DNA from: Candidatus Methylospira mobilis | Lineage (GTDB): Bacteria; Pseudomonadota; Gammaproteobacteria; Methylococcales; Methylococcaceae | NCBI RefSeq assembly: GCF_009498235.1 | Contig: NZ_CP044205.1 | Location: 3,659,389-3,723,388, forward strand | Length of the DNA stretch: 64,000 nucleotides | Reading direction: 5' to 3' | Part shown: piece after piece, positions 1 to 64,000 of the stretch | Layout: every line of letters begins with the position of its first letter | Position numbering within the stretch: the stretch's first letter is position 1 | Program-made: the position numbers and the translations under genes | Notes under the pieces: model-generated | Databases searched by the model: none | What the model was told of the DNA's origin: nothing | The model's input: the letters and a program-made list of their open reading frames with translations, nothing else

Positions 1-1185
1 ACCGCGACACCGATTCCCCGCACGCTGAATATGGCTTTGGGCGGCTTGCGCGACATTTCCCTGATCGCAACGCCACCCGCCAACCGCCATGCGATCCAAA
101 CTTTCGTGCATGAATGGAGCGACAGCCTGATACAGGAAGCGATTACGCGCGAAATCAAGCGCGGTGGTCAGGCTTATTTTCTGCACAATAAAATCGAGAC
201 CATGGAAAAAATGGCGCGCGAACTGGGCGCGCTGGTGCCGGAAGCGCGCATTCGCACCGCCCACGGGCAGATGCCGGAACGCGAGCTGGAACAAATCATG
301 CTGGATTTTTATCATCAGCGCTTCAATCTACTGATTTCAACCACGATCATCGAAAGCGGCATCGACGTGCCGAGCGCCAACACCATGCTGATCAACCGCG
401 CCGATCAGCTCGGCCTGGCGCAACTGCATCAGCTGCGCGGGCGCGTCGGCCGCTCGCATCACCGCGCCTACGCCTACCTGATCGTGCCGCCCAAAGCCTT
501 GATTTCTACCGATGCCGCAAAACGGCTGCAGGCGATAGAAAGCTCAGGCGAACTGGGCGCGGGCTTCATGATTTCGACGCACGACATGGAAATACGCGGC
601 TGCGGCGAGTTGCTGGGCGACGAGCAAAGCGGACAAATTCAGGAAATCGGCTTCACGCTGTATTCGGAGCTGCTGGAGCGCGCGGTCAAGGCGCTCAAGT
701 CCGGCAAGCAGCCCGAGCTGGACGCGCCGATGGACGCAGGCCCGGAAATCGATCTGCAATCGCCCGCTTTAATCCCGGACGATTACCTGCCGGACGTGCA
801 TACGCGCCTGGTATTGTATAAGCGCATCGCCAGTGCCCGCGACGCCGGCGACCTGCGCGCGCTGCAAATCGAAATGATAGATCGTTTCGGCCTGCTGCCG
901 CCGGCGACCAAAACGCTGTTTGCGGTAACGGAGTTAAAACTGACGGCTGAAAAACTGGGCGTGCGTAAAATAGAAGCCGGAGCGAGCGGCGGACGCATGC
1001 TGTTCGGAAGCCAGGCCAACATCGACCCGGTACAAGTTATTTTTCTGATCCAGAATCAATCCAGAATCTACCGCATGGACGGCCCGGATAAAATCCGTTT
1101 CCTGCAGGCGTTCGATACGGTCGACGAAAAAATCGCATTTCTGAAAGCCTTGTGTGAAATGCTGTCGCCAAAAGGCAATGGCTGA
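1..1185 (+). CDS. mfd: Transcription-repair coupling factor Mfd, C-terminal part (5' cut by window edge)
   Basis: The reading frame is open from base 1 and starts inside the helicase core with TATPIPRTLNMA, so the true start lies outside the window. Visible motifs are IESGIDVPSANTMLI and QLRGRVGRS, the late motifs of a RecG/Mfd-type superfamily 2 translocase. The C-terminal TRCF domain follows (PDDYLPDVHTRLVLYKRI). Mfd removes RNA polymerase stalled at DNA lesions and recruits UvrA; its C-terminal domain keeps the protein autoinhibited until it is engaged (family knowledge). About 394 of an expected 1,150 or so residues are visible. The frame ends cleanly just before the convergent FkbM gene, and nothing in the visible part suggests damage. 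Confidence 0.96.
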   Translation, partial: TATPIPRTLNMALGGLRDISLIATPPANRHAIQTFVHEWSDSLIQEAITREIKRGGQAYFLHNKIETMEKMARELGALVPEARIRTAHGQMPERELEQIMLDFYHQRFNLLISTTIIESGIDVPSANTMLINRADQLGLAQLHQLRGRVGRSHHRAYAYLIVPPKALISTDAAKRLQAIESSGELGAGFMISTHDMEIRGCGELLGDEQSGQIQEIGFTLYSELLERAVKALKSGKQPELDAPMDAGPEIDLQSPALIPDDYLPDVHTRLVLYKRIASARDAGDLRALQIEMIDRFGLLPPATKTLFAVTELKLTAEKLGVRKIEAGASGGRMLFGSQANIDPVQVIFLIQNQSRIYRMDGPDKIRFLQAFDTVDEKIAFLKALCEMLSPKGNG

Positions 1186-1201
1186 CTGAAGATGCGAACA
1201 G

Positions 1202-2002
1202 TCAAAGCTTCCTTACCAGCTCGCGCGTCGGATCGGAACTGTGAACGGCAAGTATATTGATTCCCGCTTCAAAGAACTCATAACCATTGCTTTCCAGAAA
1301 AGCGATAATTTCATCCCTGTTCGACTTGATCGACTCGATCAGCATTTGCGGTCTGTGCTGCGCAATCGCCAGACTGGCCCCTTCCAGCACGTCCTGTTCC
1401 ATGCCTTCGACGTCTATTTTGATTAAATCGAGCCTGGGAAGATGAAATGAGTCTATGGAAACCACAGGAACTTGATGGCAATGCTCCGGATCATAGCTGA
1501 CAGGCTGCCCGATAAATTCGTTGTTTTCACGCTGTTTCAGCTCGAGAGAACCGAAACTCGACGGTTTTAAATAATCCGGTTTGGGAATATGCATGGCGCC
1601 GACGGCGCTGCCCACGGCGGCATTGATCGCCGTAGCGTTGAAACAGTTATTGATCGCGATATTCCCTGCCAGCGCATAATAAATCCGCTCCTGCGCCTCA
1701 ATCGCCACGGCCGCGCCCCAGCCATGCATGAACTTGGCCCATTCTATGGTATGCACGCCGATGTTGGCGCCGCAGTCGAATGCAACGACGCCGTCGCCGA
1801 AAAACTGCCGCCGGTAATTCAGCAGCGTAAGCGCATCGTTTACCTCCTCCGGATCGAAAAAAGAGGTGCGCATAATCTGGAAACCGACGCCATAGCCGCC
1901 GCTATCGTCAATCATCCAGTCATTCCGGTTCACTATCAATGTTCCGTGTCCGGAAGCCGCAAGCACAAAAGCCAAAGGCCGTCTGATCGGATTAATGATC
2001 AT
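1202..2002 (-). CDS. FkbM-family SAM-dependent methyltransferase
   Basis: This 266-residue protein has a SAM-binding motif, VAFDCGANIGVHTIEWA (about residues 72-88), and the family signature DLIKIDVEGMEQDVLEGA near residue 190. FkbM-type enzymes usually O-methylate sugars or secondary metabolites; the substrate here cannot be read from sequence. The start overlaps the 3' end of the alcohol dehydrogenase gene by 11 bases, so the two are probably translationally coupled in one minus-strand operon that begins with the Old Yellow Enzyme gene. No signal peptide is seen, so it should be cytosolic. The family call is firm and the role is open. Confidence 0.85.
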   Translation of the reverse strand: MIINPIRRPLAFVLAASGHGTLIVNRNDWMIDDSGGYGVGFQIMRTSFFDPEEVNDALTLLNYRRQFFGDGVVAFDCGANIGVHTIEWAKFMHGWGAAVAIEAQERIYYALAGNIAINNCFNATAINAAVGSAVGAMHIPKPDYLKPSSFGSLELKQRENNEFIGQPVSYDPEHCHQVPVVSIDSFHLPRLDLIKIDVEGMEQDVLEGASLAIAQHRPQMLIESIKSNRDEIIAFLESNGYEFFEAGINILAVHSSDPTRELVRKL

Positions 2003-3047
2003 CCTGCAACGAAGCCAGATCTATGACAAAACGGTATTTTACATCGCCTTTCAACATACGCTGGTAAGCGGTATTGATTTGCTGCATCGGAATCTGCTCG
2101 ATATCCGAAACTATGCCATGCTCCGCGCAAAAATCCAGCATTTCCTGGGTTTCGCGCAGCCCGCCTATCAGCGAACCCGCCAGGTTGCGGCGCTTGAATA
2201 TCAGATTGGCGGCATTCGGCGCGGGATGAGGATGATCCGGAACGCCCAGTAGACAAAGCGTACCGTCGCGTTTGAGCAGCGTGAGATAAGGGTCCAGATC
2301 ATGCGCGGCGGCAACCGTATCGAGTATGAAATCGAAACTGCCGGAATGCCGCGTCATTTCTTCTGCATTTTTTGAAACAACCACCGCATCCGCGCCCAGT
2401 CGGCGCGCATCTTCCGATTTGCCGGGCGAAGTCGTGAACAAAACCACCTCGGCGCCAAACGCATGCGCGAACTTGACGCCCATATGCCCCAGACCGCCCA
2501 ACCCGACCACGCCGACTTTCTGGCTCGGACCGACGCGCCAATGACGCAACGGCGACCAGGTGGTAATGCCCGCGCACAACAACGGCGCCGCCGCCGCAGG
2601 ATCGAGCCGCTCGGAAATTTTCAGCACGAAACGCTGATCGACGACAACCCGGTTGGAGTAACCGCCATAGGTCATGCCGCCGCTATGGCGGTCATGGCTG
2701 TTGTAGGTAAGTACAAGTTGATCGCAATACTGTTCCTGATCATCCACGCATTCTGGACAGGTTCTGCAGGAATCGACCAGACAGCCGACCCCAACCAGAT
2801 CACCCGGCTTGAATTGTGTTACCGCTCCCCCGATGCCCGCAACCCGCCCGACGATCTCGTGTCCGGGTACCAAGGGAAAATGCGATCCGCCCCATTCGTT
2901 ACGCACCTGATGCAAATCCGAATGACAGACGCCGCAGTAAAGAATTTCGATATGCACATCTTCGGCAAGCGGCTCGCGGCGCTCGAAGCCGAAAGGACGC
3001 AAAGGGGTCGCCGCATCGTAAGCGGCATAGCCGTGGCTTTTTAACAT
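1992..3047 (-). CDS. Zinc-dependent NADP(H) alcohol dehydrogenase (cinnamyl-ADH / YahK type)
   Basis: A medium-chain alcohol dehydrogenase of about 351 residues. The catalytic zinc ligands are seen in CGVCHSDLHQ and PGHEIVGRV. The structural zinc site is the four-cysteine stretch CRTCPECVDDQEQYC. The cofactor site is VGVVGLGGLGHMG. This subgroup reduces aldehydes with NADPH (family knowledge). The longer reading frame can start upstream, but MLKSHGYAAYD is preceded by GGAG eight bases before the ATG, so I place the start at 3047. The gene follows the Old Yellow Enzyme gene by 20 bases and overlaps the FkbM gene, which fits a small operon for handling reactive carbonyls (inference). Confidence 0.9.
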   Translation of the reverse strand: MLKSHGYAAYDAATPLRPFGFERREPLAEDVHIEILYCGVCHSDLHQVRNEWGGSHFPLVPGHEIVGRVAGIGGAVTQFKPGDLVGVGCLVDSCRTCPECVDDQEQYCDQLVLTYNSHDRHSGGMTYGGYSNRVVVDQRFVLKISERLDPAAAAPLLCAGITTWSPLRHWRVGPSQKVGVVGLGGLGHMGVKFAHAFGAEVVLFTTSPGKSEDARRLGADAVVVSKNAEEMTRHSGSFDFILDTVAAAHDLDPYLTLLKRDGTLCLLGVPDHPHPAPNAANLIFKRRNLAGSLIGGLRETQEMLDFCAEHGIVSDIEQIPMQQINTAYQRMLKGDVKYRFVIDLASLQDDH

Positions 3048-3067
3048 ACGAATACTCCAGGAAAAGT

Positions 3068-4180
3068 TCAGTCGGCCGCGAATGTCGGCCAATCGGTATA
3101 ACCATGTTCGTCGCCGCCGTACCATAGTGTCTGGGGCGCTTCCGCCAGCAACACATTCCGCTTGAGGCGTTCGACCAGATCCGGATTGGCAATGAACGGG
3201 CGTCCGAAGGCAATCAGATCCGCCTGATGTTCACGCCGCGCCGCCAGCGCCAACTCGCGCGTATACAGGTTGTTGGCTATATACGGACCGACAAAATGCG
3301 CGCGCAGCGCCTGCAAGTCCACACCTTCCGGAATTTCGCGCGACATGCCTGTGGCCCCTTCCACCATATGCAGATAAGCCAGTCCGAACCAGTTCAGCTT
3401 TTCGATCAGGTAGCCATAGGTCGCCATCACATCGCTGTCCAACGGCGTATTGCCGGCATTCGGAGTAACCGGCGACAAACGGATACCGACATGCTGGCCG
3501 CCCTCCCATTCATCAACCACGGCTTTCACCACATCGAGCACCAGTCTGGTTCTGTTTTCGTTGCTGCCGCCGTAAGCATCGGTTCGACGGTTGGTCGAAT
3601 CGCGAATGAACTGCTCCAGCAGATAGCAGTTCGCGGCATGCACTTCCACGCCATCGAATCCGGCCCTGCGCGCACATGCGGCGGCATGACGGTATTGCTC
3701 GACGATTTCGGGGATTTCCCCGGTTTCCAGCGCGCGCGGCGTCGGCACCGGCTGCATGCCGATCAGGGTAAAGGTTTCGCCTTCCGCCGCTATGGCAGAG
3801 GGCGCAACCGGCAGCGCATTACTCGGCTGCAGGGACGGGTGGGAAAAACGGCCGACGTGCCAGAGCTGGCAGACGATCTTGCCGCCGGCATCATGCACCG
3901 CCTCAGTAACCTGACGCCAGCCTTCCACCTGCTGCTCGTTGAAAATACCGGGCGTATAGGCATAACCGCGCGCCTGCCGGGAAATATTGACGGCTTCACT
4001 GATAATCAACCCGGTGCTGGAGCGCTGAGCATAATATCGCGCCTGCAGCGCACCCGGCACCCCGTTTTCGCCCACGCGCGCGCGCGTCAGCGGAGCCATG
4101 ACGATGCGATTCTGTAAAACCCACGCGCCTACCGCGACAGGATCGAACAGGTCGGTTTCTTTATTTTCGGCTTGCGTCAT
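3068..4180 (-). CDS. Old Yellow Enzyme family FMN ene-reductase (NemA-like)
   Basis: A 370-residue TIM-barrel flavoprotein. QNRIVMAPLTRAR is the usual N-terminal strand of the family, and HVGRFSH and GVEVHAANCYLLEQFIRD carry the His/Asn pair that binds the substrate carbonyl. A cysteine replaces the common glycine right after that Asn. Members use NAD(P)H to reduce activated C=C bonds, maleimides or nitro-esters (family knowledge). AAGAGA lies upstream of the ATG. The gene leads the operon with the alcohol dehydrogenase and the FkbM methyltransferase. No TetR-type nemR repressor is next to it, so regulation is unknown. Confidence 0.92.
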   Translation of the reverse strand: MTQAENKETDLFDPVAVGAWVLQNRIVMAPLTRARVGENGVPGALQARYYAQRSSTGLIISEAVNISRQARGYAYTPGIFNEQQVEGWRQVTEAVHDAGGKIVCQLWHVGRFSHPSLQPSNALPVAPSAIAAEGETFTLIGMQPVPTPRALETGEIPEIVEQYRHAAACARRAGFDGVEVHAANCYLLEQFIRDSTNRRTDAYGGSNENRTRLVLDVVKAVVDEWEGGQHVGIRLSPVTPNAGNTPLDSDVMATYGYLIEKLNWFGLAYLHMVEGATGMSREIPEGVDLQALRAHFVGPYIANNLYTRELALAARREHQADLIAFGRPFIANPDLVERLKRNVLLAEAPQTLWYGGDEHGYTDWPTFAAD

Positions 4181-4451
4181 ATGGATGTTCTCTTAAAAAA
4201 TTTATGGAGAGTTCATTGCCGATGCTCGGTGAACGTAGCCTGCTTGATGGATTACTCCCTATGTACAGTAGGATTCAAGTATAGATGTTCGTTTTAATTT
4301 ATACCAGCAACGCTCCCATGCAGGCCACACTTCAGCATCCCCCTGATCAACCCCGGCGGACGACGCTCAGCGCATAATGATAGCAGCCGGATTTTCCGGC
4401 CCCGGATAACCCTGCGGGCGTTCCCGGCTACATGTTCCGCGCATCGCGCAG

Positions 4452-4514
4452 ATGAATCGCTTCATCGACGAAATCGAAGCGCTGGAAGCGAAGAAGACCG
4501 AGCTGGAAAGCCGG
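4452..4514 (+). pseudogene. Short coiled-coil coding fragment of unknown origin
   Basis: About 21 codons (IDEIEALEAKKTELESRI) look like a genuine charged coiled coil, as found at the C-terminus of large serine recombinases, but they then run into the reversed remnant of a nucleotidyltransferase gene. The longer frame loses its protein-like character after the junction. I read this as a scrap of a lost gene. The recombinase assignment is only a guess. Confidence 0.25.
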
Positions 4515-4737
4515 ATCAAGGCCACATCGACATTGCGGCCGTTGAGCGCACGGAGATGCGCGCGGATAACACAGCAGGAGATTCTATTGGAGTATCGGAT
4601 TCCACCATTATATCGACACCGCCGCCTTTTGCCCCGTCATCCAGGCGCGATCCGAAGACGCGTATGCGCGCACCCGATCCGGCAACCGAATGGACTACAT
4701 CGTTTAGGGCGGCTATATCACGGGGTGAGGGTCGCAT
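4510..4737 (-). pseudogene. Frameshifted MNT-type nucleotidyltransferase domain
   Basis: The frame encodes ARIRVFGSRLDDGAKGGGVD followed by IMVE, matching the GSR...D-x-D core of minimal nucleotidyltransferases, the partner in HEPN/MNT toxin-antitoxin pairs. The first metal-binding Asp position reads GV instead of SD. Downstream the expected continuation (LNGRNVDVALIRL) is present but in another frame, so a frameshift has broken the gene. It then ends at a junction with unrelated sequence. No HEPN partner is seen nearby. This is probably a dead relic of a toxin-antitoxin locus. Confidence 0.55.
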
Positions 4738-4841
4738 GTTTTGTGTTTTCAGCGTAATGGTTCAGGGAAGAGGCAGCGATTACGCCGGTCAGTTATCGGT
4801 TATTCTGCCTGGTCGGGGATTGTAAAATATAGACACTTTAC

Positions 4842-6518
4842 TTACTCGACTACTCTGGGTCTCCCACCTACAGCGTCTAGCGCCTCGTGTAAAGTCGAAA
4901 AAATAGAGTCCTTACCGATTACCCCGGTAATACGATGCCTGTTCATGTCCTCGCGCAGGTATGCGCTGACCCGCCCGAACACCAGTTTGATGTTGCTACG
5001 CTGCAAATCGCAACACAGTTCGCGCAAGGATCGCGCTGCTGAATAATCCATATCGGTCATCGCCCCGGCATCGATCAGCAACCAGCGTACCGGCGTCGGC
5101 GCATGGTCTATCAGCAAGCGCACCTCGTCGCAAAAGCAGCCTTCGTTGGCGTAAAACAAATCCGCTCCGAACCGGTAGACGACCAGCCCCGGTTTGGTCT
5201 CGACCCCGGCGGCGACAGGCGCAGGCAACCACCGCCCGGTCTCATCGGGCGTCAATACTGAAGTATGCGGACGATAACTGTGACGCACATGCCGCAACAA
5301 CGATAAGGTAACCGCCAGCAGGATGCCTTGTTCCAACCCCACCAGCGCCACGGTCGCCGCCGTGACGATAGCGAGCATGAACTCGCCCCGACTCTCGCGC
5401 CGTATGTCCGCCAGGCTTTTAAAATCGATAAGTCCTATGGCGATAACGAAGACGATGCCGGCGAGCACGCTGCGTGGCAGATACTCCAGCGGTTTGGTAA
5501 ATAACAACAGCACCAGCAATACCACGCCTGCGAACACCAGCTGCGAAAACTGACTGCGGCTGCCCACCGAGTCGGCCATCGCGGTCTGGGTGGGACTGCC
5601 ATTCACCACGAAAGCGCCGGACAACGCGGCGGCGGCATTCGCTGCCGACAAACCGAGTATGTCGGCATTCTCATCCAGGCGTTCGTGATGCCGTACAGCA
5701 AAGACGCGGGAGGTAGCCGCACTTTGAGCGATAATAATCACAAAGCAGGATAATGCGACCGGAATTAATTTAAGCGTATCGTCCCAGCTCACCGCCGGAA
5801 AACCGAGTGTCGGCAAACCACCGGGTATGGGGCCGATGACGGCAATACCATGACCGGCAAAATCGTATGCATAACTGGCGGCGATGCCGGTCAACACCGC
5901 AAACAATGGGATAGGCAGCTTGGGCAGAAAGTGCCGGAAGACCAATATGAAGCTCACCACCAGCAGCGATACCGCCAGCGTGGGCAGATTTACCGCAGCC
6001 AGCGCGCCGGCAAGCTGTTGTAGTTGATCGACGGTTTTATGCGCGCTGACCTGAATGCCGGACATTTCCCCCAGCATGGCGATGCCGATCTGCAATCCGA
6101 CGCCGGTCAAAAACCCTACCAGCACCGTACGCGAAAGAAAATCGGCGAAGAAGCCGAGTTTGAAAATCCGCGCCAGCAACAGCAACGCGGCGGTAAGCAG
6201 CGCGACCATGCCCACCAAAGCCATGTATTTTCCGTCCGCCTGCGCCGCCATGCCGGACAATCCGCTGGAGAAAATGGCCGCAGTAGCCGAGTCCGCCGCT
6301 ACCACCAGATGACGCGATGAACCGAAAACTGCAAACATCAGCAGCGGCAGCAACGCAGTGTATAGCCCGGTTACCGCCGGCGTGCCGGCAATGCGGGTAT
6401 AACCGAGCAACTGCGGAATATTCATCGAAGCCAAAGCCAATCCGGCAATGGCGTCGCGCATCGCTCCGTCACGGCTTAAAGGTCTCAGGCCTGCGAAGAC
6501 ATTCGATTTTATCGACAT
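4842..6518 (-). CDS. SulP/SLC26-family anion transporter with C-terminal STAS domain
   Basis: An inner-membrane anion transporter of about 558 residues with around 12 hydrophobic segments. The N-terminal part has the family stretch DAIAGLALASMNIPQLLGYT. The last 110 residues form a STAS domain (WLLIDAGAMTDMDYSAARSL). SulP proteins carry sulfate, bicarbonate, dicarboxylates or other anions; the substrate cannot be told here. The frame extends upstream to 6716 without looking like SulP sequence. MSIKSNVFAGL at 6518 is the start I prefer, with 6542 as an alternative; neither has a strong ribosome-binding site. The gene stands alone, divergent from the next gene. Confidence 0.85.
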   Translation of the reverse strand: MSIKSNVFAGLRPLSRDGAMRDAIAGLALASMNIPQLLGYTRIAGTPAVTGLYTALLPLLMFAVFGSSRHLVVAADSATAAIFSSGLSGMAAQADGKYMALVGMVALLTAALLLLARIFKLGFFADFLSRTVLVGFLTGVGLQIGIAMLGEMSGIQVSAHKTVDQLQQLAGALAAVNLPTLAVSLLVVSFILVFRHFLPKLPIPLFAVLTGIAASYAYDFAGHGIAVIGPIPGGLPTLGFPAVSWDDTLKLIPVALSCFVIIIAQSAATSRVFAVRHHERLDENADILGLSAANAAAALSGAFVVNGSPTQTAMADSVGSRSQFSQLVFAGVVLLVLLLFTKPLEYLPRSVLAGIVFVIAIGLIDFKSLADIRRESRGEFMLAIVTAATVALVGLEQGILLAVTLSLLRHVRHSYRPHTSVLTPDETGRWLPAPVAAGVETKPGLVVYRFGADLFYANEGCFCDEVRLLIDHAPTPVRWLLIDAGAMTDMDYSAARSLRELCCDLQRSNIKLVFGRVSAYLREDMNRHRITGVIGKDSIFSTLHEALDAVGGRPRVVE

Positions 6519-6810
6519 TATTAAGGAGCGCGGGAATATCATCTGAGCTTGCACGCTAAAAACAAAACGGCCATGTTGCTTTTCTCCTGGTGTTGAGTGC
6601 TGGAAGTTGCTGCTGCGTTTAAGACAGTCAAGTATAGTGAAAATTCCGTGCCTGGGGGACAGGCCGCAAGCCCCTCTGGCCAATTGCTCGGTAACACTCT
6701 CACGGTCTATGCCCAAACCGATGCGGATTCTCGCGCTCTTCTACGTTAATATAATGGGATGCGCCTGATGCGCTATTTCAATCCGCCCTTTATAACCGTA
6801 CCGGGAAGCC

Positions 6811-8628
6811 ATGCGTATATCAGCCGGAATTTTCTGCATCATCACGTCGACCGCACTCGTACTTGGACTATCGGCTGCTCGTGTCCAAGCCGCCGATAAC
6901 CCACCCGCATGCCGGGAAAATGGCGCTGTGCATATCTGGACGTCGCCGCTGCAGCCGGAAGCGGGAAAACCGCTACGCGTCATGGCTGTCTCCTCCGAGG
7001 AAACAATAGCCGCTCTTGTTTCGGCCGAAGCAGACGGACAGCGGCAGACTCTCGATCCGATTACCCGCGGCGGGCCGCCCTGGAGTTTATCGGCAACCAT
7101 AGCCCGGCTTCCCTCCGGCGGGCTGCAACTGGAGGTGCTGAGGCAAAACGGCTCGGTAGCCGCCTGCCGGACAGTGCAGCCTCAACGGGAAGCGACGGTA
7201 GCCGAGGTATTGGACAACCATGGAATAGGGCAGGACTGGAATGCCGATACCGAAGCCTTTTATTCGGCCTGGATCGAACAACTGTTCGATGCGCCCGCAG
7301 ACGAAAACATTAACTACCCTTCGCTGGAACCTGTGCTGCGTAATGCCGATAAAAACTTTCTTTACAACTACTTTGGCGTTGCGGAAGATCGCAGTCTACC
7401 GGCAACGCCGGATTGCGCCGACCTGCCCTATTATTTACGCGCCTATTTTGCATGGAAAACGGGCCTACCGGTCAACTATCGCGTGTGCAGCCGCGGCAGC
7501 TCGAATTCGCCGCCGCGCTGCGGAAGCGCGGTCACGCGACAGGAATTCAGCCACGGCAATGTCTCGCAATCGACGTTCAGAGGGTTGATAAACACATTGC
7601 AGAACGCCGTCCATTCCGGTAGCGCGCGCACCGGTCTGAACGACAACGCCACCGACTTCTATCCGGTCGGGTTGACACGCGCCGCGCTCAAACCCGGCAC
7701 GGTTTACGCCGACCCATACGGCCATGTGCTGATGCTGGTCAAATGGGTGCCGCAGACGGCGACAGCCCCGGGCCTGCTGTTGGCGGTCGACGCGCAGCCC
7801 GATAACTCGGTCAGCCGCAAGCGCTTCTGGGAAGGCACTTTTTTGTTTGCGGACGATGTCGCCAGCGCCGGGCCAGGATTCAAGGCCTTCCGCCCATTGC
7901 GCCTGAGTCCGTCCGGACGCCTGGGTCTGGCGAACAACGAGGAATTGGCCGATGCGCAGACCGGCCTTCCGGCATTTTCAACGGAACAGGGCGAGTTGAG
8001 CCCCGAAGCCTTCTACGCCAGCCTGGGCAAACTCATCAATCCGCAAGGACTCGAGCCGAAGCATGCTTATGAAGCCACGCTGGATTCCTTGCTGGAGCAA
8101 CTGGAAACGCGCGTCGCCTCGGTGGAAAACGGCGTGGACTACTTTCGTAAACACGCAGGAGTTATTCCCATGCCCGACGGCGCGGCGCTGTTCGAAACGC
8201 TGGGCGGCTGGGAAGATTATTCGACGCCGTCGCGCGATATGCGCCTGATCATCGCGATGAATGCGCTGCTCGACATGCCCGACCGCATCGTGCGCCACCC
8301 GGAACTATTCCTGCTGCACGGCGTTGTTTCACCGCAACAGGCCAAAATGGAACTTGAACAGTATCACCGCCAGCGTATCAACGAGCGCCAGTTTAACTAC
8401 CTGAGAGAAGACGGCAGCCGCTGGACCTTGACGGTTGCCGATGTATTGGCGCGCAAACCGTCGTTCGAAATGGCGTACAATCCGAACGATTGCGCCGAAG
8501 CGCGCTGGGGCGCGACGCCCGGATCGCCCGAGTACGCCGGTTGCCACCGGCATGCGCCGCAGGATCAACGCGCGCGCATGGAACGTTATCGCATATGGTT
8601 CCACGAAGCGCGGCGGCCTTCGCGATAA
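6811..8628 (+). CDS. Exported protein with a papain/transglutaminase-like Cys-His-Asp arrangement
   Basis: A 605-residue protein I cannot assign to a named family. It begins with a signal peptide (about residues 1-27, ending RVQA-ADN), so it acts outside the inner membrane. In the middle, C202 sits in PDCADLPYYLRAYFAWKTG, H305 in DPYGHVLMLVKW and D327 in LLAVDAQPDN. This order and spacing is what one expects of a circular papain/transglutaminase fold, in which a Cys at a helix start is followed by a His and an Asp on strands. The C-terminal half is charged, helical and without motifs. The next gene, 126 bases on, encodes a DUF2272 lipoprotein, which may be a partner. Confidence 0.6.
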   Translation: MRISAGIFCIITSTALVLGLSAARVQAADNPPACRENGAVHIWTSPLQPEAGKPLRVMAVSSEETIAALVSAEADGQRQTLDPITRGGPPWSLSATIARLPSGGLQLEVLRQNGSVAACRTVQPQREATVAEVLDNHGIGQDWNADTEAFYSAWIEQLFDAPADENINYPSLEPVLRNADKNFLYNYFGVAEDRSLPATPDCADLPYYLRAYFAWKTGLPVNYRVCSRGSSNSPPRCGSAVTRQEFSHGNVSQSTFRGLINTLQNAVHSGSARTGLNDNATDFYPVGLTRAALKPGTVYADPYGHVLMLVKWVPQTATAPGLLLAVDAQPDNSVSRKRFWEGTFLFADDVASAGPGFKAFRPLRLSPSGRLGLANNEELADAQTGLPAFSTEQGELSPEAFYASLGKLINPQGLEPKHAYEATLDSLLEQLETRVASVENGVDYFRKHAGVIPMPDGAALFETLGGWEDYSTPSRDMRLIIAMNALLDMPDRIVRHPELFLLHGVVSPQQAKMELEQYHRQRINERQFNYLREDGSRWTLTVADVLARKPSFEMAYNPNDCAEARWGATPGSPEYAGCHRHAPQDQRARMERYRIWFHEARRPSR

Positions 8629-8754
8629 ACGTATTGTCATATTGTCAATATTTTTGTAATGATTCAGCTTCCTTTGAGCCATGTTAAGCCTCACTGAATA
8701 GCCCAGTTCCATAGCAGACGCCCAGGAATGCATACATCTAACAGGAAAGCGCGC

Positions 8755-9534
8755 ATGCATTTGAAACTTACATTCATTACCGCTTGTTTATTACTGAGCG
8801 CATGCGCGCCCGCGCACAGGAAGCCGAGCGTGGTACAGCCTGCTGCTGTAACAGTTCAGCCCAAGCCGCCCGAACGCGAGTTGTCCATCCGCGACTTCCC
8901 TGTAACGTCTACAAAGTATCGGATACTGTCGATACTGCTGGAAGAATGGAATTATTTCGGCGAACAGGAAATTATTATCAAGAGCGATATGGAAAGTATC
9001 CCACGCGTAGGCGTTTGGGAAGACGACGATGCATCGCACAGCGATCGCATCAGAAATTATTGGCGGACGGCGGGCAAGTACGGGTTGTCGGGCTACGATT
9101 GCCAACAACCGTGGTCGGCGGCTTTTATCAGCTGGGTTATGTCAGTCGCGGGCATCGGCGAGGATGAGTTCCCTTATGCTTCGGCGCATTGGGTTTATCT
9201 GGCGCGCTTTCTCGACAATGCCGGATCGCAAACGGCAAACTTTGTTCCGCGCAGCGTCGCCGATTACCCGCCCAAACCCGGCGATTTGATTTGCGCAAGC
9301 CGCGACGTCCGCGTCGATGTCAACCCCAACTTCCTGCCTGCATCCAGCCAGATCGAAAATGCCAAGCTGCACTGCGACATAGTCACCGCAGTGAAAGGCA
9401 AAACGCTGGAAGCCATCGGCGGCAATGTCAGGAATTCCGTTTCCAAAAGCGTTCTTCAACTGAGTCCGCAAGGCTATCTGCAGCCTACCGCCAGACGCTC
9501 CTGGTTTATGGTGGTCGAAAACCGGATGGACTGA
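8755..9534 (+). CDS. DUF2272-domain lipoprotein
   Basis: The protein starts with a lipoprotein signal peptide whose lipobox LLSAC gives an acylated Cys at about residue 17. The frame can start at 8728, but AGGAA sits just before the ATG at 8755 and the signal peptide begins there. The body carries the DUF2272 core: DCQQPWSAAFISWVMSVAGI, an ASAHWVYL segment and a later LHCDIVTAV strand. This resembles NlpC/P60-like amidase folds, with Cys, His and His candidates, but activity is not established. It follows the exported 605-residue thiol-hydrolase-like gene on the same strand, suggesting a periplasmic two-protein unit (inference). Confidence 0.75.
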   Translation: MHLKLTFITACLLLSACAPAHRKPSVVQPAAVTVQPKPPERELSIRDFPVTSTKYRILSILLEEWNYFGEQEIIIKSDMESIPRVGVWEDDDASHSDRIRNYWRTAGKYGLSGYDCQQPWSAAFISWVMSVAGIGEDEFPYASAHWVYLARFLDNAGSQTANFVPRSVADYPPKPGDLICASRDVRVDVNPNFLPASSQIENAKLHCDIVTAVKGKTLEAIGGNVRNSVSKSVLQLSPQGYLQPTARRSWFMVVENRMD

Positions 9535-9713
9535 ACTGCGATCTGGAAAAATTCTTGCAAACAGCTCGCCTGCTAATTGCAAAACCAGGTAACGAGGTGT
9601 AAATATAAGTAAATAATATTTATACGCAACGAAAGAAAAGCTACTTTAAGAAAGGTCAGTGCGCCCCCATCCTTGAAAAAGGTTCTTATCATTTTAGACA
9701 GGAGCATATACCC

Positions 9714-10028
9714 ATGAGCATTTCATCCGTTTCATCCGGCAGCGCCTCGTACTCGCCGGCCACCAGCAGCAGTTCATCGCAACTGGACAAACAAATAGCT
9801 AAAATTCAACAGGAAATTATCAAGGAACAGGCAAACAAGGCTGACGATGCCAAAACCAAGGCACAAAAAATTCAATTACTTCAGCAACAGCTTCAGCAGC
9901 TCGAGCTGCAAGCCAGGCAGCAGTCCACAAGCAACGCTGCCGTTTCAAACAATACCGCCAGCGGTGGCAACACCACCAGCTCCAGCAGCGCCACCGGTAC
10001 TGCCGGCTCAATTGACACCACCGCTTGA
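9714..10028 (+). CDS. FlxA-like small coiled-coil protein with Ser/Thr-rich ends
   Basis: A 104-residue protein in three parts: a Ser-rich head (residues 1-23), a coiled-coil middle rich in K, Q, E and L (about 24-68, with QLLQQQLQQLELQ), and a low-complexity Ser/Thr/Asn/Gly tail. This matches the FlxA-like family of small proteins of unknown function. A good site, ACAGGAG, precedes the ATG. No signal peptide is seen. The gene lies 63 bases before a TPR glycosyltransferase on the same strand, with a stable hairpin between them. The Ser/Thr-rich ends would be plausible glycosylation sites, but that is a guess. Confidence 0.75.
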   Translation: MSISSVSSGSASYSPATSSSSSQLDKQIAKIQQEIIKEQANKADDAKTKAQKIQLLQQQLQQLELQARQQSTSNAAVSNNTASGGNTTSSSSATGTAGSIDTTA

Positions 10029-10051
10029 GATTGCGCGTTCCTGGATAATTG

Positions 10052-10079
10052 GCTACCCTTGCTAAAAAGCAGGGGTAGC
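10052..10079 (+). terminator. Strong hairpin between the FlxA-like gene and the glycosyltransferase gene
   Basis: GCTACCCTTGCT, the loop AAAA, then AGCAGGGGTAGC form a 12-bp stem with a single G-T wobble. There is no T-run after it. It ends 12 bases before the glycosyltransferase start, so it could stop or shelter the upstream transcript, or limit access to the downstream start. Either role is inference. Confidence 0.5.
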
Positions 10080-10091
10080 ACAGGCAGGGCC

Positions 10092-11660
10092 ATGACTTAC
10101 ACGGCATATTCGGAAGTGGGAAAAGTTGTCGATCTGATGATCCGCAGCATTTCTTTCAAGAACGACCATCGCTACGAAGAAGCCTTGGCATGCCTTGGTG
10201 AAGCCGTAGCGCTAAATCCGATTTTTTTTCCTGCCTTGTTCGATAAAGGGATCCTGCTGGACTCCCTGTCCCGTTACGAGGAAGCTTCCGAGTGCTTCGA
10301 ACGCGTGCTGAACTTCACACCCGGCGACACGAATACGCTGGAATTGCTCAATAAAAGCCTCGAAGACGCACTGCAAAAGTATGAACAACACCTGTCCGGC
10401 AATACGTGTGATGCGGAAGCGTTTTACAAACGAGCCAACATACTCAGACGATTGCATCGTTACGAAGAAGCGATCGGCAGCTATGATCGCGCCCTGGAAT
10501 TAAAACCGGACTATCCGGATGCGCTAAATGAGCGCGGCAATGCGTTAATCCTGCTGAATCGATACGAAGACGCCGTCGCCTGTTACAACCACATGCTCGA
10601 ACTATCCGAAAACAGTGCCATCGCCTTATTCAATCGCGGCAATGCGCTCAGAGGGATTGATCGCATAGCCGAGGCTTTAGCGAGTTATCGCGCAGCCTCG
10701 ACCATCGCCCCAGGAATGGCCGAGGCGTTTATCGAACAAAGCCACTGCCACCTGCTGCTGGGAGAGTATGGTCAAGGCTGGCCGCAGTACGAATATCGAT
10801 GGCTCACCGAGCAACTCAGGGTTTATCTGCCGCTATCCCCACAGCCGCTATGGCTCGGCAAGGAACAGCTAGCCGATAAAACAATACTGCTCTTATGCGA
10901 ACAAGGCTTCGGCGACACGATACAGTTTTTACGTTTTATCCCTTTGGTAGCGCAGCAGGCCAAACAAACCATACTACGCATACCGGCTCCCTTGAAAACC
11001 CTGATTGAAGACACGCTAACCGGGGTACGGATTATCGGCACGGAAGAACCATTTCCGCCTCACGATGTCCATTGTCCGTTAATGAGCCTGCCGCTCGCAT
11101 TCGGAACCGAGCTGGAAACTGTACCCAATGATATACCATACATCAGCGCACCGTCAGCGCAAACGGAGAAATGGCGAGCGTTGCTCGGTCCGGGAAACAG
11201 GCCTCGGGTGGGCATCGCCTGGGCAGGCCGTCAGTATCCGCCTCTCAATCATAGACGCGATATGCGGCTGTCTGCCATAGCGCCCTTAATGGATATGGAT
11301 ATCGAATTGATCAGCCTGCAAAAGGAAGTGCCGGCTCACGACAGGGAAACCATAGCAGCCATGCCGTACCTGAACCGTCTGATCGAATCTTCGGGCGATT
11401 TTGCCGATACCGCCGCGTTGATAGCGAACCTTGACATGGTAATCTGCGTCGATACCGTAATCGCTCATCTTGCGGGAGGGCTGGGCAAACCGGTATGGAT
11501 CATGGTCAGTTATATAAACGATTGGCGCTGGCTGCATAAGCGCAGCGATTCTCCCTGGTATCCCACCGCGCGTATTTTCCGGCAGAAAACGCACGACGAC
11601 TGGGATGAGGTGATTCGTGAAATTGCCCAACACCTGGAAGACAGAATCATTCCCGCCTAA
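10092..11660 (+). CDS. TPR-repeat glycosyltransferase (OGT / heptosyltransferase-like)
   Basis: About 522 residues. The N-terminal 220 or so hold several tetratricopeptide repeats (for example RYEEAIGSYDRALELKPDYP). They lead into a GT-B glycosyltransferase half with VGIAWAGRQYPPLNHRRDM and the nucleotide-sugar-site segment MVICVDTVIAHLAGGLGKPVW. This architecture is common for bacterial enzymes that glycosylate proteins such as flagellin, or that build envelope glycans (family knowledge). I place the start at the ATG after GGCAGGG rather than at the upstream frame start. There is no signal peptide, so it should be cytosolic. The neighbouring Ser/Thr-rich FlxA-like protein is a candidate acceptor. 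Confidence 0.85.
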   Translation: MTYTAYSEVGKVVDLMIRSISFKNDHRYEEALACLGEAVALNPIFFPALFDKGILLDSLSRYEEASECFERVLNFTPGDTNTLELLNKSLEDALQKYEQHLSGNTCDAEAFYKRANILRRLHRYEEAIGSYDRALELKPDYPDALNERGNALILLNRYEDAVACYNHMLELSENSAIALFNRGNALRGIDRIAEALASYRAASTIAPGMAEAFIEQSHCHLLLGEYGQGWPQYEYRWLTEQLRVYLPLSPQPLWLGKEQLADKTILLLCEQGFGDTIQFLRFIPLVAQQAKQTILRIPAPLKTLIEDTLTGVRIIGTEEPFPPHDVHCPLMSLPLAFGTELETVPNDIPYISAPSAQTEKWRALLGPGNRPRVGIAWAGRQYPPLNHRRDMRLSAIAPLMDMDIELISLQKEVPAHDRETIAAMPYLNRLIESSGDFADTAALIANLDMVICVDTVIAHLAGGLGKPVWIMVSYINDWRWLHKRSDSPWYPTARIFRQKTHDDWDEVIREIAQHLEDRIIPA

Positions 11661-11718
11661 TGATCCAGCAATATTCCGCTTGAAACTTAGGCTGCGATTT
11701 CCATATATTCAACAATGC

Positions 11719-11898
11719 TTACCGGCGGGGAACAGGTAAGCCATCTTCAATAAGGCCTTCGATGTGAAATTGGATTGCTTCCCGTATTTCTCGTTCAATT
11801 TCTTCGACGGTGAAACCAGTAGCGACGCAGCCAGGTAAATCTGGAACGTAGGCTGAATAATTATTTTCTGTTTTTTCGACAACAATTGCGTAACGCAT
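11719..11898 (-). pseudogene. hicB: HicB-type antitoxin, frameshifted near its C-terminus
   Basis: The frame MRYAIVVEKTENNYSAYVPD plus LPGCVATGF is a short-form HicB antitoxin (partial RNase H fold). It stops after PVPRR. In the next frame the sequence continues as VSIVEYMEIAA and a stop, which is how such proteins usually end. A one-base deletion therefore explains the early stop. The product would still have most of the fold. It follows hicA by 12 bases on the same strand. Confidence 0.7.
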
Positions 11899-11910
11899 AC
11901 GTTAGCCCTT

Positions 11911-12066
11911 TCACTGTGCTTGTTTAAGAATGCTATTCAAAGTGCCGGGAGCTAAATCATCGTTTGGTTTTCCGGGTACAGTGACGCGACCACTTTTTAT
12001 GGGGTGCTTGAACTGACGGTGGCTGCCTCGTGTTGTGGCAAGGTACCAGCCATCCATATTTAGCAT
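11911..12066 (-). CDS. hicA: HicA-type mRNA interferase, apparently without its normal start
   Basis: The 51 residues from MLNMDGWYLATTRGSHRQFK onward carry the dsRBD-like HicA fold with the catalytic His in GSHRQF. Homologues begin about nine residues earlier. Here that segment (KVNETLAA) is present, but the initiator position reads ATC instead of ATG, and no ribosome-binding site is visible. Translation may begin at the internal ATG or fail. With the frameshifted hicB next to it, the pair looks like a decaying toxin-antitoxin module. Confidence 0.65.
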   Translation of the reverse strand: MLNMDGWYLATTRGSHRQFKHPIKSGRVTVPGKPNDDLAPGTLNSILKQAQ

Positions 12067-12266
12067 AGCTGCCAAAGTTTCGTTTACTTTGATGTGGTGA
12101 AAATAGCATATTGCTATGGTTTTGCCAAAAACACTAACGACCAAGCTCAGGCGGCGCGGCCCCCGGAGCCGAAAAAGGAACGGAGGCCGAAAACCACCGC
12201 GAAAGCCCAAAGAAGCGAAGGGCCGCGCTCGCCTGGAGCGCCTTGCTTGCGTAACAATCAGCTCGT

Positions 12267-12297
12267 GCCGCAAATCGCGCCTAAGAAACAGTGTTGC
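12267..12297. repeat. 31-bp dispersed repeat, copy 1
   Basis: GCCGCAAATCGCGCC followed by TAAGAAACAGTGTTGC recurs at 61609-61639 with one mismatch, and weaker similarity extends about 20 bases on each side. Here it lies in a non-coding stretch (12100-12350) between hicA and the intron remnant. The second copy lies between two IS110-type elements. Confidence 0.7.
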
Positions 12298-12356
12298 AGT
12301 TCGATCCGTTGTGACAAACTGGAAGGTGATTAGCACTAATGTTCACAAGCCATCGA

Positions 12357-12506
12357 TTACTGGTGCAGGGCGGAAATCAGCTTGTCCTTATAATTCCAAC
12401 GCTTCCATTGGTCGAATCCGTACTTTCGGTAGAGTAGAGATGTGGCGCGGTGATAGTAGGTCAAGCCTATCTGTTGCCGCCTCTTTCGTCTGGCGCTGCC
12501 TCAATA
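12357..12506 (-). pseudogene. Orphan C-terminal coding fragment downstream of the intron remnant
   Basis: Read on the minus strand, the frame ends with TYYHRATSLLYRKYGFDQWK then RWNYKDKLISALHQ and a stop. It looks like the tail of a real protein but has no start codon; upstream it meets the 3' end of the group II intron remnant. It could be the downstream exon of the gene the intron entered. I do not recognise the family. Confidence 0.35.
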
Positions 12507-12519
12507 GCTGAACCTTAAC

Positions 12520-13060
12520 TCCGTTTCCCCACCCCCTCATCGAACCCATCGGGCCTATCTCAGGCTATGGGCTCTCGGACAAAACATTACGCTTTCGCCC
12601 ACGGAAAGCTATGAGTTCCTGTCGGCAGATTAACCAGTCCCAACTGCTCGTATAGGTATTGGTCGGGGTAGCGCCTTCCTCCATTGCCATGAACCTTGTG
12701 CTTCTTGCATTACCACCGGCGGAGCCGTCGTGTGACATGGGTATTTGGCTCTGTACGCGGGACTAACCGGTCCGAGGCAGAAATAGTTTGCCCAGCCCGT
12801 CAGCTTCCGGTTCAGCCTTCCCACAACATACTCGGCATCCATATAGGTTCGGCCATTTGTATTGGTTTTGAACTGAGGCCCCTTCCATCCATCGGCATTA
12901 CTCGACTTCAAAGGGAGTACGGGCCTCTCCGCCACCCCATCACGCCCGGTCTGGCCATCGCGGGCTTCCGGTTAGTCTTGCGTTCAACCACATCATGGGG
13001 CTTCCCGTGTTGCGTCTGCCTTCCTCTTGAAAGTTGCCGGGCGGGATTCGCACCCATTGA
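12520..13060 (-). mobile_element. Gutted group II intron with maturase remnant
   Basis: On the minus strand the maturase reading frame begins MAERPVLPLKSSNADG, jumps straight to the X/En-side segment VVGRLNRKLTGWANYFCLGP, and lacks the whole reverse-transcriptase domain. After SPAYRA the frame shifts. The correct continuation (THVTRRLRRW, then a TAA, then KKHKVHGNGGRRYPDQYLYE) ends with the typical PWAKA tail at 12587. Downstream, 12542-12574 folds as domain V: an 8-bp stem opened by GAGCCCAT and closed by ATGGGTTC, with an inner GCCT/AGGC stem. The 5' boundary is uncertain. Deletion, frameshift and stop make it immobile. Confidence 0.8.
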
Positions 13061-13130
13061 ATATTTACACCAGCAAGATACTACGCTATGCTTTTTTCTC
13101 TCCTCGCCGTTTAAAAGCGGAGCCCACGCC

Positions 13131-13226
13131 ATGACCAATCCCCAACATACTTTGGTTTCCCTGGAAAACACACCGGCGCGGCTGGATACGCGAGCGAATG
13201 TTGCAACTGGCCGATATTAAAGGATT
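13131..13226 (+). pseudogene. N-terminal stub of a REP-associated tyrosine transposase (TnpA-REP/RAYT)
   Basis: The frame opens with MTNPQHTLVSLENTP, the typical N-terminus of RAYT proteins. The expected YYHCVSRC segment is missing. A later family-like stretch (RRGWIRERMLQLADI) follows in another frame and is cut by the IS5-family element at 13227. This is a relic. The call rests on the short N-terminal match. Confidence 0.45.
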
Positions 13227-14060
13227 AGGTTCTGTTGACGTATCACCGCAACCAAATGAGAGCTGAGACGAAGTGAAGGAAGGCCATGTAGTTGCGAGCT
13301 GTTTTTTCAAAACGCGAAAATATTCGTCGGTAATGTTTGATTTTGTTGAAGAAGCATTCAATCAGATGGCGTTCCTTGTAAATAAACCAATCGCACTCGC
13401 GTACCTTGTTTCGATTGCAGCGCGGAGGAATGACGGCTTTCATATCTCTCGCTACGATGGCCTGGACGAGCGCATCGCTGTCATAGCCTTTGTCACCGAC
13501 AAACGCACGCGCACCCGCCGGCGTCAGCGCCGGCAAGGTTTCAGCCTGTCCAATGTCGCTGGCCTGCCCTCCGGTCAGTAAGAATTCGAGGGGATTCCCC
13601 AAGGCATCGGTGATGGCGTGAATCCTGGTAGTAAAGCCGCCCTTCGATCGTCCCAAGGCTTCATCCTCGGCATTGCTGCCCGCCGCGCCACCAGCGCAGG
13701 GATGAGCCCGGTTGATGGTGGAATCGATAAACACGCTTTGCAAATCAGGATGATGGATGCATCCGGCGAACAGCGACTGCCAAACCCCATGCTTGCTCCA
13801 GCGGGAAAAACGCTTGAACACGGAGTTCCACTTGCCATGCGCTTCCGGCAGCAAACGCCATTGCGATCCCGATCGAAGAATTTGCAGAACGGCAACCAGA
13901 AAGGCCCGGCACTGTTCCTCGGACGTCGATCGGACATGCCGATGTTTCACCAGTATGGGATAGATAACGTTCCAGTCTTCGGCGCTAATTTCGAGTCGGT
14001 CAGCCATTTTCGAAATGGTTCCAGCTTCACTGGTGGCGCGTGCTAATGTCAACAGAACCT
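13227..14060 (-). mobile_element. IS5-family insertion sequence with 13-bp terminal inverted repeats
   Basis: AGGTTCTGTTGAC at 13227-13239 is the exact inverted repeat of GTCAACAGAACCT at 14048-14060, enclosing a single transposase gene. TA is found next to GGTTCTG at both ends, consistent with the TA/TNA target preference of this group. The element is 834 bp, appears complete, and splits the RAYT stub. Confidence 0.9.
13243..14007 (-). CDS. IS5-family DDE transposase
   Basis: A 254-residue single-frame transposase starting MADRLEISAEDW; the frame could extend 15 residues upstream into the terminal repeat, which is unlikely. The DDE triad is visible as D in VFIDSTINRAH, D in FVGDKGYDSD, and E in LIECFFNKIKHYRRI, the family's Y-(2)-R-(3)-E-(6)-K-like block. 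The N-terminal half is the usual helical DUF4096-like domain (QCRAFLVAVLQILRSGSQWR). It fills nearly the whole element and appears intact, so the insertion is probably recent. Confidence 0.92.
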   Translation of the reverse strand: MADRLEISAEDWNVIYPILVKHRHVRSTSEEQCRAFLVAVLQILRSGSQWRLLPEAHGKWNSVFKRFSRWSKHGVWQSLFAGCIHHPDLQSVFIDSTINRAHPCAGGAAGSNAEDEALGRSKGGFTTRIHAITDALGNPLEFLLTGGQASDIGQAETLPALTPAGARAFVGDKGYDSDALVQAIVARDMKAVIPPRCNRNKVRECDWFIYKERHLIECFFNKIKHYRRIFSRFEKTARNYMAFLHFVSALIWLR

Positions 14061-14326
14061 AGGACGCCTACTGAGTATTTAATAGGAACGACCAACCAAT
14101 GGAGCCGGATCGCGGTTGCCCTGCGTTTCGCACCCCCGATTCCACGGTAAACAATGGGTAACATCATGACCGAAGCAGAGCATGACGCGCAATCGCACAT
14201 AGAATTGGCAATAAAGGTGAAAATATTTGAATCTATGGGGTGGAACCAACTAGCCGATCGTCTTTAGGCGCGTTTCCAATCGTTTTAGGACTGAATTATT
14301 GTAAACAAGCTGGTACACAAAAACGG
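14061..14326. other. Intergenic stretch after the IS element
   Basis: 266 bases without a recognised gene. A 33-codon frame at 14167-14268 (MTEAEHDAQSHIELAIK...) matches no family I know and may be a remnant. GATCGTCTTTAGGCGCG near 14262 resembles AATCGTTTTTAGGCGCG near 43755. Confidence 0.3.
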
Positions 14327-14794
14327 CTACCCTGTAACACAAAATGCCGTTTTATCGACAACCCGGCGCAGCACAAAACTTGAATGCACACCGCTCACGC
14401 CTTTGATTCCTGTGATGCGTTTGAGCAGCAGTTCCTGATAAGCATCCAAATCCTTTACCACCACCTTAAGTTGATAGTCGGCCGCCTGACCGGTGATCAA
14501 CAGACATTCCAATACTTCAGGAATTTTAGCGACGGCCGTTTCAAAATCATTGAAACGCTCCGGTGTGTGCCGGTCCATCGAAATGTGGATCAAGGCCATC
14601 AGCGTTAGACCCAATGCCTTTGCGTCCAACAGGGCTCGATAATCGGTAATAAGACCAGATTCTTCCAGCACCCGCACCCGGCGCAGACATGGGGACGGCG
14701 ACAAGCCAATGCGGTCCGCCAGTTCCTGATTACTAATGCGTGCATCGGTTTGAAGTATCTGCAATATTTGCCGGTCGAAGCGATCGAGTTCCAT
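14327..14794 (-). CDS. Lrp/AsnC-family transcriptional regulator
   Basis: A 155-residue regulator: an N-terminal winged helix-turn-helix (LDRFDRQILQILQTDARISN, then ELADRIGLSPSPCLRRV) and a C-terminal RAM/AsnC effector domain of the usual length (VLECLLITGQAADYQLKVVV). Such proteins form octamers that sense amino acids, often leucine or another branched-chain amino acid. It is divergent from leuA across 165 bases, so it may control leucine synthesis and its own expression from that gap. No clear operator could be picked out by eye. Confidence 0.92.
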   Translation of the reverse strand: MELDRFDRQILQILQTDARISNQELADRIGLSPSPCLRRVRVLEESGLITDYRALLDAKALGLTLMALIHISMDRHTPERFNDFETAVAKIPEVLECLLITGQAADYQLKVVVKDLDAYQELLLKRITGIKGVSGVHSSFVLRRVVDKTAFCVTG

Positions 14795-14959
14795 TATTTG
14801 CCGACAAGATTAAAGAAATTGAAACATAAATTAACATTTACCATGGATAGCGCAATTATATGCCAGGAACAAGGCATTGTTAAAGCATAATAGCAATCGA
14901 ATATCTCAAGGGTTGGCATAAACTATGGGCTTCCCGAAAACTTTCAGAAGCCCGCCCAT

Positions 14960-16651
14960 ATGTTACAAAATCCGTCCACAAAATACCGATCGTTCCGGCC
15001 TGTCAGGCTTACCGACCGGCAATGGCCCAACCAAACGCTAACAGCGCCACCGATCTGGATGAGCACCGATTTGCGCGATGGCAATCAAGCGCTGTTTGAG
15101 CCGATGAACGCCGAGCGTAAATTGCGTTTATTCCAAACCCTTTGCGACATTGGCTTCAAGGAGATCGAAGTCGCTTTTCCGTCGGCATCGCAAACCGATT
15201 TCGATTTCGTACGCCAATTGATTGATGAGCAGCACATACCGGACGATGTGACTATTGAAGTGCTTACCCATGCCCGCGAACATTTGATCCGGCGTACTGT
15301 CGCATCGCTGAAAGGAGCACGTCGCGTAATCGTGCATATTGTTAACGCTACGTCGAAACCGTTTCGTGAACTGGTATTGGGAATGAGCAAGAACGAAATC
15401 ATCGCAATGGCGGTATCCTCCGTGAAGTTGACGAAACAGTTGATCGCCGATTGCCCGGAAACCGAGTGGGTGCTGGAATATAGCCTGGAAACCTTCACTG
15501 CAACCGAGCTGGATTTCGCTATTGCAGTCTGCGATGAGGTAAGCAAAGCATGGGGGGCGACGCCGGATCACAAAATCATTCTCAATTTGCCGTCGTCGGT
15601 GGAAGTGACGACACCGAATATCTATGCCGATCAAATCGAATGGATGCATCGTCACATCGCTCGCCGCGACAGCGTCATCCTCAGTGTGCATCCACATAAT
15701 GATCGCGGCACGGCGGTCGCTGCCGCCGAATTGGCGGTGATGGCAGGGGCCGACCGGGTCGAAGGCTGTCTGTTCGGTAATGGTGAACGCACGGGCAATG
15801 TCGATCTGGTCACGCTGGCGTTAAATCTATATACCCAAGGCATTTCGCCTGGCCTGGATTTTTCGGACATCAATGCAGTGGCGCGTACCTTTGAGGACTG
15901 TACCCAACTGCCTATTCATCCGCGCCACCCTTATGTCGGCGACCTTGTGTTCACTGCCTTTTCCGGTTCGCATCAGGATGCGATCAAAAAGGGTTTTGCC
16001 GCACAAAACCCGGTTGATTTTTGGAATGTACCCTACTTGCCGTTTGACCCGGCCGACCTTGGCCGCAGCTATGACTCAATGATCAGAATCAATAGCCAGT
16101 CCGGCAAGGGCGGCATTGCACATTTGCTGGAATCGCAGTATGCAGTGGCTTTACCGCGCCGTTTGCAGGTCGAGTTCTCCGGGGTGGTGCAAAAACAGAC
16201 CGACATCCATGGAGGGGAAATGAGTGCCGCCGATTTGTGGCAACTGTTTTCGCAAACTTATCTCGATACCGTCGATCCGATGCGCTATGTCGAACACCAT
16301 CTTTACGAACATGACATCGGTCAGGGTGTACGCCTTGTTGTGGCAATGAATGGAACGGTGCATGTGCTGGCCGGTCAAGGCAATGGCCCAATTGATGCCG
16401 CCGTACATGCCTTGAGCGGCATCGGCATGTACATAAACGTTCGTAGCTTTGAAGAACGTTCCATGGGTTGCAGCGCCGATGGCGGAGAAGCCCGCGCCTG
16501 CGCTTTTATCGAGATCATACCGTCAAACAGTCGCGGCCATTATTATGGAGTTGGCATGGATAGCAATATTGTCACCGCGTCAATCAAAGCATTGATAAGC
16601 GGCATTAATCGGTTGGTGAATGGCGGTGTTGACTCAACACTGCCCCGTTAG
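14960..16651 (+). CDS. leuA: 2-isopropylmalate synthase (LeuA type 2)
   Basis: A 563-residue enzyme that condenses acetyl-CoA with 2-oxoisovalerate, the first committed step of leucine synthesis. The N-terminal TIM barrel has the catalytic DLRDGNQAL motif and the metal-binding SVHPHNDRGTAVAAAEL. NGERTGNVDLVTLALNL marks the family. The C-terminal leucine-sensing regulatory domain is present and ends at residue 563, the normal length for the LeuA type 2 form. The start has no strong ribosome-binding site but is the first ATG before conserved sequence. The Lrp-type gene lies divergently upstream. Confidence 0.95.
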   Translation: MLQNPSTKYRSFRPVRLTDRQWPNQTLTAPPIWMSTDLRDGNQALFEPMNAERKLRLFQTLCDIGFKEIEVAFPSASQTDFDFVRQLIDEQHIPDDVTIEVLTHAREHLIRRTVASLKGARRVIVHIVNATSKPFRELVLGMSKNEIIAMAVSSVKLTKQLIADCPETEWVLEYSLETFTATELDFAIAVCDEVSKAWGATPDHKIILNLPSSVEVTTPNIYADQIEWMHRHIARRDSVILSVHPHNDRGTAVAAAELAVMAGADRVEGCLFGNGERTGNVDLVTLALNLYTQGISPGLDFSDINAVARTFEDCTQLPIHPRHPYVGDLVFTAFSGSHQDAIKKGFAAQNPVDFWNVPYLPFDPADLGRSYDSMIRINSQSGKGGIAHLLESQYAVALPRRLQVEFSGVVQKQTDIHGGEMSAADLWQLFSQTYLDTVDPMRYVEHHLYEHDIGQGVRLVVAMNGTVHVLAGQGNGPIDAAVHALSGIGMYINVRSFEERSMGCSADGGEARACAFIEIIPSNSRGHYYGVGMDSNIVTASIKALISGINRLVNGGVDSTLPR

Positions 16652-16806
16652 AATGCGGATAGCGACAGGCTTTCCGCTTTCCCGAAGTTAGCCCCGAAGT
16701 TTTGGCGGCGATACATGCTCAAACGGGCAGGCCTATTTAGGAACTGCTACCTTGACTTACTTGATTAGCCAGACTAGACTAAGCTATATGTTTTACGGAG
16801 AAAGCA

Positions 16807-17055
16807 ATGCACACGGTCAATATGTTGCAAGCCAAGTCCTCGCTGTCGCGCCTGGTAGAAGCCGTTGAGCAAGGACTGGAGCGCGAAATCGTGATTGCCA
16901 GAAATGGCCGTCCCGCAGCAAAGCTGGTGCCGATAGATGCGCCTCCTTCCGGGAAGCGGATTGGCGTGGCGAAAGGTTTATTTGAAGCGCCTGATACGAT
17001 TGACTCCCATAACGACGAGGTGGCTCGGCTATTCATGGGCGGGATGCAGCCTTGA
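16807..17055 (+). CDS. Phd/YefM-type antitoxin
   Basis: An 82-residue antitoxin. The N-terminal Phd/YefM DNA-binding fold is plain in MLQAKSSLSRLVEAVEQG followed by EIVIARNGRPAAKLVPI. The C-terminal tail (HNDEVARLFMGGMQ) is the part that would wrap the toxin. ACGGAGAAAGCA precedes the start. Its stop TGA overlaps the TTG start of the PIN toxin gene by three bases, so the two are translationally coupled. The pair should autoregulate. Confidence 0.9.
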   Translation: MHTVNMLQAKSSLSRLVEAVEQGLEREIVIARNGRPAAKLVPIDAPPSGKRIGVAKGLFEAPDTIDSHNDEVARLFMGGMQP

Positions 17056-17438
17056 ACCTGCTGCTGGACACTCACGTCGCTCTGTGGGCCATCACCGACA
17101 GTCCGAAATTGCCCCAGAAAGCGCGCGAGCTGATCCGGTCGCCCAAAACAACCGTCTGGGTTAGCGCCGCGAACATCTGGGAAATTGCGATCAAACATGC
17201 GCTGGGGCGCGGCGATATGCCCGTATCGAGCGAGGATGCCGTACGCTATTTCCAGGAATCCGGGTATCGCTTCCTCTCTGTAGAAGCGGAGCATGCCGTT
17301 GCCGTTGAAACCTTGTCTTCGCACCATCAAGACCCTTTCGACCGCATTCTCGTCGCCCAGGCGCTCGTGGAACCTATGCGCTTAATGACGAATGACCCGC
17401 TGGTATCCCTTTATAGCGACACGATTATCAGGCTGTGA
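17052..17438 (+). CDS. vapC: PIN-domain toxin (VapC-type RNase)
   Basis: A 128-residue PIN-domain nuclease. The acidic residues are in LLLDTHVALWAI (first Asp), SAANIWEIAIK (Glu), and DPFDRILVAQAL (Asp pair). The start is TTG inside TTGA shared with the antitoxin stop. VapC toxins cleave tRNA or rRNA when the antitoxin is degraded (family knowledge). The gene is full length and without visible damage. It is convergent with rpoH, from which it is separated by 133 bases. Confidence 0.9.
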   Translation: MNLLLDTHVALWAITDSPKLPQKARELIRSPKTTVWVSAANIWEIAIKHALGRGDMPVSSEDAVRYFQESGYRFLSVEAEHAVAVETLSSHHQDPFDRILVAQALVEPMRLMTNDPLVSLYSDTIIRL

Positions 17439-17571
17439 AAACCGGATGTTACGCCATTCGTCCCAAGCCTTTCGATACCTGAAACTGAAAAGCCCGGGTC
17501 GAATCGGCGCTTTTACTCTCGCCCTCTTCGACAATGCAAAAGGTCGAAACAGAACGAAAAACGGCTCAGCC

Positions 17572-18423
17572 TTAAGCCTCCAGCAAAGCCAGACGCAGCT
17601 TCTTCATCGCATTATTTTCCAACTGACGTATACGCTCGGCCGAAACGCTGTAACGATCGGCAAGGTCGTGCAAGGTCAGCTTTTTCTCGTTCAACCAGCG
17701 GCAAGCCACGATGTCGCGGCTGCGCTCGTCCAGCGTATCCATCGCATCCAGCAGGCGCGCCTGAGCGTGTTCGCCGGCCTGATCGTCAGCCAGAAATTCT
17801 GCCGGATCGGCATTGCTCTGCTGTAGATAATAAGCAGGCGCGCTGCTCTCGTGCTCGTCATCATCGTCGTGCGCATCGAACGATGTGTCCTGACCGCTCA
17901 ACCGGCCTTCCATTTCGTATACCGCCGATACATCGACGCCCAGCTCTTCCGCAACCCGGCTGGCTTCGTCATGGGTAAACCAGCCAAGCCGGTTCTTGAA
18001 TTTGCGCAAATTGAAGAACAGCTTGCGTTGCGCCTTGGTGGTCGCCACTTTGACGATACGCCAGTTCTGGATAATGTATTCGTGTATTTCGGCCCTGATC
18101 CAATGCACGCCGAACGACACCAGCCGCACCCCCACTTCCGGGTCGTAATGCTTCACGGCCTTCATCAAGCCGATGTTGCCTTCCTGAATCAGATCCTGCA
18201 ACGGCAATCCGTAGCCCATGTAACCGCGCGCGATATGAACCACAAAACGCAGGTTGGACAAGACGAGCTGACGCGCCGCATCAAGATCGTTTTCATCGCG
18301 AAAACGGCGCGCCAGCGCCCGCTCCTCCTCGGCTTCCAAGCGTGGAACCTTGTTAACGGCGGTGACGTAATCGTCTATCGAACCGACGGGAAAATTACCA
18401 GGCAGCGTTAATGCATAGGCCAT
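17572..18423 (-). CDS. rpoH: RNA polymerase heat-shock sigma factor RpoH (sigma-32)
   Basis: A 283-residue sigma-70 family factor. Region 1.2/2 reads [18 protein letters not shown] and [16 protein letters not shown]; region 2.4 is [16 protein letters not shown]. The RpoH-box region appears as [20 protein letters not shown], and region 4 as [23 protein letters not shown] four codons upstream is in frame, but the ATG at 18423 has GAGG well placed. It follows ftsX, as in most gammaproteobacteria. A CIRCE operator lies between ftsX and this gene, indicating HrcA control added to sigma-32 autocontrol. Confidence 0.97.
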
Positions 18424-18454
18424 AAAATACCTCAATAGTCACAAGCTGGATTTA

Positions 18455-18484
18455 ATTCTAGCACTCTTATGTTAAGAGTGCTAA
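18455..18484 (-). promoter_or_regulatory. Predicted rpoH promoter overlapping the CIRCE box
   Basis: On the minus strand TTAGCA (18484-18479) and TAGAAT (18460-18455) are 18 bases apart, a fair sigma-70 type promoter. Nearly the whole of it lies inside the CIRCE palindrome, so a bound repressor would exclude RNA polymerase. The promoter call itself is inference. Confidence 0.5.
18458..18484. promoter_or_regulatory. CIRCE operator (HrcA binding site) upstream of rpoH
   Basis: CTAGCACTC, nine bases, GAGTGCTAA: this matches the CIRCE consensus TTAGCACTC-N9-GAGTGCTAA with one change in the left arm and the exact nine-base spacing. It lies between the ftsX stop and the rpoH start. HrcA is the heat-sensitive repressor that binds CIRCE, usually before groESL or dnaK; its gene is not in this window. 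Confidence 0.88.
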
Positions 18485-18489
18485 CCTCT

Positions 18490-19506
18490 TTATGAAGTTC
18501 CCAATGCGCGCAAACGGCGTAAATGACTTTCCACCACGATCCACGCGCCCAGTATGCCGATCAGCGCCGACAGCGACAGCAACAGCATGGCCTCGGAAAA
18601 ACTGACGAACTCGAGCGTCAGCTCATGCCCGAACAAAGTCGCCAACTGATGTACCGGAACCTGTATGATTACCGCCAGTATGCCGACCAGCACCAGCGCC
18701 GTCAAACCGCCAAGCAGGCCAAACCACAGTCCGGTATATAGAAACGGGCGTCTGACGAAAGCGTTGCTGGCGCCCATCAGCTTGGTTACCAGTATCTCAT
18801 GGTCGCGGTGATGCAACTCCAGACGAACGGTGTTTCCAACCACGAACAGCACGGACAGGGACAGCAACACCCCCAGCGTAATCAAGGTACGCTGCATGAT
18901 GCCCAGCAAGGTTTGCAATTTAAGCAGCCATTCCATGTCGGCCTGTACGAAATCGACTTCGGGCAGCGCACTGAGTTCGGCAATCAACTTTTGCACCTCG
19001 GCGCGGGACGATAACGCATCGCGCGGCTGTATGGTAATAACCACCGGCAGCGGATTGAAATCGAGCGACTTCAATGCCTCGCCCAAGCCGCTGTAATGTT
19101 CGAACTCGAGCAGCCCGGCCTCGCGGGTAATCAGGCGCGCCTCCAGGATTTGCGGCATTTGCGCCAGTTTTCCGGTCAGCTTCTGTCCGTTTTCATTGCT
19201 TATATCCGGTTTAAGGAAGACGGACATGCGACTGGTCGCTTCCAGCCCGCCTATCGCCTGCTGTGCGTTTTTCAACACCAGAGAGAAACTGAGCGGAAAC
19301 GACAGCACGATGGCGATCACACCTATGGTCATCAGACTGGCGGGAGAGCGGTACAGCCGTCCCAGGCTGGCGATCAGGTTATGGGCGTGCTGGAAAGCGT
19401 AGCTGTCCAGCCGGGCAAGCAGATTGGCGCTGTTAAAGCGTTCGGCAACGCCCAAAGGTTGTCTGCCGCGGGTTCTGCCGCTCTTACGCCGCTGAGCGCC
19501 GTGCAT
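18490..19506 (-). CDS. ftsX: Cell-division protein FtsX
   Basis: A 338-residue membrane protein with the FtsX layout: a cytosolic N-terminus, one transmembrane segment (about 58-80), a periplasmic domain, then three more transmembrane helices (LITLGVLLSLSVLFVVGNTV and two near the end). With FtsE it forms the ABC-like complex that controls septal amidases through EnvC-type partners. The start overlaps the ftsE stop by one base (TGATG), so they are coupled. The N-terminus is longer and more basic than in Escherichia coli, so the true start could be internal. The gene is followed by the CIRCE-controlled rpoH. Confidence 0.95.
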   Translation of the reverse strand: MHGAQRRKSGRTRGRQPLGVAERFNSANLLARLDSYAFQHAHNLIASLGRLYRSPASLMTIGVIAIVLSFPLSFSLVLKNAQQAIGGLEATSRMSVFLKPDISNENGQKLTGKLAQMPQILEARLITREAGLLEFEHYSGLGEALKSLDFNPLPVVITIQPRDALSSRAEVQKLIAELSALPEVDFVQADMEWLLKLQTLLGIMQRTLITLGVLLSLSVLFVVGNTVRLELHHRDHEILVTKLMGASNAFVRRPFLYTGLWFGLLGGLTALVLVGILAVIIQVPVHQLATLFGHELTLEFVSFSEAMLLLSLSALIGILGAWIVVESHLRRLRALGTS

Positions 19507-20168
19507 CAGCGCGCCTCCTCGATCAGCCGGCCTTCGCTCAAATGCAGCAAACGGCCGCCCATGCTCGACACCAGCCCCAGGTCGTGACTGGCGATCAGCA
19601 CGGCGACACCGACCTGGGTAAACTCGTGAAACAGGCTCATGATTTCAACCGAAAGTTCCGGGTCCAGATTGCCGGTCGGCTCATCCGCGAGTATCAATTG
19701 CGGCTTATGAACGATGGCGCGCGCAATGCCGACGCGCTGCTGCTCGCCGCCGGAAAGGCTTACCGGGTAGCGCTTCTCGCGATTCAGCATATGCACCTTA
19801 TCAAGCGCCGCGCGCACGCGCCGGGCTATTTCCGCATGGCCGAACCCGGCGATCACCAGCGGCAGCGCCACGTTGTCAAAGACGGTACGATCATGCAGCA
19901 GCTTGAAGTCCTGAAAAATAAGCCCCAGCCTTCTGCGTATGCCCGGGATATCGTGTTCCGGAAGTTTGGACAGATTCACGCCATCCAGCATGATCTGGCC
20001 GCGCGTGGGGCGGTCTATCACCGGAATCAATCTGAGCAGGGTGCTTTTCCCGGCGCCTGAGGCGCCGGTCAGAAAGGCGAGATCGCCTGCATGCAACTCA
20101 AAGCCTACCCCGGAGAGGACTTCGCCCCCTTCAGAATAGCGCTTGGTAACGCCGCTAAAAGTCAGCAC
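19506..20168 (-). CDS. ftsE: Cell-division ATP-binding protein FtsE
   Basis: A 220-residue ABC ATPase: Walker A GASGAGKSTLL, signature LSGGEQQRVGIARA, Walker B LILADEPTGNLD, and a switch His in ASHDLGL. It starts with GTG (MLTFSGVTKRYSEGG matches the family N-terminus). FtsE binds FtsX and couples ATP hydrolysis to septal peptidoglycan splitting. It lies 12 bases after the CtaA-FtsY fusion gene and overlaps ftsX, so all three are co-transcribed. Confidence 0.96.
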   Translation of the reverse strand: MLTFSGVTKRYSEGGEVLSGVGFELHAGDLAFLTGASGAGKSTLLRLIPVIDRPTRGQIMLDGVNLSKLPEHDIPGIRRRLGLIFQDFKLLHDRTVFDNVALPLVIAGFGHAEIARRVRAALDKVHMLNREKRYPVSLSGGEQQRVGIARAIVHKPQLILADEPTGNLDPELSVEIMSLFHEFTQVGVAVLIASHDLGLVSSMGGRLLHLSEGRLIEEAR

Positions 20169-20180
20169 TGCGCGCTCATA

Positions 20181-22142
20181 TCAAGCGGAGCATGCCGCCT
20201 GGCGATCGAACAAGGCATCGATAAAGCTGCGCGCATCGAAGTCCTGCAAGTCTTCTATGCCTTCCCCAACCCCGATAAAGCGTATCGGAATGCCGAACTG
20301 CCGCGCCAGCGCAAACACCACGCCGCCTTTGGCGGTGCCGTCCAGCTTGGTTATCACCAGCCCGGTCAAGCCCACGGCCTCGTTGAACAAGCGCGCCTGC
20401 GAGATGGCGTTCTGCCCGGTTCCGGCATCCAGAACCAGCAACACCTCGTGCGGCGCTTCCGGATCGAGCCGCGCCATGATGCGCTTGATCTTGCTCAGTT
20501 CCTCCATCAAGTTGGATTTGGTATGCAGGCGCCCCGCCGTATCCGCAATCAGCACGTCCGCGCCGCGCGCCTGCGCCGCCTGCACGCCGTCGAAAATTAC
20601 CGAAGCGGAATCGGCGCCGGAACCCTGGGATATGACCGGTATCTGATTGCGCTCGCCCCAGCTCTGCAACTGCTCGACCGCGGCGGCGCGAAAGGTATCG
20701 CCAGCCGCCAGCATCACCTGTAAACCACGCGTTTTGAGATGGTTGGCCAGCTTGCCTATGGTGGTCGTCTTGCCGACGCCGTTGACGCCGACCACCAGGA
20801 TTACGAAAGGCTTGCCGGTTTTCGCGATTTCCAGCGGGATGCTGCATGGCGAAAGCATCCGGTAAAGCTGTTCTCGCAAACGGGTGGCAAGCGCCTCGGC
20901 ATCGCCCAATTGACTGCGCTCCAGGCTTTGCGTCAACTCGGCGACCACTTCGTTGGTAACGGTCACCCCCATGTCCGACATCAGCAACTGCGCTTCGATA
21001 TCGTCAAGCAGGTCGCGGTCTATCTTTTTTTGCCCTAACGCACCCAGGAAACCGCTCAGACCGTTGCGCGTCTTGCCCAGACCGCCGCGCAAACGCGCAA
21101 AAAGATTGTCGCCGGTTACCGGCGCGGGAATCGGAGTTATTTCTTCCGGCAACGCCGGCTGCGGAATTACAGCCTCGGGCGCTCGCAGACGCAGATAAAA
21201 AACGATATGCAGTACATTCAGCCACAGCAGCAAAGCGACTGCGCTATGCGCCACCACTATCGCTACCGGCAGACGCAGCACCACGCCCGCAATGCCGAGA
21301 CAGACCTGCAACAGCAGCAAAAAGTTAAGCAGCACGCCCGCTTTGCTCAAACGCCCTACCGCCTGGTTGGAGCTGATCGCCAGCGCCAGCAGACTGAGCA
21401 GCACAAATACCAGCACGGCGCCGATACGATGCGCCCAATGTATCGCCGCTCGCGCAACTTGCGGAAGCACGCCGCCCTGCGCGCCGGGATCGGGCAATGA
21501 AAAGGCCGCTGCAAAATCCAAAGGCGGAGTGTATGACCCCATACAGGTTGGGAAATCCGGACACGCCAGACCGGCATGCCGAATAGACATCCATCCGCCC
21601 AGCGCAATTTCAACCAGTAGCGCCAACAAACCGGCCCGCGCCAGCCAATGCAATGCCGAGACACGGGTGGGCCCGCTTTCCAGCGTAGCCGGACGCTGCA
21701 ACGAATGCAGCCCATACAGCACCGAGAGCGCCAGCAAGCCCAGCAAACCGTGCAGGCTCAGCACCAACGGCGCGGACAACCAGCGAGCCGCCCAAAACCC
21801 CAGGGAAAACTGCAAACCGACCAGCAGCAAGGCGATCAACGAAAGCACAAGCGCCTCGCTCCGCCGCCGCGCCCATGCGGAAGCGAGTACCAGCAACGAT
21901 ACGGAAACGCCCAGCGCAGCCGCCAGCGAACGCAGCGCAACGGATTTCCAGCGCGCATGTTCCTCGGCGGCTGCGCTGCTTTCCAACCCATGCGCGGCCG
22001 GCAAGGAATCGCTAATGCTACTCCCGTAACACCCCGGCCATTCGGGACACCCCAGTCCGGCATCCGACGCCCGCATGTACGCACTCAGCAGCAACACGCC
22101 CAGCACCAGCAAAACAGAAAACAGGCTTAATTTTTTGTACAT
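20181..22142 (-). CDS. ftsY: Fusion of CtaA/Cox15 haem A synthase with the SRP receptor FtsY
   Basis: One uninterrupted 653-residue frame. Residues 1-320 are a CtaA/Cox15 protein: eight transmembrane helices, two AGL-x-CP motifs with Cys pairs (C32/C38 and C194/C200) and the haem-ligand His positions H131, H165, H235, H238 and H299 (IHWAHR, VVAHS). After a Pro-rich linker (321-345), residues 346-653 are the FtsY N and G domains: NLFARLRGGLGKTR, P-loop GVNGVGKTTT (452-461), DTFRAAA, DTAGRL and TKLDGTAKGG. FtsY's usual acidic A domain is absent and replaced by the membrane protein. CtaA's even helix count puts its C-terminus in the cytosol, as FtsY requires. No credible separate start codon for FtsY is seen. 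Upstream genes are Sco-like and SURF1; downstream are ftsE and ftsX. Confidence 0.93.
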   Translation of the reverse strand: MYKKLSLFSVLLVLGVLLLSAYMRASDAGLGCPEWPGCYGSSISDSLPAAHGLESSAAAEEHARWKSVALRSLAAALGVSVSLLVLASAWARRRSEALVLSLIALLLVGLQFSLGFWAARWLSAPLVLSLHGLLGLLALSVLYGLHSLQRPATLESGPTRVSALHWLARAGLLALLVEIALGGWMSIRHAGLACPDFPTCMGSYTPPLDFAAAFSLPDPGAQGGVLPQVARAAIHWAHRIGAVLVFVLLSLLALAISSNQAVGRLSKAGVLLNFLLLLQVCLGIAGVVLRLPVAIVVAHSAVALLLWLNVLHIVFYLRLRAPEAVIPQPALPEEITPIPAPVTGDNLFARLRGGLGKTRNGLSGFLGALGQKKIDRDLLDDIEAQLLMSDMGVTVTNEVVAELTQSLERSQLGDAEALATRLREQLYRMLSPCSIPLEIAKTGKPFVILVVGVNGVGKTTTIGKLANHLKTRGLQVMLAAGDTFRAAAVEQLQSWGERNQIPVISQGSGADSASVIFDGVQAAQARGADVLIADTAGRLHTKSNLMEELSKIKRIMARLDPEAPHEVLLVLDAGTGQNAISQARLFNEAVGLTGLVITKLDGTAKGGVVFALARQFGIPIRFIGVGEGIEDLQDFDARSFIDALFDRQAACSA

Positions 22143-22315
22143 GCTTTTTACTCAAAGAATCAAAGTTGGCGGCGCGTCATCAAAATAGTTACCGTTCGCA
22201 GTGAACCGGCAGATCCTTTGATTTTCCGTTAAGGAGAAGCTGAATGAACCCCTGCCAGTCCCGAACAAACGGTTAATCCGCGGGTTTTAACGCAACGATT
22301 TCCTACTCGGGCCTC

Positions 22316-22945
22316 TTACCCTATCTGCGACGCTTTCAATAACTTCTGCAAATCCCTGAGCACGCCGTAAGGATCGAACCCCGCATCGTAACGCATCATC
22401 ACGTTGGCAAACGGATCGAGCAGCAACAGCGTTCCATCGGCCAGCGCCGCCCCGGCAGCGCCATTCAGCTTTTGCAACAATGCTTCCGGCATCCTTGCAA
22501 TAACCAGGGTTGGGTCCTCGGCGGTCAGCGTTTTCAAAGCGCCTTCGTCAACAGAAGCGGAAACCAGCAATAAACGCCGGACGCGCGAAATTTCCTTGTT
22601 CAGCATCAATCGCAATTGCGCCGTCTTATGATTGGTTTCCAGACACGCGCTATCGCAAACGGAAGAAGTCGCCAACTGCACCAACACCCAGCGCCCCTTG
22701 ATTTCGGTAAGCGTCTCCACCGCGCTGACCGGGCTCCGAAACAGTTCGGCATAATCCAACGGCAACGGAGGAACCACAAAATGGCCGTAATTGCTCTTTT
22801 GACGATCCTGAACCAGCTCCGTATGCCGGGCCAAATACCAGGCTGCACCGAAAGGAACCAAACAGATCAATATAATGGAAAATATAATCAGCCGGTTGCG
22901 ATGCGCGACCGATCCGCGGGAAACATTAGACACATTGATATCCAA
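22316..22945 (-). CDS. Sco-like cytochrome oxidase assembly protein
   Basis: About 209 residues with one N-terminal transmembrane anchor (LIIFSIILICLVPFGAAWYL) and a thioredoxin-like outer domain. A CxxxC pair lies in SSVCDSACLETN, the copper/thiol motif position of Sco proteins. Family members in this operon position help assemble cytochrome c oxidase, probably in Cu(A) site maturation (inference). The start is uncertain: TTG at 22945 or GTG at 22933, both with weak ribosome-binding sites. It lies between the SURF1 gene and the CtaA-FtsY gene on the same strand, 173 bases before the latter. Confidence 0.75.
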   Translation of the reverse strand: MDINVSNVSRGSVAHRNRLIIFSIILICLVPFGAAWYLARHTELVQDRQKSNYGHFVVPPLPLDYAELFRSPVSAVETLTEIKGRWVLVQLATSSVCDSACLETNHKTAQLRLMLNKEISRVRRLLLVSASVDEGALKTLTAEDPTLVIARMPEALLQKLNGAAGAALADGTLLLLDPFANVMMRYDAGFDPYGVLRDLQKLLKASQIG

Positions 22946-23008
22946 AAAGTCGAACGTGTGCGGGAACCAGCTGATGATAACGGCTTGTCAAGACACGTGT
23001 GTTCATTA

Positions 23009-23734
23009 TTATTTGTGAATCGAATTACGCTTGAACCCGTACCGGATATACAGAAACAGCAGTACCACCGCGAAGGAAAACCACTGGAACGCATAACCCA
23101 GACTTTTTTCAGGGTGCAAATCCGCCTGCCGCCAGTCGCGCTCGAAACCCTGTTTATCCTGATCGGACAATAATACCTGATAAGGCAGCAGGCGATAACC
23201 TAGCCGCGCCGCTATCAGTTCCGGCGTCACCCATTGCACCATCGCCGGCCAGCCCTCGGACGGCTTATCGCCTCCATGCAGTTTCAAACCTACCCCGGCA
23301 AACCGATCGAGAACGCCGCTGATTTTGATAAGATCAACAGGCGCGGACGGATGCGGAAAATCCTGGCGATCGCGACCCTGGGCCACCCAGCCGCGATTGA
23401 CCAGCACGGCATAATCCGTACCGGCAACATGCAACGGCGTCAACACCTGGTAACCGGCTTGCCCATGCGCCACCTGATTATCCAGCAGCACGCTATGCGC
23501 GCCATCGTATTCGCCCGTCACCTGCACCGGACGGTAACGATCCTCTTCGGCCAAAGCGCCGGCAACCGGCAATGCCCCCGGCTGCTCGAGGCTGTTGCGA
23601 GAACGCAGATCCATCAGGCTCTGTTTTTGCGCCGCACGGTCCAACTGCCACATGCCGAGCGACACAAACAACGGTATCATTACCGACACGGCAAACGACG
23701 CCGGCCAGGAAGGCTTGAAGCTATATTTTCTCAC
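23009..23734 (-). CDS. SURF1-family cytochrome c oxidase assembly protein
   Basis: A 241-residue protein with the SURF1 layout: an N-terminal helix (WPASFAVSVMIPLFVSLGMW) with the conserved LGMWQLDRAAQK, a periplasmic domain (RPVQVTGEYDG...DYAVLVNRGWVAQ), and a second helix near the end (FQWFSFAVVLLFLYIRYGF). SURF1 helps place haem a in oxidase subunit I. The start is GTG with AGAGGG upstream. It is divergent from the DUF2909 gene with only 26 bases between the starts. No oxidase structural genes are beside it. Confidence 0.92.
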   Translation of the reverse strand: MRKYSFKPSWPASFAVSVMIPLFVSLGMWQLDRAAQKQSLMDLRSRNSLEQPGALPVAGALAEEDRYRPVQVTGEYDGAHSVLLDNQVAHGQAGYQVLTPLHVAGTDYAVLVNRGWVAQGRDRQDFPHPSAPVDLIKISGVLDRFAGVGLKLHGGDKPSEGWPAMVQWVTPELIAARLGYRLLPYQVLLSDQDKQGFERDWRQADLHPEKSLGYAFQWFSFAVVLLFLYIRYGFKRNSIHK

Positions 23735-23760
23735 ATCAACCCTCTACCGGGGTATTAAAC

Positions 23761-23982
23761 ATGTTCACCAAGATTTTTGTAATCCTGATATTGCTTGTCA
23801 TCATTGTCAGCCTCGGCGGGGCGCTGGTCTACCTGTTGAAAGACCGTAACCGCTCGCATCGAGCCGCGCGCGCGCTGACGATCCGCATCGGCCTGTCATT
23901 GGCGTTGTTATTCTTTCTGGTACTGGCCTATAGCGCCGGCTGGCTGCATCCGCACGGTCTCGCCAGGTTGCCCCAGCAGTAA
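23761..23982 (+). CDS. DUF2909 twin-transmembrane protein
   Basis: A 73-residue protein with two hydrophobic segments (FVILILLVIIVSLGGALVYL and LSLALLFFLVLAYSAGWLHP) separated by a basic loop. This is the DUF2909 family of small proteins found beside SURF1 in oxidase clusters; the role is unknown. It is divergent from SURF1. The promoter regions of the two must overlap with the coding starts, since only 26 bases separate them. Confidence 0.85.
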   Translation: MFTKIFVILILLVIIVSLGGALVYLLKDRNRSHRAARALTIRIGLSLALLFFLVLAYSAGWLHPHGLARLPQQ

Positions 23983-24436
23983 TACGCGAACACAATGCCC
24001 TTGGCCTCAAGCACGCTTACAATTCTAGCATGCGAGGCGCTGTTAACCGGATAGGCTTAAGAAAACCGTCACAACGATAGCACGCCTGCCAGAACACCAG
24101 AGTATCTCTGACTCGCTCGGGCATTTAACTACACAGTACATTGTCAAACGCTGGTACGAACGATGCGCGAAAAAATCCGCAAATAACGTCCCCGTTGCGA
24201 TTTCAGGCAGCGAGATAAAAAACATCTCTGTTATTTACCGCAACGAAAGCGTATCTTCAAGCTTTTTTATTTACACGATAAATACAAATTATTTAATTAT
24301 AATTTAATATTTGAAATTCCCCAACTGATGTATAACACTACGCCATGTTCACAAGGATTACTAATCAATTTATCCATGAACAAGTATAGCGTTGAACGAT
24401 ATTCAACAATTTTCCATATCTCACCAGGAGAAGCAC
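23983..24436. other. Intergenic region with AT-rich leader before the YidB-like gene
   Basis: 454 bases without a recognised gene. From about 24260 the sequence is markedly AT-rich (ATTATTTAATTATAATTTAA near 24290), which probably holds the promoter of the YidB-like gene. Nothing else was identified. Confidence 0.4.
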
Positions 24437-24850
24437 ATGGGGATTTCAGATGCAATTACCGGACAATCCAGCGGAGCGGAAACAGGTACCGACATCTCGC
24501 AACAAAGCGGCATTTTGGATGCCGTCGTAAGCTTGATCAACAATTCGCAAAGCGGAGGAATTCAGGGGCTGATCACTACCTTTGAAGAAAAAGGCGCAGG
24601 CGCCGTTATTGCTTCGTGGATAGGCGCCGGCGAGAACCTGGCAATTACCGGAGAACAATTGGAAGCGGTTTTTGGAAGCGACAGAATGCAGACTTTATCG
24701 CAGACTTCAGGCCTTACCTCTCATGATATTTCCGGCCATTTGAGCAAAATATTACCGCAGGTTATCGACCACCTGACGCCATCCGGATGCGTAGCCGAAG
24801 GTGATATGATCGATAAAGCCAAAGGCATATTCAACAGCCTTTTCAAATAA
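24437..24850 (+). CDS. YidB-family (DUF937) protein
   Basis: A 137-residue protein starting MGISDAITG after a clear CCAGGAGAAG site; the longer frame beginning at 24392 is not supported. The body has the DUF937 pattern: GILDAVVSLINN, a Gly-rich LITTFEEKGAGAVIASWIG, and the C-terminal LSKILPQVIDHLTPSG. Members are small, soluble and without a known activity. An internal 9-bp inverted repeat after the stop may end transcription. Confidence 0.88.
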   Translation: MGISDAITGQSSGAETGTDISQQSGILDAVVSLINNSQSGGIQGLITTFEEKGAGAVIASWIGAGENLAITGEQLEAVFGSDRMQTLSQTSGLTSHDISGHLSKILPQVIDHLTPSGCVAEGDMIDKAKGIFNSLFK

Positions 24851-24882
24851 CACCGACATTATCCGAAAATAACGGGTTGCCG

Positions 24883-24914
24883 GCCCTGAACGAAGCAACC
24901 GCCTTGTTCAGGGC
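24883..24914. terminator. Stem-loop after the YidB-like gene
   Basis: GCCCTGAAC at 24883-24891 pairs perfectly with GTTCAGGGC at 24906-24914. No T-run follows, so intrinsic termination is uncertain. It lies 33 bases after the stop codon. Confidence 0.45.
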
Positions 24915-24937
24915 GTCCCAAATTCCTGCAACGACCA

Positions 24938-25123
24938 TCACGGCAATACGTCAATGCTTGTGCGCTCTTTTTTACACCATAGCCTGTTGGCAAAAGAGAG
25001 TATGAATTTTGCGTTTCCAATAATATCCTGAAGCGAAACAAAGACGACCACGATACCGAACACGGCAATTGCAAAGCTAATCAATCTACGCCAATTTTCA
25101 ACTTCGGATTCCAGCCAGATCAT
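24938..25123 (-). CDS. Small single-pass membrane protein, unknown
   Basis: A 61-residue frame starting MIWLESEVENWRRL just after AGAGGGAA, with one transmembrane segment (ISFAIAVFGIVVVFVSLQDI) and a basic C-terminus. No family is recognised. It is convergent with the YidB-like gene and on the same strand as the diguanylate cyclase, downstream of it. The membrane segment and ribosome-binding site make it plausible, but it could be spurious. Confidence 0.4.
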   Translation of the reverse strand: MIWLESEVENWRRLISFAIAVFGIVVVFVSLQDIIGNAKFILSFANRLWCKKERTSIDVLP

Positions 25124-25197
25124 TTCCCTCTGATCAGCCACATTACTCCACACCAAACGAGGAAACCGGCGATGTTTGAGTTATTTTGTTTATACCT

Positions 25198-26409
25198 TTA
25201 TCCCGTATGCATACGTAAATCGCTCCGTTGGTTTCCGCCAACTTCTTTTAATTCCGTCACAGTTACGGTCTTGTTTCGGCCACTTTGTTTTGCGTAATAG
25301 AGCGCTTTGTCCGCCTGTTTCAGCATGGCTCCGTAGTCAAACCCCAAGTCGCGCGAATCGCAGACACCCAAGCTAATGGTGCAAGTCACAAAATCGTTCT
25401 CGTCAATCGGTAACGGCGTGCAGGCAATACCGGTGCGCATCCGTTCGGCAATTTGAAACGCATCATTTTCAGTTGCGTTGGGCAACAGCACGCAAAACTC
25501 TTCGCCGCCATAGCGCCCCAGATGATCGATATCGCGTATCGATGCGCGCGCAAGCTCGGCCACGCTTTGCAGAACCAGATCACCTTGCGGGTGGCCATAG
25601 CGATCATTAATGGACTTGAAATGATCGACATCCAGCATTATCAACGCCAATGGCTGTTGGCGTTTTATCAGTTGACCGCATAACCGGTCGGCGATGGCAT
25701 CAAAACTGCGCCGGTTGAGCGCTCCGGTGAGGCTGTCGCTGGACGCAGCCTGCTCCAAATCGGCAGCCAAACGATAGTTCAGCATCAGCATGAAGCCAAA
25801 AGCTGCGCAGAACTGTGCGACGGTCATCAGCATCGGTGTTGGAGCATTTGAAATGAAAATATTTTCTACCGGCCCGGGGGTTCTCAGCGCTACTACCAAG
25901 CGTAACAGCATAGTCAAAGCCAGGATTGCGTATGATCCGGCCGTGAGCCGATACGCCAGCCGTAGCCGCGATTCGGTACGCGCCCACAACGCGCGTATAC
26001 ACAGCAGAAAAACCAGACAAAAAATAAACGAGTTAATTACCATCCTCATGCGGATATCCGTATCAACCACCACCCACCAATACGTATTGATTCCGCCCGC
26101 AATCGCAATAAGGGCTGGTAATACCAGCATGGGCGGTTTGCCGGTGAAGAGGCGTATGCCGTTAAGGCATAGCGATTGCCCAAGGATCAGGCACACCACC
26201 TCCACTACCAGGCGCCCATCGGCGGGCGCCATCGGAGTCAAATAATAAGTGCCGAGCACGAAAACCAGACCGAGACACAAATCACCCAGGGCATATTCCC
26301 TGACGCCACGAATCGACTTGAATTGCCAGCCTATCAGTAACAGCATACCTCCCATCAGTGAGCTGAGCAGGCCAAACATAAATGCTGCGGTACGAAGATC
26401 GAAATACAT
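25198..26409 (-). CDS. Membrane-bound diguanylate cyclase (GGDEF)
   Basis: A 403-residue protein: seven or so transmembrane segments in residues 1-215, then a GGDEF domain. The active site is GGEEF, with ASSDSLTGALNRRSFDAIAD at the domain start. An RxxD inhibition site (RDID) lies exactly five residues before GGEEF, so the enzyme should make cyclic di-GMP and be product-inhibited. The membrane half resembles small-molecule-sensing seven-helix domains; the ligand is unknown. The gene stands alone. Confidence 0.92.
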   Translation of the reverse strand: MYFDLRTAAFMFGLLSSLMGGMLLLIGWQFKSIRGVREYALGDLCLGLVFVLGTYYLTPMAPADGRLVVEVVCLILGQSLCLNGIRLFTGKPPMLVLPALIAIAGGINTYWWVVVDTDIRMRMVINSFIFCLVFLLCIRALWARTESRLRLAYRLTAGSYAILALTMLLRLVVALRTPGPVENIFISNAPTPMLMTVAQFCAAFGFMLMLNYRLAADLEQAASSDSLTGALNRRSFDAIADRLCGQLIKRQQPLALIMLDVDHFKSINDRYGHPQGDLVLQSVAELARASIRDIDHLGRYGGEEFCVLLPNATENDAFQIAERMRTGIACTPLPIDENDFVTCTISLGVCDSRDLGFDYGAMLKQADKALYYAKQSGRNKTVTVTELKEVGGNQRSDLRMHTG

Positions 26410-26825
26410 GGTTTAGAAACCTGATACGAGAGTCATCCGGACAACAGGCAAGGAGTGCAACGAGTAGAAAAAGGATATAATCATGCCGAAATATATTTCA
26501 GTCGTTGTATGTTACCAAAGTACACGCCGTTCAGCGGCGTATTTACCGCGTATAGCGACAGGCTTGACTTATTTCCGGCTGCCTCGGTCATGCCTCGAAA
26601 GTTCACGCTGAACAGTTACTTTTTTTGTAACTGATTCAGACCACAGAATTTAACGCTGCATGGCGGGCCGGGGTAAATTTGGCGAGTCAATTCGACAGAA
26701 AACCGAAATCGTGCACCCGCACATGGATACCCGGCGTAGTTGATAGATCGAGACGCTTCGCGAGTAGCAACAGCCTTATATCCAGCGCCGCTGCATAGTT
26801 ATAGTTTTATTTACACTTATCCCGA
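26410..26825. other. Intergenic region with a T-loop hairpin
   Basis: 416 bases without a recognised gene. CAGTTAC (26613-26619), seven T, and GTAACTG (26627-26633) form a perfect hairpin. Its outer sequences (GCTGAACAGTTAC and GTAACTGATTCAG) each differ by one base from the terminal repeats of the MITE-like element at 48412-48599. Confidence 0.5.
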
Positions 26826-27707
26826 ATGCCGGCAAAAACCGCTCAGTCAGTTTCTTCCCCGCCGGGTTTTGGCGGCGCGCCGCTGGTCGGCTGGCATTTT
26901 TTAACCGAAGCCGCTCGGACCGGCGATTTGGTATTCTTCGGATGCGACATCGAAATCAACCGCCGCTACGGCATTGCCAACCCCGGGGCGGCAAACTTTG
27001 TCCGGACCGGCACAGCGTTGACTGGGATGTTTCTACCGGACAGCTACGATCTCGGGATAATGACGTTGACCGACCCGAGAAACGCAGTAGGGGAGATCGC
27101 AGCTACGGCTGCCCGGATCATTGTCGGCTTCGGCGGCTTGCCGGTGCTGATTGCCTGCGACCATACGGCCAGCCTGGGCGCGATATTGGGCAGTTCGCTC
27201 GGCAGCGGAACCGCGCCGATCTATGTGTATTTCGATGCGCATTTCGATCTCGGCCGCAATTGTGCTCCCGGCGATTTGCTTCATAACGGCGGTTTCGTTG
27301 GCGAGATATTAAGGCAGGGCTGGGCAAGCCAGGCCGTTAATATCGGAGGACGGAGCAAGGAAACCTGTATCGAATATCCCGATACGCCAAAAAATTTCTA
27401 CAGCATTCCCGGCAACGGCGAAGCAGCGGCAATTATTGCCCGGCTGGCGCCGTTGGCGGGACAGAAAGTGCATGTCAGCATCGACGCTGATGTACTGGAC
27501 CCGAACGTCGCGCCGAACGTTTCGTGTCCGGAGGCGGATGGAATGACAGCACAAGCGCTGCTCGACTGCTGCCGCTGGATCGGACGTTCCTGCCGTGTGG
27601 TCGGAGCAGACCTCAGCGAAGTTCTACCCTCAACAGCAAGCCGGCAATCGGAACAGTTTTTGATTCGCTGTCTGCACGCCCTTAAAAGGGATTATCCGCG
27701 TTGTTGA
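26826..27707 (+). CDS. Arginase/agmatinase-fold metallohydrolase, substrate unknown
   Basis: A 293-residue protein of the ureohydrolase superfamily. All binuclear-metal ligands are visible: CDHTASL (the usual GDHS motif with Cys for Gly), YFDAHFDLG, and SIDADVLDPNVAP. GADLSEVLP near the end is the usual late motif. The family hydrolyses guanidino compounds such as arginine, agmatine or formiminoglutamate; the loop residues do not let me choose. The ribosome-binding site before the ATG is poor. It is isolated, with no polyamine or histidine genes nearby. Confidence 0.82.
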   Translation: MPAKTAQSVSSPPGFGGAPLVGWHFLTEAARTGDLVFFGCDIEINRRYGIANPGAANFVRTGTALTGMFLPDSYDLGIMTLTDPRNAVGEIAATAARIIVGFGGLPVLIACDHTASLGAILGSSLGSGTAPIYVYFDAHFDLGRNCAPGDLLHNGGFVGEILRQGWASQAVNIGGRSKETCIEYPDTPKNFYSIPGNGEAAAIIARLAPLAGQKVHVSIDADVLDPNVAPNVSCPEADGMTAQALLDCCRWIGRSCRVVGADLSEVLPSTASRQSEQFLIRCLHALKRDYPRC

Positions 27708-27773
27708 AGTTTCGTCTGTAAGAATTAAATCACGGCATCCCTGCCATGGGTGAGCACGCGAAGCAGCAATACG

Positions 27774-28148
27774 CTAATTATCGCTAAAAACCAGGGTTAC
27801 GCTCCATTCCGTTTGTGCGGTCGTAACATAATTGACCTTGGGAGAGCCATAAATATAAGGCTCAGGATCCGTTACCGTCATTTTTTGCGTGCCTGGATCC
27901 TGGCCGATCGTTAACTGGAAAGAACCTCCCGCACCATCTTCAATAATAATTCCCATCATGGTGTCGGTAGGAAGCGAATCACCCCAAACTACGCCAGCGG
28001 TCGCAGACAGGCCCGGCTCGGTCAAAAACGATCCTCCGTGTAACAGCTTCCCATCAACCAATAAAATCTGTCCATCCCAATTGGGATCACTTGAAAGATA
28101 AAGACCAAAACTGGAACTCTTTTGTATTACCGCATTAGCTACGTTCAT
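27774..28148 (-). CDS. Hypothetical 124-residue protein
   Basis: No family is recognised. The start at 28148 has AAGGAG seven bases upstream and is better than the in-frame GTG two codons earlier. The protein is rich in Gly, Thr, Ser and Asp, with an alternating pattern suggesting an all-beta fold (GQILLVDGKLLHGGSFL; VNYVTTAQTEWSVTLVFSDN at the end). It has no signal peptide and no cysteine. An unusually AT-rich 425-base region lies upstream. It could be a small lectin-like or aegerolysin-like beta-sandwich; that is only an impression. Confidence 0.6.
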   Translation of the reverse strand: MNVANAVIQKSSSFGLYLSSDPNWDGQILLVDGKLLHGGSFLTEPGLSATAGVVWGDSLPTDTMMGIIIEDGAGGSFQLTIGQDPGTQKMTVTDPEPYIYGSPKVNYVTTAQTEWSVTLVFSDN

Positions 28149-28573
28149 ATGCACTCCTTGAGTGGAATTGGTCAGCTATTTTATTTAGCCATGAAATATA
28201 ATTTATTTAACTAAAAAAACTGCAACGCATTCAGCATTGCCACGACCATCATACAAACCGGATTTTCGCTTGTAACCTGTCAATAATGACAGTTATCAAT
28301 ATAGATCGCACAAGCAAACCTGCCGTTAAAATAAATAGCAAAAAAAACAACAACACAGCCAAACAATAAAAATTAAAAATACAAACAATTTACCTTACAA
28401 ATAAAGCCAGCCAAACCGAATAATAGTTTAACCGCCATTCAGCTACCGGCATGGGAAAACACAGGATAACGCGGTTAAGAAACAAACAACAGGATGCCCA
28501 GCGCGTCGCATTGGCTGATATGATTAGCGCGCGTCGCGCGCCCATTAACTCATGGAAAACTTTTCAGGCGGCG
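28149..28573. other. AT-rich intergenic region with a CTGTCA-N4-TGACAG palindrome
   Basis: 425 bases without a recognised gene, A-rich on this strand around 28320-28400. CTGTCAATAATGACAG at 28277-28292 is a perfect palindromic operator-like site. The same 16-base pattern occurs at 49801-49816 upstream of the dihaem cytochrome gene. Confidence 0.45.
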
Positions 28574-29671
28574 CTAATCTTTATAGCGTAAAGCGATGGC
28601 ATCGAACTCTTCCTGCAGCGCCATGAACGCATCAACTACATCGGGGTCGAAATGCTTTCCGCGTCCGTCAACCATCACACTGACGGCGAAGCCGTGCGAC
28701 ATACCCACCTTGTAGACGCGCTTGCTGATCAGCGCATCGTACACATCCGCCAAAGCCATCAGACGCGCCGACACGGGAATAGCGTCCGCGACCAAGCCTT
28801 GCGGATAACCCGTTCCATCCCATTTCTCATGATGACTGAGGGCGATTTCCTTGGCGAACTGCAAGAAAGGCACTACAATTCCGATCTGTTGTTCCGCGTG
28901 AGCCAACGCATCGTACCCCAATTGGGCATGCGTTTTCATAACGGCAAACTCGCCATCGGTCAGCAGACCGGCTTTAAGCAAAATATGATCGGGAATACCC
29001 ACTTTGCCTATGTCGTGCAGCGGCGCCGATTTGAACAACAATTCGATATTGTTATCGGTAAGCTCGACTGAAAAACGCGGATGCCGTTGAAGACGGCTCG
29101 CCAGCAACTTCACGTAATGCTGGGTACGAAGGATATGATTGCCAGTATCGTTATCACGCGTTTCCGCCAGGGAAGCCAGCGCTGCTACTGTGACGGATTG
29201 AATCGCCTGGACTTCGAATGTACGTTTGGCAACTTCGCTTTCCAGAAAATGATTCTGGTTTTTCAGCAGATTTTCTGCGGCCTTAAGCGTTATATAGTTG
29301 TTGATTCTCGCCATGACTATCGGCGGATTGATCGGTTTGGTAATGTAATCGACCGCCCCCAGCAACAGACCTTTTTCCTCGTCTTTCTCTTCGCTTTTTG
29401 CCGTTAAAAACACTATCGGGATATCTGCCGTCCGCGCATCGGCCTTCAGTCGCCGGCAAACCTCGTAACCATCCACGTTCGCCATCATGACATCCAGCAG
29501 TATCAGGTCGGGCGTATCGGATTGCGCTATTTTCAAACCGCGTTCCCCGTTATTGGCGACTTTCACCCGATAGCGATCCTTGAGTAAACCGCTGATCAAC
29601 GCCAGATTGTCAGGCGTATCGTCCACCACCAAGATCAACGGTTTTTTATCTTCGAGAGACATTTCATTCAT
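28574..29671 (-). CDS. HD-GYP response regulator (cyclic di-GMP phosphodiesterase, RpfG-like)
   Basis: About 365 residues. An N-terminal receiver domain carries the phosphorylated Asp in [13 protein letters not shown], and a coiled-coil linker joins it to an HD-GYP domain with [13 protein letters not shown] and [14 protein letters not shown]. The enzyme should hydrolyse cyclic di-GMP when phosphorylated. The ATG at 29671 has GGAG before it and overlaps the end of the hybrid kinase gene by eight bases, so kinase and regulator form a coupled pair. All active-site motifs are intact. Confidence 0.93.
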
Positions 29672-32600
29672 CACTTTCTCCATCCAAACCGGATTGCTGC
29701 ATGGCCTGCCGCAAAGTTGTCAAGGCAAGCTCCAAGTCAAAAGCGGCTATGCCGGCTGCTATTTCCCCGGCCATGTCGCCGAATGCCGTATTTAACCAAC
29801 CGGCATAATCGGCGAACAGGTCGGCGGCTTCCGCATCGTCTTCTGCCAGCAAGGCATGCAGACGTTGACATACCTCGCGCAGCTGAACCCTGTCGACTAT
29901 CGGTTCGGCATTAACGGGCGGTGCGTTTTCCGGAAGCTGCGCTGTTAATGCGGACAGTAAATCGCTCATGGATGCCGCGACTGCGGCGAATGGCGCCGCC
30001 ACGTCTCCCGCCGTCAGGGATGACCCGGCATTACGGCTTTTATGTACGGCGCGTTCCAGTTCAGCCGCCAACAATTGCACGCCTGTTGCGCCAATATTTC
30101 CCGCCACGCCTTTCAGCGTATGCGCAAGACGTTCCGCCGTTTCGGCGTCTGCGTTCGCGGCAGCTTGTTCGAACTGTGCGGTGAAATCGCCCTGCCCCTT
30201 GATAAATTTGCGCAACATCGAGAGGTAAGAGGCTTTCTTGCCCAGCACTCGGCGCAAACCCAGCTCGACATCCAGCCCGTCGATATTCCGGGGCAGGCGC
30301 TCGTCTGTTGCCTGAGTATCCGTACCCGGACCGTGCGCCGAACCGGCGTCAGCCGTTTTATGCGGCTGCGCCGCCATCCCCAAGCCTTCGCGCGGCCTGA
30401 TCCACTTCAACAATGCGGCCCATAGCTCATCAGGCTCGATCGGCTTGGCCAAATGCGCGCTCATACCGGCCTCTACGCATCTCTCGCGATCGCTCTGCAT
30501 GACGTTGGCGGTCATCGCCAAAATAGGCAATTCCGCGAATTCGGGTTGGGCGCGCAATAATCGCGTTGCCGTTACGCCATCCATAACCGGCATCTGCACA
30601 TCCATCAGCACCAGATCGTACTGCGGCGTCCGGCTTTGCGCTTTATCAACGGCTTCCCGGCCGTTTTCGGCGATTTCCACGCTGAACCCGGCATCGGTCA
30701 ATAATTCCGATGCGACTTGCTGGTTAAGTTCGTTATCTTCCACCAGCAGGATGCGTGCACCGGCAATCCGCGCCAGTTGCGTTTCCAGCGCCGAATCCGT
30801 TCCAGCGCCTTCTTTGCTTCTCTCACAACCTTCTTCGCCCAGAATATCCATGACCGTATCGTAGACGATACTGCCGTTGAGCGGTTTGATCAGTATGTTC
30901 TCGATTCCTGCATCTTTCGCCCCTTTGAGCACCTCTTCGCGCCCGTAAGCGGTCACGATCACCAAATTCGGCATCGGATCGAGATGCAGCGTCTGCAAAG
31001 CCCGGGCGACTTCCAAACCGTCCATCTCCGGCATTTGCCAATCGAGAAAAGCGATTTCGAACGGATAACGCAACACGATGGCTTTCCGTATGGAGGTTAT
31101 GGCGGCTTCGCCGGAAGACACCGCTTCTACATAGAACCCCATATTTTCCAGTATTCCGCTCAGCACGGTTCGCGCGGCATCGTTATCATCGACGACCAGC
31201 ATGCGCCGATGGCGTAAATCCGGTTGAGGTAGATAGAGGCATGCGGGCGTTGCATCCTTGCCCAGGCGCGCAGTGAACCAAAAGGTCGAACCACGACCTG
31301 GAATACTGTCTAGCCCGACGGCTCCACCCATCAGTTCCGCCAGATTTTTACTGATTACCAGCCCCAAACCGGTGCCGCCGAATTTTCGGCTGGTGGAGGT
31401 ATCGGCCTGCTGGAAACTTTGGAACAATCGCTCTATTTGCTCCGGCGTTACGCCTATGCCGGTATCTTTAACCTCGAAACGCAAAAACACCTGGCTCTCG
31501 TCGTCTTCCAGTTTGACGACAGTAATGCGAATCTCACCTTTTTGTGTGAATTTCACCGCGTTATTGGCGTAATTGATCAGAATCTGGCCGATCCGTAACG
31601 GATCACCGACCAAATGCACCGGCACGTCCGGCGCTACGTCGAATATCAGCTCCAAGCCTTTCTCACCGGCTTTTTCGGCTATCAGATTGGCGACGTTGTC
31701 CAATATATGATGCATATCCAACGGAACAGCCTCGACCTCCAGCTTGCCGGCCTCGATTTTGGACAGATCGAGTATATCATTGATAATACCGAGCAAATGC
31801 TGGCCGGATTGCTGTATTTTTTTCAAATAATCAAGCTGGCGCGGCGTCAACTCCGTCTTCAAAGCCAGATGGGACAGACCGATGATGGCGTTCATCGGCG
31901 TACGGATTTCATGACTCATGTTGGCCAGAAAATCACTCTTGACGCGATTGGCCTTCTCGGCCTCATGCATGGCCGCGCGCACCAGGGCTTCCTGCTCAAC
32001 CAGATTACGGTTGGCTGACGCCAGGGATTCGGTCCGTTCGGCGACCTTCCGCTCCAGAGACTGATAAAGCACCGCGTTCTCGATGGAGATTGCCAACTGC
32101 CTTCCCAGCATGGTCACTGTTTCAAGACGGTCGACGGTAAAGGCCGCCCGCAACAACCGGTTTTCCAGGATGATAAAGGCCCCAATCCGCTCGCGCACCA
32201 GAATCGGCAACGCCAGCACGGAACAACACGGGACCGAAGCAAAGTAAGGGTCGTGAGTAAAGCGGGCGTCAATCACCGCATCCTCCGACACAAAGGCTTC
32301 TCCGGTATTCAAGCCGAAGCGCAACACGCTCGAAGCTACGTCTCCCTTCGCTACGGCTTCCTCAAGCCCGCTCCTTCCCAGCGGCGCACCGCGTTGCATT
32401 CCCCCCTCCAGAAACCAATGGCCCGCTTCGTCCAGCAACAGCAGCAAGGCGCCGGTGGCGCCGGTCAACTGTCCCAGCAGTTCGACTACGCGCGCAATCA
32501 ATCGAGGTTGAGAGGTTTCTGAAGCCAGCGCTTGCGAAGCGCGCAGCACCGCTTCGAAATCGCTGCTGTCGTATCCCCTGTGGGCGGACCCTACGCCCGG

Positions 32601-33110
32601 TTTCGAAGCACCGCGCAGAAATGGATGTTCCGTTTCCATCCGCCGCGCTTTACCTTCGGCGCCCCATTTCTGATACAAGCCGCGCGCTGCGGCAAGTAGC
32701 GGGCGGCCGGCGTTTTCGAGTCCATGACGCATGTAAAACAGACCGGCGCGCTCGGTGGCCAGGGCATGATGCCAGGGACGATGGTGGGCCTGAGCGCGGC
32801 GGACCGCTTGTTCAAAAGCCTGTTGGGCAGTCCACAAGTCGTTCCTTAAAACCCATCGTTCCGCTTCGACCAGATCATGGAGATGACGAAAATTCATCGG
32901 CGCATCCTGCGCGCGCGCGTTGAGCCAGGCTTGATTCGCTGTCAGTTGCGCCTGCCAAAGCGCCTGATCGGTTTCACCGGCGCGCCCATCCTTAAGTGTA
33001 ACGACCCGCAATCGAAAACACATGAACCCGCAATCAGCGCATCGGCAAACCCAGATTAAGTGAGAATGAAAATAGCGCTCGACCCACATTATTTGAGAAT
33101 GAGCCCGCAA
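29664..33110 (-). pseudogene. Giant hybrid histidine kinase, N-terminus lost at a transposon end
   Basis: The frame runs 1,148 codons, but the first 38 residues are encoded by the transposon's terminal repeat; native sequence begins at [11 protein letters not shown]. Domains then visible are a TPR-like helical segment (40-165), GAF (about 200-345), HisKA with H400 in NMSHEIRTP, HATPase (505-630), receiver 1 ([11 protein letters not shown]), receiver 2 ([11 protein letters not shown]) and an Hpt domain ([11 protein letters not shown]). Relatives with this GAF-kinase end usually carry a Ser/Thr kinase and an AAA ATPase module in front, which is missing here. The kinase half could still be expressed from ATGs such as 32897. 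It is coupled to the HD-GYP regulator. Confidence 0.88.
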
Positions 33111-33234
33111 TCAACCGCACCGACCTGCAATCAACCGCGACCAACCCACATTATTTGAGAATGACCGCTGCACCCAAAAACGGCAGGCGGCGCTCAAATT
33201 CCTCCCTGACGCCAGTCAAGAAAACGAGGGTTTT
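32997..33234 (+). repeat. Left terminal inverted repeat of the transposon
   Basis: 238 bases identical to the reverse complement of 36626-36863 by eye. It contains repeated transposase-site-like units: CCCACATTATTTGAGAATGA twice, a variant CCCAGATTAAGTGAGAATGA once, and four CCCGCAATC/CCTGCAATC units. Confidence 0.93.
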
Positions 33235-33389
33235 CCTTACTGTTTCCGGCAACCATACAGATCATCGTAAAACAGCCCAAAACCAGTAAATAAATTCGGT
33301 AAGGAATACAACTTTAATTTATACTTCCTTCACACGAGTTTATTTACAACTCAGCCATGCCGCCCCGCCCTTTTTTCCATCACCGACGC

Positions 33390-33977
33390 ATGAGTAGTGT
33401 AATGCTTATTGGTTATGCCAGGATTTCTACTGATGATCAGAACCTTGACCTGCAGCACGACGCGCTCACGCAGGCCGGCTGTTCCAAACAGTATGAAGAC
33501 AAGGAAAGTGGGGCCAAGGCGGAGCGCCCCGGTCTGCTGACCGCTCTGGATGTGCTGCGTGACGGCGACACGCTGGTGGTCTGGCGGTTGGATCGGCTGG
33601 GGCGCTCCCTCAAAGACCTGATTGCCTTGGTCGAGAAGCTTGAGAAGCGCGGGGTTGCACTCAAAAGCCTGCAGGAAAATATCGACACCGGCAGTAGCGG
33701 CGGTAAACTGGTGTTTCATCTGTTTGGCGCGCTGGCTGAATTCGAGCGCAACCTGATCCGCGAACGCACCCAGGCAGGACTGTCAGCCGCCAGGGCGAGA
33801 GGACGAACCGGCGGACGTCCTAAGGCGCTGGATTCCAATAAGCGGCAACTCGCCATTCGCCTTTACCATGAACGCCAGCACAGTATTGATGAGCTCTGCC
33901 GGATGATGGGCATCTCAAAACCAACGCTGTATAGCTATTTGGCGGAAGCCGATGCCGACGCCATTCACGCGGCATAA
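33390..33977 (+). CDS. Transposon serine resolvase
   Basis: A resolvase of about 195 residues. The catalytic Ser is in MLIGYARISTDDQNLDL, followed by LVVWRLDRLGRSLKDL and FHLFGALAEFERNLIRERT, the resolvase/invertase core. A C-terminal helix-turn-helix (IDELCRMMGISKPTLYSYL) binds DNA. It should resolve cointegrates made during transposition. The start is uncertain: ATG at 33390 or 33402, neither with a clear ribosome-binding site. It overlaps the transposase gene by 26 bases. Confidence 0.88.
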   Translation: MSSVMLIGYARISTDDQNLDLQHDALTQAGCSKQYEDKESGAKAERPGLLTALDVLRDGDTLVVWRLDRLGRSLKDLIALVEKLEKRGVALKSLQENIDTGSSGGKLVFHLFGALAEFERNLIRERTQAGLSAARARGRTGGRPKALDSNKRQLAIRLYHERQHSIDELCRMMGISKPTLYSYLAEADADAIHAA

Positions 33978-35634
33978 GCAAATACCCATTGATTCCCTGC
34001 TGCAATTGCGGCAGCGGCTTGATCGTTTACCCCGCAAGAGTTCCGAGCGCGCGAATCAAATCGCTGCTGTCGCCACACTGTACGGTGTTTCGATTGCGAC
34101 GGTCTACCGGGCATTAACCGAATTCAACAGACCACACGCAGCGCACCGTGCCGACCACGGTAAGCCGCGCATACTGCAAGCGTCTGAACTGGAGCGCTAC
34201 TGCGAGTTGGTTGCCGCACTTAAATTGCGCACGACGAATAAGAACGGTCGGCATCTGTCCACCCGGCGTGCTATTGGGCTGTTAGAGGACTACGGCGTTG
34301 AGACCGCATTGGGTTTGGTGCGAGCACCCAAAGGACTACTGACACGCACGACTGTAAACCGGTACCTGTCCTTGTGGCATCTGGATCAGCCACGCCTGAC
34401 GCGCGAGCCTGCCGCCGTGCGTTTCCAGGCCGAATGCAGCAACGATTGTTGGCAGTTCGATATGTCGCCTTCCGATCTCAAGCATATCGACAAGCCTGAA
34501 TGGGTTGATCCTTCGAAGGGCCAGCCGACGCTCATGCTGTTTAGCGTGGTGGATGACCGTAGCGGCGTGAACTATCAGGAATACCGCTGCGTCTATGGTG
34601 AGGATGCAGAATCCGCTTTGCGCTTCCTGTTCAACGCAATGGCGCCGAAAGCCGATGCGGCGTTTCCCTTTCAAGGGATGCCAAAAATGATTTATTTAGA
34701 CAATGGCCCGGTCGCCAAGAGCCGGGTATTCCAGAACGTCATGCTGGCACTGGGCATTGAGTGGCAAACGCATATGCCGGCAGGGAAAGACGGCAGGCGT
34801 ACCACGGCTCGATCAAAAGGCAAAGTTGAGCGCGCCTTTCGCACCCTCAAGGAAGCCTATGAGACGCTGTATCACTTCCACAAGCCGGAAACCGAGCGGC
34901 AGGCCAACGAGTGGCTGTTGCGTCATCTGATCCATATCCATAATGCGCGCCGGCATCGCTCCGAACCCCACACGCTGATGGACGACTGGCTGAAGAATCT
35001 GCCGTCGGAAGGCGTGCGCGAGATGTGCGCCTGGGAACAGTTCTGCCGTTTCGCCCGCGAGCCGGAACGGCGCAAGGTCGGCATCGACGCCCGCCTCAGC
35101 GTTGGCGGCACCGAGTATGAAGTAGAGCCAGACATGGCGGGCGAGCGTGTGGTGTTACTGTGGGGCTTGTTCGACGACGAGCTGTATGTCGAGTTCAAAG
35201 GTGAACGCTTCGGCCCTTATCATCCCGTGTCCGGCCCGATCCCGCTACACCGGTACCGCAGCTTCAAACGGGGCAAAGCAGATGAACGCGCCGATCATAT
35301 CCGCGCCCTGGCCGATCAGCTGGGTCTGCCTATCGCCGCACTGTCTGGCAACGATGTGAGACTTTCACCGCCGACGGCAGCTGCGGCAGCGCCGATACCG
35401 AAACAGCCTTTTAATGCCGAAGCACATGAGTATCACTTTCCCAGCGTCATTGCGGCCAAACTCGCCATCGCTGACGATCTCGCGCAACCGTTGGCGAAGC
35501 TACCACCAGAAGATCGGTCATTTATCGACCAGGTGCTGAGCGAAACGCTCGTGCGCCGTATCGTGCTGGAGCGCGTGCGCGATTACTTTCGACGCAACAA
35601 GAAAAAGGGAGACAAACCATGCGGGTTGACGTGA
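33952..35634 (+). CDS. DDE transposase, TniA/TnsB-like (rve integrase fold)
   Basis: A 560-residue transposase: an N-terminal helix-turn-helix (QIAAVATLYGVSIATVYRAL), an integrase catalytic core with D in CWQFDMSPSDL, D in IYLDNGP and E in SKGKVERAFRTLK, and a C-terminal Mu-type beta-barrel (GGTEYEVEPDMAGERVVLLW). Its C-terminal tail is basic (RVRDYFRRNKKKGDK) and probably contacts the ATPase. The stop overlaps the ATPase gene start by 16 bases, so they are coupled. Confidence 0.88.
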   Translation: MPTPFTRHKQIPIDSLLQLRQRLDRLPRKSSERANQIAAVATLYGVSIATVYRALTEFNRPHAAHRADHGKPRILQASELERYCELVAALKLRTTNKNGRHLSTRRAIGLLEDYGVETALGLVRAPKGLLTRTTVNRYLSLWHLDQPRLTREPAAVRFQAECSNDCWQFDMSPSDLKHIDKPEWVDPSKGQPTLMLFSVVDDRSGVNYQEYRCVYGEDAESALRFLFNAMAPKADAAFPFQGMPKMIYLDNGPVAKSRVFQNVMLALGIEWQTHMPAGKDGRRTTARSKGKVERAFRTLKEAYETLYHFHKPETERQANEWLLRHLIHIHNARRHRSEPHTLMDDWLKNLPSEGVREMCAWEQFCRFAREPERRKVGIDARLSVGGTEYEVEPDMAGERVVLLWGLFDDELYVEFKGERFGPYHPVSGPIPLHRYRSFKRGKADERADHIRALADQLGLPIAALSGNDVRLSPPTAAAAAPIPKQPFNAEAHEYHFPSVIAAKLAIADDLAQPLAKLPPEDRSFIDQVLSETLVRRIVLERVRDYFRRNKKKGDKPCGLT

Positions 35635-36596
35635 TGAAACATTACGGCCTGACGGTGCCATTGAATCAGGCAGGCTACTACGAAACCAGTCATAACCAGC
35701 AGTTAATGAGCGATATTCGCGGCGCTATCCTCGATGGTCGGCTGGTGGCTTTGTCCGGCGTGATCGGCATCGGCAAGACCGTCATGCTGGAGCGTATTCG
35801 GCAGGCGCTGGAAGAGGAAAAGCACGTCATCGTGTCGCAGTCCTTTGCCATCGACAAGCGCGCCATCAAACTATCGACCCTGGTTACGGCGCTGTTCTAC
35901 GACCTGTCTGGCGATAAACAAATGCGTGTGCCGACCGACATCGAGACCCGTGACAGGCAGTTGCACGAACTGATAAAAAAACGAAAACGCCCCGTCGCCC
36001 TGTTCATTGATGAAGCACACGACCTGAACACCTACACTTTGACCAGCTTGAAACGCCTGATTGAGCTTGCGCGGAGTGGCGGTGGCGGCGGTCGACTGTC
36101 GGTGGTACTCGCCGGCCACCCCAAACTGAGGAACGATCTACGTCGGCCCACGATGGAGGAAATTGGTCACCGCACCACACTCTTCTCCCTGGACGGCATC
36201 ACCGGCAGCCAGCGCGAATATATCTATTGGCTGCTTGAAACGTGCACTGAAGGCCAGGTAGAAGCGGAGTCCATCCTATCTGAAGACGCGATCTACCTAC
36301 TGTCCAGCAAGTTGCGCACGCCGTTACAGATAGAGGACTACCTGACTCAAGCCTTGACTGCAGGTTACCAAACCGGCGAAAGGCCTGTCTCCGTTGAGAT
36401 CGTCAATACCGTATTGACGCGTCATTCAGACGATATTGAAGCGACACTGACGCGCAACGGCTACCGTATCAAGGATCTGGCGGAGCAGTTCGACGTCAAG
36501 CCGGCAGAAATCAGGGCGCTGTTCACCCAGACACTCGATCCAGTACGCACGAGTGAGTTGCGTGAAAAGATGTTGAAGGCAGGGCTGCCAATATGA
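35619..36596 (+). CDS. AAA ATPase of the transposon (TniB/TnsC/ExeA-like)
   Basis: A 325-residue AAA+ protein: Walker A GVIGIGKTVML, Walker B VALFIDEAHDLN, and a sensor segment LSVVLAGHPKLRND. It belongs to the ExeA/TniB/TnsC group, which chooses target DNA and activates the DDE transposase. The C-terminal 60 residues (NGYRIKDLAEQFDVKPAEIR) look like an added DNA-binding domain. The gene ends 29 bases before the right inverted repeat. Confidence 0.88.
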   Translation: MRVDVMKHYGLTVPLNQAGYYETSHNQQLMSDIRGAILDGRLVALSGVIGIGKTVMLERIRQALEEEKHVIVSQSFAIDKRAIKLSTLVTALFYDLSGDKQMRVPTDIETRDRQLHELIKKRKRPVALFIDEAHDLNTYTLTSLKRLIELARSGGGGGRLSVVLAGHPKLRNDLRRPTMEEIGHRTTLFSLDGITGSQREYIYWLLETCTEGQVEAESILSEDAIYLLSSKLRTPLQIEDYLTQALTAGYQTGERPVSVEIVNTVLTRHSDDIEATLTRNGYRIKDLAEQFDVKPAEIRALFTQTLDPVRTSELREKMLKAGLPI

Positions 36597-36625
36597 TGGA
36601 TAATCGCACGCCGAATGATGTTAAA

Positions 36626-36863
36626 AAAACCCTCGTTTTCTTGACTGGCGTCAGGGAGGAATTTGAGCGCCGCCTGCCGTTTTTGGGTGCAGCGGTCATT
36701 CTCAAATAATGTGGGTTGGTCGCGGTTGATTGCAGGTCGGTGCGGTTGATTGCGGGCTCATTCTCAAATAATGTGGGTCGAGCGCTATTTTCATTCTCAC
36801 TTAATCTGGGTTTGCCGATGCGCTGATTGCGGGTTCATGTGTTTTCGATTGCGGGTCGTTACA
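36626..36863 (-). repeat. Right terminal inverted repeat of the transposon
   Basis: Reverse complement of the left end (32997-33234) over all 238 bases. The frame of the interrupted GGDEF gene runs into it and stops there. Confidence 0.93.
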
Positions 36864-38042
36864 GTTAACCTCCTTGAATTTATCGAGCGCAATAAACAAC
36901 AGCGCGATTCCGGCGTTATCGCGTTGCGCTTTTTTGATCTCCTGCTCCAGGCGATCAATGAACAAGCGGCGGTTGGGCAAACCGGTAAGAAGATCGTAAT
37001 TGGCTTGAGTCCAGATCAGCGTATCGGCTTCTTTCCTTTTGGTAATGTCGGAAAATAACGCGACCCTGCGGTGTACCGAGCCATCTTCTGCATAAATGGT
37101 GTTGATAGTCAGCCATTCGACGTACTTTTCACCGTTCTTGCGCCGGTTCCATATTTCACCCTGCCATTTTCCTGTGGCGTTAAGACTGCGCCACATCGCC
37201 CGAAAAAACTCGCTATCCTGTCCCCCCGAGCTCAATATTTTGGGGGTCCGGCCTATGACCTCTTCTGCGGAATACCCGGTCATTTCTGAAAAAGCGGGAT
37301 TAATTGCAATAATGCGATTATCGGTATCGGTAACGGTCATCGCTTCATTGCTGTTTTGATAGACCAGAGCAGCCAGACGCAGTTCTTCTTCGGCCAGTTT
37401 ACGCGCGGTGATGTCCCAAAGCGTGCCGATCACCCGTAGCGGTTTTCCGGTAGCCTCGTCAAGCTGGAATTCCCCGCGATCCTCGATCCAGCAAGTACGT
37501 CCGTCAGGCAAACAAACCCGGTATTCGGCAACATAAGGCGTCTGTTCCGCCAGCGCCTTGTCTAAAGCCGTAAACACCAGTCCGGCATCCTGATCATGGA
37601 TCAGCCGTTTGAAATCGGCCAAATCAGTCGAGATGCAGGCAATACCCAGAATTCGATAGATATCGGGCGACAAATACGCTCTGCGCGAGTTGAGATCCAA
37701 CTCCCAAACACCCATTTTTGCGACCCCAAGCGCAAAATTGAGCCGCTGCTCGCTTTTCTTCATCTCAGCGCTGAAACGGTGTGTTTTTTTCTCCAACTGC
37801 AGCACCCCGGCCACAATCAGGGTCGCCACGATAATCGACGCGACGCCCCCGGTAATCAGGTAATCAGGGGTAATCCGGCCGATAAGCAACAGCCCCATGG
37901 CCGAAACGATGGTTTCGGCCATGGCGAAGGACAGGACGACTGCGGCGAATACGCGCTGTCCGAAAGACATATGATGTTGGACGTCAGCCAGATAAACGGC
38001 AACTTTACGCCTGAAGGTGTCGTAGCAATTAACTGTCCGCAT
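36801..38042 (-). pseudogene. PAS-PAS-GGDEF signalling protein truncated by the transposon
   Basis: Native sequence runs from 38042 to 36864, then 20 transposon-encoded residues follow. Two transmembrane helices lie in residues 27-85, then two PAS domains with PAC motifs (GTLWDITARKLAEEE and RVALFSDITKRKEAD), then the first third of a GGDEF domain (NYDLLTGLPNRRLFIDRLEQ), which breaks off at LDKFKEVN. The GG[DE]EF active site and any EAL domain are lost, so no cyclase activity is possible. The missing part is not on the other side of the transposon. Confidence 0.9.
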
Positions 38043-38207
38043 CCGGGTACGAAAGAAGGAGGGGAATAATATACAGAATGGCGAATTTGTATTTTAGCAT
38101 ACCCCGGGCTACGACTCCCAAATCGCGCCGGACTGAATCTGATGTGTACAACTGTATCCAGGCGAAAACGCATCGCACAAGCTTCTTCCATGTGCGGGCC
38201 CAACACG

Positions 38208-38684
38208 CTACACCCGTTTTTTTACCGGCGCTGGCATCTTCTGCAGCCAGACCCGGCACAATGCGAAAAGCGCATCCAGTTCGCCCGGCTCGTCGGGACG
38301 GTAAGCGGCTTCCACCAGCAAACGCCCGATTGCTGTGTTGAAATGTGTACTGCCGTATTGTTTATCCATGAAATCCAGCCAGGCCACGCCGGTCAGACCG
38401 GCAACCGTCGCGCGCGGATAAGCGGTCAGGCACGCCCGGCGCATCAGTATCGCCAGTTCCTGCAACTGCTGTTTTTGCGTAAGGTCGCTGCCTTGCAATA
38501 CATCCAGGGACTTCAATGCCGCCTTCCGGGGTACTAACCTGCGTCGCCGCCGCCATAGCCAAAACGACAACAACGCCATAACCAGAATCAATGCCAGCAC
38601 TATCCACCACCCCGGCGCAGGCGGCCAGAAACCGGGAGGTGGCGGCAAATGAATATCGCGTAGAGGCAGGTCGTCTTGCGGCAT
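38208..38684 (-). CDS. DUF4381-family membrane protein
   Basis: A 158-residue protein with a Pro-rich N-terminus (LPPPPGFWPPAPGWW), one transmembrane segment (IVLALILVMALLSFWLW), a basic stop-transfer stretch, then a helical cytosolic domain. This is the DUF4381 pattern of MoxR/VWA clusters. It lies 12 bases after the DUF58 gene. The von Willebrand-type genes that normally follow are absent: the next gene downstream is the truncated GGDEF protein. Confidence 0.85.
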   Translation of the reverse strand: MPQDDLPLRDIHLPPPPGFWPPAPGWWIVLALILVMALLSFWLWRRRRRLVPRKAALKSLDVLQGSDLTQKQQLQELAILMRRACLTAYPRATVAGLTGVAWLDFMDKQYGSTHFNTAIGRLLVEAAYRPDEPGELDALFALCRVWLQKMPAPVKKRV

Positions 38685-38696
38685 GGAGAAAACCTG

Positions 38697-39611
38697 CTAA
38701 CGAAAGGATTGAGACGACACGCCGGCAATCTGCATCAACACCGGCAACGGGTCCTGCTGGGTACTGCAGGTGCCGAAGCGCATATGCCGGCTGCGCGAAA
38801 GTGCGGAAAGCATTTCCACGTTTTCCTGAAAACGCCTCGTATAGGCGTCTGCCGCGCGTTGCGTCGCATGCAGGGAAAAACGCCTCCGCCCGAAACTGAA
38901 ATCATAACGCCCTTGATCGGGTAAGGTAGACTCCAGTGGGTCGTAAAGTTTAAGCAACACAACATCGCTATGACGGCGCAAGCGTAGCAAAGCGGTTTCG
39001 CAAGCCCGGGAATAGCCGCGAAAATCGCTCAGCAAAAAAACCAGGCTGCCGGGACGCACATGGCGATGCAGACGGGTCAACGCTTCCGGCAAGCCACGCT
39101 CCTCCGACGAGTCATCGGCGGCAGGCTGAAGCTCGGTCAGTTTGCGCAGAAAATGCAGTACCGCGCGCCTGCCGTGCTCGGGCTTCAACTCCAGGCTCGA
39201 CCTTTCTGAAAAAATCTGTCCGCCGATACGATCACCATGCTGCATCACGCTCCAGGCGATCAAAGCCGCCATCTGTGACGCCAGCACCGATTTAAAACAG
39301 CCGCGGGTAGCGAAGAACATGGAGCGGCGCGCATCGACCGCGATGAAAACCGGCCGCTCGCGCTCCTCCTGGAACAGCTTGGTATGGGTTTTCCCGGTGC
39401 GCGCGGTCACCCGCCAGTCGAGATTGCGGATATCGTCCCCGGCAGTATAAGGGCGCGTTTCGGCGAACTCCATGCCGCGCCCCTTGAATGCGGACAGATA
39501 AGCGCCGCCCTGAACGGCATGCCGTCCGTGATGAGAAAAGCGCAGGCGCGCCACATTGCGACTCAATCCGATCAAGGTAGGCAGGGAAACAGCGGCAACT
39601 TCATTTTCCAT
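38697..39611 (-). CDS. DUF58-domain protein
   Basis: About 304 residues. The DUF58 hallmark is FAETRPYTAGDDIRNLDWRV, followed by a von Willebrand A-like fold with VFIAVDARRSM. These proteins work with MoxR ATPases and DUF4381 partners in a chaperone-like complex (family knowledge). I favour the ATG at 39611; 39632 is also in frame. No moxR gene precedes it. The 355-base upstream region instead holds tandem and inverted repeats. Confidence 0.88.
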   Translation of the reverse strand: MENEVAAVSLPTLIGLSRNVARLRFSHHGRHAVQGGAYLSAFKGRGMEFAETRPYTAGDDIRNLDWRVTARTGKTHTKLFQEERERPVFIAVDARRSMFFATRGCFKSVLASQMAALIAWSVMQHGDRIGGQIFSERSSLELKPEHGRRAVLHFLRKLTELQPAADDSSEERGLPEALTRLHRHVRPGSLVFLLSDFRGYSRACETALLRLRRHSDVVLLKLYDPLESTLPDQGRYDFSFGRRRFSLHATQRAADAYTRRFQENVEMLSALSRSRHMRFGTCSTQQDPLPVLMQIAGVSSQSFR

Positions 39612-39698
39612 GGTTACGAACTCAAAGATCATAGCGTATTAACCGGATCGAGCCGTAAAGTCATCGATGCCGAAAGCAGTATTTATCCCGCCCGCAAT

Positions 39699-39736
39699 AT
39701 TGACTTCGCTCAGCCTTATTGACTTCGCTCAACCTT
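39699..39736. repeat. Two tandem 19-bp units
   Basis: ATTGACTTCGCTCAGCCTT is repeated at once as ATTGACTTCGCTCAACCTT, with one mismatch. Upstream of DUF58 and near a cluster of palindromes. Confidence 0.75.
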
Positions 39737-39817
39737 AAAAACGGCGCTCTACCGTCGCTTTGAAAACATCGGAAAGCCGGACACGCTTCGCCGATAAATT
39801 ATCGGCGCGCTCCAATG

Positions 39818-39859
39818 GCCGATCATGACAATTATGGTAGCATAATTGCCATGATCGGC
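39818..39859. repeat. Long near-perfect inverted repeat
   Basis: Two 19-base arms (GCCGATCATGACAATTATG and CATAATTGCCATGATCGGC) differ at one position and are separated by GTAG. The DNA or RNA would form a very stable hairpin 128 bases before the DUF4424 gene. It may be a bidirectional terminator or an operator. Confidence 0.75.
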
Positions 39860-39987
39860 GACACGCTACGGACACCGATCAGGCTCCGCCCGCATTGAAT
39901 CAGGATAGGATCGCGGATTTTCGCATGCCGCGCACCAGGGAGACTTACCGCAAAAACCCGGTTTTCCACCGCTACGCTGGAGGTCAA

Positions 39988-41004
39988 ATGCATCGCCGAT
40001 TTTTCATGTTACTCATTACCATCCCATTGCTTGCAACCGGATTTGCCGCACGGGCGAACGACTCCACGGCCAGAGTGGGCGCAGGCGGCATTACCCTGCT
40101 GAAGAACGACAATATCCGCATGCTTCAGGAAACGCTGATGATCTCGACCAAAGCGGTGCGCGTTCGTTATCGCTTCATTAATGAGGTAAACCGGGAAATC
40201 CAGACCACGGTCGCGTTTCCTATGCCGGCTTATGTTTGGAACCCCGGCATAAGCGCCCTCGAAGCCAATGTTGGGCCGCTGAAGTCATTTCAGCTTCGCG
40301 TCGACGGACGTACTGTGTCGACGCAACTGAATCGAAAAGCATTGATAGGCGAGCAGGATGTTACCAATCGGCTACGGGAATTGGGGCTTTCGGATGCACA
40401 GATATTCGAAACATTCGGCGACTGCACCATCGACGGATGCAGCCTTACCCGGAAACAGCTGGATCTAATCGCCGAACTTGCCGGCGCCAATACCCCGCCC
40501 CCGCCATGGTCGGTGGCTGCCACCGCCTTTTGGGAGCAAGCGTTTCCTGCTCAGAAGGAAATCGAGATCGAACACGAATACCAGCCATTCGCAGGCGTGG
40601 TCTTCAATGCGCCTTATCAGGTTTTTAACGGGAAAGTCACGGAAGACCCCCGCAAAATAATCACCCCGTGGGGAAAAGACCCGAATGAGGCCTGCCTGGA
40701 CGAAGGAACGCGCAAAGCCTTGACAAAACGCATCAAGTCGTTGGTGAAAAAAGGTGCGGTCTCGGTCTGGGTGACGCTTAACGATATCGAGTATGTGCTG
40801 GGAACGGGCCGCAACTGGAAGGGGCCGATTAACGATTTCACGCTGCAAATCGAGAAAGAATCGCCCGATCAACTGGTTTCGCTGTGTTTTCCGGGGAAAC
40901 CAAAAAAAATCAACCCTACGCTGGTCGAGTTTTCTCATTCCAGCTTTATGCCTCAGGATAAGCTGGTGATTTATTTCTACACGGTGACCGCGCAGAACCA
41001 GTGA
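39988..41004 (+). CDS. DUF4424 exported protein
   Basis: A 338-residue secreted protein. The signal peptide is residues 1-24 (FFMLLITIPLLATGFAARA-ND). GGAGG precedes the ATG at 39988, so the 31 extra upstream codons are not used. The body (NDSTARVGAGGITLLKNDNI; VRYRFINEVNREIQTTVAFP) matches DUF4424, a periplasmic family with no known activity. Two cysteines in GDCTIDGCSLT may pair. It is convergent with xoxF, 82 bases away. Confidence 0.85.
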   Translation: MHRRFFMLLITIPLLATGFAARANDSTARVGAGGITLLKNDNIRMLQETLMISTKAVRVRYRFINEVNREIQTTVAFPMPAYVWNPGISALEANVGPLKSFQLRVDGRTVSTQLNRKALIGEQDVTNRLRELGLSDAQIFETFGDCTIDGCSLTRKQLDLIAELAGANTPPPPWSVAATAFWEQAFPAQKEIEIEHEYQPFAGVVFNAPYQVFNGKVTEDPRKIITPWGKDPNEACLDEGTRKALTKRIKSLVKKGAVSVWVTLNDIEYVLGTGRNWKGPINDFTLQIEKESPDQLVSLCFPGKPKKINPTLVEFSHSSFMPQDKLVIYFYTVTAQNQ

Positions 41005-41086
41005 AACAGGAAGCTTGCTGCGTTTGACGGAACAAAGTCCCGATCGCTGGCCTGACCGGAACTTTGCTGATATACGCGAAGGTTAT

Positions 41087-42952
41087 TTAATTGTCGGGCA
41101 GTGAAAATACGGTCAAAACACCGCCCAGCCTGGTAAAGTTGCTGATGCTCCTGTAAGCGCCTACCGCTCCCAGACCTTCGCTTTCGCCTTCCAGACCGGC
41201 AGCCATGCCGATACCGGCCCAGCCGCCAAGACCTGACAGAACCCCAACATACTGCTTGCCTTTATAAGTCCATGTATTGACATTGCCGATAATGCCTGAC
41301 GGCGTTTTAAACCGGTAAAGCTCGTTGCCGGAGCGTGCGTCCACTGCCTTGAGGTAGCCCTCCAGAGTGCCGTAGAACACGATATCGCCCGCGGTCGCCA
41401 AAGCGCCGGCCCATATGGAGAACGGTTCATCCTTGGACCAGACGATTTTACCTGTGGTTGGATCCCAAGCGGTAAATACGCCAAGGTTGGTTGAGTTGTT
41501 CTTGATGCCGGTTACAGCATCTACGCCCGCCGGGAACATGGTCACGGTAGAACCTACATAGGGCTGACCGGAGCTGTATTCCACTTCGAACGGCTCGAAG
41601 TTCATACACACATGGTTGCCTGGAATGTAAACCAGTTTGGTTTTCGGAGAGAACGCGATCGGCTGCTGATTCTTTGCGCCCAGCACCGTAGGACAGATAC
41701 CCTTGGTGTTGAACTCTTCGCCGTGCGCCTCGGGCGAAAACTCTTTGGCTACCTGCGGCCGGCCGGTGTAATAATCGATATGGGTGGCCCAGTTGGTAGC
41801 CTTGTCGAATTTCTCGGCAACCAGCAGTTCGCCTGTTGCGCGGTCGAGAGTATAGCCAAAGCCGTTTCGATCGAAGTGAACCAGCAACCTGTCATGATCC
41901 TTGCCGTTCCTGTCCTTCATCGGCAGGTCGAGCAACGCCATTTCGTTGACGCCGTCGTAATCCCATTCGTCGTGCGGCGTCATCTGGTAAACCCACTTGG
42001 CCTCACCGCTATCGGCGTCGCGCGCCCAGATCGCCATCGACCATTTATTGTCGCCGGGGCGTTGTACCGGATTCCATGTCGATGGATTGCCTGAGCCGTA
42101 ATAAATCAGGTTAAGCGCCGGATCGTAGCTATACCAGCCCCAGGTTGCGCCGCCGCCGATTTTCCATTGATCGCCTTTCCAGGATTTCAGGCTGGAATCC
42201 TTGCCGACCGGCGCCATCTTGCCGTCGGTCCAGGTCAGTGTCTTTTCCGGATTCAAACCGACATCCTGGTCAGGGCCCATGCTGTATTTTTTCCAGGCCA
42301 GACTGCCGTCCTTGATGTTGTAGGCCGCAAGAAAGCCGCGCACCCCGAATTCGCCGCCCGACATGCCGGTAATAACTTTATCCTTCACCACCAGCGGCGC
42401 ATTGGTGCTGGTGGCCCCGGTTTTGGGATCGGCAACTTTGGCCTTCCAGACGACTTTGCCGCTTTTGGCGTCGAGCGCGACCAGCGTGGCGTCGCCCTGC
42501 GCCAGGAAAATTTTCCCCTCTCCATATGCAAGACCGCGGTTAACCACGTCGCAGCAGTAAACGGAAATGACCTGGGTCGGATCTACATCCTTGTCGGGTG
42601 TATAAACGTACTCCCAGATTACGCTCTGCGTGGCTTGATCCAGCGCGTAAACCTTGTGCGGGTAGGGAGTATGGACATAAATAATACCGTTAAGCACCAA
42701 CGGACCGCCTTCGTGACCGCGTAATGCGCCGGTGGAAAAAGTCCAGTCCGCCTTGAGATTTTTGACGTTATGGCTATTGATTTGCTCCAGCGCGCTGTAA
42801 CGGGTGCCTGCATAGTTGCCGCCCCATGTCACCCAGTTCGCTGAGTCCTTGCTCAGGCCATCTACTTCGGCATTCGCCTGGGAGACCCCCGGCGCTGCCG
42901 ATAAAATTGCAATCGAAATTGCAAGTTGCCAACCTTTGAAAATGTGTTTCAT
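41087..42952 (-). CDS. xoxF: Lanthanide-dependent methanol dehydrogenase XoxF
   Basis: A 621-residue periplasmic PQQ quinoprotein with a signal peptide ending near residue 28 (SQANA). The adjacent Cys pair C133-C134 that stacks on PQQ is present. Metal ligands are E201 (SGGEFGVRG), N289 and D331. D333 in [10 protein letters not shown] is the extra Asp that marks XoxF and rare-earth binding; calcium MxaF has Ala there. It oxidises methanol to formaldehyde or formate and passes electrons to a cytochrome c. GGAG precedes the ATG at 42952. The usual xoxG cytochrome and xoxJ are not beside it. A relic of a second copy lies at 45008-45190. Confidence 0.96.
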
Positions 42953-43108
42953 GATATGCTCCATAGTCCCATAGTTATGGAATATGTTCGGTTTTAAGCC
43001 TGAAGATTATTGAGAACGCACGGCGTTATCCCTCGAAGCGAACCGCTTCATAACCGATCCGCCTTCCGATTGTTGCTGCGCCGATACGGCCTCCGGCCGG
43101 CATGAACA

Positions 43109-43372
43109 TCACGGATTAAGATCGAAAACCTCCTCGATTTTCTCGAAAGGCAATAATGCCTCTTCGTTGACGCGCCTGACCGATTCCGCATCCGGCGATT
43201 CGAACAGGCAGGTGCAGCGGGCATCGGACGGATAATAATTGCTGCGTATATATTTAACCGGGAAACCTTCTCGCGTTAGATGCGCGCTCGTGTCGATCGC
43301 GGCTTTCTGCGCTCCGGCCAATTCTGTCATGGTAATTCCAGGTAGTTGACGCTGTACGGCATAAATAGGCAT
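43109..43372 (-). CDS. DUF4242 small ferredoxin-like-fold protein
   Basis: An 87-residue protein from MPIYAVQRQLPGITMTELAG; AGGAGAG lies before the ATG at 43372, so the longer frame is not used. The alternating pattern and the RCTCLFESPDAESVRRVNEE stretch are those of DUF4242, a dimeric alpha-beta barrel family; one characterised member binds nickel. It lies 157 bases upstream of xoxF on the same strand and could share its transcript. The role is unknown. Confidence 0.8.
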   Translation of the reverse strand: MPIYAVQRQLPGITMTELAGAQKAAIDTSAHLTREGFPVKYIRSNYYPSDARCTCLFESPDAESVRRVNEEALLPFEKIEEVFDLNP

Positions 43373-43977
43373 AACTGCTCTCCTGACTACTATCTGCAAG
43401 TTGTTTTCTGTTAAAATATGGAAAATAAAATTGGACAACTATTTCATCAACCCGTGATCTACTTCAATTTTTAATTTATTAATCATATTGTTATGCGAAC
43501 CTTGATTATCATATTGAATGAAGAGGAAAAGACTGCATCTATAATGCTATATTTAAAAAATAAATAGCGACCATGGGTTCATACATTTAAACTCCTATAC
43601 ATCCTCCACACCGATAGTCTGACATAAGTTACCGGACAAAATGCGGTGTTTTCTGATTAAATTAATTTATGGCGGTATTAGAAAAAATAATAACTGTAAC
43701 TGGAAAATGATGATATTTTCTAATACGCCCAAAAAAGGAAACGCTGATTAAATCGTTTTTAGGCGCGAACTACCATAGTAAGCCATTGATTTTAATAACC
43801 GGTTCTCGACCAGCTTTAAATTATTCAGCGTTTGCCACAGAAGGGTTGACCTACCCGCGTTCTGCAAGCCTGGAACGAACGGCAAGAAATTTCCGTTCGA
43901 GGCGGGCATGTCGAAACATGATAAGGAAATGCTTTGTTCGGGGTTTCATTAAAATCCGATAACCGCAGGATACGACC
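43373..43977. other. AT-rich divergent intergenic region
   Basis: 605 bases without a recognised gene between the DUF4242/xoxF unit and the divergent LysR gene. It is much more AT-rich than its surroundings. TATTAGAAAA at 43675-43684 is inverted at 43716-43725 (TTTTCTAATA). The LysR protein may bind here to control xoxF; no site was pinned down. Confidence 0.4.
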
Positions 43978-44916
43978 ATGCTGAACTTAAGACATCTCGA
44001 CTTCACCATGCTCATGGCTTTCGACCTGCTTATGAGCGAGCTCAATGTGTCGCGCGCGGCGGAAAAGATGTTTGTGACGCAATCGGCGATGAGCCAAATT
44101 TTGCAGCGTCTTCGTCAACAACTCGAAGATCCGCTTCTTATCAGAACGCCCGGAGGAATGAAACCGACTGAGCGGGCGCTGACGTTGATAGGCCCGATTC
44201 GTGCGCTGCTGCGCAACGTCGAGCAGGTATTCAGCGCATCCGCCCGTTTCGATCCCGCCATCAGTCATGAGCGTTTCATCCTCGCCGGGTCGGATTACGT
44301 CGAGTTCATGGTGTTGCCGCGCCTCATTGAGCGCGTGCGGCGGTTAGCTCCGCGCGTGCAAATCCAGGTCATTCGCTGCGATATGGACAGCCTGGAGGCG
44401 CGATTGCAAAACCAGGAAATCGATTTGATTCTGGGTTTTCAGGTGTTGTTGAAGCTGCCCGCTCATTTGAAATGGGCCAGGCTGTTCGACGATACCGTGG
44501 TTTGCTTGGCAAGACGCGATGAATCCGCCATCGCGGATGAGATCACGCTGGAAGATTACCTGGAAACCAGCCAGTTACTGATTACCTCGTGCGATGTGAA
44601 TGCCCATATCATGGGGCGATGGCTGAGCAAGAAAGGGCTGGAACGGCACACTCCGGTCGTCATACCCAACTTTCTTTCAGCGCCGTACACCGTGGCGGCA
44701 ACGGATTTGCTGTTATCCTTGCCGCGCCGCATTGCCGAGGCCTGCGTCAAATCCTCGCCGCTTAAGCTGGTAGAGGTGCCGTTTGGCCTGCCTCCGTTCG
44801 ACCTGATCATGGCCTGGCACCCGCTCCGAGACGTTGACGCGGCGCATGTCTGGCTGCGAGAGCAAATTCTGGCCGTCAGCCGCGACATCGACGAGGGCGT
44901 TTGCAAGACGGCGTAA
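43978..44916 (+). CDS. LysR-family transcriptional regulator
   Basis: A 312-residue regulator. The N-terminal winged helix reads FDLLMSELNVSRAAEKMFVT followed by QSAMSQILQRLRQQLEDPLL. The rest is a periplasmic-binding-like effector domain (HERFILAGSDYVEFMVLPRL...). CAGGATA lies upstream of the ATG. Divergent placement opposite DUF4242-xoxF suggests control of methanol oxidation genes or of itself, as is common for this family. The ligand is unknown. Confidence 0.93.
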   Translation: MLNLRHLDFTMLMAFDLLMSELNVSRAAEKMFVTQSAMSQILQRLRQQLEDPLLIRTPGGMKPTERALTLIGPIRALLRNVEQVFSASARFDPAISHERFILAGSDYVEFMVLPRLIERVRRLAPRVQIQVIRCDMDSLEARLQNQEIDLILGFQVLLKLPAHLKWARLFDDTVVCLARRDESAIADEITLEDYLETSQLLITSCDVNAHIMGRWLSKKGLERHTPVVIPNFLSAPYTVAATDLLLSLPRRIAEACVKSSPLKLVEVPFGLPPFDLIMAWHPLRDVDAAHVWLREQILAVSRDIDEGVCKTA

Positions 44917-44935
44917 CAGGTTAGACGCATCCTGC

Positions 44936-44955
44936 GGCAATACGTTGTCATCGTA
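44936..44955 (+). repeat. 20-bp direct repeat, copy 1
   Basis: GGCAATACGTTGTCATCGTA, just after the lysR stop, is identical to 48247-48266 just after the cpxA-like stop. The two copies enclose 3.3 kb with the xoxF relic and the Cpx-like operon. Confidence 0.85.
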
Positions 44956-45007
44956 TTGATCGCGTTTGATGTCTATACTTTCATTATCCGGCGCTCCGTG
45001 GTGTTGC

Positions 45008-45190
45008 CGGGGCGCTGCCCCGGATTCCTGGTTGAGGGGTTGCCGGAACCGTAATACACCAGGTTCAAAACAGGGTACACAACTGTATCAACCCCAGGTA
45101 ACGCCACCGCCGATTTCCCAGCGCCCACCTTTCCAGCTCTTTAAACTGGAGTCGTTGCCGCCAGGCGCCATTTTGCCATCGGTCCAGGCT
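45008..45190 (-). pseudogene. Relic of a second xoxF gene
   Basis: Read on the minus strand the sequence encodes [20 protein letters not shown] followed by [12 protein letters not shown], matching residues 241-272 of the XoxF at 41087-42952. Nucleotide similarity continues in the right order to about the VYYGSGNP and RPG segments, with indels. Only about 180 bases remain. It could be a remnant of a diverged xoxF paralogue or of a local duplication. Confidence 0.85.
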
Positions 45191-45305
45191 CGATGCTTTT
45201 CACTCTTCACTGTTACATTCAGAAACATTTTGTTACCGGCTTGAGAAGAAACGCAGCGCCCCAGGTCATAGACTGACTCCGCCTTAACTACTGAAGGAGA
45301 CAGGC

Positions 45306-45734
45306 ATGATAAAAAAACGCGCATTTCTAAAAGTTGGAGCCATTGCACTTGCGGCCGCTTTGACGGCGTGCGGAACACACTATCCGAGCGCGGAGCAAGT
45401 CGTTGATCGTATCGGGCACAATCTCGATCTGAACGATGCTCAGAAGACGAAACTTGAGACGCTGAAGGAAAAACTGATTGCCTTGCGCGAAAGCGCGAAG
45501 CCTCAGCGTGAAGCCGCTAAACTGGAAATAGCCGAACTGCTGACGCATCCCACCCTGGACCGGGGACGTGCGGAACAGTTGGTGCTGGCGCATCTGCACT
45601 CGACCGAATCCAATGTTTCTCAAGTGATCGCCCTCTTCGGCGATTTCTACGACCAGCTTACCCCTGCACAGCAAAAAAGCTTGCGCGAGCGCATAGTGGC
45701 GCATATGGACCATAATCATTTAACGGCTAACTGA
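45306..45734 (+). CDS. Spy/CpxP-like periplasmic lipoprotein
   Basis: A 142-residue protein with a lipoprotein signal (lipobox LTAC at about residue 22). The mature part is all-helical with an LTPAQQKSL segment, the LTxxQ motif of Spy/CpxP chaperones, and a His-rich end (AHMDHNHL). AAGGAGACAG precedes the start. It opens an operon of two Spy-like proteins, a response regulator and a sensor kinase, so it is probably the periplasmic inhibitor or metal-sensing partner of the kinase. Confidence 0.85.
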   Translation: MIKKRAFLKVGAIALAAALTACGTHYPSAEQVVDRIGHNLDLNDAQKTKLETLKEKLIALRESAKPQREAAKLEIAELLTHPTLDRGRAEQLVLAHLHSTESNVSQVIALFGDFYDQLTPAQQKSLRERIVAHMDHNHLTAN

Positions 45735-45745
45735 GGACTATCATC

Positions 45746-46138
45746 ATGGGAATTCGATCTTTTTTCACCCGCCATTTTGTTCATCAAGGCTGCTGCGACG
45801 GCTGGATCGTGCGGCGCTTATCCAGTAAACTGAAACTCGACGATAGCCAGAAAGGTCGATTGCGCACTGTGTTTGAAGGCTTGAAACAGTTGCGCGAAAG
45901 CACCCGCCAAAGCTGGGCCGGTCAGCGTCAGGATTTATTCAAGGTTGTGGGAGGGGAACGCTTCGACCGCAACGAAGCGCTTCGCATCGCTCATATCCAG
46001 ACGGCGCTGATCAACGAAAGCTTACCGCAATTGCTGGATACATTCGGAGACTTTTACGATCACCTGAACGCCGAGCAGCGCGGCCGGTTACGCAATGTGA
46101 TCGCGAAGCGCATGGATCATGGTTGTTGCGGTCGCTGA
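45746..46138 (+). CDS. Spy/CpxP-like protein without signal peptide, with Cys-Cys ends
   Basis: A 130-residue helical protein related to its upstream neighbour (LNAEQRGRL in the LTxxQ position; FGDFYDHL is shared with FGDFYDQL). It has no hydrophobic signal peptide. It carries two Cys pairs, one near each end: HQGCCDGW and MDHGCCGR. These and the nearby His look like metal ligands. The gene starts 11 bases after the first Spy-like gene. It may act in the cytosol or be exported folded; neither is established. Confidence 0.75.
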   Translation: MGIRSFFTRHFVHQGCCDGWIVRRLSSKLKLDDSQKGRLRTVFEGLKQLRESTRQSWAGQRQDLFKVVGGERFDRNEALRIAHIQTALINESLPQLLDTFGDFYDHLNAEQRGRLRNVIAKRMDHGCCGR

Positions 46139-46201
46139 GCGTAAATAACCCGCCCGTGGGGTTGATAACCCACTCTTAACTCTAACGGAGCCGAGCAATC
46201 C

Positions 46202-46873
46202 ATGCCATCCATTCTCCTCATCGACGATGACGAGCGTCTGGCGGAGCTGCTCGGCCGCTATTTCACCAAGCACGGTTTGATGCTCGATTTCGCGCTACGG
46301 CCCAGCGTAGGGTTGGCGAGACTGAGTTCCGGCGGGTACGACCTGGTCATTCTCGATGTCATGCTCCCGGAAAAAGACGGCTTTGAGGTTTGCCGGGATA
46401 TCCGCGTAAACAGCGACGTTCCGATCATCATGCTGACGGCCCGCGGCGAAGTGATGGACCGGGTTGTTGGTCTGGAGCTGGGAGCCGACGACTATCTGCC
46501 CAAACCTTTCGAGCCGCGCGAGCTGGTGGCTCGCATACAGCGCATACTAAAGCGCAGCGCTCGAAACGGCGGCGGCAATGTATTGAAATTCGGCGCATTG
46601 ACCATCGATACCGAACTGCAAAGCGCCGCGCTTTCCGGCGAAAACCTGTCTCTTACCTCCATGGAATACCGCCTGTTGACACTATTGGCAACCCGGCCCG
46701 GCAAGACTTTCAGCCGCGACGAGATACTCAACCAGCTCAAAGGCATAGAGACGGAGATTTTTTCCCGTTCCGTGGATATACTGGTCAGCCGTTTGCGGCA
46801 AAAACTACGCCCTGGCGATTTTATCAGGACGGTGCGCAGCAACGGTTATTGCTTTCTGGGTAAGTCCGAGTGA
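46202..46873 (+). CDS. OmpR-family response regulator (CpxR-like)
   Basis: A 223-residue regulator. The receiver domain has the acidic pair LLIDDDERL, the phosphorylated Asp in LVILDVMLPEKDG, and the conserved Lys in LPKPFEPREL. The winged-helix output domain ends VDILVSRLRQKLRPGDFIRT, as in OmpR/CpxR. The stop TGA overlaps the kinase GTG start by three bases. It probably activates its own operon with the two Spy-like genes. Confidence 0.94.
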   Translation: MPSILLIDDDERLAELLGRYFTKHGLMLDFALRPSVGLARLSSGGYDLVILDVMLPEKDGFEVCRDIRVNSDVPIIMLTARGEVMDRVVGLELGADDYLPKPFEPRELVARIQRILKRSARNGGGNVLKFGALTIDTELQSAALSGENLSLTSMEYRLLTLLATRPGKTFSRDEILNQLKGIETEIFSRSVDILVSRLRQKLRPGDFIRTVRSNGYCFLGKSE

Positions 46874-48237
46874 ACTTTAACTGCCGAACGCATCGTCCTT
46901 GCGGTCAACGCCGCTTCATCTATTCGCTCTCCGGCCGGCTGATCCTGATTTTTGCCGCCATGGGACTCTTGTTCCTGCTATTGGTGGGCTGGACGATAGG
47001 CCGGGGATTAAAAAATCATTTCGAATCCAATATTCGTCCGCACCTGTTGCAATATCTTGAATACGTACAGGCCGATATCGGCACGCCTCAGAATTACTCG
47101 CGTATCGTCGAATTAAGCCGCCGCCTGCTGATTACTATCCAGATCGACGGCCCTGACGGCAGCTGGTCTTCCGACGGGCAAGCGGTCGATCTTGCCGGCA
47201 CTGAGGTCTTCCGCCGGGTAGAACAGGGCGGGAGGGCGTTTGCATTCGGCAAGCTGAAAGACCGCGAATTTCTGCTAAGCCGCAATGGTAATTATACGTA
47301 CGCCTACTCTATTCCGCGTCAACGCAGCGAGTGGGATGTGTTTGCTCCGCTACTGGTATTGCTCGCGATTCTTTTGCTGCTGTATCACGCCACGCGTCGT
47401 CTGTTTGCGCCGATACAAACCATCAAAAGCGGCGTGGAGCGGATAGGACGCGGCGAATTCGATCATCGTATTACGGTCTCCCGTTGCGACGAACTGGGCG
47501 ATCTGGCAGCCAGCATTAACGGCATGGCGGCGGATGTGCAACAGATGCTCGATTCAAAACGGCAGCTTCTGCTTGCCATCAGTCACGAGCTGCGTTCGCC
47601 GTTGACCCGCGCCAAGGTCGCAACCGGCCTGCTGGACGACGAGGCCCAGCGCAGCGAAATCGAACGGGAGCTCAACGACCTGGAAACACTGGTCGAGGAA
47701 CTGCTGGAAACCGAACGCCTGGCTTCACGTCATCAGGCGTTGCATAAGCAGAACACCGATTTGGGCGAGCTGGCCAGGGAGGTGATGGAAAAGCTGCGGG
47801 GGAATCGTGCGCCTAAGCTCTACCTGCCTGCCGAGCCGATCATCGCCGAAGTGGACGCCATGCGCATCAGGCTGCTGCTGAAAAATCTGCTGGAAAACGC
47901 GTTACGGCACACGCCATCGGATGCGGCGGCGCCGGAATTGCGAATCGGTTTGCAAGCGGCGGAAACAGAAAGGAACAACCGGACAAAACAAACAGGGCCG
48001 GGGATCATCGAGTTCACGGTTCGCGATTACGGTCCGGGCATCCCCGCTGAGCATCTGCCTCATGTCGCCGAACCGTTCTACCGCGTCGATCCGGCCCGGC
48101 GCCGGGAAACCGGCGGCTACGGATTGGGATTATTTCTATGCCGGCGCATTGCCGAAGTGCATGGCGGATCGCTGGATATCAGCAGCGAAACTCACAGCGG
48201 CACTCGGGTACGGGTACGCTTGCCTATGAGTTCCTGA
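46870..48237 (+). CDS. Membrane sensor histidine kinase (CpxA-like)
   Basis: A 455-residue kinase starting at GTG. Transmembrane helices lie at about 23-43 and 157-175 with a periplasmic sensor between them. A HAMP linker follows (RRLFAPIQTIKSGVERIGRG), then HisKA with the phosphorylated His in LLAISHELRSPLTRAK, and HATPase motifs NLLENALRH, DYGPGIP and GGYGLGLFLCRR. Layout and neighbours match CpxA, which senses envelope stress and is held off by a CpxP/Spy-like protein. A copy of the 20-bp direct repeat follows ten bases after the stop. Confidence 0.94.
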   Translation: MNFNCRTHRPCGQRRFIYSLSGRLILIFAAMGLLFLLLVGWTIGRGLKNHFESNIRPHLLQYLEYVQADIGTPQNYSRIVELSRRLLITIQIDGPDGSWSSDGQAVDLAGTEVFRRVEQGGRAFAFGKLKDREFLLSRNGNYTYAYSIPRQRSEWDVFAPLLVLLAILLLLYHATRRLFAPIQTIKSGVERIGRGEFDHRITVSRCDELGDLAASINGMAADVQQMLDSKRQLLLAISHELRSPLTRAKVATGLLDDEAQRSEIERELNDLETLVEELLETERLASRHQALHKQNTDLGELAREVMEKLRGNRAPKLYLPAEPIIAEVDAMRIRLLLKNLLENALRHTPSDAAAPELRIGLQAAETERNNRTKQTGPGIIEFTVRDYGPGIPAEHLPHVAEPFYRVDPARRRETGGYGLGLFLCRRIAEVHGGSLDISSETHSGTRVRVRLPMSS

Positions 48238-48246
48238 CAAACAAGT

Positions 48247-48266
48247 GGCAATACGTTGTCATCGTA
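48247..48266 (+). repeat. 20-bp direct repeat, copy 2
   Basis: Identical to 44936-44955. It lies ten bases after the stop of the CpxA-like gene. Confidence 0.85.
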
Positions 48267-48283
48267 GTAGCTATTCGGTGTCC

Positions 48284-48406
48284 CTATTTTTCGTTCGCCC
48301 TGAGCCCTGCCATTATGGCGCGCTGTGCCGCCGGTCGGTCATTGAATCCGGCGAGCAGCAGGTTCAGACCAGCGTCAACCGCGCCATAGAGATATAAATC
48401 AAGGAA
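48284..48406 (-). pseudogene. Orphan C-terminal coding fragment beside the MITE
   Basis: The minus-strand frame LYLYGAVDAGLNLLLAGFND followed by RPAAQRAIMAGLRANEK and a stop looks like real protein, but there is no start. It runs back to the MITE-like element. The family is not recognised. It may be the tail of a gene lost before or during insertion. Confidence 0.35.
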
Positions 48407-48411
48407 AAGTC

Positions 48412-48599
48412 GTAACTATTCAGTACCCTAGTTAGAAGCTCCAATGCGCTTCAGTTTATCCGTTGGTGGGCGTAGCGCCGCGAATGCGGCTGGAGAGCGC
48501 GTCGAACCATGAACGGATAAACTATCAATACCAAAGGATTTTCCGTTCATCCTCCGACAGGCTCAGGACGAACGGAAAATCTGGAGGCTGAATAGTTAC
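48412..48599. mobile_element. 188-bp MITE-like palindromic element with 8-bp target duplication
   Basis: The ends GTAACTATTCAG (48412-48423) and CTGAATAGTTAC (48588-48599) are perfect inverted repeats. GAAAAGTC occurs directly on both sides (48404-48411 and 48600-48607), a clean 8-bp target duplication. Inside are two more perfect 12-bp inverted pairs: AGTTTATCCGTT (48453/48512) and GATTTTCCGTTC (48537/48570). It has no coding capacity. The right duplication overlaps the stop codon of the VOC gene. Confidence 0.85.
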
Positions 48600-48606
48600 G
48601 AAAAGT

Positions 48607-48990
48607 CTAAACCGCTATGCTCTGGTCTATCAGCTCAATGGCATTACCATCAGGATCACGGCAAAACAGCGCCTTGCGACCCGAATGGCTGCGCGTAAAA
48701 GATACGCCGTTCTCAGTCAATCGCGCGGCCATGCCGTCAAGGTCGTCGACCAGCAACGCGACATGACGGTCGCGCCCGCCGTGTTCGGGACGCTCCAGTC
48801 CGGTTTCGGGGGACGGCAACACCAGCAGGTGTATCTGCTGCTCGCCCAGATCGTACCATATGCCGTCGTACTTTAGCTGCGGACGATGCGGACAGACGAT
48901 CAAGCCGAGCAGTTCTTCATAGAAAAAACGCGAACGCGCCAGATCGTCGACCAGTACGGATGAGTGATGCATGCGGGTTACTTTAGCCAT
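48607..48990 (-). CDS. VOC-superfamily protein (glyoxalase/dioxygenase fold)
   Basis: A 127-residue single-module VOC protein. Two beta-alpha-beta-beta-beta units are seen, with candidate metal ligands H in HHSSVLVDDL, H in RHVALLVDDLDG and E in DPDGNAIELID. The family includes lyases, dioxygenases and resistance proteins; the function here is unknown. It is full length. The stop codon shares its last base with the target duplication of the MITE-like element. Confidence 0.88.
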   Translation of the reverse strand: MAKVTRMHHSSVLVDDLARSRFFYEELLGLIVCPHRPQLKYDGIWYDLGEQQIHLLVLPSPETGLERPEHGGRDRHVALLVDDLDGMAARLTENGVSFTRSHSGRKALFCRDPDGNAIELIDQSIAV

Positions 48991-49006
48991 CGTATTAATC
49001 CCGATC

Positions 49007-49366
49007 TCAAGCAGCCGATTTCATTACAAAATCGGCGTGAACTTCGTTGAACGGCACATGGAGCTTTCCGTTGTCGACTTTCTCTACCAAGCCATATTGC
49101 ACCACCACTTTCACATCGTCATGAACGCGCCTGATATCGCGCCCTAAAGCGCGCGCCAAGGCGCGCCCGCTCAACGGACCGGATTTTTGCAGGCACTCGA
49201 TCAAATCCCAGCGCCTGGGCGTGAGGACACGGAACAGCGCCGCAGGGGATGCGAAGCCGAAATGTTCCTCCGTGTACTCTCCGGTATTCCACGCAGAAAG
49301 AAAACCACTACGCGCCGCCTCCAGGACATCATTCGCCTTGCGGATATGTATTGTTGCAATTCTCAT
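49007..49366 (-). CDS. HTH antitoxin of a TumE/TumA-type system (HVO_A0114-like)
   Basis: A 119-residue winged-helix protein: LTPRRWDLIECLQKSGPLSG then RALARALGRDIRRVHDDVKV, the HVO_A0114-type putative DNA-binding fold that accompanies DUF6516 (TumE) toxins. Its ATG overlaps the toxin gene's stop (ATGA), typical of such pairs. The frame is intact while the toxin gene is broken. Confidence 0.75.
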   Translation of the reverse strand: MRIATIHIRKANDVLEAARSGFLSAWNTGEYTEEHFGFASPAALFRVLTPRRWDLIECLQKSGPLSGRALARALGRDIRRVHDDVKVVVQYGLVEKVDNGKLHVPFNEVHADFVMKSAA

Positions 49367-49648
49367 CGTTTTGTCCTTCTTGATTCAACTTCCCGGAGAA
49401 AATCGTCGATCAACTTTTCAGGGCTTTCGAAAAGGCAAAGCTCCTCGATATTATCGCTATGCCGGTGATCGCCCTTGGGCCGCTCATTGTCGTAGCAGAT
49501 TATCCTCGATTCGGGGTATCCATAGAAAAGCCGATACAAAATGGTGGGTACATCCGGCAACCGGCATGGGCAACAGCCAGGCAACGATTTCCAGTATCGC
49601 TCCATCATCAAAATCCATACGGTGCCGATAAATCAAATTCGCCTTCAT
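49363..49648 (-). pseudogene. TumE-family (DUF6516) toxin gene with a frameshift
   Basis: From the ATG at 49648 the frame reads MKANLIYRHRMDFDDGAILE and continues to AGCTHHF, the normal DUF6516 N-terminus. It then leaves frame; the expected continuation YRLFYGYPESRIICYDNE...KGDHRH is in the next frame and ends at 49363. A two-base deletion or one-base insertion near 49560 explains it. The toxin is therefore probably inactive, while its antitoxin remains. Confidence 0.75.
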
Positions 49649-49962
49649 GCCGACGACAATGCCGCTATTTTATAGTGTTGTCAATAAGGGCATCACTTCA
49701 TTGCTGCCGGATAACATTCAGCGGCCTCAGTCCAATTGGAGCCGATAAATTTCGGTAACATAGCCATGGACCCCGAACTATAGTTCCAACCACCCGCTCT
49801 CTGTCAAGTTTGACAGTATCCGGTATAAAGCTTTAAACGATATACTGCGAACGGCAGGCCGTTCCCGGAAAAGTTACCGTCGTTTACGACATGGCCTAAT
49901 CCCTGATTCAGGCCGAATGCCGGACGGCTTCCATTCCGGCGCAAATCGAGATGAGGAAACAG
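49649..49962. other. Intergenic region with an emrA relic and an operator-like palindrome
   Basis: 314 bases. 49727-49769 encodes, on the minus strand, GYVTEIYRLQLD and a stop, matching the C-terminal GYVTEIYRRQLD of the EmrA-like protein at 51866-53086. CTGTCAAGTTTGACAG (49801-49816) is a perfect palindrome 147 bases before the dihaem cytochrome gene. Confidence 0.6.
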
Positions 49963-51783
49963 ATGTTAAATGACAAAAAGCGCAGGCTGATTGCAACACT
50001 GGCTGTTACCGGCTTACTCTCCGCCTGCGCGCCCGAGGTTCCACCGCTGCAGCTGACCGAAAAATCAGTGTGGCTGGAACAAAACTGGACGCCGGAACAA
50101 AGCCAATGGTTCCATTACACCAGCCAGGGGACAGCGACCCTGCCGCTGCCCTACGAATGGTTGATAGCGCTGGAACAGCCCGAGATCAAGGTCTTCGGTA
50201 ATCCGGGGATGTTTACCGCCAACGATTATCTGCTGCGTTTCGGCTTTATTGCGGGCAAGGCCGAGCCCGGCTCGAATCCGGACGGCCTGCCGGTCGGTTT
50301 TGCACAGGACAAGGACTACCAGGATCCGGTCAGCGGTCAGCGCTTTCACGCGATCGGCTTTACCTGCGCGGCCTGCCATACCGGCCATATGAACTACAAA
50401 GGCACCGAAATCCGCGTCGACGGCGCGCCGGCAATCAACGACATTACCACGATGGTCGAAGCGCTGGGCGTGTCGATGCTGTATACCAAATATGTTCCGT
50501 TCCGCTTCGACCGTTTCGCCAGGCGCGTGCTGGGAGCGGACTATAACGACGCCAACAAGGAAAAGCTCAAAACCAGCTTCAATGCGGCATGGGACAAGCT
50601 GCAGAAGGTGGTCAACCTGCAAAAAGGCGTCGAAAAGCAAAGCGTCAAGGAGGGCTTCGCCCGTCTGGACGCCTTGAGCCGCATCGGCAACCAGGTCTTT
50701 TCCATCGGCATGAACTTCAACGCCAAAAATTATCATCCGACCAATGCCCCGGTGAATTTTCCGCACATCTGGCATTCTTCGTGGTACGACTGGGTGCAAT
50801 ACGACGGTTCCATCATGCAGCCGATGATACGTAACGCCGGAGAATCGCTGGGCGTGGCGGCAGCCGTGAACCTGATCGGCCCGAAAGAAACCCGTTTTGC
50901 GTCGACGACAAAAATTCAGGAAATTGCCGACATGGAACAGTTGCTGGCGGGAGCGCCCGAACCGTCAACAAATCATAAATTTAACGGCCTGCAATCGCCA
51001 AGCTGGCCCGAACAGATACTCGGCCGTATCGATGTCGCCAAAGCCGCTCAAGGCAGAGAGCTGTACGATAGCCATTGCAAGGGTTGCCATTTACCGGCGC
51101 CGGACAGCGATGAGTTCTGGAACGACAAACACTGGAAGAAGATTGACCAGTCGGTGGATCAGCGCTATCTGGTGCTGCATAACTCCCCCGCCGATAAAAT
51201 CGGCACCGATCCGATGCAGGCGAAAGCGCTGGCCGAGAGAAAGATCGATACCACAGGGATCGGTTTGAACACCACCGTGTATGCCGGCGATACCTGCGAG
51301 GAAGTAAAGGTTAAGGATGGAGCTGCCGTGGCGTATGGTCTGGCGCTGGGCGCAGTGGTGCAGGAAACCGTCGATTACTGGTACGACAAGAACAGCACTC
51401 CACCGGAAAAGCGGGAGGAGATGAACGGCAACCGTCCCAACTGCCTGCTGCCGGCGATGCAGTATTCCGCCCGCCCGCTCACCGGCATCTGGGCGACCGC
51501 GCCGTACTTGCATAACGGTTCCGTGCCGGATCTGTATGCGCTGCTGTCGCCTGTCGCCGAACGTCCGAAAACGATTTATCTCGGCAATCAGGAGTTCGAT
51601 CCGGTGCGCGTCGGCTATCGTTCCGACAAATTCCCCGGCGCGTTCGAACTCGACACCCGTCTGCCGGGCAACGCCAATGGCGGTCACGAGTACAGCGACG
51701 AAAAAGGCAAGACCGGCGTTATCGGTCCACGCTTAACACCGGAACAGCGTTCCGCATTGATCGAGTACTTGAAAACCTTGTAA
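49963..51783 (+). CDS. RoxA-like dihaem c-type cytochrome lipoprotein
   Basis: A 606-residue protein with a lipoprotein signal (LLSAC). Two haem-binding motifs, CAACH and CKGCH, lie about 240 residues apart, and the late segment TAPYLHNGSVPDLYALL is typical of the cytochrome c peroxidase/MauG/RoxA superfamily. The length and large inserted domains fit the RoxA/RoxB group, which includes rubber oxygenases, rather than classical peroxidases. The substrate is unknown. GAGGAAA precedes the ATG at 49963. It stands alone, convergent with the efflux operon. Confidence 0.78.
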   Translation: MLNDKKRRLIATLAVTGLLSACAPEVPPLQLTEKSVWLEQNWTPEQSQWFHYTSQGTATLPLPYEWLIALEQPEIKVFGNPGMFTANDYLLRFGFIAGKAEPGSNPDGLPVGFAQDKDYQDPVSGQRFHAIGFTCAACHTGHMNYKGTEIRVDGAPAINDITTMVEALGVSMLYTKYVPFRFDRFARRVLGADYNDANKEKLKTSFNAAWDKLQKVVNLQKGVEKQSVKEGFARLDALSRIGNQVFSIGMNFNAKNYHPTNAPVNFPHIWHSSWYDWVQYDGSIMQPMIRNAGESLGVAAAVNLIGPKETRFASTTKIQEIADMEQLLAGAPEPSTNHKFNGLQSPSWPEQILGRIDVAKAAQGRELYDSHCKGCHLPAPDSDEFWNDKHWKKIDQSVDQRYLVLHNSPADKIGTDPMQAKALAERKIDTTGIGLNTTVYAGDTCEEVKVKDGAAVAYGLALGAVVQETVDYWYDKNSTPPEKREEMNGNRPNCLLPAMQYSARPLTGIWATAPYLHNGSVPDLYALLSPVAERPKTIYLGNQEFDPVRVGYRSDKFPGAFELDTRLPGNANGGHEYSDEKGKTGVIGPRLTPEQRSALIEYLKTL

Positions 51784-51865
51784 TCGTCAGCTTCAAAGGG
51801 AAAGACCCCATGCGGCGCGGGATTGCGTCGCATGGGTTGCTGGTTGAGGGAAATCAAGCCGGGAA

Positions 51866-53086
51866 CTAAGACCGGGACCAGCGGTTTTGCCGTATGATCT
51901 GTTCTATCATTGCATCGGCCCCGTCCAGTTGACGCCGGTAAATTTCGGTAACATAGCCGTTGATCGGGACTTTCGCCAAAGTTTGCAATACCGGGGCTTC
52001 CGCATGACGCGTATCGATGCGCGCCACCACCGACAAACCGGGACGCAGCGGATGCGCCTTCAATTCTTCCGCCGGTAAAGCGATGCGCACCGGCACCCTT
52101 TCGCGGATATGGATATAGTTGCCGGTTGCATTATTGGGCGGCAACAGGCCGAATACGCTGCCCGTTCCCGCGGTCAAGCCTTCCACCCGGCCGTGATAAG
52201 TCACTTCGTTTCCGTACAAATCGACACGGATATTGACCGGCTGACCGGGCCGTACCCGCGGCAGCTCGTTCTCCAGAAAGTTCGCTTCCACCCATAGATA
52301 ATCCAGCGGAATAATCGCCATCAGCGGCACATCGGGATGCACCTGATCGCCCGGCTGCAGCGTGCGCCTGGCGACGAAGCCCGAAATCGGCGCTTTGATC
52401 GTTTGCCGCACCTGATCCAGATAAGCCTGCTTCAACCGGCCGGCGGCCTGCAGCACCGCGGGATGATCCTGAACGCGCGTTCCCTGCACCAGGGCGATCG
52501 CGCCATTCAATTCCGCCGTTAGTTTCAGCGTTCCGGCTTCCATCTCCCTGAGCTGAAATTCGGTGTCTTCAATCTGCTGATGCGACACCGCGCCTTCCCC
52601 TGCCGCGCCGCGATAACGCTTCAGATCTCTGGCGACGCGCTCCTGCACCGCTCTCTGCGCTGCCAGCATTTGTCGCAAACGCTCGACCTGTGAGAACAAG
52701 GTTTCGACCTGGCGCACGGTCTCCGCCAGCTTCGCCTTGCTCTGTTCAAGCGCCACCTGGGTCTGCAGATCGTCCAGACGCACCAGCACGTCGCCCTGTT
52801 GCACGTATTGAGTATTTTCCACCGTCACTTCGGCCACGGTTCCGTTGGTCTGGGCCTTCAACGGCGCAATATTGCCGACCACGTAAGCATCGTTGGTCAT
52901 CACCAAATGACTGACCGACAAATACCAGTATGCCGCATAAGTGGAAAATGACGACAGCGCAAACAACAGCACCCACCACAACCGGCGCTTGCGCCTGGCC
53001 TGCAAATGCCGATGTCTGCGCTCCGACGCGCTATGTTTTTGCCGGATCGAGGTTTGCCCCGCTTCCAGAGGCGGCTCGCTGTTCAT
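51866..53086 (-). CDS. emrA: HlyD/EmrA-family membrane-fusion protein
   Basis: A 406-residue periplasmic adaptor with one N-terminal transmembrane helix (WVLLFALSSFSTYAAYWYL). The first lipoyl half reads DAYVVGNIAPLKAQTNGTVA; a long coiled coil follows, then the second half APISGFVARRTLQPGDQVHP and a beta-barrel. It links the EmrB-type pump to the outer-membrane channel. Its ATG overlaps the stop of the outer-membrane factor gene by a few bases, so it is the last gene of the emrB / outer-membrane factor / emrA operon. Confidence 0.92.
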   Translation of the reverse strand: MNSEPPLEAGQTSIRQKHSASERRHRHLQARRKRRLWWVLLFALSSFSTYAAYWYLSVSHLVMTNDAYVVGNIAPLKAQTNGTVAEVTVENTQYVQQGDVLVRLDDLQTQVALEQSKAKLAETVRQVETLFSQVERLRQMLAAQRAVQERVARDLKRYRGAAGEGAVSHQQIEDTEFQLREMEAGTLKLTAELNGAIALVQGTRVQDHPAVLQAAGRLKQAYLDQVRQTIKAPISGFVARRTLQPGDQVHPDVPLMAIIPLDYLWVEANFLENELPRVRPGQPVNIRVDLYGNEVTYHGRVEGLTAGTGSVFGLLPPNNATGNYIHIRERVPVRIALPAEELKAHPLRPGLSVVARIDTRHAEAPVLQTLAKVPINGYVTEIYRRQLDGADAMIEQIIRQNRWSRS

Positions 53087-54531
53087 TGTCTTTCTCCCAA
53101 CGCAACCGCCGGTGGCAGCGGCTGTTCATAGCCGCCGCCCAGCGCGGTAATCAGTTCTACAGCCGTTTCGAGACGGCGGTTTTTAAGCTTGCTGAGTTTG
53201 ATATATTGCTCGATCACGTTGAACTGCGCTTCGACTTCGCCGTCGCGCGCATTGAGGCCCGTTTGCGAACGCAACCGATGTATGCGCGCTTGCGCCTCGT
53301 TGGCCTGAATGGCGGCATCCTGACTGACGACCAGCGCCTGTGTTTCATGGCTATGCGCTACCGCATCGGCCACTTGTTGCACCGCGTCCAGCAAGGTATT
53401 GTTGTAAGCGGCTACGGCCATATCGTAGGCGGCTTGCTGATTGCTCAACTCGGCTTCCAGTCTGCCGCCTTCGAACAGCGGCAGACTGACGGTCGGTCCG
53501 ATCGAATACGCCACGCTGGCGCCATGCGACAACGACAGGTCTTTCAGGTTCAAACTGCGCAAGCCGGCCAGTCCGACCAGATCGACATCGGGGTAAAACC
53601 GGGTTTTGGCGATTTTGACATTTTGCGCCTCCGCCTCTATCAGCCAGAGCGCCGCCGCCAGATCGGGACGATGGCTCAGCAATCCCAACGACAAATGTTC
53701 GGGCAACGCCAGGGAGGCGATATCCGCGATTTCGGAGACGGCGATATGCCGCCCCCACTCAGGTCCTTCCCCGGCCAACGCCGACAGCGTATCGCGCAAT
53801 AGCGTTGCCTCGGCTTCCAGGGCGATGCGTTGCTGATGCACGCCCTCCAGCAGAAACCGGCTCTTATCGACGGCGTCTTTGGTATCCAGCCCCAGATCGA
53901 AACGCACTTGCGTCAAATGCAGCTTGTCTTTTCTGTGATCGGCCAATTCATCGGTCAAAGCCAGCTCTTCCGCTACCGAGCATAATCTGAAATAGGTCTT
54001 GGTCACGGCGCCGGACAGTAGCAGTCGCGCCATGCTCAGTTCAGCTTCGGCTGCGTGTTTTTTACCGACGGCAGCCTCCAGCACCGCTCTGTCCTTGCCC
54101 CACAGATCGAGGTGATAGCTAAACACCGCCGGGTCGATATAAGCGCCGGTAAAGGTCTTGCCGCCATTGATCGGGCCATAAAAATCGTTGGCGGAAAAGC
54201 GCTCGTGAAACATTTGTACATGGGAGCTCAACGTCGGCAGCATATCCGCGGCACGGGTATCGACCATGGCGTCCGATTGGCTCACGCGCGCCAGCGCAAT
54301 CTGCAAGCCGGGATTCTTGCCCAGTGCGGCGTCAACCAGACGATTGAGCTCGGGACTGCGAAATTGCCGCCACCAGCGCTGATCCGGCCAGGTTTTTATT
54401 CGGGCCTCGGCATCCGTCATCGATTGCAGGTCGGGCACATCCATGCGCGTGGCCGCGACATGGTCGTCGGTCAACGGCGCGCAGCCCGTCAACACGGCCA
54501 GACATAGACAAAACAGGGTTTGCTTTAACAT
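53083..54531 (-). CDS. NodT/TolC-family outer-membrane efflux lipoprotein
   Basis: A 482-residue outer-membrane factor. The start at 54531 begins the lipoprotein signal (MLKQTLFCLCLAVLTGCAPL, lipobox LTGC); the longer frame upstream lies within emrB and is not used. The body has the two long helical-hairpin repeats of TolC-like proteins (NPGLQIALARVSQSDAMVDT; AEAQNVKIAKTRFYPDVDLV). It forms the channel for the EmrAB-type pump encoded on either side, and starts two bases after the emrB stop. Confidence 0.92.
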   Translation of the reverse strand: MLKQTLFCLCLAVLTGCAPLTDDHVAATRMDVPDLQSMTDAEARIKTWPDQRWWRQFRSPELNRLVDAALGKNPGLQIALARVSQSDAMVDTRAADMLPTLSSHVQMFHERFSANDFYGPINGGKTFTGAYIDPAVFSYHLDLWGKDRAVLEAAVGKKHAAEAELSMARLLLSGAVTKTYFRLCSVAEELALTDELADHRKDKLHLTQVRFDLGLDTKDAVDKSRFLLEGVHQQRIALEAEATLLRDTLSALAGEGPEWGRHIAVSEIADIASLALPEHLSLGLLSHRPDLAAALWLIEAEAQNVKIAKTRFYPDVDLVGLAGLRSLNLKDLSLSHGASVAYSIGPTVSLPLFEGGRLEAELSNQQAAYDMAVAAYNNTLLDAVQQVADAVAHSHETQALVVSQDAAIQANEAQARIHRLRSQTGLNARDGEVEAQFNVIEQYIKLSKLKNRRLETAVELITALGGGYEQPLPPAVALGERQ

Positions 54532-54533
54532 GA

Positions 54534-56141
54534 TCACGGCTCCTCGATCAGATCTTCCAGCACGGTTTCGCGCACGCCCGCTTTTTCGCTGCGCGGCTCG
54601 TGCGGACGCAGCGGGCGCGCCAGCCAAACCAGTGCCGCTAGCCCCAGATAAAGCCAGGCCGCCAGACGAAAGGTATCGTCCAGACCGATAATCGCGGCAT
54701 GACGGTTGGCCTGCTGCGCCAGCTTGATCAAGGCCACGGCAGGCTCGATACCCGCGCTCTGCAAGCCCGCCATCAGTTCCGGGTGCAGCGCGTCGTAGAC
54801 GGAAAAGGTTTCTATCAAATGATTTTGCTGAAACGCCGCGCGCCGGTCCCAGATCACCGACAATAACGGCGAACCGATGCTGCCGCCCAGCACGCGCAGC
54901 ATGCCGGCCAGTTGCACCGCATCCAGCTGGCGGCGCGGCGTTAAACCGGCCGTCAGCAGCGTCGTCAGCGGCACAAAGAATCCGCCGAGACAGAATCCTT
55001 CCAGAATCTGCGACAGCAGCATTTCGCTGAACCAGCCGCCGCGTTGAAAAAAGTCGTAGGTGCTGGTCCAGTAGCTATACAGGAAAAATGCGAACAGGTT
55101 CACGCTGGCCAATAGCCGCGCATCGAAGCGGTGAACCAGTCGATGGTAAAAATTCGCCATCGGTTTAGTCAGAAAAAGCAGGGGCAGCAGGCTGGCTCCG
55201 GCAAGAAAGGAGGTGTAACCGGCAACCGTTTGCAGGCGCACCAGCAATACCGACAGCAGCCCGTACATCAACATGAAGCCGACGCTCAGGCACAGCGTTC
55301 CGATCACGAAATTCCGCCGCCGGAACAGGCGTAAATCGAGCAGCGGATAGCGTTCGCCCAGCTCCCATACGCCAAAAAGCAACAGCGCCACTACGCCGGT
55401 CAAGGTCAGCAACACCATGGGTTGCGAGTTATACCAGTCTTCGTCCTCGCCCTGGTTGAGCACGGATTGCAGACAGGCCAGGGCCAGCGCCAGCAGCGCA
55501 AAACCGACAAAATCCAACCGTCTGCGCAATGGCGACGATGGCATCTTCGGCAACAGCGCCCAAGCCAAGGCCGCGGCCAGCAGCGTCAACGGCACGTTGA
55601 GGCTGAACAGGCTGCGCCACCCCCAGTGATCGGCCATCCAGCCGCCGACCGCCGGTCCGAGCGTGAACGGACTTAAAGCCGCCATGCTCCAGATACCGAC
55701 GGCAATCGATTGCCGCGATGCGGGATAAAGGCACAGGAATAATAATTGAGACAACGGAAGGGTAAGCCCGCCGAAAAAACCCTGCGCGATGCGCCCGGCT
55801 ATAAACCAGCCAAAGTCATCAGTCAGCGCGCATAACAATGAGCCGAACGCCATCAGCAGCAATGCCGACAGATATAGCCTCGCTACACCCGCTCGCGCCG
55901 ATAGCCACGGTTGCAGCGGCAACGAAAGCGCCAGACTGACGAAGTAATAGCTCTGTATCCAGACCGCATGGCTCGGGCTTACGCCCAAAGCGCCGGTGGC
56001 ATGCAGACTGATGGACGCGAATGCGCCGGTGTTGAACAACACCAGCAGATTTCCGAGCAGCAAAGCGCAGTTAAGCAGCAGAAAACGCAAGCGTTCGGTG
56101 CGGGGGAATGATGCCGGTTCGGAGCAGGCAGCGGTAGTCAT
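54534..56141 (-). CDS. emrB: EmrB/DHA2-family multidrug MFS transporter
   Basis: About 535 residues and 14 transmembrane helices, the DHA2 layout. Segments such as AVWIQSYYFVSLALSLPLQP and GRIAQGFFGGLTLPLSQLLF carry the family motifs. It is a proton-driven exporter that works with the adjacent outer-membrane factor and EmrA. I place the start at ATG 56141; the frame extends upstream only to a TTG. The first gene of its operon, it is divergent from pyrF, and the gap contains an operator-like inverted repeat. Confidence 0.92.
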   Translation of the reverse strand: MTTAACSEPASFPRTERLRFLLLNCALLLGNLLVLFNTGAFASISLHATGALGVSPSHAVWIQSYYFVSLALSLPLQPWLSARAGVARLYLSALLLMAFGSLLCALTDDFGWFIAGRIAQGFFGGLTLPLSQLLFLCLYPASRQSIAVGIWSMAALSPFTLGPAVGGWMADHWGWRSLFSLNVPLTLLAAALAWALLPKMPSSPLRRRLDFVGFALLALALACLQSVLNQGEDEDWYNSQPMVLLTLTGVVALLLFGVWELGERYPLLDLRLFRRRNFVIGTLCLSVGFMLMYGLLSVLLVRLQTVAGYTSFLAGASLLPLLFLTKPMANFYHRLVHRFDARLLASVNLFAFFLYSYWTSTYDFFQRGGWFSEMLLSQILEGFCLGGFFVPLTTLLTAGLTPRRQLDAVQLAGMLRVLGGSIGSPLLSVIWDRRAAFQQNHLIETFSVYDALHPELMAGLQSAGIEPAVALIKLAQQANRHAAIIGLDDTFRLAAWLYLGLAALVWLARPLRPHEPRSEKAGVRETVLEDLIEEP

Positions 56142-56286
56142 CGTCGGAGTCCATCGTGGTTCAAAAACATCGTTGCAATGAACCAATCAACTTCGGTGCC
56201 AAGCTGAGACTCTATAGTTATTACATTTTAAATCAGTTATATAAAACCAGGCTTCACCATTTACCGCTGTCGCAACACAATACAGA

Positions 56287-56322
56287 AATACGGTATATCG
56301 TCAATATACGAAATATCGTATT
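56287..56322. promoter_or_regulatory. Operator-like inverted repeat between emrB and pyrF
   Basis: AATACGGTATAT and ATATCGTATT are imperfect inverted arms about 14 bases apart in an AT-rich stretch, of the kind bound by TetR or MarR repressors. No regulator gene is beside it. It could control the efflux operon. Confidence 0.35.
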
Positions 56323-56418
56323 TTAAAGCAGGACAGACTGATGCCTTAATCTCTCCGACTGAGGATGGATCATGCGCTAAAATAGCCGGACTTTTTCGCC
56401 ATACCTTACAAGTCTGCC

Positions 56419-57246
56419 ATGAGTTTTATGCAAAAACTGGAAGCCGCCTGGCAAACCGGCAACTCGCTGGTTTGCGTCGGCCTTGACCCGGATTTATCGC
56501 GCTTTCCCGAAGCGTTCGCGCGGACGCCCGATGCGATCTTCGCGTTCAATAAGGCGATCATCGACGCCACTCACGATCTGGTCTGCGCGTATAAGCCGCA
56601 AATCGCCTATTTTGCGGCGGTTTCCGCCGAAGAACAGCTGGAAAAAACCATCGATTACATCAAAACGAATTATCCGCGCGTTCCCGTCATTCTCGACGCA
56701 AAACGAGGGGATATCGGCAGCACGGCGGAAATGTACGCGGCGGAAGCGTTTTCCCGCTATAACGCGGATGCGGTCACCGTTAATCCCTACATGGGCTACG
56801 ACTCGGCGGAGCCTTTTTTAAAACACAGGGATCGCGGCGTAATTTTTCTGTGCCGGACGTCCAACAGCGGGGCCGCCGACTTTCAGGATCTGGATGCCGG
56901 CGGCGCGCCGCTATACGAACGGGTTGCCGCGCTCATCGCCGGCCAATGGAACGCCAACAACAATTGTTTACTGGTGGTCGGCGCAACCTGGCCGTCGCAA
57001 ATGGCGAAAATCCGAAGCATCGCAGGCGACATGCCGTTTCTGGTGCCGGGCGTCGGCGCGCAGGGAGGAGATGTGGAACAATTGGTAAAAGCCGGTCAAA
57101 CCGCCGCAGGAACCGGACTAGTCATCAGCTCGTCGCGCGCGATTTTATATGCAAGCGGGGGTTCGGATTTTGCCGACGCGGCGCGAAAGGCTACTGTGCA
57201 ATTGCGAGATGCTATTAACCATATTAGAAAGGGATCTGGTCGTTAA
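56419..57246 (+). CDS. pyrF: Orotidine 5'-phosphate decarboxylase (type 2)
   Basis: A 275-residue TIM-barrel enzyme making UMP from OMP, the last step of pyrimidine synthesis. The N-terminal [14 protein letters not shown] and the active-site segment [18 protein letters not shown] (the D-x-K-x-x-D catalytic array) are intact. The length and the late [14 protein letters not shown] motif fit type 2 PyrF. It is monocistronic; a cluster of repeats and a resolvase remnant follow directly. Confidence 0.96.
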
Positions 57247-57285
57247 AGTCTTTGGTTAAGAAAGCGCTGATTAAGTCCTTCGACT

Positions 57286-57322
57286 GGCTCAGGACGAACG
57301 GCAAGCGGTTGTTTCCGTTCGT
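57286..57322. repeat. Dispersed GGCTCAGGACGAACGG repeat with inverted partner
   Basis: GGCTCAGGACGAACGG (57286-57301) is also found inside the MITE-like element at 48560-48575. Here ACGAACGG is followed 13 bases later by its inverse CCGTTCGT (57315-57322). It belongs to a family of short palindromic intergenic repeats. Confidence 0.65.
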
Positions 57323-57410
57323 GAGCACAGCGAATGCCCTTCGACTACGCTGGGAAAGCCTTAAGGCAAGCGCCGTCCTTACTCCCACTCTTGCAGGGTA
57401 CGCTGAGACC

Positions 57411-57794
57411 GTACATGACCTGACCGCGCGCGATGTCGAATTGAAGGTACTCACCGGCCACTGTGCAGCGATTGATACCACGACCGCCGCCGGAAAACTG
57501 GTCTTCGGTATTTTCGCGGCGCTGGCGGAGTTCGAACGTGAACTCATTTCTGAGCGTGCCGTGGTTGGATTGGCTTCGACCCGCGCGCGAGGACGGAAAG
57601 GTGGGTGGCCATTCAAAATGACTGCGGCAAAACTGCGTCTTGCAATGTCGTCGATAGGGTAGCCGGAAGCCGTGGTTGGAACTCTTTGCAAAGAGCTTGG
57701 CATTACCCGGCAAACCTTGCATAGACATGTTTCCCCGAAGGGAGAACTGCGACTGGATAGCGTGATTTTGGCAAGCGGTTTGCCATTTCAGTGA
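57411..57794 (+). pseudogene. Serine resolvase remnant, N-terminus missing and internal stop
   Basis: The frame from VHDLTARDVELKVLTG through AAGKLVFGIFAALAEFEREL to STRARGRKGG is the second half of a resolvase catalytic domain. The catalytic Ser region is absent. A TAG at 57661 interrupts it before the helix-turn-helix (LCKELGITRQTLHRHV), after which the frame ends at 57794. It cannot make an active enzyme. Confidence 0.85.
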
Positions 57795-58201
57795 ACGAAA
57801 AGTTCAAGTGACTTTCCCATGGCGTTAAGTGCGCTTGAAATTGTGTCTATTTTTGTTGGATGCCTAAGCCGCATAAGCCTGGTTACTTCTTGAGGACGAA
57901 TGGATAATTTTCGAGCAAGATCGACCGGGCGCACATGCTGCGCAACCATTTCATTCAGCAAAAGGACTTTAGCCCAAAGCGAAGGGCTTAAATCAACCAC
58001 GGACTGACCGGGTTCCGGTTTTGAGGGCAGAGGCACGGCCCTTTCATCCTCAAAATAAAACTCTAATGCTGTTTCTAAGGCGTCCTTACCCATCGCCAGA
58101 GCTTCGGCAAAAGTCTCTCCCTGTGTCAGCGCTTCAGGAATATCAGGGAAACTCACAAAAAAACCTGACTCGGCTGGCTCAATATTCACAGGATAACGCA
58201 T
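57788..58201 (-). CDS. hicB: HicB-family antitoxin (long form with HTH)
   Basis: A 137-residue antitoxin. The N-terminal HicB fold reads MRYPVNIEPAESGFFVSFPD then IPEALTQGETFAEALAM. The C-terminal part (VRPVDLARKLSIRPQEVTRL) is a helix-turn-helix for autoregulation. The ATG at 58201 is preferred over the TTG two codons upstream. It follows hicA by 11 bases. The frame is intact, unlike that of the other hicB at 11719-11898. Confidence 0.92.
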   Translation of the reverse strand: MRYPVNIEPAESGFFVSFPDIPEALTQGETFAEALAMGKDALETALEFYFEDERAVPLPSKPEPGQSVVDLSPSLWAKVLLLNEMVAQHVRPVDLARKLSIRPQEVTRLMRLRHPTKIDTISSALNAMGKSLELFVH

Positions 58202-58212
58202 AGTCAAAACCT

Positions 58213-58389
58213 CTATTCTTTAAGACCCAATTGTTTAATGATTGCCTTGCGCAACGGCTCTTTAATTTCCACAACATGCCTGGGCAATGTGCTTTGCATG
58301 CCATTGAAAAACAATTTCGTATGCTTCTTGCCTTCCTTGAAGGAAACGCCCTGAGATTTTAGCCACCTTGCAAACTCGCTCAGCTTCAT
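58213..58389 (-). CDS. hicA: HicA-family mRNA interferase toxin
   Basis: A 58-residue gene: MKLSEFARWLKSQGVSFKEG then KKHTKLFFNGMQSTLPRH, ending KAIIKQLGLKE. This is the dsRBD-like HicA fold with the catalytic His in KKHTKLF. It cleaves mRNA when freed from HicB. Start and stop are clear, and it directly precedes hicB on the same strand. Confidence 0.88.
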   Translation of the reverse strand: MKLSEFARWLKSQGVSFKEGKKHTKLFFNGMQSTLPRHVVEIKEPLRKAIIKQLGLKE

Positions 58390-58449
58390 ATTTCGTCTTC
58401 AAATCGACACAGCAGAATTGTAAGCAAAAATGTTTATTTTGTCAATCCT

Positions 58450-58476
58450 TGTCTAAAACCGAAGGTTTTTTAGACA
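58450..58476. promoter_or_regulatory. Hairpin upstream of hicA
   Basis: TGTCTAAAACC, GAA, then GGTTTTTTAGACA form an inverted repeat 61 bases before hicA in an AT-rich gap. It could be the operator bound by HicB. The 76-codon plus-strand frame across it looks spurious. Confidence 0.4.
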
Positions 58477-58649
58477 AAAAGACAGCTCCACAAAATCAAA
58501 GACTTGCAAGTCTAACAATTTTGCCTGGAACCTCCTCAAACTGCCATTACGCGTCACAGGATTTCTGTGTAAAAATAAATACTTCCGCGCTATTATGACC
58601 GGTGTTTGTTCGCACGAACCATCTCTCACGCTAGGTAACTGAGGCAGTT

Positions 58650-59276
58650 ATGATCCCCAAAGGACTCACAAGCAAACACTTTAAGCAGGCGGCTGCCGAA
58701 ATTAATCGCCTCGGTGTACCCGCTGAACGCAACTCGGTCCACTACGACTTGGTAATAGAGGGGAAACGATACCCGCCAAAATACATCGTGTCGCTCGCAG
58801 CAAAATCGGCAACGGGCAAAGAATATCCAGCAGCCGATTTCAATGCTGTGGAGGCGAAGAACTATTTTTTGAACAATGGGTACGAAGTTATTGATCGTAG
58901 GGTAGAAGCAGAAGGATCGGTTGTTGATGAAGATGACGAGTCTGCTTTTCCAGAAGGTCGAGAGTCATACAAAATCCATCATCATTTTGAGCGTGATGGG
59001 GAAATACCACGCCAAGCTAAAGCTAAGCGGTTAGATGAAGTCGGAAAACTTGAGTGTGACGTTTGCGGAATGGATTTCCATCGTGTCTATGGTAAGCTGG
59101 GGCATGGCTTCATTGAAGCTCATCACACAGTACCCGTGTCGGAACTCGCTGGTATAGGAAAAAAAACAAAGGTCAGCGACTTAGCGCTCGTATGCTCCAA
59201 TTGTCATCGAATGTTACATCGAGGTTCATCGCTTTTAACCATAGAAGAGCTTACGCAGCTAGTTCATGACAAATAA
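58650..59276 (+). CDS. HNH endonuclease with an N-terminal McrA-like recognition domain
   Basis: A 208-residue protein. The N-terminal 80 residues (FKQAAAEINRLGVPAERNSV; YDLVIEGKRYPPKYIVSLAA) resemble the head domain of ScoMcrA-type modification-dependent nucleases. A zinc-binding HNH nuclease domain follows: CDVCGMDFH, FIEAHHTVPVSEL and LALVCSNCHRMLHR. TGAGG precedes the start. It is probably a type IV-like restriction enzyme against modified DNA, though that rests on similarity. Base composition is lower in GC than the backbone, and it lies between hicAB and a resolvase, so it was likely acquired. Confidence 0.78.
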   Translation: MIPKGLTSKHFKQAAAEINRLGVPAERNSVHYDLVIEGKRYPPKYIVSLAAKSATGKEYPAADFNAVEAKNYFLNNGYEVIDRRVEAEGSVVDEDDESAFPEGRESYKIHHHFERDGEIPRQAKAKRLDEVGKLECDVCGMDFHRVYGKLGHGFIEAHHTVPVSELAGIGKKTKVSDLALVCSNCHRMLHRGSSLLTIEELTQLVHDK

Positions 59277-59281
59277 GTCAC

Positions 59282-59878
59282 TTAACTACGTTCCAGGGGA
59301 GCAATGGAACAGTGAACCGACTTAGGATTTCCAGAAGCAGGAATCCAGCGGTAGAGCGTCGGCACGGACACGCCGAGATTCTTGGCCACGTCGCGCGGCG
59401 GTACTCCGTTGGCCAGCAATTTGTTCGCCGACTCAATCTTGCTGTCGGTCATTTCCCGCTTGCGCCCGCCTTTGCGCCCAAGTTGACGGGCCACTTCCAA
59501 GCCGGCGCGGGTGCGCTCGATTGTCAGTTCCCGCTCCATTTCCGCCAAGCTCGCCATAACATGAAAAAAGAAGCAGCCTGACGGCGTGCCGGTGTCGATG
59601 GCGTCGGTCAGGCTTTTGAACTGGACGCCGCGTTTGCGCAACTCGCCGACCAGATCGATCAAGTGTTTGACGCTACGACCAAGTCGATCCAGTTTCCAAA
59701 CGACAAGGGTATCACCCTCGCGTAGCGTTTCCAGCGCTTTGGACAAACCGGGCCGCTCGGCGCGGCTGCCGCTGATTTTATCATCGAATAATTTTTCGCA
59801 GCCCGCCTTGGTCAATGCTTCGAGTTGCAGGTCGAGGTTTTGGTCTTGCGTAGAAACGCGCGCATAGCCGATCAGCAT
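59282..59878 (-). CDS. Serine recombinase (Tn3-type resolvase/invertase)
   Basis: A 198-residue resolvase: catalytic Ser in MLIGYARVSTQDQNLDL, then LVVWKLDRLGRSVKHL and FHVMASLAEMERELTIERT. The C-terminal helix-turn-helix reads VPPRDVAKNLGVSVPTLYRW. It is full length and intact, and related to the resolvase inside the transposon at 33390. A large imperfect inverted repeat (59890-59987) lies right upstream and could be its recombination site. No transposase of the same element remains. Confidence 0.92.
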   Translation of the reverse strand: MLIGYARVSTQDQNLDLQLEALTKAGCEKLFDDKISGSRAERPGLSKALETLREGDTLVVWKLDRLGRSVKHLIDLVGELRKRGVQFKSLTDAIDTGTPSGCFFFHVMASLAEMERELTIERTRAGLEVARQLGRKGGRKREMTDSKIESANKLLANGVPPRDVAKNLGVSVPTLYRWIPASGNPKSVHCSIAPLERS

Positions 59879-59889
59879 ATTTTTTCGAG

Positions 59890-59987
59890 TAGCTCTCAGG
59901 GTTAATTCTCGAAACTCGTTATCATGCTGGCGTTTCGATAAAACGGTTTCAAGAACTGTTTTCGAGAATGCTAACCCGTTGAGCTAC
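59890..59987. repeat. Imperfect inverted repeat upstream of the resolvase (possible res site)
   Basis: GTAGCTCTCAGGGTTAATTC and CTCGAAAC at the left (59890-59916) are matched, with small gaps, by the inverse GTTTTCGAGAATGCTAACCC and GTTGAGCTAC at the right (59958-59987). Placement just before the resolvase start fits a crossover site, or two abutted element ends. Confidence 0.5.
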
Positions 59988-60168
59988 CGTAGCGCGTGTG
60001 TGGCGCTGCACGCATTCTCAAAAACCCTCGTTTGCGAGAGCCGATACCGCAAGCGCCGTACAAAGCGTGGCCGTTCGTTTTGTCCAAAGTTTGATGATAT
60101 CTTGACCGCTGAAAGCCGCGCTGCGCTTGGGGGCGTCTCTACGCCATGAGACATACATGGACGCCCAC

Positions 60169-60458
60169 ATTTTGCCAGACATTTCAGTCGATGATTTTGA
60201 GAAGGTGAAGATTGCTGTCATACATCCGGACTTTGCTTGAAGCGGATGCTTCTGTCCCTGATGGAATCCGCCGAGTGAGGCCCCTATCACGTTATCGGGC
60301 TCGAGGCCCGCAAAATTGACCGGACTTTCCCACTCACTGTCTGACCTGTCTCGCCATCATTTTCTGATTGCCTGCGCAATCTGCGACGTTGCTCGTTGCT
60401 CCTTTTACTTGTTCCTGTTTCCAGTTATTGGTTCGTCCTGTTATTTCGTCCGGGCCGA
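60169..60458 (-). ncRNA. Candidate bridge/seek RNA region of the IS1111-like element
   Basis: About 290 bases without a coding frame lie between the transposase stop and the end of the element. IS1111-group elements encode a structured guide RNA here. The position supports it; no fold was computed, so limits are approximate. Confidence 0.35.
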
Positions 60459-61499
60459 TTACACGTCGGCGGCTTTTGCCGCAGGCGCGTAATCAGACTG
60501 GAACAGTCTGTCTTTGGCCAACAGCGCCCAGATTATCCGCGCATTTTTGTTGGCCAGCGCTACTGCGGCTACATTTTTGTGCCGCCTGCCGATCAAGCCC
60601 AGCAGCCAGTTATCGGGCTGCGCCTGGTTTGCGGCTAATCGGACTACCGAGCGGGCGCCATGAATCAGCAAGGTGCGCAGATAGCTGTCGCCGCGTTTGC
60701 TGATGCCGAGCAGCGTGGATTTGCCGCCGCTGGAGTTCTGTTTGGGCACCAGTCCCAGCTACGCAGCCAGTTGCCGGCCATCCTTGAATTCTCGCGCCTG
60801 GCCTATCGTGGCGACTAGCGCACTGGCAGTGATCGGCCCGATGCCGGGTATCGCTTCCCGTTTGCGGCTGGCTTCATTTTCCCGGTGCCAGAGGCGAATC
60901 TGTTGCTCCAGCTCTTCTACCTGACGGTCCATCTCTTTTAAATTGAGAAACAAGCGCTCAAGCAGTTGCCGCATGACATCGGGCAAACCATTCCCGGCAT
61001 CTTCAAGAATCTCCGGCATCCGCCTGAAAACCGCGCTGATGCCGTTGGGTATGACGATTCCGAATTCCGACAGCAATCCGCGCAGCTGATTGCCTTGCGC
61101 AGTACGCGCATGAACAAATCCCTGTCTGGCACGGTGTACCGACAGGATGCCCTGCTGCTCTACGGTTTTTACCGGAACAAAGCGCATGTTCGGACGGGCC
61201 ACCGCTTCGCAGATGGCTTCAGCATCGGCCCGGTCGTTTTTATTGGTTTTAACATACGGCTTTACAAACTGCGGGGCCATCAGTTTGACCGTATGCCCGT
61301 AGCCGGTGAGCTTACGCGCCCAATCATGCGCGCCGCCGCAGGCTTCCATGCCGATCAGGCACGGATCGAGGTTCGCAAAAAACTTCGCCATATCCTTGCG
61401 CTTGATCTGCTTGCACAGCAGCCTCCTGCCATGCGTATCCACTCCGTAAACCTGAAAAATTTCCTTTGCCAAATCAATACCGATTGTCGTAATCTTCAT
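60459..61499 (-). pseudogene. IS110-superfamily transposase with one amber stop
   Basis: The frame from MKITTIGIDLAKEIFQ covers the DEDD RuvC-like domain (D in IGIDLAK, E in GMEACGGAHDW, KNDRADAEAI) and the C-terminal Tnp2 domain (EAIPGIGPITASALVATIG). It meets a TAG at 60759-60761 in GRQLAA-stop-LGLVPKQNSSGGKS. Relatives have Trp here, so TGG became TAG. Beyond it the frame continues to the normal end at 60459. Without suppression the protein is inactive. Confidence 0.85.
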
Positions 61500-61608
61500 G
61501 GCAGGACTCCTTTCTGTTGGTGGTTTCTGCAACCGACACTTTGGCACTTTGATGCCGGTTGGGGAAGTGGGCGTCCATTACATTACGTTAGCGAATTAAT
61601 CGGCTCGG

Positions 61609-61639
61609 GCCGCAAATCGCGCCGAAGAAACAGTGTTGC
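61609..61639. repeat. 31-bp dispersed repeat, copy 2
   Basis: Matches 12267-12297 with one mismatch. It lies 30 bases outside the IS1111-like element and before the next IS110 element. Confidence 0.7.
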
Positions 61640-61679
61640 GATACTGCGCATTGTGTCATAGTTGACTTCGGCGTTGCGG

Positions 61680-61862
61680 AAGACCGGTATGGCAATGGTG
61701 CTTTATGCCCGCACGTTAGCGTGGTCCTGGGTGACGTCATCGACATTGGTGAATCGGGTCAGCACTTTTCTTCTGCTGACCCGATATCCCGTTTAAGAGA
61801 GTGAGCTAGACGACGTACCCGATGCAGCGCCCACCTTTACTCAACGAATCATGGAGCAAAGC
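61680..61862 (+). ncRNA. Candidate bridge RNA region upstream of the IS110 transposase
   Basis: Non-coding sequence with a perfect 12-bp hairpin (ATCGGGTCAGCA at 61753-61764, TGCTGACCCGAT at 61774-61785, nine-base loop). IS110-group elements make a structured guide RNA from this end. The call is by position and hairpin only. Confidence 0.4.
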
Positions 61863-63229
61863 ATGGCCCGAGGCAATCGCAAAATCAATCTCAAACTCAA
61901 AACCGGCCAGTCGGGTGAGCCGTTGACCATCGCTTACCCCAACGCTGCCGCTGTCGACATCGGGAGCGCTTCTCACTTTGTAGCGGTGCCGCCTGACCGG
62001 GATGATGAGCCGGTACGCGAATTTCCCAGCTTTACCTCCGACCTCAACGCCCTGGCCGATTGGCTGACGCGGTGCAGGATCGATACGGTGGCGATGGAAT
62101 CGACCGGCGTTTACTGGATTCCTTTATTCGAATTACTGGAGTCGCGCGGCTTCACCGTATTTCTGGTGAATGCGCGTCATGTCAAAAATGTAACCGGCCG
62201 CAAATCGGATGTACTGGATTGCCAATGGTTACAGCAGTTGATGAGCTACGGATTGCTCAACGGCGCTTTTCGTCCGACCGATGAAGTGTGCGTGCTGCGC
62301 GCATTGACGCGACAACGGGCCATGCTGCTGCGCAATCAGGCGCGTTGCGTACAGCACATGCAAAAAGCGATGACGCAAATGAACATCCAGCTCGCCAATG
62401 TCATTTCCGATGTGGTCGGCGAGACCGGCCAAAAAATTCTACGCGCCATCGTCGACGGCGAACGCGATGGACAGGTACTGGCAGCGATGAAAAATGCGCG
62501 CATACAGGCCAGTAGTGACGAAATAGCCAAAAGTCTGCAAGGTAACTGGCGTTCGGAACATCTGTTTTCACTCAAGCAGGCACTGGCGCAATTCGATTTT
62601 ATCGCCACCCTGGTGGCGGAGTGCGACGGGGAGATAGAGCAGCAGTTACAATGTCTGCAGAGACATGACGGCGAACCGGCAGCCGTTAAAAAAAAAGCCG
62701 TGCACGCAACGCACCACACTTTGATTTACGAACACAATTATTCAAAATGTGCGGCGTCGACCTCACCCGCATAGACGGTATTGAAGTCAGCACGGCGCTG
62801 GTGGTGGTCTCGGAAGTGGGTACCGATATGTCGCGATTCCGCTCCGACAAGCATTTTTCTTCATGGCTGGGGCTATGTCCCGGCACAAAAATCACTGGCG
62901 GCAAAGTGATGAGCGGAAAAACCAAACGCAGTGCAAATCGGGCAGCGCAAGCATTGCGGATGGCGGCAGCCGCCCTGCGCAAGAGTCAATCGGCGTTGGG
63001 GGCGTACTTTCGACGACTCTGCGCGCGAATGGATAAAGCCAGGGCCGTCACTGCTGCGGCGCACAAGCTGGCCCGATTGATCTACGCGATGTTGACCAAA
63101 GGTGAAGAGTACGTCGATCAAGGTCAGGAGTATTATGAAGAGCGCTATCGTGAACGCACCGTACGACAACTCGCGCAACGTGCCGAAAAGCTCGGTATGA
63201 AACTCGTCGCTGCAGAACAAGGCGCCTAA
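61863..63229 (+). pseudogene. IS110 transposase split by a -1 frameshift at an A9 run
   Basis: The first frame (MARGNRKINLKLKTG...) holds the DEDD domain (AAVDIGSASHFVAVP; VAMESTGVYWIPL; NARHVKNVTGRKSDVLDCQW). At nine A residues (62688-62696) the frame leaves the family pattern. Moving back one base restores it: RARNAPHFDLRTQLFKMCGV runs into the Tnp2 domain (DLTRIDGIEVSTALVVVSEV) and ends at 63229. Total length about 455 codons. Either a lost A broke the gene, or slippage on the A-run makes the full protein. GGAG lies before the ATG at 61863. Confidence 0.85.
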
Positions 63230-63290
63230 AAAGCATTTTAAAAACAAACATATTATCAATAACTTGGGATATGTTTCTTAAGAGGCATTT

Positions 63291-63728
63291 ATGCACTTTA
63301 AAACACGTCTTGCCACAGTTTTTGACAAACCGCTGATTTACAGCCTTTACCAAGAGGCAATGAAGCATCACATTGAAATAATTTGGGGCTGGGATGAATC
63401 ATGGCAACAGAATGACTTCGAAAAAAGTTTTGACTCAGCCACAAACTTTATTATTGAAACTAACGATAAATTTTCTGGTTACTTTCAATTAGAGCGTGCG
63501 GTTGGTTTTGATTATTTGCGCATGCTTATTGTCACCCCTTCATTAAGATCGCGCGGAATTGGCCGTCAGCTTCTTGTGCAAATCATCAAAGAATCCTATC
63601 AGAGCAAGAAAAAATTAAGGCTCCGCGTATTCAAGATTAATACAAAGGCATTGCGTTTTTACACCAATAACGGCTTGAGTGTTATAGAAGAAGATGAAGC
63701 GTTTTACCTCATGGAAAATATTTCATAG
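63291..63728 (+). CDS. GNAT-family N-acetyltransferase
   Basis: A 145-residue acetyltransferase. The acetyl-CoA site is VTPSLRSRGIGRQLLVQIIK (Q/RxxGxG/A motif), and the C-terminal TKALRFYTNNGLSVIEEDEA is the usual end. TTAAGAGG precedes the ATG. The gene is clearly more AT-rich than the backbone, in line with recent acquisition in an IS-rich island. The substrate is unknown. A second GNAT gene follows. Confidence 0.9.
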   Translation: MHFKTRLATVFDKPLIYSLYQEAMKHHIEIIWGWDESWQQNDFEKSFDSATNFIIETNDKFSGYFQLERAVGFDYLRMLIVTPSLRSRGIGRQLLVQIIKESYQSKKKLRLRVFKINTKALRFYTNNGLSVIEEDEAFYLMENIS

Positions 63729-63818
63729 CCAGCATGCTGTTTTTTAAAGCTTTTCGGATCAGCGCTGAGTTTTTGGCTATTCGCGGTTTCTGGTCTAATT
63801 TAACGTTAGAATTTGATT

Positions 63819-64000
63819 ATGGACGGCTCATTAAGCGTAAAAATAATTAAATCTTTTCAAGGCGCTTTATTAAGAGAACTGAGGTTATCTGCACTCAGCG
63901 ATGCTCCTTATGCTTTTGGTGCCAAGTACGATGAAGAAATACAAAAACCAATATCTGCGTATGAAGCCGATGCCAATCGCCATGCTCAATCGGAAAACTC
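63819..64000 (+). CDS. GNAT-family acetyltransferase, N-terminal part (cut by window edge)
   Basis: Sixty codons from ATG at 63819: MDGSLSVKIIKSFQG, then LLRELRLSALSDAPYAFGAK, the common N-terminal strand and helix of GNAT proteins. The frame is open at the window end. It is AT-rich like the gene before it. The family call rests on the N-terminal pattern only. Confidence 0.6.
   Translation, partial: MDGSLSVKIIKSFQGALLRELRLSALSDAPYAFGAKYDEEIQKPISAYEADANRHAQSEN

Follow-up and report, generated by a model that had tools for sequence, protein, structure and literature searches.

A predicted HrcA operator interlocked with two putative rpoH promoters in Candidatus Methylospira mobilis and across much of its class

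The ftsX-rpoH gap and its surroundings

The stretch analysed here—the window, 64,000 nucleotides of the Candidatus Methylospira mobilis genome—carries ftsE, ftsX and rpoH close together on the minus strand. The upstream neighbour of rpoH, ftsX (18490..19506; TIGR00439, 305.5 bits against a cut-off of 255), is separated by a gap of only 66 bases (18424-18489) from rpoH itself (17572..18423, start codon ATG at 18421-18423), which encodes sigma-32 (TIGR02392, 405 bits against a cut-off of 323.1). Within this gap lies a palindrome at 18458-18484 that reads CTAGCACTC-TTATGTTAA-GAGTGCTAA on the plus strand and TTAGCACTC-TTAACATAA-GAGTGCTAG in the sense of rpoH. It agrees in 17 of its 18 arm bases with the CIRCE consensus, TTAGCACTC-N9-GAGTGCTAA, the predicted binding site of HrcA. 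A CIRCE operator between ftsX and rpoH had been proposed from the sequence alone; with one mismatch in 18 and with both flanking genes passing their family profiles, that proposal is borne out. The operator is the sole match with up to three mismatches in the whole window, and shuffled sequence gives a mean of 0.01, which rules out a chance palindrome. Throughout the 4.70-Mb genome there are two sites with no or one mismatch, the one before rpoH and a perfect one before groES, and one further place matches with three mismatches. The sequence-only reading required an hrcA gene, and the genome contains one (PF01628, 211.7 bits; TIGR00331, 322.5 bits against a cut-off of 197.2), as well as its own RpoE (TIGR02939, 296.5 bits against a cut-off of 236.15).

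Other features of the neighbourhood are recorded for completeness. The end of rpoH adjoins a toxin-like PIN-domain protein (PF01850; 17052-17438, plus strand), and an IS4/5-type transposase (PF13340, PF01609) lies at 13243-14052 on the minus strand. A single frame of 653 aa (20181-22142, minus strand) encodes a fusion of a COX15/CtaA haem A synthase domain (PF02628, residues 5-310) with FtsY, the latter represented by SRP54_N and SRP54 GTPase domains (residues 362-645). The same fusion occurs in a second genome of the source's family (G119, 673 aa). Another genome (G105) has a shorter frame of 372 aa with the FtsY motif and without the length of the fusion, and a search for the FtsY motif in four other genomes found no frame.

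Distribution of the operator at rpoH

We analysed the operator in 184 genomes drawn evenly from the class of the source organism, so as to avoid near relatives alone. The 350 bases before rpoH were examined in 120 of these, which are the single rpoH matches standing first in the list of 184 (one stretch is shorter, at a contig end); the other 64, including the source genome, stand outside the count, and hrcA may be missing there more often. CIRCE with up to three mismatches is present upstream of rpoH in 94 of the 120, that is, in 91 of the 98 genomes with hrcA versus three of the 22 without, the latter defined as having no match in the hrcA profile search of the 184 genomes. These figures count as hrcA-positive one genome (G081) whose hrcA is a fragment at the end of a contig; beforehand they were 90/97 versus 4/23. 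The three hrcA-negative genomes with a site (G111, G065 and G181) keep a CIRCE-like sequence with one to three changes in its arms. Seven of the 98 hrcA-positive genomes are without the operator at the rpoH copy examined (G024, G062, G097, G131, G134, G159 and G180), and a second rpoH in G159 has a site with three mismatches. Among named genomes, the best 80 of 123 rpoH loci include 71 with CIRCE at up to three mismatches upstream; the closest rpoH in this set is from Methylococcaceae, at 75% identity. A scan of relatives, which had been suggested as a check, thus shows the site to be widespread, and the possibility that it is peculiar to the source genome is ruled out by both surveys. In five cases (L018, G008 at L189, L045, G048 at L172 and G124 at L186) rpoH has a second CIRCE-like site with one to four mismatches, 30-42 bases away from the first, an arrangement that could allow paired HrcA binding.

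The survey also bears on whether the palindrome is an operator at all. A scan classes it as terminator-like on the plus strand, so that it might be read as an intrinsic terminator or as a hairpin in the RNA. Set against this classification are its base-by-base match to the HrcA consensus, its tie to hrcA, a T-rich tail that lies on the strand opposite rpoH, and the pattern of variation across the 94 genomes, in which the arms are nearly invariant and most loop positions vary. We therefore reject the terminator reading, which is hardly credible, and treat the palindrome as a predicted HrcA operator.

HrcA control of a sigma factor gene had been presented as a departure from the norm, and in this respect the sequence-only reading does not stand: an operator in this place is the prevailing arrangement in the class genomes examined, and a CIRCE upstream of rpoH was predicted in Geobacter sulfurreducens in 2004 (Rodionov and others, PMC545781). 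The core claim that HrcA acts on rpoH is thus not new in kind. The two cases are alike in operator, target gene and reliance on sequence prediction, the G. sulfurreducens site having perfect arms and lying 51 bases before the start. They differ in that the available parts of that paper mention no RpoE promoter, in that G. sulfurreducens belongs to a different phylum-level group, and in that one genome is concerned there as opposed to most of the class sample here. In the available portions of seven publications (PMC545781, PMC10696704, PMC8103513, PMC3224663, PMC6032397, PMC3135505 and PMC3989490), CIRCE at rpoH appears in PMC545781 alone. That paper cites a study of these regulons in beta- and gamma-proteobacteria (Permina and Gelfand 2003), which may already list rpoH. 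Control of rpoH by HrcA, the central element of the earlier proposal, is well supported by comparison, hrcA being present in the source and CIRCE tracking hrcA across the 120 genomes; the promoter picture is what needs enlarging, since the elements described below would bring in further inputs.

Promoter elements within and around the operator

A promoter scan of 18400-18560 gives a single sigma-70-like match, TTAGCA-N18-TAGAAT with TG before the -10. Its -35 (TTAGCA, 18479..18484, minus strand) is within the left arm of CIRCE, and its extended -10 (TGCTAGAAT, 18455..18463, minus strand) consists of the right arm plus AAT. This is the TTAGCA/TAGAAT promoter already noticed as overlapping the operator. 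That picture was incomplete because it missed a conserved sigma-E-type promoter, GGAACTT-N17-TCTTA on the minus strand, with a -35 (GGAACTT, 18495..18501) that overlaps the last codons of ftsX and a -10 (TCTTA, 18473..18477) formed by the two final bases of the left arm together with the loop.

When the 94 rpoH sites are aligned on CIRCE, GAAC[TC] (of GGAACTT) begins 14-16 bases before the operator in 69, the place allowed for it having been chosen after viewing the 80 named loci and the 94-site alignment. Within the loop, the first base is T in 65 of the 94 and the third is A in 77; together with the -35, this loop A gives GGAACTT-N16-TCNNA, with a spacer of 16 in 56 of the 69 sites, 17 in 10 and 15 in three. 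On the other side of the operator, the third base past the right arm is T in 84 of the 94, completing TGCTAAnnT, an extended sigma-70 -10. We compared these features with 40 control CIRCE sites at groES or hrcA from the same genome sample, picked among the matches listed (36 by a text filter, comprising 26 groES and 10 hrcA, and the remaining four assigned to hrcA by eye). The -35 occurs in none of the 40, the loop A in five and the closing T in seven; for the 36 filter-sorted controls, again among the matches listed, Fisher p values against the rpoH sites range from 7e-8 to 6e-16. In the 71 sites from the best 80 of 123 named loci, which probably share genomes with the 94 (L032 and G085 look alike), 58 carry the -35, 47 the loop A and all 71 the closing T. 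Coupling between the sigma-E -35 and the loop A is significant in the 94-site set (p 3e-5) and absent in the 71-site set (p 0.34), which is weaker than hoped.

The combined motif GAACT-N9-11-CIRCE occurs once each in 50 of the 184 class genomes, 49 times at rpoH, and the reversed pattern, used as a control, in none of the 184. Of these composites, 39 are in the rpoH regions examined, five fit rpoH coordinates (G053, G071, G128, G141 and G170), four are at rpoH loci examined separately (G080, G094, G101 and G174), one is that of the window itself, and one is at clpB (G062). A phylum-wide draw yielded the composite in five of 299 genomes, all in the class, and in none of the 185 outside it by hand count. 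As for the clpB case (L253, G062:C8:47780-49000), the sigma-E and CIRCE composite stands before a gene that matches NF008118 over the N-terminal 332 positions (591.7 bits), and the listed rpoH of this genome is without CIRCE; the unit may have been relocated, or it may have originated a second time.

As an RpoE element, the -35 would be expected to depend on the presence of rpoE. Taking as rpoE-negative the genomes below the TIGR02939 cut-off (236.15 bits), the -35 is present at the rpoH CIRCE in 69 of 88 genomes above the cut-off versus none of six below (p 2e-4), one of the genomes with lower scores being near the threshold (G112, at 213.4 bits) and three more having weak matches (G008, G030 and G054). 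All 69 genomes with the -35 thus pass the cut-off, and the six below it, from six different families, all keep the sigma-70 T. The 19 genomes that have CIRCE at rpoH and rpoE and no -35 at the expected place indicate that this element is common, not obligatory. These data also weigh on a simpler reading, in which CIRCE covers the sigma-70 promoter only and GGAACTT is a chance occurrence or a relic in the source genome. Such a reading would suit the fact that it was the sigma-70 layout that the scan found, the wider occurrence of its closing T than of the sigma-E -35 (84 versus 69 of 94), and the spacer of 17 in the window, less common than 16 (10 versus 56 sites). It is nevertheless unlikely, given that the -35 keeps a fixed distance, is absent from the 40 other CIRCE sites among the matches listed and is confined to genomes with rpoE, which the source genome has. 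We therefore retain the reading with two promoters, one of sigma-E type and one of sigma-70 type.

The conservation of these elements is equally relevant to the effect that the operator might have. With ftsE, ftsX and rpoH so close together on one strand, rpoH could be transcribed mostly with ftsEX from promoters further up, in which case HrcA would bind with little effect on the level of sigma-32 or would act as a roadblock to read-through. The conservation of operator-tied promoter elements across many families argues against a pure roadblock, which would not need them, and makes this scenario rather improbable. Read-through from ftsEX could still dilute the control of rpoH, a point against the model of HrcA gating two rpoH promoters set out below.

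A predicted junction of two stress responses

HrcA of the classical Bacillus subtilis type controls the groESL and dnaK operons through CIRCE. The same operator stands before groES in the source genome, in which a TTGACA-N16-TATTAT promoter, by reading, runs into the CIRCE of groES (a gene identified by eye). In 24 of the 26 groES control sites among the matches listed, CIRCE is immediately preceded by a TTGA...TATnA promoter, whereas the promoter elements of rpoH are placed within the operator and on either side of it. Further along the cascade, grpE-dnaK directly follows hrcA in the source genome (all three confirmed by profile tests), and a sigma-32-like promoter, TTGAA-N15-CCCCATTT, lies upstream of grpE, overlapping the end of hrcA. 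The sigma-32 promoter pattern has 11 matches in the source genome versus four for the reversed control, so only the match at grpE is used here, for its place. With groES carrying its own CIRCE and grpE-dnaK a sigma-32-like promoter, HrcA would have a direct effect on groESL and would reach dnaK by way of rpoH. Just before the source hrcA, a degenerate CIRCE with four mismatches follows TTGACA-N17-TAGTTT (L001:2515-2541, G000:C1); this is only suggestive of an autoregulatory site.

From the sequences, their conservation and their co-occurrence with hrcA and rpoE, all directly observed, we infer HrcA binding, transcription start sites and a direction of control. We consider it likely that an HrcA operator is superimposed on two rpoH promoters, that HrcA, tuned by GroEL, gates both, and that RpoH drives grpE-dnaK. 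The RpoE promoter would extend from GGAACTT through the spacer into TCTTA inside the operator, and the left arm would supply the -35 of the sigma-70 promoter, whose extended -10 would come from the right arm. With GroEL free, HrcA would be active and would cover the RpoE -10 and both sigma-70 elements, holding rpoH low. Unfolded protein occupying GroEL would deprive HrcA of DNA binding, opening rpoH to sigma-70 and, if the envelope is also stressed, to sigma-E; RpoH would then drive grpE-dnaK from its sigma-32-type promoter, and the release of HrcA would open groESL directly. The GroEL step would follow by analogy with the titration model that links GroEL load to HrcA of the B. subtilis type (PMC6032397). 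Two stress signals would thus appear to meet on about 45 bases, and envelope stress, GroEL load and a vegetative promoter would converge in one node, going beyond a cascade from HrcA to sigma-32.

Control of rpoH by RpoE is in itself classical. In Escherichia coli, RpoE drives rpoH P3 and binds GGAACTT (PMC8103513). That promoter, TGAACTT-N16-TCTGA, has the same -35, spacer and type of -10 as the sigma-E layout here; it differs in having no CIRCE, and the control genomes where the HrcA family was found do not include E. coli. A CIRCE joined to an RpoE promoter was not found in the open-licence PubMed Central literature, in which Greek spelling of sigma may escape a search, nor in the available parts of the seven publications listed above. 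In what we describe, operator and target are therefore both of known kinds; the novelty lies in the conserved, interlocked layout of operator and promoters, which seems undescribed.

Genomes without hrcA offer a view of what may follow its loss. Two hrcA-negative genomes of one family (G067 and G182) keep TGAACTT-N16-TC, all of the left arm (TTGGCACTC) and also TGCTAAAAT, with the right arm out of register so that the 9-9-9 symmetry is broken, as expected if the promoters are used and the operator alone lost its reader. Four others (G145, G147, G002 and G143) keep the sigma-E-type promoter and have no CIRCE, like E. coli. Overall, in 12 of the 22 hrcA-negative genomes a sigma-E-like promoter lies no more than 350 bases from rpoH, against a shuffled rate of 0.03; two of the 12 (G173 and G052, 333 bases up) look like chance. 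We lean slightly towards a broader reading, in which in much of the class the RpoE -10 is physically part of the HrcA operator, forming one interlocked unit through which chaperone load, sensed by GroEL and HrcA, vetoes the envelope-stress route to sigma-32. The free-standing rpoH P3 of E. coli would then be a remnant left after loss of hrcA and decay of the operator, with families like that of G067 and G182 midway.

Heat-shock control is usually taught, on the model of E. coli, as being either of the repressor type (HrcA) or of the sigma type (RpoH). The common state of the class genomes examined looks like both types on one stretch of DNA, together with an envelope-stress input. If this is true, the E. 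coli arrangement is derived, the response of rpoH to RpoE should be released when hrcA is deleted, and genomes would show in which order the operator decays once hrcA is lost.
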